This document shows, in pieces, positions 1 through 36,453 of a stretch of DNA of 36,453 nt (position 1 is the stretch's first letter; each line of letters begins with the position of its first letter). The notes below the pieces were generated by a model, which ran no database searches, had not been told where the DNA came from, and saw nothing but the letters and a program-made list of their open reading frames with translations. A program made the translations under genes and the position numbers. The stretch comes from Actinomycetes bacterium (GTDB lineage: Bacteria > Actinomycetota > Acidimicrobiia > Acidimicrobiales > JAJZXF01): the NCBI GenBank assembly GCA_021802485.1, contig JAJZXF010000013.1:5854-42306 (forward strand). The letters are read 5' to 3'.

Positions 1-252
1 AGCTACCCCAGATGGAAAGGGTTACTGGTTTGTAGCATCAGACGGCGGCATCTTCAGCTTCGGCGATGCTCACTTCTTTGGCTCGATGGGTGCAAAGCCT
101 TTGAACAAGCCAATTGTCGGCATGGCAGCTACCCCAGATGGAAAGGGTTACTGGTTTGTAGCATCAGACGGCGGCATCTTCAGCTTCGGCGATGCTCACT
201 TCTTTGGCTCGATGGGTGCAAAGCCTTTGAACAAGCCAATTGTCGGCATGGC
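1..252 (+). repeat. Two exact 126-bp tandem coding repeats
   Basis: Bases 1-126 and 127-252 are identical in every position I compared. The period is 42 codons, so the array stays in frame. Identity that includes third codon positions points to recent duplication or gene conversion. The array probably continues to the left of the window. Confidence 0.95.
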
Positions 253-262
253 ATCGGTATAG
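1..262 (+). CDS. GYW[FL]V-repeat secreted protein, C-terminal fragment
   Basis: The reading frame is open from the left edge (frame of base 2) to a TAG at 260-262, so only the C-terminal end is present. It encodes two identical 42-residue units with the core [20 protein letters not shown] followed by [16 protein letters not shown]. The same repeat family recurs at 15.6-16.4 kb and 17.4-17.9 kb in this window. Such repeats are known to me from actinobacterial exoproteins and are presumed beta-propeller-like or wall-associated modules; no catalytic residues are visible. The missing N-terminus should carry a signal peptide and further repeats. Function is unknown. The frame and repeat are certain; localisation is inferred from the relatives at 14-18 kb. 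Confidence 0.8.
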
Positions 263-439
263 GCCGATAGCCGGCATTGCATCGACCCGCTCTCCGCACC
301 CGGCGCACTCGGGCGATTGCAGCTCTTTGTGGGAAGCTCACTGATGCGGAGATCACCTATGCCGGGATGAACCTCGTGCTGCACTATTCGGTCAAGGACG
401 CCTCTCGCATCACGTGAACTTGATCACCATGTCAGGTGT

Positions 440-470
440 CCTGGATTCAGGGTCCCCTCAAGGATCCAGG
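440..470 (-). terminator. Possible ftsH terminator hairpin
   Basis: CCTGGAT (440-446) and ATCCAGG (464-470) form a 7-bp inverted repeat just beyond the ftsH stop codon on the minus strand. The loop is long (17 nt) and no clear U-run follows, so this is a weak terminator candidate. The rest of 263-478 shows nothing recognisable. Confidence 0.3.
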
Positions 471-478
471 TAGCGAGG

Positions 479-2473
479 TTACTGAGTGTCGCGAACAGCG
501 ATCGTGATTGTCGGGTCCGGAGAACCGTTTGGGTTCGTGGGCTGCGTTGGGAGTTCGCGCGTCGGCTGCTCGGGTTGTGCTGTGACTCCGGCTTCCTTAG
601 CGGTGTTCACCAGGTGGATCACCTCACTGCCGTCGATCGTCTCTTTTTTCAATAGAGCAGTGGCAAGGGCGACGAGTCCCGCTTTGTTGTCGGTGAGGAG
701 CTTCATCGCCCGTTCTTCTTGTTCGCGAAGGATTCGCTCTACCTCTTCGTCTATCACGCGGCTTGTGCTCTCGGAGTAGTCGCGGGAGTGGAGAAGATCC
801 TCGCCCAAGAAGACCATTCCCTGAGATCCCCACGCCATAGGGCCGATCTGGTTGCTCATGCCCCACTCTCGCACCATCTTTCGAGCAAGTTCAGTATTGC
901 CCACGAGATCATTGCTCGCGCCCGTGGACAGATCACCGTAAATGATCATCTCAGCGGCGCGACCACCCATACGGACCGCGAGGGAGTCCTCGATATGGCC
1001 ACGGGGATAGATGTGACGTTCTTCGATTGGCAGCTGCTGAGTTACACCCAACGCCATGCCGGTGGGCAGGATCGTAACCTTGTGAACCGGATCTGCATTT
1101 GGCAGGGTGCAGGCAAGGACCGCGTGACCTGCCTCATGGTAGGCGACGCGCTCTTTCTCCTCGTCGGACAGGACGAGACTCTCGCGTCGTTGACCCATCA
1201 AGACACGGTCTCTCGCGGCTTCGAAGTCTCTCGTCTCAATTTGTGCGCTTCCCCTCCGAACTGCGTGCAGCGCTGCTTCGTTGACGAGGTTCGCTAGGTC
1301 TGCACCGCTCATCCCCGGGGTCCCTCTCGCAAGTATGGAGAGGTCGACGTCTTGTGCAACCCGCTTGTCCTTGCAGTGGACTTGGATAATGGGCAACCGC
1401 TCCTCGAGGTCGGGGAGCGGGACGACGATCTGGCGATCAAAACGCCCAGGTCGAAGCAGCGCGGGATCGAGGATATCCGGGCGGTTAGTTGCTGCCATCA
1501 TGACGATGCCCTCGGTGGCGTCGAAGCCGTCCATCTCCGAGAGCATCTGGTTTAGAGTCTGCTCCCTCTCATCGTGGCCCCCACCGAGCCCCGCTCCTCT
1601 CTTGCGGCCGATCGAGTCGACCTCGTCCACGAAGATGATTGCCGGTGCTTGCTTGCGAGCGACCTGAAACATGTCTCTGACGCGGCTCGCACCAACACCT
1701 ACGAACATCTCCATGAAGTCTGACCCGCTGACGGACATGAACGGAACGCCAGCCTCGCCTGCTACTGCCCTGGCAAGGAGGGTCTTTCCGGTTCCAGGCG
1801 GTCCGACAAGGAGGATTCCCTTCGGAATCCGGGCACCGATATCTCTGAAGCGTCCGGGCTGTTTCAAGAAGTCGACAACCTCGCTGATCTCCTGTTTGAC
1901 TCCCGGGTAGCCTGCGACATCGGCGAAGGTCGTGTGCGGTCGCTCGGTGCTGTACGTTTTCGCTTTTGAACGTCCGATCGACATGATGCCGGACATCTGC
2001 CCCTGGAGCCTGCGGTTGAGCCATATGAACGCGCCCACAAGCAACAAGATGATAAGGACCTCTGGCAGGAGTGTGGCGAGAAGGCTGGAACTCGGGGTGG
2101 TGTAGCTTACCTGTACCCCAGCAGCAAGCATCGCGTCCGTCTCTGCGCTTGTGGATGGATCAGGACCGTCGACTGTGTAGGATGCGCCGCTCTTGAGCTT
2201 TCCAGTCACAACTCCGTTGGTGTTGTTCACGGTTGCAGTGGCTACTTGCTTGTTCTTTAGAGTGGCCAGGAAACTCGTATAGCTGATGGACGTGGTCGTT
2301 TTGTTTGAGAAGAGACTTGGCAGGAACAGCACGGCAATTGCGAGGCCAGCCAGCGCGATGAACAGCCACCTCCGGCTTTGATCGCCGCGGCCGGGCGGGT
2401 CGTGGGGTGGCGCACCCGGCATCCGCGGGCGGCCCGGGTCTGGTGGTCGCAAATCAGAAGGCTGGCGGCTCAT
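479..2473 (-). CDS. ftsH: ATP-dependent zinc metalloprotease FtsH
   Basis: Membrane-anchored AAA+ protease that degrades misfolded membrane proteins and short-lived regulators. It has 664 residues, normal for the family. A proline-rich cytosolic tail (1-35) precedes TM1 (about 36-55), an extracytoplasmic domain (56-130) and TM2 (about 132-152). The AAA domain carries Walker A GPPGTGKT (224-231), Walker B IIFVDE (279-284), the second region of homology AATNRPD and the arginine-finger segment RPGRFDR (341-347). The peptidase has the zinc motif HEAGH (446-450), with D522 in the expected third-ligand position. The C-terminal tail is rich in Pro and Thr. The start ATG at 2471-2473 has a modest GGAAGA ribosome binding site. 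It is transcribed alone, divergently from the CPBP gene. Confidence 0.98.
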
Positions 2474-2744
2474 TATCTTCCATCGTATGCGCCTTGGGGG
2501 CGCTTGGATCGGTCGGGTATCGCGGGATCAGGCATCAATCGGGTTTCTCGTGTATTCGCACGTCGTCAATGTAGACTAATCAGTGGGATGTGGTGGCATC
2601 TGGGGTTGCGGATTCCTAACCCGACGTGCTCTCGGTTACAACAAGGCATCTTAGCCGAGGCTGGAGGAAAACTTCTTTCTGGTTTGCAAGAGAGTTCCCA
2701 TGTCCCCCCTGGCGGTGACGTCGCGAGGCTCAGAAACCCACAGG

Positions 2745-2765
2745 TCGGAGCGCTCAGCGCTCCGA
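2745..2765. promoter_or_regulatory. Perfect 10-bp inverted repeat in the divergent ftsH/CPBP gap
   Basis: TCGGAGCGCT (2745-2754) and AGCGCTCCGA (2756-2765) are exact reverse complements around one central base. The site sits in the 352-bp gap between ftsH (-) and the CPBP protease (+), about 60 bp before the CPBP start. It could be an operator or an RNA hairpin. No upstream plus-strand gene needs a terminator here. The rest of the gap, apart from the repeats at 2806-2839, shows nothing I recognise. Confidence 0.5.
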
Positions 2766-2805
2766 TTTCCGGTTCGGACTGGCTGCTGGTAGTGCCTCTC
2801 TCGGC

Positions 2806-2839
2806 GAATCGCACTAGAGCTCTAGGTGAATCGCACTAG
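2806..2839. repeat. Direct repeat pair flanking a 12-bp palindrome at the CPBP start
   Basis: GAATCGCACTAG occurs at 2806-2817 and 2828-2839 (22-bp spacing, two helical turns). The perfect palindrome CTAGAGCTCTAG (2814-2825) overlaps the first copy and ends just before the second. The second copy overlaps the GTG at 2826, so either this is an operator over the transcription start or translation begins further downstream. Confidence 0.55.
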
Positions 2840-3680
2840 CCTCGTGGCAGTGACGCAAGGCATGGGAGGCATCAGCCCAGAAGACGGGCCAGACGAGGCT
2901 GGTAGCCAGGAGCCCATCCCAGGGACAAAACGTGACGCACTCATCTGGATGTTGGTAGCAGGTGTGGGCTTCATTGTTGGGGGTATCTTGAGCCAGGTTG
3001 GCGTAGTCGCGTGGGGACTTGCTAGCGGGGTTGGGAGCGCGAGCAGGCTTGCTCGGCTGGAGAGCTCAGCGATGCCGCCGGAGGGGTTGGTCTTGTGCAA
3101 CTTGGTTGGGTTGTGGGTCGGCCTAATCGGCGCGGCGCTTGTGGTCTCCAGGTTGCGTGGGACCCGCAGGTTTGCGAAGGACATGGGGCTTGCAATAAGG
3201 CTTTGGCCCGATGTGCCCTTGGGGCTTGTGGCTGGAGCGATGCTCCAGCTTGTGGTGATCCCGGTTCTCTACGTTCCGTTTATTCATCTCATTCCGAATC
3301 TCAAACATCAGTTCTCCCGTCCTGCAGAACGGCTTGGTGGAGCATCCCACGGCAATGGTGTGTTACTTCTGGCCCTGTTTGTAGCGGTCATCGCTCCGAT
3401 CGTGGAGGAGATCTTCTTCAGGGGAGTCTTGATGCGCTCCCTTGAAGGTCTGTCCAGATCTGCAGGAAGGTTCGTGTCATGGATGGTGCCTGTTGTTGGG
3501 TCAGCGTTGCTGTTCGGCCTTGCGCATTTTGAGCCACTCCAGTTCATGGGCCTTGTGGTGTTGGGACTCGTGCTTGCGATAATCGCTCGAAGGACCAGAA
3601 GGCTCGGTCTCGGGATCGTTGCCCACGCGGCCTTCAATGGGTTTGCGTTGTTCGAGTTTTTCCACGTTCATCTGGGCTGA
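2826..3680 (+). CDS. CPBP family intramembrane glutamic metalloprotease (Abi/Rce1-like)
   Basis: Polytopic membrane protein of up to 284 residues. The diagnostic Abi/CPBP motifs are present: VEEIFFRG (adjacent glutamates plus Arg) near residues 197-204 and FGLAHF, which supplies a histidine, near 229-234. Hydrophobic segments begin near residue 38 and recur to the C-terminus. Relatives process prenylated or peptide substrates, or take part in bacteriocin self-immunity; the substrate here cannot be predicted. The start is uncertain: GTG 2826 lies within a repeat, and GTG 2844 or ATG 2862 are in-frame alternatives that remove only a hydrophilic leader. No good ribosome binding site distinguishes them. 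It stands alone upstream of the GT-C-like gene, 164 bp away. Confidence 0.85.
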   Translation: MNRTSLVAVTQGMGGISPEDGPDEAGSQEPIPGTKRDALIWMLVAGVGFIVGGILSQVGVVAWGLASGVGSASRLARLESSAMPPEGLVLCNLVGLWVGLIGAALVVSRLRGTRRFAKDMGLAIRLWPDVPLGLVAGAMLQLVVIPVLYVPFIHLIPNLKHQFSRPAERLGGASHGNGVLLLALFVAVIAPIVEEIFFRGVLMRSLEGLSRSAGRFVSWMVPVVGSALLFGLAHFEPLQFMGLVVLGLVLAIIARRTRRLGLGIVAHAAFNGFALFEFFHVHLG

Positions 3681-3844
3681 TGTCGCTCGACGGTTACAAC
3701 GAGCCCACGAGTCCGGGCAACTGGTGCAGTCCCGTTCATGTTCATCGGACCCGCGCCCGTTCGCGAGCCAAGGTGCGCAAGTATCGTGTGGAATGCGATG
3801 GTCGTTGATCGCTCGCCGGTTTGGTGAGGTGTAAGGCTGGAATA

Positions 3845-6175
3845 ATGAAGGCTCGCCTGCGAAAGCGCTACGGTCGTGTGCTAACGGCGTTTAGGCAGCC
3901 CAGCCGGGCGGGGGTGGTCTCGATAATCACGGTTGGAGCAGCCACGGCGATCGTCCTATGGCAGCTGCACCCGTCGCTGCTTCTAGCGAATACCACAGCG
4001 ACCGGAGGCGACACAGGTGCCCATGTGGCGCTTCCCGCGTACATGAAGGCACATCTGCTCAATCACCTGCGCCTTACGGGTTGGAGCCCAGAGTGGTTCG
4101 CGGGATTTCCGGTCTTTACGTTCTATTTCCCGCTGCCGAGTCTCATGATAGCTCTGGTGAGCTACCTGATCCCGTACAACATTGCATTCAAGCTTGTGAC
4201 TGTGCTTGGGTCGCTCACCCTCCCGCTCGCCGCTTGGGCGTTCGGGAGGCTTTTCGGAGCACGGCGGCCGGTGCCTGAGTGCCTGGCGGTTGCGACCCTT
4301 CCGTTCTTGTTCGACCAGACGTACCAGATATTGGGGGGGAACATAGCTTCGACCCTCGCAGGCGAGTATGCGTTCTCACTCTCGCTCTCCATTGCCTTTG
4401 TTTTTCTCGGACTTGTATCGCGGGGCATGCAGACCGGGCGCCACCGAGCTAGTGCGGCCTTGCTCCTTGCACTGTGTGTTCTCGCGCACGTCGTGCCAGC
4501 GTTCTACGCCGCCGCTGGGGCAGTTGTGATTACTCTTATGAGCCCCTCCTGGCGCCGGTTGCGCTGGTCGGTGACTGTCGGGATGACAAGCCTCGCGCTC
4601 GTCGCGTTCTGGATGCTTCCGTTCGTCGCAGAGATCCGTTACACGTCGAACATGGGTTGGGTGAACGTCACGAACTATGTTCACCGGCTATTTCCCGAGT
4701 ACAGGTGGTGGGTCCTCGTGCTTGCTGTTATCGGAGCGCTAGGGGCCGTCGTCTGGAAGGAGAAGGTTGGGATTTTCCTGGCGATCATGGCTGGAATCTC
4801 CGTTCTCGGGTTTCGCTTCGCGCCCCAGAGCAAGCTTTACAACGCGAGGCTCTTGCCGTTTTGGGTCGTCTCGGAGTACCTCCTGGCCGGTTTCGGGTTC
4901 GCCTTCCTCGCCACATCTTGTATCCAGCTATGGCGTCGATCTTCTCGCGGTGTCGCTGGCGAGAGCCGATCCGGTTCCGGGACTGAAGGCAATGTGCTGC
5001 CATCAGGTGCGAAAAGGGCTGTGCCGGGTGCGGTTTCCGTGCCGCTGGCTGCGCTGGTGTTAGGGTGTGCGGCTGTCCTGGTGCCGCTTACGGTCGGGAT
5101 GCCTGCGTCCCTGCTTACCCGCAATCAAGGCGTGTTGGCCCCTGCAAAGAGCTATGTGAGCTCCTGGGTCAACTGGAATTACACCGGATATCAGGGCAAG
5201 CCCGCCTATCGCGAGTACAGCTCGCTCATGCGAACGATGGCGAGGCTGGGAAAGCGCTACGGGTGCGGGCGGGCTATGTGGGAGTACTCGAGTTCACTCA
5301 ACAGGTTCGGTACCACCGAAGCGCTCATGCTGCTCCCCTACTGGACCCACGGATGCATCGATTCAATGGAAGGTCTGTTGTTCGAGTCCTCGGCCACCAC
5401 CCCCTATCACTTCATCAATCAGGCGCAGCTGTCTGCGCATCCCGACTATGCGATGGTGGGTCTTCCCTACCCGCCGCTACAGGTCACTCAAGGGGTAGAG
5501 CATCTGCAGATGCTCGGCGTTCGCTACTTCATGGCATCCTCGAAGGTTGTCCGTGCTGCCGCGGCGAGGGATCCCGCACTTACGCTCGTTGCAAAGAGCG
5601 GTCCATGGCGATACCCGCCGGGTTCCTATGGGGGTACTTATACATGGGACATCTACCTGGTGCATGATTCGAGCACGGTCGTCGGACTCCACACCCAGCC
5701 AGTCGTTGCACGTGGGGTCGCGGTGGGAGGCAGGGCTTGGCAGCAGGCATCTTTGTCGTGGTATGACGACCCAGCGAGGTGGAGCGTGCTGATGGCCGCA
5801 AGCGGACCAAGCTCCTGGCCGAGGGTCTCGCGGAGCGACGCCCATCCTCCGGTGCGATCTGTGCGGTATGCACAGGTGAGCCACATAGTCACTTCGAGTG
5901 ACACCATACGGTTCCATGTGAACGTCACGGGTACCCCCGTGCTGGTGAAGACCTCCTACTTTCCCAATTGGCAGGCATCGGGCGCACGTGGGCCATGGCG
6001 CGTCATGCCGAACCTGATGGTAGTGATCCCGACGAGTCGTTCGGTTGTCCTGCATTACGGTTACACTCCGGTAGACCTTGTCGGGAGTGCGATCACCTTG
6101 ATCGGGCTGGCCTGTACTGCCTGGATTGCTCGCCGCCGCAGCTACGGGTTCGGGGGTGAACCGGATGTGGGATGA
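3845..6175 (+). CDS. GT-C-like polytopic membrane protein (PTPS-related membrane domain type)
   Basis: About 776 residues with many transmembrane segments in the first two thirds, then a large soluble extracytoplasmic part and a final C-terminal TM before a basic tail. After TM1 (about 24-40) comes a GGDTGAH motif (D56, H60) and a WFAGFPVFTFYFPLP segment. This resembles the acidic first-loop motif of GT-C lipid-linked glycosyltransferases and of the 6-pyruvoyl-tetrahydropterin-synthase-related membrane family. It probably transfers a sugar from a polyprenyl-phosphate donor outside the membrane. The phosphomannomutase overlaps its stop, which fits mannose-based glycan synthesis. I chose ATG 3845 over the upstream in-frame TTG 3821 because ATG is the stronger start codon; neither has an ideal ribosome binding site. 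The exact substrate is unknown. Confidence 0.75.
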   Translation: MKARLRKRYGRVLTAFRQPSRAGVVSIITVGAATAIVLWQLHPSLLLANTTATGGDTGAHVALPAYMKAHLLNHLRLTGWSPEWFAGFPVFTFYFPLPSLMIALVSYLIPYNIAFKLVTVLGSLTLPLAAWAFGRLFGARRPVPECLAVATLPFLFDQTYQILGGNIASTLAGEYAFSLSLSIAFVFLGLVSRGMQTGRHRASAALLLALCVLAHVVPAFYAAAGAVVITLMSPSWRRLRWSVTVGMTSLALVAFWMLPFVAEIRYTSNMGWVNVTNYVHRLFPEYRWWVLVLAVIGALGAVVWKEKVGIFLAIMAGISVLGFRFAPQSKLYNARLLPFWVVSEYLLAGFGFAFLATSCIQLWRRSSRGVAGESRSGSGTEGNVLPSGAKRAVPGAVSVPLAALVLGCAAVLVPLTVGMPASLLTRNQGVLAPAKSYVSSWVNWNYTGYQGKPAYREYSSLMRTMARLGKRYGCGRAMWEYSSSLNRFGTTEALMLLPYWTHGCIDSMEGLLFESSATTPYHFINQAQLSAHPDYAMVGLPYPPLQVTQGVEHLQMLGVRYFMASSKVVRAAAARDPALTLVAKSGPWRYPPGSYGGTYTWDIYLVHDSSTVVGLHTQPVVARGVAVGGRAWQQASLSWYDDPARWSVLMAASGPSSWPRVSRSDAHPPVRSVRYAQVSHIVTSSDTIRFHVNVTGTPVLVKTSYFPNWQASGARGPWRVMPNLMVVIPTSRSVVLHYGYTPVDLVGSAITLIGLACTAWIARRRSYGFGGEPDVG

Positions 6176-7677
6176 GGCCGGACGGGCACGAGTACCGGGT
6201 TGCCACTAGGCTGCCGAGTGCGATGAAGTCGTTCGAGGCTGTGTTCAAGGCATACGATGTCCGCGGTGTCGTACCAGCTGAGCTGGACGCTGACATGTGC
6301 CGCGCTATCGGCGTCGCGTTTGCGCGTTTCTGTGGATCGAAGCGGGTGATTGTCGCGCGAGATGCGCGTGCTTCCGGAGTGGAGCTGGCCGCTGCGTTCA
6401 TGGATGGCGTTCTTTCGGAGTGCGTTGAGATTGCAGACCTTGGTCTCGCGTCGACGGACATGCTCTATTTCGCGTCAGGCAAGCTTGACCTGCCAGCGGT
6501 GATGTTCACGGCATCACACAATCCCGGTCGCTACAACGGCATGAAGTTCTGTCTCGCAGGGGCACGTCCTATTGGCGTCGAGACTGGCCTGATGGATATC
6601 CGCTCGATAGCGGAGGCGGCCTACGACGCCGCGGCCGCGAGGGCCGACTCCAACCCGATCTCCGGCCGGGAGGTCCGTGACGCCACAGCTGCTGGCGCAC
6701 CAGAGGCAAGCGGACCATCAGGCGCGAAAGGTGTCGCACGTGCAGCGAAAGTCGACCTGCTTCAGGATTTCGCGGAGCATGTGCGTTCGTTCGTGGACCT
6801 CTCCGTCCTGCGCCCACTTAAGGTTGTCGCTGATGTTGCCAACGGGATGGGTGGTCTGGTCGTGCCGCGGGTTTTCGAGGAGCTACCGTTTGACCTGCAT
6901 ATTCTGTACCCGGAGCTTGACGGGACATTCCCCAATCACCCGGCAGATCCGATCCAGCCCGAGAACCTCGAAGATCTGAAGGCGGAAGTATTGTCGCGGG
7001 AAGCGGACGTGGGTCTTGCTTTCGATGGCGACGCGGACAGGGTGTTTCTGGTGGATGAAAAGGCGGAGGGCGTCTCGGGCTCGCTGACCACAGCGCTCGT
7101 TGCCAAGGCGATGCTCGCGAAACAGCCAGGCTCCACAATCCTTCACAACCTCATCTGTTCAAAGGTGGTCCCAGAGGTGATCGCCGAGAATGGCGGCACT
7201 GCGGTGCGGACCCGAGTGGGCCATTCATTCATCAAGGGGATCATGGCATCGACTGATGCAGTGTTCGGAGGAGAGCACTCCGGGCATTATTACTTTCGCG
7301 ATAACTTCAGAGCGGACTCGGGGCTCATCGCGGCGTTGCTGGTTCTGGAGGTGATGTCCGTCGCGGGCAAGCCACTTTCGGAACTCGTGTCGGAGTTCCG
7401 CCGCTATGCAAGCTCGGGGGAGATCAACTTCACTGTCGCGGACCCCGCGTCAGCGGTTGAGTCCGCTGCTGCGCTGTATGCTTCGAGCGGTGCGGACGTA
7501 GATCTAATGGACGGGCTGACAGTGGTGATGGGCAACTGGTGGTTCAACCTGCGCCCGTCCAACACAGAGCCGCTGCTGCGGCTGAATGTCGAGGCGCCGA
7601 CGGAGGAAGAGTGCTTGCGCAGGGTGGGCGAGGTGCGCTCCAGCCTGGAAGATGCAAAGCTTCTCGGGAACAAATAG
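6172..7677 (+). CDS. manB: Phosphomannomutase/phosphoglucomutase
   Basis: Alpha-D-phosphohexomutase interconverting hexose 6- and 1-phosphate, which feeds GDP-mannose. It has 501 residues. Visible motifs are the phosphoserine loop TASHNP (113-118, S115), the metal loop DGDADR (285-290), the sugar-specificity loop GEHSG (367-371) and the phosphate-binding RPSNTEP (461-467). A Gly/Ala-rich low-complexity insert at about 160-192 separates domains 1 and 2 and is unlike the compact E. coli-type enzyme. The ATG overlaps the preceding stop (ATGA), indicating translational coupling; a later in-frame ATG at residue 18 lies closer to the conserved KAYDVRG start and could be the true N-terminus. Phosphomannomutase versus phosphoglucomutase preference cannot be read from sequence; the SIS isomerase downstream favours mannose use. 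Confidence 0.93.
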   Translation: MRPDGHEYRVATRLPSAMKSFEAVFKAYDVRGVVPAELDADMCRAIGVAFARFCGSKRVIVARDARASGVELAAAFMDGVLSECVEIADLGLASTDMLYFASGKLDLPAVMFTASHNPGRYNGMKFCLAGARPIGVETGLMDIRSIAEAAYDAAAARADSNPISGREVRDATAAGAPEASGPSGAKGVARAAKVDLLQDFAEHVRSFVDLSVLRPLKVVADVANGMGGLVVPRVFEELPFDLHILYPELDGTFPNHPADPIQPENLEDLKAEVLSREADVGLAFDGDADRVFLVDEKAEGVSGSLTTALVAKAMLAKQPGSTILHNLICSKVVPEVIAENGGTAVRTRVGHSFIKGIMASTDAVFGGEHSGHYYFRDNFRADSGLIAALLVLEVMSVAGKPLSELVSEFRRYASSGEINFTVADPASAVESAAALYASSGADVDLMDGLTVVMGNWWFNLRPSNTEPLLRLNVEAPTEEECLRRVGEVRSSLEDAKLLGNK

Positions 7678-7871
7678 CGCGATATCTGCAACTGTCTCTT
7701 GCGCTTGTGAATATCGCCTGGTGTTCCTAGCGAGGTCCGCTGGAACAGGGTCGAAGGTGGAAGAGAACGCGAAACCGATGAGGACAATGACGATGAGGAC
7801 AACACAAGACCTAATTGGAGTCGACATGGGCTGCTTGAGGAGGCTTTGCGCTCTGGGAGGTGCGAGCTGAG

Positions 7872-8117
7872 ATGTCACTGGATCCCCTGTTGCTTGAGAT
7901 ACTCGCCTGCCCGCAGGACAAGGGACCGCTTTATTACTTTCCCGACGGGGAGTTTCTTTACAACCCCCGGCTTCGGCGTCGCTACCTGGTTCGAGATGGC
8001 ATACCGGTGATGCTCGTGGACGAAGCAGAGAACGTTGATGCCTCTGAGCACGAACGGCTGATGCAGGAGGTGTCCGCCAAGAACCTGCGCCCTACCTTCG
8101 ATCAGGGGTCGCGGTGA
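7872..8117 (+). CDS. Trm112-like small protein (UPF0434 type)
   Basis: About 81 residues with the family pattern LLEILACPxxKGPL, then YNPRLRRRYLVRDGIPVML. In Trm112 proteins CPxC pairs bind zinc; here the first pair reads CPQD, so one cysteine is lost, as I recall for actinobacterial members. The exact role is unknown; related proteins activate methyltransferases. I chose ATG 7872 because GGGAGG (7855-7860) lies 11 nt upstream, whereas the in-frame GTG at 7860 would overlap that site. The stop overlaps the next gene's GTG (GTGA). It sits between phosphomannomutase and the SIS isomerase, matching the actinobacterial manB cluster. Confidence 0.85.
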   Translation: MSLDPLLLEILACPQDKGPLYYFPDGEFLYNPRLRRRYLVRDGIPVMLVDEAENVDASEHERLMQEVSAKNLRPTFDQGSR

Positions 8118-9175
8118 TCCGAAGACCCGGGGACATAGATTCCCTCGGGATGCTCGAGGCGGTCGCAGGTCTGCCGGAGCAGGTAGCTGAGGCGGCTAAT
8201 GCATCGAGGGGACTTTGCGGGCTGCCGGATCATGACGATGTGGAGAACGTTGTCGTTCTCGGAATGGGCGGGAGCGGCATGGCAGGCGAGGTGCTGCTCG
8301 CGGTTGCGGCACCGTTCATGGCAGTCCCGGTGTCGGTTGTGAACTCGTACACGCCGCCAGCCTTCATCGGCAGCGGCTCCCTGGTTTTTGCTGTGTCGTT
8401 CTCAGGTGACACCGAGGAAACTCTGGAAGCAGCTGAAGAGGCTGCTGGTGCTGGTGCGAGGATGGTAGTGGTCACCGGAGGTGGCAAGCTCGCGGAACTT
8501 GCAGCGCATATCGAAGCCCCAACGGTGCATCTTCCCGGTGGGATACCCCAGCCGCGTGCTGCTCTTGGAGCGATGGCAATCCCACCTCTCATGGTGCTGG
8601 AGGACATCGGGCTCTTCCGGGGCGCTACCCAGTGGGTCGCAGAGGCGGTGGCTCAGCTGGAGAGTCGAAGGGACTCGCTTATCGCTGGTGACGGGATGGT
8701 CGAGGAGATAGCGCAGCGGATAGGGCGGACCATACCCGTTATATACGGCGCTCAGGAACTGGGCGAGGTGGCAGCCAAGCGCTGGAAGAAGCAGGTCAAC
8801 GAGAATGCCAAGTCTCCTGCGTTCTGGTCCGTGTATCCTGAGCTTTGCCACAACGAAGTAGCAGGATGGGGCCAACACGGCGACGTGACGCGCCAGGTGA
8901 TGAGCGTTGTGAATCTCCGACATGATGCGGAGCATCCCCAGGTCAGCAAGCGCTACGAGATCGTTCGTGAGATTCTCGAGGAGTCCGTTGCGGACGTCAT
9001 AGACGTAAGAGCGCAGGGTGAGGGCGATCTCGCACAGCTCATGGACCTCGTGCTCATAGGTGACTTCGTCTCCTTGCATATGGCCTACACTGCAGGAGTT
9101 GACCCCGGTCCGGTTCCAGTCCTAGGTGACATGAAGAGGCGCCTCAGGCCCGAAGAAGAGCAGGCGGTCCGGTAG
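8114..9175 (+). CDS. Bifunctional phosphoglucose/phosphomannose isomerase (SIS domain)
   Basis: Protein of 353 residues converting glucose 6-phosphate or mannose 6-phosphate to fructose 6-phosphate. The N-terminal SIS sugar-binding half shows VVVLGMGGSGMAG (GMGGSG at 50-55) and SFSGDTEET (95-103). The C-terminal half carries the bacterial PGI C-terminal pattern NENAKSPAFW ending in ELCHNEVAGW, with the catalytic Glu/His region. Length matches the archaeal and actinobacterial bifunctional family. The start is GTG, coupled to the preceding stop. Together with the phosphomannomutase it gives a fructose-6-P to mannose-6-P to mannose-1-P route. No separate manA is seen, so this enzyme may supply mannose 6-phosphate. 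Confidence 0.93.
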   Translation: MIRRPGDIDSLGMLEAVAGLPEQVAEAANASRGLCGLPDHDDVENVVVLGMGGSGMAGEVLLAVAAPFMAVPVSVVNSYTPPAFIGSGSLVFAVSFSGDTEETLEAAEEAAGAGARMVVVTGGGKLAELAAHIEAPTVHLPGGIPQPRAALGAMAIPPLMVLEDIGLFRGATQWVAEAVAQLESRRDSLIAGDGMVEEIAQRIGRTIPVIYGAQELGEVAAKRWKKQVNENAKSPAFWSVYPELCHNEVAGWGQHGDVTRQVMSVVNLRHDAEHPQVSKRYEIVREILEESVADVIDVRAQGEGDLAQLMDLVLIGDFVSLHMAYTAGVDPGPVPVLGDMKRRLRPEEEQAVR

Positions 9176-9214
9176 TCTTTCGTCAAGCCTTCACCAGCAG
9201 GCAAGGAATGTTCG

Positions 9215-10600
<1,386 letters not shown>

Positions 10601-10944
10601 CACCCACCGGCTGCATCATCAGGTAGTTCTGAGACTGTGTCTGCGGCAGGAGGCTGCAAGCAGAACCTTCGCTGGAAAGAGCCAGGATCGTTCCTTCGAG
10701 TGACGCCAACTTGAATCGCTCGTGACCCTGGCGCTTCTCTGCGCCTTGGATCACACCCCCACGGAGATGGTCGCTTCCTGCAGAACGCGTCCGACGTGGT
10801 GTCCCTCGGGTTCGATGTGCTCTATGCGTTTGGTGACCCTATGTGTTGGTCGTACATCTGTTGGTGTTGTGTTGGTGCCTTTGAGCCAACCGACCCATGA
10901 GCGAGGGCATCGATTTGTACGACTGGCAGCTGGTGACGCCTTTT
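10601..10944. other. Intergenic region with no gene identified
   Basis: This 344-bp region lies between sahH (+) and a convergent secreted-protein gene (-). I see no convincing coding frame, strong hairpin or RNA gene. A minus-strand frame here runs into the 3' end of the neighbouring gene and has no recognisable motif. Confidence 0.5.
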
Positions 10945-11577
10945 TCAGTTGTTCTGGCTCCACCAGACTCGCCAAGCGACGGGATTAGCTTGGTTGCAGT
11001 AGTCGGAGATATGGACCTGAAGGGAGCTGTGGAACGCGAGTCCGCCTGGGGGAGTGAAGTACATCACGTCAGCATATGCACCGTTTCGCCGCATCTGGCC
11101 ACCCTCGACCCCGGTCAAGTTAGTGCCGAACTGTGCCGCTCCCCAGATATTATCCCCCAGCATTGTCTGGCCATCGATGATCACGTTCGCTCCGATACAA
11201 GCGCCGTTTCCATCCTGGTAGGCGGAGAGAATCAAGCCTTTGAATACCCCTGATCCACTGAGGTTGACTGCCCAGACACCCTGGCCATTGACCCATTGAC
11301 CCCAGGTCTGGGAGAACTGGGCCCTGCCACGCCCTGGCTGGGTTAGCAGGCGCGATGTGCCGTTATAGGACTTCTCTGGGAAGTTCGCGACGTTCACGCT
11401 TGGCGTGTTTGTCACGTTCACATTCACCGGCGGCAGAGATGAATGCGATGTCGCGGCGCTCGCTGCAGGTGTGCTGAGCATCACAGCTGCACCCATTCCG
11501 GACCCAACCATGAGCATCCCAGCCGCCAGCAACCCAGCGATTCCCGAACGGGGAATCAGATGATTCATCCGCGTCAT
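10945..11577 (-). CDS. Small secreted protein of unknown function
   Basis: About 210 residues. The start is well supported: an AGGAGG ribosome binding site lies 6 nt upstream of ATG 11577 on the minus strand, although the frame stays open further upstream. The N-terminus has a basic stretch, a hydrophobic core (GIAGLLAAGMLMVGSGMGAA) and a probable cleavage site after TPAASA. The mature part has a VNVNVTNTPSVNVANFP segment, then a Gly/Asn/Trp-rich domain ending WWSQNN, with few charged residues. The composition suggests a beta-rich exoprotein. I do not recognise a family. The three nearest downstream neighbours also encode exported proteins. Confidence 0.75.
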   Translation of the reverse strand: MTRMNHLIPRSGIAGLLAAGMLMVGSGMGAAVMLSTPAASAATSHSSLPPVNVNVTNTPSVNVANFPEKSYNGTSRLLTQPGRGRAQFSQTWGQWVNGQGVWAVNLSGSGVFKGLILSAYQDGNGACIGANVIIDGQTMLGDNIWGAAQFGTNLTGVEGGQMRRNGAYADVMYFTPPGGLAFHSSLQVHISDYCNQANPVAWRVWWSQNN

Positions 11578-11820
11578 CGTATCCTCCTGACCCATCGAAT
11601 CTGACCCATTGAATCCTCCAACCCCGAACTTGGCTACGCTGTCTATGATACATCGTGACAAGGGAAAAAGTTGGCGCGATGCCCGACCAAAGTGGCTGGA
11701 AGAAGATGCCACACCGGAAAGTACAAGAACAAGAGGTACGATAACTCTCGGTTGCAGGAGGTCCCGCTGGTGCCCGCTGTGATGCGAGAACCAGCGCGTG
11801 AAGAATCGGCGTGGAGACAG

Positions 11821-11881
11821 TCGAGACGTGGAAACAGTCGAGACGTGGAAACAGTCGAGACGTGGAAACAGTCGAGAACAG
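11821..11881. repeat. 17-bp tandem repeat array
   Basis: Three perfect copies of TCGAGACGTGGAAACAG occur at 11821-11837, 11838-11854 and 11855-11871, followed by a partial copy to 11881. A degenerate copy (GCGTGGAGACAG) precedes them at 11809-11820. The 17-bp period is not a multiple of three and the array lies outside genes, so it is a minisatellite or a cluster of binding sites. Confidence 0.9.
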
Positions 11882-12137
11882 TGCAGTGGTGTAGGCGGTG
11901 TCTCGTTTGGGCTCAAGGCCAGATCCGAGGTTGTGGTGATGCGGTCCTGTTTAGGCGACCGGTGCTAGTTGCCGCGCTGCAGGGATGCCCACGTGATCTT
12001 CATCTCTGTGCTACGCAACCACGAGAGGCATTGGGACTTCGCATCCGGTGAGCGTGAGGGCAGTTCGCTACGACTCGCATTTTCGGGCACGAGAGAGGTA
12101 AGATGACCCCGTTAGAAAGACGCGCAGGGAGAGAGTA

Positions 12138-12143
12138 TATAAT
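12138..12143 (+). promoter_or_regulatory. Candidate -10 box of the prepilin-LamG gene
   Basis: TATAAT occurs 82 bp before ATG 12226 within an AT-rich stretch (GTATATAATAAG) in an otherwise GC-rich region. No convincing -35 hexamer lies at 16-18 bp; TTAGAA at 12112 is 20 bp away. Confidence 0.4.
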
Positions 12144-12225
12144 AAGCTAGGCTGTCGAACGGCTTTCCAAGTGCGAAGGGCCGTTGAGGCATAAGGGCGT
12201 TGAGGAGGAGGCATGAGGAGCCAGC

Positions 12226-14019
12226 ATGACTCCGACACAGGGGCTAAGGCAGGCAGGGCGGTGTATGGTGCATAGGCACAGGCTGGATTCGAAGAAGAGG
12301 CGAAGGCTGCATAGGCCGAGGAGGGGTGAGGCGGGCTTTGGGCTGGTTGAGGTGATCATAGCGATCGTGATCCTCCTCATCGTACTCGTACCCGCTGCGG
12401 CCCTCTTGGCAAACGCGCTCCAAGCCCAGTTCAATGCTCAGTTCCGCCTCACCGCGTCGAACCTTGCAAGCAAGCAGGCTGCGGGGGTGCAGTCTATGGC
12501 TGAGCAGAACTTCAGCGCTGCTTTCGATCGCTTTGTCATGGGGGTGTCGAACACGAACCAAAACAAAGGCGTTGTGTACCCCGGGAATGCGTACCTTCCT
12601 GCACCTGCATGCAGCCCTGTGGGCGTCCCTCAGCCACTGTATCTCGGGTCTCCAACCGCCCAGCCTTGTTCGCAGAAGGTTGGGAACATCAATTACACGA
12701 TTCAACCGTACAACGCATGGGTCCCTGCGCCGGGCAGTGGCTATACGGGTCCGGCGAACTCGAGTTCTTCGTGTAAGAACATCCCGCAGGCGTACCCCAC
12801 CTACAAAGTAAACACGCTGCACGAGGTCACACAGGGACCCCCGATAGTTCTGGACGCGACAGCTAACGTGACGTGGGTGCAGCAGGGAAGTACCAATTCC
12901 GTTGTGCAGTCCACCCTTGATGCGCCACCGCAGGGTTTCTTCAATGCGAACGATGGCTACATTGATCTCCAGGTTATCGGAATTCCGAGCACCGAGGCAG
13001 CGTGGGTATTCGTGGTCGAGCCGAGTGCCATCACCAAGGGCCCCCCGATCACTTACTATGCCCCCTCGACGACTCCAGGGAACTGTGCATTCTTTGTGAA
13101 CCTCCCGGCCGGACCCGGCTATAAAGTAGGGGTGTGTCAGATGTCAAAGACTCCGGCGATACTGCCTGCCTACGGGCAACCTTGCAACGGTTCTGCAGCA
13201 CCTGGCCTAGTTACGGTTGTCGCATCTCAGGGGACGCCAGTGACGGTTGTCCCGCTCAACTGCTACTCAGAGGATGTGATGAAGTACAATCCACTCGCGT
13301 ACTGGCAGTTGAACGAGCTCAGTGGGACCACCGCTGCAGACGTGTCGGGGAATGGCTACAACGGCACCTACGAGGGAAGCTACAGTCTAGGTCAGCCGGG
13401 TTCTCCGATTAGCCCTAGCTGTCCGACCTCGGCTGTGTCCACCTCTTCGGTGGGCTTTGCTGGTGGCGGCTACGTCGCGACGCCACTTGGGAACCCGACA
13501 GGGCAACCTCCGCCGCAGTACTTCGAGGTGAACGCCTTTACGGTCGAGGGGTGGGCGAAGATCTCCGGCTACCCGCCAGGGTCGGGAGCTAATCCGCGGA
13601 TCATCGCAAACGCGAAGACTGATAATCAACCAGGCGCTGGTGGCGGCCTTCTCAACGGGTCAAGGGGGTTCGAGATTTGGGTCAACTCCGGGGGGTCGAC
13701 CGAGACGTTTGCTGTTGGTAACGGTCTCGTGAATGCCCAAGCAACCGGGTCGGAGCAGCTGAACATCGGCCAGTGGTACTTCTTTGCTGGTACGTACAAC
13801 GACGCAACGGGTGTTGCGACTCTCTATGTGGACGGACAGCCGATCGCGACTGCGAACCTGCAAGGCGGTGGCCCTGTCGCTCCAACGCTGTATCCCATCA
13901 ACATTGGGAGGAACCCGTCCTACAATGGTGACTACCTGGATGGGAACGTCGATCAAGTGGCTGTCTACAACTACGCGTTGACTGCGACGGATTTGCAGAG
14001 CCAGTTCGGCAAGTCATGA
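12226..14019 (+). CDS. Type IV prepilin-like protein with C-terminal LamG/concanavalin-like domain
   Basis: The protein has 597 residues. The N-terminus has a basic leader (KKRRRLHRPRRGEAG), then a prepilin peptidase-type site G37|FGLVE with the conserved Glu at +5 (E42). A hydrophobic helix follows (about 43-63), then the polar LLANALQAQFNAQF helix typical of pilins and pseudopilins. Residues about 70-345 are a Cys-, Pro- and Asn-rich stalk. From about 349 the segment YNPLAYWQLNE...GNGYNGTY through VEGWAKIS, WYFFAGTYN, TLYVDGQPI and NVDQVAVYN matches a LamG/laminin-G-like jellyroll. Such domains bind glycans or cell surfaces, so this may be a pilus-tip adhesin or a large minor pilin. The ribosome binding site GAGGAG lies 5 nt before the ATG. 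No pilus assembly ATPase or prepilin peptidase is in the window. Confidence 0.85.
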   Translation: MTPTQGLRQAGRCMVHRHRLDSKKRRRLHRPRRGEAGFGLVEVIIAIVILLIVLVPAAALLANALQAQFNAQFRLTASNLASKQAAGVQSMAEQNFSAAFDRFVMGVSNTNQNKGVVYPGNAYLPAPACSPVGVPQPLYLGSPTAQPCSQKVGNINYTIQPYNAWVPAPGSGYTGPANSSSSCKNIPQAYPTYKVNTLHEVTQGPPIVLDATANVTWVQQGSTNSVVQSTLDAPPQGFFNANDGYIDLQVIGIPSTEAAWVFVVEPSAITKGPPITYYAPSTTPGNCAFFVNLPAGPGYKVGVCQMSKTPAILPAYGQPCNGSAAPGLVTVVASQGTPVTVVPLNCYSEDVMKYNPLAYWQLNELSGTTAADVSGNGYNGTYEGSYSLGQPGSPISPSCPTSAVSTSSVGFAGGGYVATPLGNPTGQPPPQYFEVNAFTVEGWAKISGYPPGSGANPRIIANAKTDNQPGAGGGLLNGSRGFEIWVNSGGSTETFAVGNGLVNAQATGSEQLNIGQWYFFAGTYNDATGVATLYVDGQPIATANLQGGGPVAPTLYPINIGRNPSYNGDYLDGNVDQVAVYNYALTATDLQSQFGKS

Positions 14020-14183
14020 ATCATGAGGATGTCCGCAGCTTAGGTGGGCATGATGCGGTGGGCGCTCGGCCAGTATCCGAAGAGTTGTTCTGAGGCTGCG
14101 ATTGGCGTGCGCTGCGTTGTGTTGATGAGGCACTGTGTCAATGGGCAGGTATGCGCACACGTGTTGAAGGTGCGAGGAACATT

Positions 14184-16415
14184 ATGAAGGCAAGGCCTCG
14201 TGCGCGGCGAGACGTACTCAACGTATCCAGGCGAAGCTTGCTCAGTGGATCTTGTGCGGTGATAGCAGGTGGGCTCCTCGTATGGGCGCTTTCCTCGCTC
14301 ACGGCCCCCTATGCAGCTGCAGCTTCTTCTATGGGGACGAGGCCATCTGGTGCGTTCATGACTGCGAGCGTTAGATCCCAGGGATTAGCTCAGTCCTCGA
14401 CGCCCGTAGGGTGGTCGGTGACGCCGAGCCCCAACACGCGAGCGGCTCTGAACATCCTCCAAGCGGTTGCTCCCGTATCCTCGGTTGATGTGTGGGCGGT
14501 GGGGTATACGAGCAACCAGATCACCGACAGCGGTCTCATCGAACACTTCAATGGCTTCAACTGGTCGGTTGTGCCAACCCCGGTCCCCGGTCCATTCGCG
14601 AACAGCGCTCTGAGGGGAGTATCCGCGGTCTCCGCGAATGATGTCTGGGCGGTCGGAAACGTAAGCAACGTCGGGATCATCAGCAGCGCTAGATCTCCCG
14701 AACGACTCCTTAGGGGTCACTCGCGGTTCCCGTCGCGGTTGTCGCACCAGCAGGCTAGCCAGGCTAATACGCTCATCGAGCACTTCAACGGCTTTAGCTG
14801 GTCGGTGGTGCCAAGTCCCAACACCAGCCTGGCGGTGAACACTCTTTCGTCGGTGCTTGCTATCTCCGCCAGCGATGTCTGGGTGGTGGGGTACGCACGC
14901 GGAACAGGCACCAATGCTCTGGATGTGCCGCTCATCGAGCACTTCAACGGCTTCAGCTGGTCGATCGTTGCAAGCCCGAACCCATCGGGTACAACCAGCA
15001 ACAACCTGGAGCTCTTATCGGCTTCCTCGGCTTCGGACATCTGGGCAATTGGTGACATATCCTCAGCAAACTCCTCGAGCGGGGAGTTTGAGACGTTGAT
15101 GGAGCACTTCAACGGCTTCAGCTGGTCGGTGGTATCAAGTCCGGTTCCAACGGGCTCGTTGTTGAACGATGTGGACGGGCTGAGTGTGATTTCGCCATCT
15201 GATGCCTGGGCGGTCGGGTGGTCGGTTTCAGCGGGTTCTTCCAAGTCAATCGCTATTGTGCAGCGCACGCTGATCGAGCATTTCAACGGCTTCAGCTGGT
15301 CGATCGTTGCAAGCCCGAACATGAGCTCGGTCGGGAACATGCTCGATGGGGTCGCAGCTCTTGGACCAAACAACGTCTGGGCAGTTGGCGCTTGGGCCTC
15401 CAGCGGGCTCGCTAGCCCAGGGGCCGGTTACACTCTCGTTGAGCATTTCAATGGCACGAGTTGGTCATTGATGCCAAGTCCAAGCCCACCCGGGACTCTC
15501 GACAGCGAGTTGAACGCAATAGCTACAGTCCCGTTCTCCTCGACACAGGCGTGGGCAGTTGGTGATACCAACAACTCCTCTACCTCGCCAAATGGGGTAG
15601 CGACATCGGCTACGACCCTGGTAGCGCACCTCGCACCGCTTCCGTTGCCGCCAGCAGGGTATGACATTGCGGCATCTGATGGCGGTGTCTTCGCATTCGG
15701 CAGTGCGGTCTTTCACGGATCGATGGGTGGACGCCCTCTGAACAAGCCAGTCGTCGGAGCCGCGGCAGACACTGTCAGCAAAGGCTACTGGCTCGTCGCC
15801 TCCGACGGTGGCGTCTTTTCCTTTGACGCTCCTTTCTATGGTTCGATGGGTGGACGCCCGCTGAACTCACCGATCGTCGGCATGGCTGCGACTCCCTTTG
15901 CCGGTGGTTACTGGCTTGTCGCGGCTGACGGAGGAATGTTCTCCTTTGGAGACGCTCCTTTCTATGGCTCGATGGGCGGGCGCCCGCTGAACTCACCGAT
16001 CGTCGGAATGGCCTCTACCTTTGACGGCGGTGGCTACTGGCTGGTCGCGGCCGATGGCGGGGTCTTTGCCTTTGGGGACGCGGTCTATCACGGCTCGATG
16101 GGTGGCAGGCCGTTGGCGAAGCCCGTGGTCGGTATCGCCACAACCTCAAACATGGGGGGCTACTGGCTGGTCGCCTCCGACGGAGGGGTCTTTGCCTTCG
16201 GTAATGCGCCTTACCACGGCTCCGTGCCCGGCCTGCTTGCTGCGTATGGCCTCGAGATCGGCTCACCGGTGGTCGGCGCGACAATGGCCTCGAACGGCAC
16301 CGGATACTGGCTTGTCACTGCTGCGGCGGGGGTAGTGAGCTTTGGAGCTGCGTTCTACGGCTCCATGCTTGGGCGTGCGCTCAACGGCGCGGTAGTTGCT
16401 ATCTCGACCGGTTGA
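14184..16415 (+). CDS. Tat-exported protein with WSVV-type and GYWLV-type repeats
   Basis: About 743 residues. The N-terminus has a twin-arginine-like signal (SRRSLLSG, then a hydrophobic stretch, then PYAAAASS). The first half contains about seven units of roughly 45-70 residues with the cores DVWAVG and LIEHFNGFSWSVVPSPN, suggesting a beta-propeller. The second half (from about residue 493) has about six units of the 42-residue repeat GYWLVASDGGVFxFGxAxFYGSMGGRPLNxPIVGMA. No catalytic motif is visible; adhesion or cell-wall association is inferred. I chose ATG 14184 (GAGGA ribosome binding site 6-7 nt upstream) over ATG 14151. It lies 164 bp after the prepilin-LamG gene in the same direction. 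Function is unknown. Confidence 0.8.
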   Translation: MKARPRARRDVLNVSRRSLLSGSCAVIAGGLLVWALSSLTAPYAAAASSMGTRPSGAFMTASVRSQGLAQSSTPVGWSVTPSPNTRAALNILQAVAPVSSVDVWAVGYTSNQITDSGLIEHFNGFNWSVVPTPVPGPFANSALRGVSAVSANDVWAVGNVSNVGIISSARSPERLLRGHSRFPSRLSHQQASQANTLIEHFNGFSWSVVPSPNTSLAVNTLSSVLAISASDVWVVGYARGTGTNALDVPLIEHFNGFSWSIVASPNPSGTTSNNLELLSASSASDIWAIGDISSANSSSGEFETLMEHFNGFSWSVVSSPVPTGSLLNDVDGLSVISPSDAWAVGWSVSAGSSKSIAIVQRTLIEHFNGFSWSIVASPNMSSVGNMLDGVAALGPNNVWAVGAWASSGLASPGAGYTLVEHFNGTSWSLMPSPSPPGTLDSELNAIATVPFSSTQAWAVGDTNNSSTSPNGVATSATTLVAHLAPLPLPPAGYDIAASDGGVFAFGSAVFHGSMGGRPLNKPVVGAAADTVSKGYWLVASDGGVFSFDAPFYGSMGGRPLNSPIVGMAATPFAGGYWLVAADGGMFSFGDAPFYGSMGGRPLNSPIVGMASTFDGGGYWLVAADGGVFAFGDAVYHGSMGGRPLAKPVVGIATTSNMGGYWLVASDGGVFAFGNAPYHGSVPGLLAAYGLEIGSPVVGATMASNGTGYWLVTAAAGVVSFGAAFYGSMLGRALNGAVVAISTG

Positions 16416-16418
16416 GGC

Positions 16419-16440
16419 CCTGAGCGTGATGACTCTCAGG
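16419..16440 (+). terminator. Weak hairpin after the repeat-protein gene
   Basis: CCTGAG (16419-16424) and CTCAGG (16435-16440) pair around a 10-nt loop, a few bases after the TGA ending at 16415. There is no U-tract, so its function is doubtful. It lies in the convergent gap before the minus-strand serine hydrolase gene. Confidence 0.25.
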
Positions 16441-16585
16441 AATCCGCTGTAGTGAACACCTGTTTAGCCTGGCGGGGGGGCGAGTGCAGCAGCTTTCATC
16501 CCTGGAGTGAGAAAAAGGGTGCCAAGGGCGTGCGCAATAGCCATTGCACGCGAGGTAGTCGACCCCCGCGTGCCATTGGGCGGCG

Positions 16586-18139
16586 TCAGCCACTGGCATT
16601 TCCCAGTGATTGCCACGCAATCGATGAGAGCGCTGAGATGCTCTGTATCCCATATCCCATCGAAGGGTCACCGGTGGTAAGGACGGCGATCACGTAGTTA
16701 CGCCCGAGGCCATCCACGATGCCGATACTGTTCACCTGCCAACCCCCGCTTCCGAGTGGGAGCCAGCCATTCTTCAGGGCCACCAACGCGCCTTGGCCGA
16801 CGCCGGCTGACACGCCCCACGCCTGAGATGGGGTGACGTTCTCCATGAGCGAAAGCTCGTAGGAGCGCGAGACGTTCGTGAGTAGGTGGCTTGGGAATGC
16901 GATAGTCCTCAGTAATGCTGTTTGGTCGGCCGCCGTGGTGGACGTGAGCCCCCAGGCGAGGTTCGGGGCAGTAGCGGGCATGCCGACCAGGCTGTCAAAG
17001 GAGGCTACGCCGTTTGCTCCACCGACGAGATTCCAAAGCCCGGTTGCTGCCGCATTGTCGCTCTGCTCGATCATCGGTACAGCGAGTGCCTGCTCACCAG
17101 GTGTAAGGAATCGGCCAGCGGACTGTGCTTGCCAGAGCGCAGTAGCCAATATATCCACCTTCACGATACTCGCAGTGAACTCGGCTAGCGAGGGGTTGAT
17201 CACGAACGTCTGGCCGGTCACGGCGTCGTAGACCGCAGCAGTGATGAATCCGCTCCGGCTGCTCAGATAGGAGGCTGCTCGCTGGCCGAGCGGAGATGTT
17301 TCGCTGCCGTAGGCTATCCGGTAAGCGCTGATGGAGGCCACTATCCCCACTGCAGTAGCGACGGTGTCGGCGCCACCTGGCGGGTTGTGCCATACAGTCC
17401 CACCAGTTGTGGCGCTCGATCCATGGAATGCGGCGTCGAAGCCGTAAACGCCACCATCCGCGCCGACCAGCCAGTAGCCATTGCTCATCGGGTCAGCGGC
17501 AATGCCCACGATCGGAGCCGCAGGCACGATCCCTCTGCTGGGGAGCGATCCATGGAATGCGGCGTCGAAGCCGTAAACGCCGCCATCCGCGCCGACCAGC
17601 CAGTAGCCATTGCTCATCGGGTCAGCGGCAATGCCCACGATCGGAGCCGCAGGCACGATCCCTCTGCTGGGGAGCGATCCATGGAATGCGGCGTCGAAGC
17701 CGTAAACGCCGCCATCCGCGCCGACCAGCCAGTAGCCATTGCTCATCGGGTCAGCGGCAATGCCCACGATCGGAGCCGCAGGCACGATCCCTCTGCTGGG
17801 GAGCGATCCATGAAATGCGGCGCCATCGTAGGAAAATACCCCACCAGCGCTGTCCACGACCCAATAGGCGCCCAGCCGAAAGCTCGAGGCGATTCCGGTT
17901 ACAGAGGAGCTGGGTGAGGGGATCTCGGTGGTTTTGACTTCGCCGGGCCGCCACGACGCCACAGAGTCTGGCGCAGGTGGCGATGCGGTGAGCGCCCATC
18001 CCGCCTGGCGCGGGGAGAGCGCGGCAGCGTTCGTCTCGGCCGCGAGAAAAAGGGTGCCACAGGCGAGAGCAATAGCCAATGCCAGCACAGAGATAGGCCT
18101 CGATCCGCCTGTAGTCACGTCCCTAAGTATTGGCCGCAT
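16586..18139 (-). CDS. Secreted GYWLV-repeat protein with C-terminal beta-lactamase-fold serine hydrolase
   Basis: About 517 residues from ATG 18139. A signal peptide (ISVLALAIALACGTLFLAAETNAAA) precedes a low-complexity Pro/Ser stretch, four repeat units (three nearly identical, 43 residues each, core GYWLVGADGGVYGFDAAFHG) and a serine-hydrolase domain. The class A beta-lactamase/DD-peptidase triad is readable: SIVK (SxxK, S324/K327), SDN (360-362) and KNG (456-458, replacing KTG). A putative Glu166 region is not obvious. The module resembles actinobacterial beta-lactamase-2 type hydrolases that often act on peptidoglycan. It is probably wall-anchored or wall-recognising through the repeats. 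The start is uncertain because the frame is open to 18286 and no good ribosome binding site precedes 18139. Confidence 0.82.
   Translation of the reverse strand: MRPILRDVTTGGSRPISVLALAIALACGTLFLAAETNAAALSPRQAGWALTASPPAPDSVASWRPGEVKTTEIPSPSSSVTGIASSFRLGAYWVVDSAGGVFSYDGAAFHGSLPSRGIVPAAPIVGIAADPMSNGYWLVGADGGVYGFDAAFHGSLPSRGIVPAAPIVGIAADPMSNGYWLVGADGGVYGFDAAFHGSLPSRGIVPAAPIVGIAADPMSNGYWLVGADGGVYGFDAAFHGSSATTGGTVWHNPPGGADTVATAVGIVASISAYRIAYGSETSPLGQRAASYLSSRSGFITAAVYDAVTGQTFVINPSLAEFTASIVKVDILATALWQAQSAGRFLTPGEQALAVPMIEQSDNAAATGLWNLVGGANGVASFDSLVGMPATAPNLAWGLTSTTAADQTALLRTIAFPSHLLTNVSRSYELSLMENVTPSQAWGVSAGVGQGALVALKNGWLPLGSGGWQVNSIGIVDGLGRNYVIAVLTTGDPSMGYGIQSISALSSIAWQSLGNASG
17417..17822 (-). repeat. 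129-bp tandem coding repeats, three copies plus a partial
   Basis: Copies at about 17417-17543, 17544-17672 and 17673-17801 are almost identical, with one internal base differing (ACC versus GCC near 17450). A partial fourth copy continues to about 17822. The period is 43 codons and remains in frame within the serine hydrolase gene, so copy number can vary without breaking it. Confidence 0.93.
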
Positions 18140-18240
18140 GGGCTGTGCTTGCCAGCCGGGCTGGAACTTGGGGGCCGTTGTGCACCGGGTGTGCGACCAA
18201 AAAGTAGGTGATCCCCGGAGACAGCTGTGATCTGTGGTAG

Positions 18241-18265
18241 TCTGGTTGTGGGTCCCACAACCAGA
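18241..18265. promoter_or_regulatory. Perfect 12-bp inverted repeat before the DUF6788-like gene
   Basis: TCTGGTTGTGGG (18241-18252) and CCCACAACCAGA (18254-18265) are exact complements around a single T. The repeat ends 11 bp before ATG 18277 and just before the ribosome binding site AGGAGA. It could be an autoregulatory operator, a translation-blocking hairpin or the subterminal repeat of a mobile element. Confidence 0.65.
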
Positions 18266-18276
18266 CAGGAGACACA

Positions 18277-18699
18277 ATGAGATCATCGCTTCCCGACCTG
18301 GAGCAACGCAGAGCCGCTCTTTATTCCGAGCTCGCCAATACTGACGATTTCCGACGCGGGAGCATCACTATCAATTACCGCCGTTGCGGCAAGGCGAACT
18401 GTGTCTGTGCGGATCCCTCCCACCCAGGACATGGACCACGACACCTCTGGACCCGTTCGGTGCCAGGAGGAAAGACCGAGGGGTGTCAGCTGGCACCGGG
18501 CCCCGAGCTAGACAAGGTGAGCAAGGAGGTGGCCAACTACAAACAGTTCATGGCTAAGGTCAGCGAGGTCGTGGAGGTGAACGAAGCAATCTGCAAAGCC
18601 CGGCAGGTGGGAGAGTCCCCACCTGCAGAGGTCTCGGCGACAGGACCTGAAAAAGGGGGCTCTTTGCTGAACTCGAAGCGGAGTTCGCGTCCGAGCTAG
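18277..18699 (+). CDS. DUF6788-like small protein, probably mobile-element associated
   Basis: It has 140 residues and starts at ATG 18277 behind an AGGAGA ribosome binding site. The recognisable core is RRGSITINYRRCGKANCVCA followed by HPGHGPRHLWTRSVPGGKT and LAPGPELDKVSKEVANY. This matches a family I know as DUF6788, found beside transposase genes in actinobacteria; the CGKxxCxC cysteines may bind metal. The last about 18 residues look out of frame: after an A5G5 tract (near 18650), the -1 frame reads LFAELEAEFASELERLAAL to a TAG at about 18729, a natural helical sequence. So the gene is probably frameshifted, or a second coupled ORF has been truncated. No transposase follows. Family assignment is from memory. 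Confidence 0.6.
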   Translation: MRSSLPDLEQRRAALYSELANTDDFRRGSITINYRRCGKANCVCADPSHPGHGPRHLWTRSVPGGKTEGCQLAPGPELDKVSKEVANYKQFMAKVSEVVEVNEAICKARQVGESPPAEVSATGPEKGGSLLNSKRSSRPS

Positions 18700-18786
18700 A
18701 GCGTCTCGCGGCACTTAGGGCGGTGCACTAGCGGTGCCGTTTGCGTAAGATATGACATAAGCCCTATTGGAGTCGAAGGAGGCGAA

Positions 18787-19206
18787 ATGGACGTTTCTAT
18801 CCGCACCGGCAACATCCAACTGCCGAGGGAGGTCAAGTCTGCAGCCGAGGAGAAGGTCGCCCGGCTGGATCGTTTCATCGCAACAGGGGAGCGTGCAGAG
18901 GTGAGCTTCTTTGAAGAACGCAACCCGCGCATTCCTGAAAAGGATATTTGTGAGGTTGCAGTGGTCAGCAGGGGCCATGTCCTGCGGGCTCGGGCGTCTG
19001 CGGTCGAGCCGTTGGCGGCGGTAGAGCGTGTTGTGGGCAAGATGGAGCATCGTCTCGAGCGTTTCAAGGGAAGGCTGATCGCGAGGAACCGGCCGAGAGG
19101 CTCTGGCCATGGCTCGCGGGGCCGCTCTGCTAGGCAAGCGAGCGTGTTAGACGGCCACGTTGACGGGCTCCACTATGACGCCCGCCAGGGCATCGGCGAC
19201 GCTTGA
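18787..19206 (+). CDS. hpf: Ribosome hibernation promoting factor, short form (HPF/RaiA)
   Basis: It has 139 residues. Residues 1-100 form the S30AE/HPF fold: MDVSIRTGNIQLPREVKSAA, the KVARLDRF segment, the central VSFFEERNPRI strand and the helix ERVVGKMEHRLERFKGRL. HPF binds the 30S subunit at the tRNA/mRNA sites to silence ribosomes in stationary phase. Typical actinobacterial long HPFs have a further C-terminal dimerisation domain; here only a Gly/Arg-rich tail follows, with no match to it. The ribosome binding site AAGGAGG (18776-18782) lies 4 nt before the ATG. Its position directly before secA is the usual arrangement. Confidence 0.9.
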   Translation: MDVSIRTGNIQLPREVKSAAEEKVARLDRFIATGERAEVSFFEERNPRIPEKDICEVAVVSRGHVLRARASAVEPLAAVERVVGKMEHRLERFKGRLIARNRPRGSGHGSRGRSARQASVLDGHVDGLHYDARQGIGDA

Positions 19207-19334
19207 CGCAAGCAACGGAGCAGTGAGGCTGGTCGCCTCAGCAGTGCGGATTTGCCTGTCTGCTGATGAGGCTTGCCAGGGTTGCGATGTTGCGAGGGAG
19301 GCGTAGGGCCAGTTCGCAGTAGACTCTTTTTTTG

Positions 19335-22095
19335 ATGAGCGTCTTTGCGAAGGTTCTCAAGGTCGGTGAAGGCAAGAAGATTCGGCGTTTGGCCGAGTTG
19401 GTCCCGCTGGTCAACGAGTTCGAGCCTGAATTGGAGAAACTGGATGACGCCGCGCTCGCGCACTCGACAGTCGAGTTTCGCGAGCGTTTGGAGCGCGGAG
19501 AGTCCCTCGACGACATGCTCGTTGAGGCCTTCGCCGTCGTCCGGGAAGCTGCATGGCGTGTGATTGGACAGCGGCACTTCGATGTGCAGCTCATGGGCGG
19601 TATGGCTCTTCACTTTGGCTGGATCGCAGAGATGAAGACCGGTGAGGGGAAGACGCTGGTCTCAACACTCCCCGTCTACTTGAACGCGCTGTCTGGCAGC
19701 GGGGTCCATGTGGTGACGGTTAACGAGTACCTGGCCAAGCGGGATGCGGAGTGGATGGGAAGCATCTATCGCTGGCTCGGTCTTACGGTCGGCTTGGCCG
19801 TCAGTTCAGCGAGCGAGGAGACCACTGCGAAGCAGCAGGCGTATGCCTGCGACGTCACGTATGCGACGAACACGGAGCTCGGCTTCGACTACCTGCGAGA
19901 TAACATGGCCCGTTCACGCGAGATGATGGTCCAGCGCGGACATGTGTACGCGATCGTCGACGAGGTCGACTCCATCCTTGTGGACGAGGCGCGAACCCCA
20001 CTCATCATCAGCGGACCCGCAGAGGAGTCAGCACGGCTCTACAGCCAGTTTGCGGGGATAGCGAGAATGCTGAGGCGTGACGTCGACTACGAAGTGGACG
20101 AGGAGAAGCGCGTGGTCGCGCCTACCGAGGAGGGGATCGAGAAGGTTGAGCGACATCTAGGCGTGGAAAACCTGTACGACATGGTTTCGGTGAACTACGT
20201 GCATCATCTCAACCAGGCGCTCCTTGCCAAGGAGCTTTACATGCGCGACGACGACTACATAGTTGCGAACGGTGAAGTAAAGATTATCGACGAGTTCACG
20301 GGACGCCATCTCGAAGGTCGACGCTGGTCTGACGGTCTTCACCAGGCGGTGGAGGCGAAGGAACGGGTGCGCATCAAAGAGGAGAACCATACCTGGGCAA
20401 CTGTCACGCTTCAGAACTACTTTCGCATGTACGACAAGCTTGCGGGGATGACCGGCACCGCCGTAACAGAGGCGGCCGAGTTCGCGAATACGTACAACCT
20501 TCCAGTGGTCCCGATCCCCACTCATCGGCCGATGGTACGTGTGGATCATCCAGATCTGATCTACAAGAGCGAGTCGGCCAAGTTCGCGGCTGTCGTCAAG
20601 GACATATCTGAACGATACGACAGGGGCCAGCCTGTGCTTGTCGGCACGGCTTCGGTCGAGAAGTCAGAGATCCTCTCCCGCCTGCTTGAACGGGCAGGCG
20701 TTCCACATAGCGTGCTTAACGCGAAACAGCACGCGAAGGAGGCGTCGATCGTCGCGCAGGCAGGGCGGCTTCATGCAGTTACTGTAGCGACGAACATGGC
20801 GGGACGAGGGGTGGACATCCTACTGGGCGGGAATCCGAGCGGCCTCGCCCGGGATGAGGTGCTAGCCCAGGGGCTCGATCCCCAGGATGACTCAGAGGGT
20901 GCGGAGATGTTTTCGACGCTCAAGGAGCGTTTCGAGTCGGAGTGCGCACTGGAGGGGGACATGGTCCGGGGGCTGGGTGGGCTGTATGTGCTTGGCAGCG
21001 AGCGCCATGAGAGTCGCAGGATCGATGACCAGCTCAGGGGACGCTCTGGGCGCCAGGGTGATCCGGGATCAAGCCGCTTCTACCTCTCACTTGAAGACGA
21101 GCTCATGCGGTTGTTTGCAAGTGGGGCGATCAACTGGGTGATGGACAAGGCGCTCCCGGATGACACCCCGATCGAGGCGCGTATGGTTACGAAGGCGATC
21201 GAGAAGGCCCAGTACACGGTGGAAGAGCGCAACGCAGAGATCCGAAAAGAGGTTCTCAAGTACGACGAGGTCATGAACGAGCAGCGAAAGGTGATCTACG
21301 AACGTCGCCTTCAGGTGCTCGACGGTGAGGATCTGGTGGAGCGCACCGAGGAGTTGCTCGAGGAGACGATCGTTGCTCTTGTGCAGAGGGCCTGCCCGCG
21401 AGACTTCCCTGAGGAATGGAACCTCCAGCAGTTGCTGGTGGAGGTCGGGCAGTACTACCCGACGAAGTTCACGGTTGAGGATCTAGAGCCAGCGACGACT
21501 GCCAGCCATATATCGGAGAGCCTTGTTGCTGAGGCGCTCGACTTCTACCGGTCACGTGAGGAGTCGATGCCTGGCGGCGCGGAGATGGCACGCCAGATCG
21601 AACGTGAGGTGATGCTCCAGATCATCGATCAGCGCTGGCGAGAGCATCTGGCGGAGATGGACTACCTGGTTGAGGGGATCAACTTGCGTGCAATGGGCCA
21701 GCAAGATCCGCTCGTGGCGTTCCAACGCGAGGGGTTCGCTATGTTCGGTGAGCTGATGGACTCGATTGACGATGACTATCTCAGGTATGTGATGCACGTG
21801 GAGGTGTTGGCAGAGCCGCAAGAGCAGCCCGATTTCAGCCAGCTCGAGTATCAGGCGGCGAGTGATCCGGTTGAGGGCACGGAGTCCATCGCCAATGTCC
21901 TCGCGAACCAGGCAGCTCTAGCTGGTAACGCAGCTGGTAATGGCGCGGCCGGCGATCGATCAAGTGGTGGCGCCCCACCCGGCGGTGATGTTCCGGTTGA
22001 GGCCACCCAGGCCCCCACCGTTCTTTCTGCGCGTGAGAAGATCGGGCGGAACGAACCGTGCTGGTGCGGGAGTGGCAGGAAGTTCAAGCTGTGCC

Positions 22096-22109
<14 letters not shown>
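19335..22109 (+). CDS. secA: Preprotein translocase ATPase SecA
   Basis: Motor ATPase that drives unfolded preproteins through SecYEG. About 924 residues. Visible are the DEAD-like motor with Walker A MKTGEGKT (about 100-107), Walker B VDEVDSILVDEARTPLIISG, the preprotein cross-linking domain, the second nucleotide-binding fold with TNMAGRGVDI and GRSGRQGDPG, the helical scaffold and a C-terminal zinc finger CWCGSGRKFKLCHG. The presence of the zinc finger suggests the canonical SecA rather than SecA2. I chose ATG 19335 over the adjacent TTG 19332. No ribosome binding site is evident; an upstream TAGACT (about 19319-19324) would allow a very short leader. The 3' end overlaps prfB by 14 nt. Confidence 0.97.
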
Positions 22110-23262
<1,153 letters not shown>

Positions 23263-23519
23263 AACTGCCCCGGGCTGGGAGATTAATAATCATGATAAGG
23301 CCAGGTGGCACCCGTCTTCGTTGTTCATAGGGCTGGACGGGCGCGCGAATTCACCACGGAGACGCGCGAAGCTGCTAACCTATGCCCTAGGACGTTCCGA
23401 AGTGCTGTGGGGCTTCGGGGATGCGGTTGTATCGGCCGACGGGCAGTGCGAGATGAACCGTATGGAACGATTTCCCTACGCGGCGAGGCCAACAAGGTCC
23501 CGGTCGCAACGACACCAAG
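23263..23519. other. prfB-ftsE intergenic region
   Basis: This 257-bp region contains no credible ORF. A CCCGTC/GACGGG pair around 23309-23338 could form a weak hairpin. The region probably holds a promoter for ftsEX, but I cannot point to a clear -10/-35 pair. Confidence 0.35.
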
Positions 23520-24206
23520 ATGATCAGCTTTGAAAACGTCACCAAGTCATACAGGGGAAGCATCCTGGCCCTTCGCGAGTGCTCGGTTCGCATCGAGAAG
23601 GGCGAGTTTGTTTTCATCGTCGGCCCATCAGGGTCGGGCAAGACGACGTTCATTCGTCTACTGCTGAGGGAGGAGGTGCCGGATTCCGGCCAGATCTGGC
23701 TCGCAGGACGGGAGGTGACTCATCTGGCCTCCTGGAAGGTGCCGTATCTCCGGCGCAATATCGGGTGTGTGTTCCAAGACTTCCGATTGCTGCCGAACAA
23801 GACCGTCGCGGAGAACGTCTCGTTTGCGTTAGAGGTGATTGGCAGGCCCAAGCATGTAATGCGCACGCAAGTTCGCCAAGCGCTTGATTTGGTTGGTCTG
23901 GGGAAGAAGCAGGACAGATTGCCGAATGAGCTTTCCGGCGGTGAACAGCAGCGAGTCGCTGTAGCCAGGGCCTTTGTCAATCGCCCGCTCGTGCTGCTGG
24001 CAGATGAGCCGACGGGGAACCTTGATCCTAAGACGAGTCTTGGTATCATGCGCCTGCTCGACAGGATCAACCGTACGGGGACGACGGTGATGGTGGCGAC
24101 CCACGACGCGAGCATGGTTGATGCGATGCGTCGCAGGGTGATCGAACTTGAGCATGGCGAGCTGGTCCGCGACCAGGCAAGAGGAGTTTACGGGTACAGC
24201 ACGTGA
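23520..24206 (+). CDS. ftsE: Cell division ATP-binding protein FtsE
   Basis: ABC-type ATPase partner of FtsX; the complex couples the divisome to periplasmic peptidoglycan hydrolases. It has 228 residues. Visible are Walker A GPSGSGKT (35-42), the Q-loop segment [10 protein letters not shown], the signature [14 protein letters not shown], Walker [13 protein letters not shown] and the switch histidine in ATHD. The ATG at 23520 has no clear ribosome binding site, so the transcript may be leaderless or have a weak start. The ftsX gene follows after 25 bp. Confidence 0.96.
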
Positions 24207-24231
24207 AATACACCCTGCGAGGTATGCATAG

Positions 24232-25125
24232 ATGACGATGTCGATGGAGTACGCGGCTCGTGAGGCTGCGGGCAATCTGTGGCGCAATCGCTTGATGACC
24301 ATGACGGCCGTTCTAACGGTCGCGGTTTCGCTGTCACTTCTCGGGGCGACGATGCTGATGCGCCAGGCTGTGTCGAGTGTCACTGTGAACTGGGGTAAGG
24401 GTGTAAACATCATTGTGTTCATGCACTCGGGTGCCACAGGTGGCCAACGGAAAGCGGTCAATCAGCAGCTGACCGGCATGCCTCAGGTGTCGCGTTGCTA
24501 CTACGTGGGCCATGCAGCGTCCTTTGCCGAGATGAAGCGGATGTTCCGCTCGGAGCCTGACGTCTACCAGCAGGCTGGCCTTACTGCATCAGAGGTGCCC
24601 ACCTCGTTTCGTTGTGCGCTTGCGAATCCGAAGGACGCTCAAGTGGTTGCAAGTGCCTTTCAGAACGAGCCAGGGGTTCGATCTGTGTACGATCCGGTGA
24701 AGCAAGCCAATACGATCCAAAAGGTGAGCGGAATCATCCAGCTGATCTTCGTCATCGTGGCTGTGATACTCCTGCTGTCTGCTGCAGTCTTGATCCTCAA
24801 TACCATCCGGCTGGCTATCTTTGCGCGCCGTAGGGAGGTCGCGGTCATGAAGCTGGTTGGCGCTACCAATTGGTTCATCCGGGTGCCATTCATGCTTGAG
24901 GGATTGACCCAGGGGATCATTGGTGCGGTGGTGGCCACGGGGGTGGTCTTCGGCATGCATGCGTTCCTCGGCTATGTGGTGAAGCACTACCACGCGACCT
25001 TGCTTAAAGCACTAGTGGTTCCGCTACATGATGTTGTGTCCACCGTGGTGGTTGTCTTCCTCGTCGGGATGGTGGTCGGGGTTCTCGGCTCTGTCATAGC
25101 AATACGCCGTTTCCTCGAGGTCTGA
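24232..25125 (+). CDS. ftsX: Cell division membrane protein FtsX
   Basis: Protein of 297 residues with the FtsX topology: a cytoplasmic N-terminus (EAAGNLWRNRLMTMTAVLTV), TM1 (about 22-44), an extracytoplasmic domain (about 45-165), and three TMs in the C-terminal half. The conserved ARRREVAVMKLVGATNWFIRVPFMLEG segment links TM2 and TM3 and is the family hallmark. It anchors FtsE and presents peptidoglycan hydrolase activators outside the membrane. The GAGGT ribosome binding site precedes ATG 24232; ATG 24238 is an alternative. It is likely co-transcribed with ftsE. Confidence 0.96.
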   Translation: MTMSMEYAAREAAGNLWRNRLMTMTAVLTVAVSLSLLGATMLMRQAVSSVTVNWGKGVNIIVFMHSGATGGQRKAVNQQLTGMPQVSRCYYVGHAASFAEMKRMFRSEPDVYQQAGLTASEVPTSFRCALANPKDAQVVASAFQNEPGVRSVYDPVKQANTIQKVSGIIQLIFVIVAVILLLSAAVLILNTIRLAIFARRREVAVMKLVGATNWFIRVPFMLEGLTQGIIGAVVATGVVFGMHAFLGYVVKHYHATLLKALVVPLHDVVSTVVVVFLVGMVVGVLGSVIAIRRFLEV

Positions 25126-25141
25126 CGCGGCAAGCGTCTAA

Positions 25142-26788
25142 ATGATGGCGAGCGCCTTCGAGGAGTGGCAGGCCGCCTACGACGCATCTGATCTGCGCGA
25201 CTCGGACTTCGAGACGATGTCGGGCGTACCGGTCTCGCCTCTGTACTTGCCATCAGAGCGCTCAGCGGAGCCCGCGGACTTCCCCGGGCTGTTTCCGTAT
25301 ACTCGTGGTCCGTACGCGTCTATGTACCGCTCCAAGCTGTGGACGATGAGAATGTTTGCGGGGTTTGGTGGCCCCAAGGATACGAATATCCGTTTCAAGC
25401 AGCTTCTTGAGGCTGGGAGTGGCGGCCTTTCCGTCGCCTTCGATCTGCCAACCTTGATGGGACGTGACTCTGACGACCCGCTTTCAAGAGGGGAGGTCGG
25501 GCGTTGCGGCGTAGCGTTGGACACTCTTTCTGATGCAAGAGATCTCTTTGCGGGGATCGATCTTTCAGCCGTGACGACATCCATGACGATCAACTCACCC
25601 GCGGCCGTTGTGCTGGCTATGTACATTGCCGCTGCGGAGGACGCTGGCGTTGAACGGAGTGCGCTAGGCGGTACCCTCCAGAACGACATTTTGAAGGAGT
25701 ACCAGGCCCAGAAGGAGTATGTGTTCCCACCTCGTCCATCGACGCGGCTCGTATCGGACGTGATCTCATTTTGTGCCGCAGAGCTTCCCCAATTTCACCC
25801 TGTCTCGATATCCGGATATCACATCAGGGAGGCGGGCTCAACCGCAGCTCAGGAGCTTGCTTTCACTCTTGCCAACGGCTTTGCGTATGTGGAGGCGGCC
25901 CGCTCAAGAGGCCTGGAGGTAGATTCATTTGCTCCCCGCCTCTCCTTCTTTTTCAACGCTCAGATCGACTTCTTCGAAGAGGTAGCGAAGTATCGAGCTG
26001 CCAGGAGGATCTGGGCTCGCTGGATCAGGGATCGTTACGGATCCAACGACCCGCGTTCGCTTCGTCTCAGATTTCATGCACAGACGGCCGGGGTATCCCT
26101 CACGGCCCAACAGCCTGAATTGAACCTGGTGCGTACAGCGCTGGAGGCCCTGGCCGGAGTTCTTGGTGGAACCCAGAGCCTGCATACCAACTCGATGGAT
26201 GAGGTACTTTCGCTTCCGACGGAGTCTGCGGCCCGGCTGGCGTTGCGTACGCAGCAGGTCATCGCCTACGAGACAGGTGTTGCGAACGTGGCGGACCCGC
26301 TGGGTGGCTCGTACTATGTCGAGGCGCTGACAGGCGAGTTGGAGGACCAAGCAGAAGAGATTTTTGATGTCCTTTGCAACATGGGAGAAGGGTCGATGCT
26401 TGAAGGGGTGTTCAACGCGATCGAGCAAGGATGGTTTCAAGAGCAGATAGCCGACGCTGCTTATGCTTTGGAGCGCAAGCAGTCTTGTTCAAGGCGTGTT
26501 GTTGTGGGCGTGAACGCTTTCACGCAGGGAGATAGCGAGTTGCCACCCACGCTCGCGATCGATGCTCGGGTGGAGCCGAGGCAGGTGGAGCGCTTAGCTG
26601 CTGTGCGCGCGCAGCGGAGCGATACAGCGGTGAGTTCAGCGTTGGAACGGGTACGTGCTGACGCGTCCACGGATGCCAACCTGATGCCGGCCATCCTCGA
26701 GGCGGCCAGGGCCTTTGCAAGCATTGGGGAGATCATGGGTGCTCTCGGCGATGTATTCGGGTACTGGCGAGAAGATCCGGTGCTTTGA
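25142..26788 (+). CDS. icmA: Acyl-CoA mutase large subunit, isobutyryl-CoA mutase (IcmA) type
   Basis: B12-dependent radical mutase of the methylmalonyl-CoA mutase superfamily. It has 548 residues, the length of large subunits that lack a fused cobalamin-binding domain, so it needs a separate small subunit not seen here. The TIM-barrel motifs PYTRGPYASMY, GLSVAFDLPTLMGRDSDDP, TTSMTINSPA and GYHIREAGSTAAQELA are present. Substrate-pocket positions, by spacing to known enzymes, are F72, A99 and Q190. Isobutyryl-CoA mutase has Phe/Gln at the first and third of these, methylmalonyl-CoA mutase has Tyr/Arg, and 2-hydroxyisobutyryl-CoA mutase has Ile, Asp and Gln. The best prediction is therefore isobutyryl-/butyryl-CoA interconversion in valine or fatty acid metabolism. 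It lies 16 bp after ftsX and may be co-transcribed. Confidence 0.85.
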   Translation: MMASAFEEWQAAYDASDLRDSDFETMSGVPVSPLYLPSERSAEPADFPGLFPYTRGPYASMYRSKLWTMRMFAGFGGPKDTNIRFKQLLEAGSGGLSVAFDLPTLMGRDSDDPLSRGEVGRCGVALDTLSDARDLFAGIDLSAVTTSMTINSPAAVVLAMYIAAAEDAGVERSALGGTLQNDILKEYQAQKEYVFPPRPSTRLVSDVISFCAAELPQFHPVSISGYHIREAGSTAAQELAFTLANGFAYVEAARSRGLEVDSFAPRLSFFFNAQIDFFEEVAKYRAARRIWARWIRDRYGSNDPRSLRLRFHAQTAGVSLTAQQPELNLVRTALEALAGVLGGTQSLHTNSMDEVLSLPTESAARLALRTQQVIAYETGVANVADPLGGSYYVEALTGELEDQAEEIFDVLCNMGEGSMLEGVFNAIEQGWFQEQIADAAYALERKQSCSRRVVVGVNAFTQGDSELPPTLAIDARVEPRQVERLAAVRAQRSDTAVSSALERVRADASTDANLMPAILEAARAFASIGEIMGALGDVFGYWREDPVL

Positions 26789-26818
26789 GCCAAATGCGGC
26801 CGCAACCCCCTTCCCCCA

Positions 26819-26945
26819 GTTATGTGGCTAATGGGGAGGCACCTAATCCACAGAGCTTAGCGCCTCGATTGGCCACATGAAAAGGAGTTATGCGGCCGCG
26901 GAGCGAAGCGAAGAGCGAACCAATGTCCCCCATTAGCCGCATAAC
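26819..26945. repeat. Inverted repeats at the left side of the TnpB relic
   Basis: GTTATGTGGCTAATGGGG (26819-26836) is complementary in 17 of 18 positions to 26928-26945. A third copy of its first ten bases, GTTATGCGGC, occurs at 26887-26896 and is a perfect complement of 26936-26945. The right arm ends 8 bp before the TnpB-like frame. The unit could be the left end of an IS200/IS605-type element or a small MITE. There is no other gene in this 165-bp gap. Confidence 0.7.
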
Positions 26946-26953
26946 GCAAAGGA

Positions 26954-27679
26954 GTGGTCAAGGCCGCGGATAAGACAAGTACGCACCTATCTGAGGAACT
27001 GTTACACCCCTGGAGTAGTCTCGAACATATCCTCGCATTACCGAGTAGTCCGCCAACAAACCGTGAGGTCCTACGCACAGCGATTGTCCCGGTCACCTTG
27101 TCGGGTGTGGACTACCGGCGAGCCCACGATGCTCACCACATTGCAGCTGGTCTATGGGACCAAGCGGTCGACTGGGTACATGGGGAGTGGAAAGCGAAGC
27201 ACAACCCAGGCAAGTACGACATCCGAGCGTTCCTCACCTCGATCCCACGAGAACAACGCCCGCTTCATGCTCACAGTACTGAGGCGATCGGATACGAGCT
27301 CTGAACGAGTCCGGGTCCACAAAGACCTCTCCTGCGCCTGCAGCACGCAACCGACCATGTGGGCGGTACTACCCGGTGCAAGGTGTGCAACTTCACCTGT
27401 CACCGAGACGCTGTTGGAGCGATCAACATCCTACAGGAGGCGATACATGGGGACTATGTCCCCATAGGACCGGATGTCACGATCCGAGTCACGTATCTCC
27501 GGGACGAGAAGCGTTGGTCACCTGATCAGCGCAACACACACCGTATGGTGCAGTGCCGAAAGGCCATAACCCTGAGTAGTGCCAAGAACCAGGCCTCGGC
27601 GGAAACGTCGTGCAAGCCGAAGCTAGCAAACTCATCCACCAGCTCTTTGGAGCGAGTTCCGTTGGTCGCGGTAGCGTGA
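26954..27679 (+). pseudogene. TnpB (IS200/IS605 family) relic with internal deletion and stop
   Basis: The 5' part (GTG 26954 to TGA 27302-27304, 116 codons) encodes the TnpB N-terminal pattern: AHDAHHIAAGLWDQAVDWVH, then NPGKYDIRAFLTSIPREQRPLHAHSTEAIGYEL. The same frame resumes directly after the stop and shows the C-terminal zinc-ribbon and RuvC-III region CKVCNFTCHRDAVGAINILQ, running to a TGA at 27677-27679. The central part with the main RuvC catalytic acids and the first half of the zinc ribbon is missing, so nuclease activity should be lost. A full TnpB is about 400 residues; here about 240 codons remain. An AAAGGAG precedes the GTG. The right-end hairpin remains at 27725-27744. Confidence 0.85.
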
Positions 27680-27724
27680 TGTGCGCGATGTGAGGCAAAC
27701 CAAGCCAGACGGCAGGGCTAGAAG

Positions 27725-27744
27725 CCCCGTCCGTCAGGGCGGGG
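27725..27744 (+). other. IS200/IS605-type right-end hairpin / reRNA 3' end
   Basis: CCCCGTCC (27725-27732), GTCA and GGGCGGGG (27737-27744) form an 8-bp stem with one G-T wobble, preceded by CTAGAAG and followed by AGGTTCAG. This matches from memory the GAAGCCCCG...CGGGGAGG right ends of TnpB-bearing elements. In active elements this hairpin ends the guide RNA scaffold and the next bases (here CGACCTTTGATGGTTCC) act as the guide. Confidence 0.7.
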
Positions 27745-27775
27745 AGGTTCAGCGACCTTTGATGGTTCCGCCAGC

Positions 27776-28963
27776 ATGAACGGAGGAGCGGTGCCGCCTG
27801 ACAGCCATACTGAACAACAGGCAGCTCAACTTGAGGCGTTCCGTCCCCGCTGGCGCGGTCAGCCAGCACGGCTCGAGGTCTGGTATGCAACATTTTCAGA
27901 CCCAACGCACAATGTCGGCGTCTGGATCCACCACGAGATCGTCTCCCCGCCACGCAGCAAGTCCTCTAGTTGGTCAAAGCTCCGCGGATGGAATACCCGC
28001 ACCACTTCGGCTTCGGATTTGCGCCCGGCCTCGGGGTCAGGCTCGAAACCGGAGTCAGCGCATCAGCAGATTCAGGAGACGGGTTTGGCTTGCGGAACCG
28101 CGGCACGACCCGTCCCGACTTCCGGGGGACCGGACCACTCTCAGGACCCTGGAGCCGTAACCAAAGGTTGGGTAGCGATCTTTGAAAATGATCGACCTCC
28201 AATCCTCGAGCGATTCGGGCCGGCTCCAGTGCACCTTGGGATGCTCAACATCACTGCGCAAAGTGTGCCCACCCCTGACGGCACGTCCATCAGTAGTTCC
28301 TCGCTCGCTGGTACGGCAGGCATCCTGACCTGGGATTTCGAGTACCAAGACGTCACAAAGCCGCTGTTCACTTTTCCACGTTGGGCCTGGAGGTCCGAGC
28401 TCCTTCCGGCAGCTCAGGTAGTAGTCAGCCCGGCCGCCAGCTTCTCGGGAAGGTTGGTCACTCAGGATCGCACGGTGCACATCGACTCAGCTTGCGGCTC
28501 AGTTGCCCACATATACGGCCATGGAAACGCCGAACGTTGGGGTTGGCTGCACGCAGACTTAGGGGGTGGAGACACTATCGAGGTAGTCTCCGCCGTGGCA
28601 CGCACCCCCGGTCTGCGGGCCGTCGGACCGCTCACCCTGGTCCAGCTGAGGACCGCTGGCGCTGACTGGCCGCGCGACCCCCTCATCGCCGCTCCCCTGT
28701 TCCGCAGCCAGCTGAACCTTCCCACCTGGAAGATATCTGGTGTCACTGGAACTCGGCGGCTGCGAGCCGAGGTGACAATTCCCGAAAGCACCTCGATCAC
28801 ACTTGGGTATACAGACCCCGATGGATCATCAGCCACCTGCACCAATTCGGAGCTGTCAGATGCCGAGATCATTCTGGAGCGTACTGTGCGAGGTGCCTGG
28901 CAGGTCGAAAAGCACTGGACGCTCACAGGGAGCGCTCATGCGGAGATAGGTCGCAGGCCATGA
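27776..28963 (+). CDS. Lipocalin-like protein (AttH/CrtC/tocopherol-cyclase type), unknown function
   Basis: It has 395 residues. Recognisable segments are LEVWYATFSDPTHNVGVWIHHEIVSP near the N-terminus, GWVAIFENDRPPILERFGPAP, and the pattern AHIYGHGNAERWGWLHADL around 245-263. This repeated beta-sheet layout is seen in tocopherol-cyclase/CrtC/AttH-like proteins that bind or modify lipophilic molecules. Residues about 62-125 are an unusual Ser/Arg/Gly-rich insertion between two segments that are normally close together. The start is uncertain: ATG 27776 has no ribosome binding site, while GTG 27791 lies just after GGAGGA. The TnpB relic's right end is only about 25 bp upstream, so the native promoter may have been displaced. 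A 19-bp hairpin follows its stop at once. Confidence 0.55.
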   Translation: MNGGAVPPDSHTEQQAAQLEAFRPRWRGQPARLEVWYATFSDPTHNVGVWIHHEIVSPPRSKSSSWSKLRGWNTRTTSASDLRPASGSGSKPESAHQQIQETGLACGTAARPVPTSGGPDHSQDPGAVTKGWVAIFENDRPPILERFGPAPVHLGMLNITAQSVPTPDGTSISSSSLAGTAGILTWDFEYQDVTKPLFTFPRWAWRSELLPAAQVVVSPAASFSGRLVTQDRTVHIDSACGSVAHIYGHGNAERWGWLHADLGGGDTIEVVSAVARTPGLRAVGPLTLVQLRTAGADWPRDPLIAAPLFRSQLNLPTWKISGVTGTRRLRAEVTIPESTSITLGYTDPDGSSATCTNSELSDAEIILERTVRGAWQVEKHWTLTGSAHAEIGRRP

Positions 28964-28964
28964 T

Positions 28965-29012
28965 CCGTTCCCTGCTGTCTGCGAACTTGTGTCCGCAGAC
29001 AGCAGGGAACGG
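28965..29012. terminator. Perfect 19-bp hairpin, possible bidirectional terminator
   Basis: Bases 28965-28983 and 28994-29012 are exact reverse complements with a 10-nt loop (AACTTGTGTC). The stem starts 1 nt after the stop of the lipocalin-like gene and lies between two convergent genes. There is no U-tract on either strand. Its length and perfection exceed a usual terminator. Confidence 0.75.
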
Positions 29013-29142
29013 TGATCTCGTGCGCCAGTGGGAGCTCTAGAGAGCTTCTGCGCCCCTAACGGCTGGGTGACACCCCAGCATGGTCCGAGAGACGTAAGTA
29101 TTTCGTGATGCCGTAGGACCACCCACGTTCGGAGCGCGTCGC

Positions 29143-30546
29143 TCAGGACGTAAGGGTGCCTGCCACGAACCGAAGTTGGGTATCACTTGAGGGAAGATTC
29201 GGGCATTCGGATGTCGAGAACCCACATACGTCGGTGTACGCGAGGTCGACCGGTATCGTCCCTGAAGAGCTTGGTTGGCCCAAGGCCACCGACTGGAAGT
29301 CGAGGAGCTGACGGTTCGCACTGCATCCGGCACCTTGCGTGCATACAGGCCCGTTCTTCACCGGCACAGTGTCAGCCACCACCGGAGTGGTCGCAGTGAA
29401 AGCGGAGCGTCCGGCGCCAAAACCGCTGATAGTAAGGCCGAGAGCGTTCTCGTACCACAGCGTGGAGGAGGGCGCCCCATCAGGCGTGCTATTTGCGAGG
29501 TTTGAACCAGCTGTGGTCGCGTTGTAGTAGGAGACCACAGCTTGCGAACCTCGGGCCGCTATCCAGGGATACACGTAGGTGCCCGCGCCCTTCGACAGCA
29601 GGGTGTGCGGCGCCGACCAAGAAGCGCCAAAGTCGCTGCTCGTAGCCAGTTCGACATTAGTGCCGCTCGCACTGTCGTCGAGCCAGACTGCCACCAGGTT
29701 CCCAGCCCCTGCGTCTGCGACCACCGGGAAGGAGTTGAGGGTGCTCGCAGAGCTCGCTGGTGCGACGGTCGCGTTTGAGAACGTGAGGCCACCATTGGTA
29801 GAGGAAGCGAAGTTCACCCCGCCAGAGGAGGTCGAGTAGATAACCCCGACGTTGCTGGCGCCCTGTGAGATGAGATTGCCCGGCGGGCACTCGCAGCCCG
29901 TCTGGTCAGTGACACTAGCCGCGACTGTCGTGGTCGTCGGCACGAGCGCACCACCAACAGAGATCATCTTCGTCACGAGAATCCCGGAAGGGATCTGGTG
30001 GTAAGCGACGAACGTGCTCCCACCACCTGCCGCGGTTATCCACTGCCGGTCCTGGACGACGAGCCCGCCAAGCGGGTTCGTCACCCAGCTCGCCGCGTTA
30101 TTGGTGGACTCCGAAGCGGTCGAACTCCCCAGCCACAGGTCGACCAGGTAGAGGTTGCCGCTAACTGGGCCGACTGCAAGGCTCGCGTCCCCGCCTCCGG
30201 GGGCGAGCGCCCGAAGGCCCGGCGAGGTCAGAGCCCATGTAGCGCCTTTGTTTGTGGACAAGAACACGTCGCTCGCGAACGGCACGCCAGTCGGCGCGTC
30301 GATATACAGGTCGCCAGCATTCGGCGTGCCAGGTGGTGCTATGACTATCCCGGGCTCCCCGAGGGATCCAACCGAGCCGACATTCACTGCAGATCCGAAA
30401 GCAAGGCTTCCCGCAACGGCATTAGCGGCAGGTGGGGAAGCAAGGACTCCTACGAATGCTCCAAGTGTCAAGCTTGCGGATCCCAGCGCGGTTGCGATTA
30501 CGCTGCGGATCCTTCTTGACGACCTCGCTTTCCTCCGTGCGTCCAT
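29143..30546 (-). CDS. Secreted BNR/sialidase-like beta-propeller protein
   Basis: It has 467 residues. The signal peptide has a basic N-terminus (MDARRKARSSRRIRS), a hydrophobic core and a cleavage site after PPAANA. The mature protein contains Asp-box-like turns STNKGATW, STNGGLTF and SSDFGASW plus repeated strand motifs, as in sialidase or exo-glycosidase propellers. Several cysteines (CEC, CTQGAGC, CGFSTSEC) could form disulfides. The catalytic Arg triad and Tyr of true sialidases cannot be assigned, so activity is uncertain. A GGAAAGG ribosome binding site lies about 11 nt before ATG 30546. It follows the ClC gene in the same direction with a 100-bp gap. Confidence 0.78.
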   Translation of the reverse strand: MDARRKARSSRRIRSVIATALGSASLTLGAFVGVLASPPAANAVAGSLAFGSAVNVGSVGSLGEPGIVIAPPGTPNAGDLYIDAPTGVPFASDVFLSTNKGATWALTSPGLRALAPGGGDASLAVGPVSGNLYLVDLWLGSSTASESTNNAASWVTNPLGGLVVQDRQWITAAGGGSTFVAYHQIPSGILVTKMISVGGALVPTTTTVAASVTDQTGCECPPGNLISQGASNVGVIYSTSSGGVNFASSTNGGLTFSNATVAPASSASTLNSFPVVADAGAGNLVAVWLDDSASGTNVELATSSDFGASWSAPHTLLSKGAGTYVYPWIAARGSQAVVSYYNATTAGSNLANSTPDGAPSSTLWYENALGLTISGFGAGRSAFTATTPVVADTVPVKNGPVCTQGAGCSANRQLLDFQSVALGQPSSSGTIPVDLAYTDVCGFSTSECPNLPSSDTQLRFVAGTLTS

Positions 30547-30646
30547 CAGTACGTTCCCTTTCCAGCTGGCTTCCAGTCAGCATGCTCGTGGCCAGGGCTC
30601 CTCGTCGACCCACGCCGGCAAAGGAGCGGTTCGACTAGATAACGAC

Positions 30647-32761
30647 CTACACGCCATGATCTTGCGGTTCTTTGGTGATGCCGCTCAGAATCTGGCGCAG
30701 CGCGTCAGCGCTTTGGGGGGTGGTCAAGGCGCTGACGACGTCTCCTTCAACAAGGGTCGTCGTCCCCGTCGCAAATTTCATCTCACCGCTGTGCTGGACG
30801 GTGATAACGATGCATCCCGAAGGGAGACCTGCGGTGCGAAGCGGGTGCCCGATGAGTTTGGAGTGTGGGCCGACTCGCCCCTCCACTGCTACCGCGTGGG
30901 GGGTAACTTGTGCGATCTTGCCCACGTTGTTGTAGAGCGCCTGGCGGTAGCCTCTGACAAGGTCACCGACAGCAAGTATGCCGACGACATGGCGGCTCTT
31001 ACTAGTCACGGTAACCCAGCGACCACCTGCTTGCGTCAACGCTTCGAGCCCAACTTGAAGCGAGGTGTCGATAGCCACGGTGGTAGTGGTGGGGTCGAGC
31101 ACGCTAGCAACAGGCAGTTCCGAGTTCTGGTCGGCTAGCGAAGCTAGGACGTCAATATCGACCGTGCCGAGATAGGTCCCGTGAGCATCGATGACCGGCG
31201 CTCCAGGAACGCCCGCCTCGTGCAACACCTGCAGCGCCTCGAAAACGCTTGTGTGATCGTGCAACAAGACGGTCGGATCGTTGACCACACTCGCCACGCT
31301 AACGGTCGCGAGTTGCGGGAGACTGAACTGAAGCCGGCTGGCCTCCGAGTCGGACCGGGTCCGCAGCTGGGAGCGGTAGATGCTGTCGTCGGACCGGCCG
31401 ACGATGAACCAAGCAATCGCAACCGCGATCATGGCTGGACCGAGCAAGGCGATACTGCCAGTCATCTGAGCAACCATCAGCATGACCGCGATCGGCGCTC
31501 TGGAGATCCCCCCGAAGACTGCCATCATCCCGACGATGACGAACGGCGCGGGGTCGTGTCCGACGCCCGGCGCGAATGGTTCCAACACCCGCCACACGGC
31601 GAGACCGCTGAAGGCACCGATCACCATGCCTGGGCCGAACACGCCACCAGAACCTCCCGTGCCAATCGAAAGCGCAGTAGCGAGGATCCGGGCCAACGGC
31701 AGGGCGAGAATGATCAGTAGTGGCGTGTGGAGCATCTCGGCGCCAAGTCCTTTTTGCACCCAGCCGTATCCGGTGCCAAGCACTTCGGGGAGTCCGAGGG
31801 CCATCAGCCCGACCAGCAGCCCACCGAGGGCAGGCCGGAGCTTCTTGGAGAACGGAAGGCGCTGGGAGAGCTCGCAAACCCCGTAGAAGGACTTCGAGTA
31901 CAACAGTCCGAGGCCCCCAGCCAAGAGGCCGATCAGGGCGAACCAGACCAGCTGGATCGGCTGGTTGAAGTGATAGCCACCGGGGATAACAAACAATGGC
32001 TGGTAGCCGAAGACCGCACCGAAGACCACGTAGGCGATGATCGAGGCGAACACGCCCGGAAGGAGCGCCTCGAACTCGAAGTCATCGCGGTAGACGATGT
32101 CCGCAGCAAGGACAGCCCCACCGAAAGGGGCGCTGAAGATCGCGCCAATCCCCGACCCAATCCCAACCGAAACCGCTATGCGCCCGTCTTCGGGCGACAG
32201 GTCGAGTATCCGAGCGAGCAGCGAGCCGAACCCTGCGCTGATCTGAGCGGTGGGTCCCTCGCGGCCGCCGGAACCGCCGGAACCGATCGTGAGCGCGGAA
32301 GCGACGATCTTTACAATTACGGCCCGCAAGCGAATGCCCCGAGGATTGTGATGCACAGCGCTGATCGCCGCGTCGGTTCCATGGCCCTCAGCTTCTGGAG
32401 CCCAGGTAAACACGAGGAATCCTGAGGCTAGCGCGCCCAACACAACGGCGAGCGGTATCGCCCACGCCCTCGCGAAGTGCGCAGAGCCAGCAGCGTTGCC
32501 CTCCCCGGCAGGAGTCGGAACCTGGTAGCCCGCAAGGAGCCCAAGAAACACATGAGTGGAGATGCGGAGCGCCTCATAGAACACCACCGCCCCCGCTCCG
32601 GCAATAACACCGATTACTGAGGCAAGGATCAGCCATTTCGGAAGGTACGACATTGCATTGATCCGGTTGCCGAGCTCTCCAGCGATCCGACGCCACATCG
32701 CCTTGGCAATCATGGAACGGATTCGCCGGTGCCGCTCAGTACCTCCTAGCGACACCGACAT
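30647..32761 (-). CDS. ClC-family chloride channel/antiporter with CBS pair and TrkA_C domain
   Basis: It has 704 residues. The membrane part (about 40-460) shows the ClC selectivity signatures GSGGSGGREGP (gating Glu at E168), GSGIGAIFSAPFGG and GTGGSGGVFGPGM. Two CBS domains follow (about 485-545 and 550-610), which often sense adenine nucleotides. A final TrkA_C/RCK_C-like domain (about 622-692) has VEGRVGPHSKLIGHPLR and LVEGDVV. The gating Glu argues for Cl-/H+ exchange or a gated channel. In an acidophile, proton-coupled chloride transport may serve acid resistance (inference). A TetR regulator lies 145 bp upstream in the same direction. Confidence 0.93.
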   Translation of the reverse strand: MSVSLGGTERHRRIRSMIAKAMWRRIAGELGNRINAMSYLPKWLILASVIGVIAGAGAVVFYEALRISTHVFLGLLAGYQVPTPAGEGNAAGSAHFARAWAIPLAVVLGALASGFLVFTWAPEAEGHGTDAAISAVHHNPRGIRLRAVIVKIVASALTIGSGGSGGREGPTAQISAGFGSLLARILDLSPEDGRIAVSVGIGSGIGAIFSAPFGGAVLAADIVYRDDFEFEALLPGVFASIIAYVVFGAVFGYQPLFVIPGGYHFNQPIQLVWFALIGLLAGGLGLLYSKSFYGVCELSQRLPFSKKLRPALGGLLVGLMALGLPEVLGTGYGWVQKGLGAEMLHTPLLIILALPLARILATALSIGTGGSGGVFGPGMVIGAFSGLAVWRVLEPFAPGVGHDPAPFVIVGMMAVFGGISRAPIAVMLMVAQMTGSIALLGPAMIAVAIAWFIVGRSDDSIYRSQLRTRSDSEASRLQFSLPQLATVSVASVVNDPTVLLHDHTSVFEALQVLHEAGVPGAPVIDAHGTYLGTVDIDVLASLADQNSELPVASVLDPTTTTVAIDTSLQVGLEALTQAGGRWVTVTSKSRHVVGILAVGDLVRGYRQALYNNVGKIAQVTPHAVAVEGRVGPHSKLIGHPLRTAGLPSGCIVITVQHSGEMKFATGTTTLVEGDVVSALTTPQSADALRQILSGITKEPQDHGV

Positions 32762-32906
32762 GTCAACGCCCCTACGCGCGCGATCACTCTCGCCATCTCG
32801 CCTTGGGCGCTAACTGGGACCAGGTTGAGACTGAGTCCACCAGGCTGCCAACGAGACCCCGGTCGAGGCGGGTCGGGGAGCGGGCCAAGACCATAGCGGC
32901 GGTCCT

Positions 32907-33614
32907 TCATCGGGATGGATCCGTTGTGCCAGCCTCGGTCCACAAACCCTGATTGAGGTCGCGTCTCGCAGCAAGGGAGATCCCTTCGAGCAGGTAGCCC
33001 AAGCCCTCAGCGAACTGTTGGGGCGTGGTGTAGGCGGCCAACTCGCGCGCCAGATCGTCCGCTTCCCGCTCAATACGAACCTCGTGGGCCCGCGATGCCT
33101 CCAAAGCGGCGAACCCGATCGTGTAGGTATGGATAGCACCATACGCCCGACGAGCAGCGGCTTCGCTCAGTCCGGCTTCGCTCAAGACCCGCATCATCGC
33201 CTCCATGCGCGCGATCGCCGATGACGAGACGACCGGATGAGCGAGGTAGACGTGCAAGGCGGCAGACTGGCTCACGAGGAACCGCCTAAGTTTGTCCGCT
33301 GCCTCGGCGATCCAAGCCCTCCACTCGACCTCCGGGACACGAGGACACCACACCTCGCTCAACAACCTATCGACTACCTCATCGAGAAGATCGTCTTTGT
33401 CCCGCACGTGGCGGTAGAGCGACATGGGGGACACTCCGAGCTCGCCTGCCAGGCTACGGATCGTCATCTGCTCGTAGCCACCAGCTCCCACGACCCTCGT
33501 AGCGGCATCGACAACCTGCTGGCGCGAGATCGTCCCCCACCGGGCCCGCTGGCCTGATACCTCCTCCCTCGTTCTTGCTCGCGGTCGTCCCGGCCCTTCC
33601 TCAAACGCACTCAC
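32907..33614 (-). CDS. TetR/AcrR-family transcriptional regulator
   Basis: About 235 residues from GTG 33614. The helix-turn-helix segment is TIRSLAGELGVSPMSLYRHVRDKDDLLDEVV, preceded by ISRQQVVDAATRVVGAGGYE. The C-terminal half is helical and resembles tetracycline-repressor-type (TetR_C) ligand-binding domains. The N-terminus before the HTH is basic and Pro-rich. The frame is open to 33671, but that stretch passes through the tandem palindrome at 33623-33646, so I prefer the GTG just after it. A TTGGAT...TAGTTG promoter (17-bp spacer) fits before the palindrome. It probably represses itself and perhaps the ClC gene. Confidence 0.85.
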   Translation of the reverse strand: MSAFEEGPGRPRARTREEVSGQRARWGTISRQQVVDAATRVVGAGGYEQMTIRSLAGELGVSPMSLYRHVRDKDDLLDEVVDRLLSEVWCPRVPEVEWRAWIAEAADKLRRFLVSQSAALHVYLAHPVVSSSAIARMEAMMRVLSEAGLSEAAARRAYGAIHTYTIGFAALEASRAHEVRIEREADDLARELAAYTTPQQFAEGLGYLLEGISLAARRDLNQGLWTEAGTTDPSR

Positions 33615-33622
33615 GGGAAGAG

Positions 33623-33646
33623 CGTACATGTACACGTACATGTACG
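33623..33646. promoter_or_regulatory. Tandem-palindrome operator at the tetR start
   Basis: The 10-bp palindrome GTACATGTAC occurs at 33624-33633 and 33636-33645, separated by AC. Including the flanking C and G, the 24 bp form a larger palindrome around that AC. It lies immediately downstream of the candidate tetR promoter and 8 bp before the proposed GTG, as expected for an autoregulatory site able to bind two dimers. Confidence 0.75.
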
Positions 33647-33995
33647 CAACTACGCCTTGGAACGCCATCATCCAAGCTCACGCTGCGCCGAACTCTGACT
33701 GTGCCGACCACATGTCGCCACAGGTCAAGACACATATTCTGAGCTATACGGCGGTGGCGACCGGGGCCCGACTTACGCGTTTGCTCCAACCAGCGTGGTG
33801 CGACGAGCGCTGATCGCGCGTGAGAACCCTGCACCGAGGATCGCTACCTCGCAATTCGTCGCGCCCCGGCTCCTCACGTCGAAGATCGTACGATGCCGAT
33901 CGCCATACCTCTAGCAAACGAGCCGCCGAGTCATCCGATCGTCCCCCACGGGAGGCTCGGCACTGATCGGCACCTTCAGACGCCTGGGCAGAGGT
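33647..33995. other. Intergenic region with no gene identified
   Basis: These 349 bp separate the tetR promoter from the 3' end of the isomerase-family gene. Besides the tetR promoter near 33650-33680, I see no credible ORF, RNA gene or strong hairpin. Confidence 0.5.
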
Positions 33996-34634
33996 TCAGA
34001 GGACGCTCGCGCTCTCCGAGCCGCTGTTTCGACCGGTGAGGTTCAGGAGTAGGGAGGCTGCGTTCGGACGCCGAGCAGCAAGAGCGCCAGCCAGCTCGCA
34101 GCAGGCGGCGATCGCTGGTGCAAGTGCTGCTGGCAGCGCCAGGTCGAGGGATCGAGTGAGATCCAGGCTGTGGACGGTCAGCTCAAAGGTCCGGGTTGGC
34201 AGGTATGCGGCTAGCGCCATCGCTCCAGCTGGCGTGGCGACGAGTGTCTCGTCAGGGCTTGCATCGACGAGGCCGAGCACCCGCTGGGCCAGGTCACGTA
34301 CCGCCTTGGCGGGGTCGTCGCCTAGATCAGCGCCCGCCTGGCGACCACGCTCGGCGATTGCCGTGTCTTGTCGCCTACGCTCCTCGGCGTCGGCACCGTC
34401 GCCGAGGACGGAGAGGAAGTACTCGACGGGGCCGCTGAGCACGGGGCCACTGGTGGGCTGGGCGAAGTAGGTCTCGATAGTGGAAAGCGCGCGCGTCGTG
34501 TGGCCGACCAGGGACCGGATGTCCCAGACGCCGAGACCGGGAAGCGCCCACTGGTCGTTTCGAACCTGGCCGACCAGGTCGACGAACACCCCAGCTGCAG
34601 CCCGGAAACAGCGACGACTCTCGTTGGTGCTCAC
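33996..34634 (-). CDS. Mycothiol-dependent maleylpyruvate isomerase family protein (DinB-like fold)
   Basis: About 212 residues from GTG 34634 (STNESRR start). The N-terminal four-helix part carries WDIRSLVGHTTRAL with the metal-binding-type His, then AETxF-like and DPAKAVRDLA helices. Later come TRTFELTVHSLDLTRSL (second His) and the C-terminal ELAGALAARRPNAASLLLNLTGR, typical of the actinobacterial maleylpyruvate isomerase/DinB_2 families. Members use mycothiol in isomerisation or conjugation; the substrate is unknown. The frame extends upstream to 34697, but those residues do not resemble the family. The gene stands alone. Confidence 0.8.
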   Translation of the reverse strand: MSTNESRRCFRAAAGVFVDLVGQVRNDQWALPGLGVWDIRSLVGHTTRALSTIETYFAQPTSGPVLSGPVEYFLSVLGDGADAEERRRQDTAIAERGRQAGADLGDDPAKAVRDLAQRVLGLVDASPDETLVATPAGAMALAAYLPTRTFELTVHSLDLTRSLDLALPAALAPAIAACCELAGALAARRPNAASLLLNLTGRNSGSESASVL

Positions 34635-34673
34635 ATCACGGGTTATAGTCGTAATATGAGAGGTTAGTAAGAC

Positions 34674-35017
34674 ATGGACGCCTTTGAGGGGAGCCAAGGC
34701 GACGACCTACCGGGTTGGCCCTCCCGCAACAAGCTCACCCAGGGAAACACCATCAACCATGTCACGAGCCTCGAGCCCTACCAGGACAAGCAACGCATCT
34801 GGGTGCTGAAGCCGATCGCGGAGTCGCTCGAAAACCAGATCACCGACGCCGCCGTCGCGGATCTGGTCCGCTTCCCAAACCACCCCGATCCCGGAGGAGA
34901 GTCGTCCTTCACGTCCTCGACACCACGGCCCTATTGGCCACCGAACTCCAAGACCGCATCCCAGATGTCAGTTATCCACAGGAATTCGGAGGATCGATTA
35001 TGGGCTCATACCAGTAA
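34674..35017 (+). pseudogene. Possible frameshifted gene remnant of unknown family
   Basis: The first frame from ATG 34674 reads naturally up to about 34895 (segments LEPYQDKQRIWVLKPIAES and ITDAAVADLVRFPNHPDPGG). After that the neighbouring frame looks more protein-like (VVLHVLDTTALLATELQDRI, then YPQEFGGSIMGSYQ) up to a TAA at 35015-35017. One indel near 34895-34905 would join them into about 114 residues. I do not recognise the family. This could be an eroded end of a larger mobile-element gene or a chance pair of open frames. Confidence 0.3.
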
Positions 35018-35195
35018 GCCGAGTACTTGGCCGAGCAACGCAGCGACAGTTCCGTCGTAGAGCTCGTGCATAGACCTCGCGCACGGTGCCGGTCTCGGTG
35101 CGGATGCAAGGGGGCTTGAGTGAGCGCGGTGGTCTCGAGATGGATGCGAAAGAGCACGAGCTGAGCCAATGCACCAGTGCGCTCAAAGGAGCAGG

Positions 35196-35273
35196 ATGTC
35201 GAAGGATACGTTTGCGATTTACGCGACGAAGGACAGCCGGGCTTACGTGTGCCGAGAATGCGAAAGGAGGTAA
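35196..35273 (+). CDS. 25-codon small ORF with strong ribosome binding site
   Basis: ATG 35196 follows AAAGGAG (35185-35191) by 4 nt and ends at TAA 35271-35273. The product begins MSKDTFAIYATKDSRAY and ends VCRECERR, with a CxxC pair. Its stop overlaps the ribosome binding site of the next small ORF. No family is recognised; it may be a real peptide, a leader or the broken start of a longer gene. Confidence 0.3.
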   Translation: MSKDTFAIYATKDSRAYVCRECERR

Positions 35274-35277
35274 CGAC

Positions 35278-35421
35278 GTGGAAACGTCGTTACCAACAAA
35301 GCAATGCTGTACAAGAGATAGAGGAAGGAGCGGAATGTCCGCTCCCTGGCCCTCTGGGATCAGCTCTGCGAGAGTGATCTCAAACCACTACAAGAGGCGT
35401 GTATCACGAAAGCTATGTTGA
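35278..35421 (+). CDS. 47-codon small ORF behind a near-perfect Shine-Dalgarno
   Basis: GTG 35278 follows AAAGGAGGT (35263-35271), a nine-base match to the 16S anti-Shine-Dalgarno, at standard spacing. The start codon lies in the perfect hairpin 35269-35294. The product (METSLPTKQCCTRDRGRSG...) has no recognisable motif and another perfect hairpin (35327-35345) lies inside it. The translation signal is excellent but the protein looks non-descript. Confidence 0.25.
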   Translation: METSLPTKQCCTRDRGRSGMSAPWPSGISSARVISNHYKRRVSRKLC

Positions 35422-35449
35422 GCTAGCCGGTGGAGGTCCGGTCACGGTA

Positions 35450-35629
35450 ATGACCAAGCAGCCGTGTAGCTGGTGGGCGGCGTCAGGGGAGATCCTGACG
35501 CCGAAGCCCCACGACAAAGTCGCCTTGGCCTCCAAGCAAGCCTGCGGTGCCTACGATGAGGAATCCTGCGTAAGCGTCGTCATAGTGCCCGCGAAAGCGG
35601 GGAAGAACGGGAGCCGAGCCCCTGTCTGA
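35450..35629 (+). CDS. 59-codon small ORF, third of a series
   Basis: ATG 35450 follows GGAGGT (35432-35437) but is itself within the hairpin GGTCA/TGACC (35440-35455). The product starts MTKQPCSWWAASGEILTPKP and contains several cysteines (CSWW, ACGAYDEESC). No family is recognised. The hairpin GGCGTCAGG/CCTGACGCC (35479-35502) lies inside it, so the region may be structured RNA rather than coding. Confidence 0.25.
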   Translation: MTKQPCSWWAASGEILTPKPHDKVALASKQACGAYDEESCVSVVIVPAKAGKNGSRAPV

Positions 35630-35699
35630 TGCCTGCAGGCGGTGGCACCGCTCACGCGAACGCCAACGAGTCCGCGAAGCTCGCTACCACGAAAACGTG

Positions 35700-36079
35700 A
35701 TCCCAGCCGCCGCGTAAGGGTTTTCCTCGAAAAGAGCTGCACCCCGTCTTCGTATAGTCGGCGACAGTGATGTTTCCGGCGTTGGGATTGATCCACGAAC
35801 AGCGCTCGATGTCAGCACAAGTTCATGCGTGGAAGATATCGGCGTCGCGCTTGGTGAGTTCGATACGTCGTTGAGGCGGTGTACCAAACGCCGTCGACTC
35901 GCCAGTGCGCTTGGTGGTTGCCGGACGGCAACTTGCACACGCTGCCCCATGCGTTACGCTTTCGCCCTTCAGCCACAAGAACCAGGTTATCGCTGTTCCA
36001 CGATAGGTTCCGGCAATTAAACTCGAACTTGCAACATCAGAACAGATCGGACAATCTATGCTCCGACCTACTACTTCTC
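35700..36079. other. Region with no gene identified
   Basis: These 380 bp contain only short frames in several phases without motifs or good ribosome binding sites. I see nothing that can be named. Confidence 0.5.
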
Positions 36080-36124
36080 TGGAGCGGGCGACGAGAATCG
36101 AACTCGGGCCCTCAGCTTGGGAAG
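36080..36124 (-). other. 3' half of tRNA-Gly (CCC), probable integration (att) site
   Basis: On the minus strand these bases read CTTCCCAAG (anticodon loop with CCC), a variable region, then GAGTTCGATTCTCG (T-arm) and CGCCCGCTCCA (acceptor 3' strand plus discriminator and CCA). No matching 5' half (expected GCGGGCG and a D-arm) occurs within about 100 nt upstream, so this is not a complete tRNA gene. Isolated 3' tRNA ends are typical of attL/attR sites left by tyrosine-recombinase elements. The intact gene should lie outside the window. Confidence 0.65.
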
Positions 36125-36259
36125 CGTGGAACCCGGGCTACGGTGACCAGCCGGGATACACATTTTCCCCGGTTAGAGGCCTTGTTTGCTTGATCGTGCG
36201 AGCCCACTCTTGACCATGCTTAGCCGTCCAATGTGGCACTACTGTTGCACGCTGCTGTA

Positions 36260-36284
36260 CGGACAGTGTCCGGGGAGATATAAT
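36260..36284 (+). promoter_or_regulatory. Promoter with operator-like palindrome
   Basis: TATAAT (36279-36284) is a consensus -10 box. The perfect palindrome CGGACA-G-TGTCCG (36260-36272) covers the spacer and the expected -35 side, as an operator would. The expected transcription start (about 36291) coincides with GTG 36292, consistent with a leaderless message. Confidence 0.55.
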
Positions 36285-36291
36285 CACCCTC

Positions 36292-36342
36292 GTGAAAACG
36301 ACCACCGCGCAGCCCCGCCGGCATCGCCTAGGAGACCGCTGA
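36292..36342 (+). CDS. 16-codon possible leaderless leader peptide
   Basis: GTG 36292 to TGA 36340-36342 encodes a short basic peptide (MKTTTAQPRRHRLGDR). It begins where the upstream promoter should start transcription. It may be a leader peptide or simply chance. Confidence 0.2.
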   Translation: MKTTTAQPRRHRLGDR

Positions 36343-36393
36343 TTTAGTCGCCTCTGGATTCGCGATTCTTTTCCGGGCGTGCGAGAATTGGCC

Positions 36394-36453
36394 ATGGCAC
36401 TCGGTCGTTCGAATGTTCAGCCCCGCTTCGATGATCCCCGGAGCCTGCTCGGG
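36394..36453 (+). CDS. Possible 5' end of a gene running off the right edge
   Basis: ATG 36394 opens a frame with no stop to the end of the window (20 codons, MALGRSNVQPRFDDPRSLLG). It is in the same frame as the small ORF at 36292 and downstream of the promoter at 36279. No ribosome binding site is obvious and the product cannot be identified from this length. Confidence 0.3.
   Translation, partial: MALGRSNVQPRFDDPRSLLG

What the first reader, a model, noticed from the sequence alone, without database searches (positions are those of the whole stretch)
35196..35700. Hairpin-rich stretch with three short ORFs and very strong ribosome binding sites
Eight inverted repeats, two with GNRA loops, coincide with three consecutive small ORFs. 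The second has a nine-base anti-SD match and its start codon is inside an 11-bp hairpin. This could be a structured ncRNA (for example a group II intron or other ribozyme remnant), or a translationally coupled leader system controlled by the hairpins. It is the least explained part of the window and lies next to the att site.
Basis: partly seen in the sequence, partly recalled or inferred. Interest (0 to 1): 0.7.

Follow-up and report, generated by a model that had tools for sequence, protein, structure and literature searches.

The report
Decayed nested group II introns
The hairpins are the broken front ends of two self-splicing mobile introns, one inserted inside the other, left in a scrap-heap of mobile DNA beside an old integration site; the small 'genes' are by-products of the folded RNA, so this is largely ordinary genome debris.

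Summary
The hairpin-rich stretch is real and can be explained. It is the decayed 5' part of two nested group II introns. Window 35247-35398 is the start of domain I of an RF01999-type (D1D4-2) intron. At 35399 an RF02003-type (D1D4-4) intron begins (Rfam 73.1 bits, E=2.5e-14). It runs to about 35622, where it is cut off and joined to the 3' end of an ISKra4-family insertion sequence. No domain V/VI and no reverse transcriptase remain, so it should neither splice nor move.

Both parts show covariation in 24-27 relatives. The ORFs are not genes: the second stops after 4 codons in a 99%-identical copy in the same genome and in relative G480; the third stops after 16 codons in G096. The SD-like tract and hairpin belong to intron domain I. 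Relatives include an uninterrupted outer-type intron (G480) and other nested introns (G096, G575, a Streptomyces plasmid). The host is an Acidimicrobiales-like actinobacterium.

Bacterial twintrons, ORF-less introns and truncated copies are all described already, so this is a new, degraded example of a known kind. Interest is low. The mildly notable point is that group II introns repeatedly invade one another in this order.

The parts
35197..35246 (+).
   Evidence: Sequence; no known relative of the peptide. The C71 copy has a different flank.
35247..35398 (+). 5' fragment (domain I) of the outer, RF01999-type group II intron, starting GTGTG
   Evidence: 82% identical to the first 152 nt of the complete G480 intron, which matches RF01999 and has D5-D6; 99% identical to C71 over 121 nt; alignment with 26 others; covariation.
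35263..35271 (+). AAAGGAGGT, the SD-like purine tract; part of intron domain I
   Evidence: conserved purine tract in relatives without an ORF behind it.
35269..35294 (+). 11-bp hairpin with GNRA (GGAA) loop holding the GTG of ORF 2
   Evidence: counterpart with a GCGA loop in G480. Not well conserved across the whole family (48-54% of cells paired).
35320..35381 (+). Two adjoining domain I stems, 35320-35324/35351-35355 and 35356-35362/35375-35381, with an inserted 8-bp hairpin at 35327-35345
   Evidence: 99% and 87% of cells paired in 27 sequences with many two-sided changes.
35278..35421 (+).
   Evidence: VETS* in C71, VRTS* in G480.
35399..35622 (+). 5' fragment of the inner, RF02003-type group II intron, starting GTGTATCACG
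   Evidence: 78% identical to the G096 inner intron over 35399-35620; first 12 bases identical to its 5' end.
35424..35559 (+). Rfam RF02003 group-II-D1D4-4 match, full model
   Evidence: 73.1 bits, E=2.5e-14; covariation score 0.477 against 0.193 shuffled.
35399..35629 (+).
   Evidence: Stop after 16 codons in G096.
35623..35627 (+). Junction between intron homology and insertion-sequence homology (deletion scar)
   Evidence: Intron homology ends about 35620-35622 and C55 homology begins at 35628.
35628..35745 (+). 3' remnant of an ISKra4-family insertion sequence (transposase C-terminus and right end)
   Evidence: 95% identical to C55; the C55 peptide matches ISKra4-family transposases.
36073..36125 (-). 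Duplicate of the 3' part of tRNA-Gly(CCC), a probable att half-site
   Evidence: 89% identical to C130:6843-6896, which lies in an intact tRNA-Gly(CCC).

Best explanation
A dead, nested pair of group II introns. An RF01999-type intron (a self-splicing RNA that spreads by reverse splicing) inserted after 35246. Later an RF02003-type intron inserted into its domain I after 35398, forming a twintron. A deletion then fused the inner intron at about 35622 to the 3' end of an ISKra4-family insertion sequence, removing the inner D4-D6, the rest of the outer intron and any intron-encoded protein. What is left still folds locally but lacks catalytic domain V, so it should neither splice nor move. Hairpins, GNRA loops and the SD-like tract are domain I parts, and the ORFs are incidental. 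Shown: homology, boundaries, covariation, missing parts, non-conserved ORFs. Inferred: insertion by reverse splicing, order of events, present inactivity.
For: RF02003 match over the full model. Outer fragment 82% identical to the start of the complete G480 intron, which is uninterrupted at that point and carries RF01999 and D5-D6. Inner fragment 78% identical to the G096 inner intron from its first base. Other complete RF01999-type introns continue past the junction. Covariation in both parts. Same kind of nesting in G096, G575 and a Streptomyces plasmid. No D5-D6 nearby at E<=10. ISKra4 remnant directly behind. ORFs broken in relatives.
Against: The outer 3' half is missing, so the twintron is inferred from one junction. 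The inner 5' end reads GTGTA, not the GUGYG consensus (G096 is the same). Exon-binding pairing could not be placed consistently. The assembly is fragmented: C71 ends inside the shared repeat, so the upstream flank could be misjoined.
Confidence: 0.87

Rival explanations
1. A chimeric intron fragment rather than a twintron: the 5' end of an RF01999-type intron was joined to an RF02003-type intron by DNA recombination or deletion, not by reverse splicing of one into the other.
For: No outer 3' half is present. G575 likewise has an outer 5' fragment followed by a complete intron and no detected outer remainder.
Against: The junction falls exactly at the 5' terminus of the inner intron, as expected for insertion. 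G096 and the Streptomyces plasmid show nesting with intron sequence on both sides.
Confidence: 0.1
2. A translationally coupled leader system of small ORFs controlled by hairpins.
For: AAAGGAGGT before a GTG inside a hairpin, with open frames in this copy.
Against: Frames broken in a 99%-identical copy and in relatives; the structure is fully accounted for by intron families.
Confidence: 0.02
3. A working piece of a split, trans-splicing or circularly permuted group II intron whose D5-D6 lie elsewhere.
For: Circularly permuted introns with D5-D6 upstream of D1 are known in bacteria (PMC8637638). Weak D5-like matches exist on other contigs of this genome.
Against: No D5-D6 upstream or downstream in 34600-36453. 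The inner intron is cut before its 3' part by IS DNA and the outer domain I is interrupted.
Confidence: 0.01

Closest known systems
Bacterial group II twintrons (Trichodesmium erythraeum, Thermosynechococcus elongatus; also Methanosarcina in archaea)
   Same: One group II intron inserted inside another, outside housekeeping genes (PMC4649490; PMC4424553).
   Different: Both introns here are only 5' fragments. The outer 3' half, D5-D6 and any encoded protein are gone, so no splicing is expected. The two belong to different Rfam D1-D4 families.
Truncated bacterial group II introns
   Same: Fragment of the ribozyme without catalytic domain or RT, among other mobile DNA; the review says most bacterial copies are truncated or inactivated (PMC4424553).
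   Different: Two fragments of different types directly abutting, with the junction at an intron 5' terminus.
ORF-less group II introns
   Same: The closest complete relative of the outer part, the G480 intron, is about 700 nt long with D1-D4 and D5-D6 and no room for an RT gene.
   Different: The window copy is not complete.
ISKra4-family insertion sequences
   Same: Transposase C-terminus and right end at 35628-35745.
   Different: Only about 118 bp are left.

Membership tests
Group II intron, RF02003 type (inner part) | Match to the D1-D4 covariance model above the curated score | tested here: met
   73.1 bits against 49, full model; covariation score 0.477 against 0.193 shuffled.
Group II intron, RF02003 type (inner part) | 5' terminus GUGYG | tested here: inconclusive
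   GTGTA in the window and in G096; GTGTG or GTGCG in others.
Group II intron, RF01999 type (outer part) | Match to the RF01999 model | tested here: not met
   No RF01999 match in the window or genome; expected if the inner intron interrupts it. The complete homologue G480 does match. Filed as a fragment derived from this type, not as a member.
Group II intron, RF01999 type (outer part) | 5' terminus GUGYG at a boundary of repeated sequence | tested here: met
   GTGTG at 35247, where identity with the C71 copy begins.
Intact group II intron | Domain V and VI | tested here: not met
   None in 34600-36453 at E<=10.
Intact mobile group II intron | Intron-encoded reverse transcriptase/maturase | tested here: not met
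   The only RVT_1 match in the genome is on C68, next to an RF02005-type ribozyme.
Group II twintron | Inner intron flanked on both sides by the outer intron | tested here: inconclusive
   5' side present; the 3' side is deleted, with IS DNA in its place.
Group II twintron | Sequential splicing | not testable with these tools
   Needs RNA.
Leader-peptide system | Reading frame conserved among homologues | tested here: not met
   Stops in C71, G480 and G096.

The most novel reading that the evidence does not exclude
In Acidimicrobiales and some Streptomyces, group II introns (often ORF-less) repeatedly home into other group II introns and form twintrons that can persist and spread as units; the window is a dead example that combines two different intron types.
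Probability: 0.3. Interest if true: 0.5.

Novelty: new member of a known kind. Interest (0 to 1): 0.25.

Why it matters
It adds a decayed nested-intron example from a little-studied actinobacterial order and shows that intron-in-intron insertion recurs there. Surveys that start from domain V or the reverse transcriptase would miss such 5' fragments; one published pipeline states that it could not detect the outer intron of a twintron (PMC8919778).

Tried and rejected
Scans of viral and genome contigs with exact domain I patterns found nothing. Plasmid and phage searches gave only partial matches. A search for exon-binding (EBS1-IBS1) pairing gave no consistent position across relatives, so target recognition is left open. 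A circularly permuted intron was rejected because no D5-D6 lies nearby. A leader-peptide system was rejected because the frames are broken in relatives. A weak tmRNA match at 36090-36137 (11.8 bits against 47) is the tRNA-Gly half-site, not a tmRNA, and a mir-680 match (16.7 bits against 104) is chance. The 5' flank peptide has no known relative, and the 5' flank DNA has no clear homologue in 148 relatives apart from a 201-bp repeat in the same genome.

Full report
Observation. The hairpins and the SD-like site are present. Inverted repeats at 35269-35294, 35327-35345 and 35478-35503 have perfect arms. The region 35247-35635 folds better than all 100 shuffles, z=-4.2. AAAGGAGGT at 35263-35271 occurs once in the window, 0.10 expected. 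The three ORFs exist mechanically.

First identification. Rfam gives one match in the whole 36-kb window: RF02003, group-II-D1D4-4, at 35424-35559 on the plus strand, over the full model, 73.1 bits against a cut-off of 49. No domain V-VI is found in 34600-36453 even at E<=10.

Boundaries and copies. The end of contig C71 of the same genome holds a 121-base stretch 99% identical to window 35246-35366 but with a different upstream flank. The shared part begins with GTGTG, the group II 5' consensus, at 35247. Window 35628-35745 is 95% identical to part of contig C55. The peptide encoded there matches ISKra4-family transposase C-termini, and the shared sequence ends at the same place...CTGCACCCC, in both copies. 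The structured unit is therefore 35247 to about 35622, and what follows is insertion-sequence debris.

Two introns, not one. Genome G480, of the same order, has a complete intron of about 700 nt with no room for a reverse-transcriptase gene. Its first 152 nt are 82% identical to window 35247-35398. It matches RF01999 (group-II-D1D4-2) and has D5-D6. Window and G480 align as far as CAAACCACTACAAGAGGC and then part. In an alignment of 27 sequences (RF01999-type introns of the order and the two copies of this genome) the outer pattern continues past this point in the other complete members. In the window the next bases are GTGTATCACGAA, identical to the 5' end of the inner intron of G096, and identity to that intron is 78% over 35399-35620. 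Other RF02003 introns begin GTGCGTCC at the same distance upstream of the RF02003 core. The junction therefore sits at an intron 5' terminus inside another intron's domain I, as insertion of one group II intron into another would leave it.

Covariation. With the RF02003 structure on 24 relatives, 81.9% of cells pair and 21 of 27 pairs show two-sided changes; the covariation score is 0.477 against 0.193 for shuffles and at most 0.172 with slid partners. For the outer fragment the score is 0.311 against 0.154 shuffled and at most 0.153 slid. There the stems 35320-35324/35351-35355 and 35356-35362/35375-35381 are 99% and 87% paired. The 11-bp hairpin that holds the GTG is variable across the family, and one further measure (number of pair types) was not above shuffles. 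Relatedness inflates these scores, so they support the Rfam match rather than stand alone.

The ORFs. The second ORF reads VETS* in C71 and VRTS* in G480. The third stops after 16 codons in G096. In most RF01999-type introns of the order a purine tract is followed by a hairpin loop reading ATGTAG or CGTAG. The apparent ribosome binding site is thus part of the intron RNA.

Context and host. Genes in the window (SecA, PrfB, FtsX, methylmalonyl-CoA mutase) are chromosomal. The closest named FtsX relatives are uncultured Actinomycetes and Acidimicrobiales assemblies, the best at 83%. Beyond the insertion-sequence remnant lies a duplicate of the 3' part of tRNA-Gly(CCC) at 36073-36125. A short frame on the minus strand at 35812-35976 resembles an integrase N-terminus by eye only; Pfam did not support it. 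The place is a mobile-element scrap-heap beside an old integration site.

Recurrence. G096 has an RF02003-type outer intron with a second one inside it and D5-D6 behind. The Streptomyces sp. NBC_01136 plasmid has the same arrangement plus an intron-encoded protein. In G575 a 181-nt fragment of a G480-type intron (92% identical) is followed directly by the GTGTG of another complete intron with D5-D6. Contig C39 of the window's own genome has an RF02003 5' end abutting an intron-like fragment. Of 58 loci surveyed in the order, G096 and G575 show direct nesting or abutment clearly.

Relation to the literature. A review states that most bacterial group II intron copies are truncated or inactivated, that ORF-less introns are rare in bacteria, and that several bacterial twintrons are known, outside housekeeping genes (PMC4424553). 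Twintrons of Trichodesmium and Thermosynechococcus are described (PMC4649490). The finding is a new decayed example of a known kind. A library search for group II introns, Actinobacteria and twintrons found no paper on the subject, but that library is partial.

Caveats. The genome is a 152-contig assembly. C71 ends inside the shared repeat, 75 identical bases after the only mismatch (read), so the assembler may have joined the wrong upstream flank to the intron. The intron-intron and intron-IS junctions lie beyond that repeat. Insertion by reverse splicing, the order of events and present inactivity are inferred, not shown.

Noticed in passing
L030 (NZ_CP108633.1 715015-725216), about 4500-8100: Streptomyces plasmid twintron: two RF02003 cores, three D5-like matches and a split intron-encoded protein; the DNA just upstream of the outer intron reads like a reverse-transcriptase motif (GTPQGSPLSPVLANLFMHYA), so this intron may itself sit inside another intron's protein gene.
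   Followed up: partly
L197 (G575:C8), 933-1790: A 181-nt 5' fragment of a G480-type intron directly followed by a complete RF01999-type intron; no outer remainder found.
   Followed up: partly
L167-L196, about 20-40 nt from the intron 5' ends: RF01999-type introns of the order carry an SD-like purine tract followed by ATGTAG or CGTAG, that is, a start codon directly followed by a stop; probably a structural loop of domain I, but striking.
   Followed up: partly
L011 (C152), about 3050-3815: Another RF02003-type intron in the same genome with a D5-D6-like end about 530 nt further on (36.2 bits, under the 40-bit cut-off) and no RT gene: a decayed ORF-less copy.
   Followed up: partly
L016 (C68), 1-1294: The genome's only RVT_1 match lies at a contig end next to an RF02005-type ribozyme (197.8 bits), so a third intron type is present, possibly intact.
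   Followed up: no
window 35812-35976 (-): Short frame resembling, by eye only, the N-terminus of a tyrosine integrase next to the tRNA half-site; Pfam gave no support.
   Followed up: partly
window 34816-35016: 201 bp are 93% identical to G000:C76:2435-2635, another repeated fragment in this debris region.
   Followed up: no
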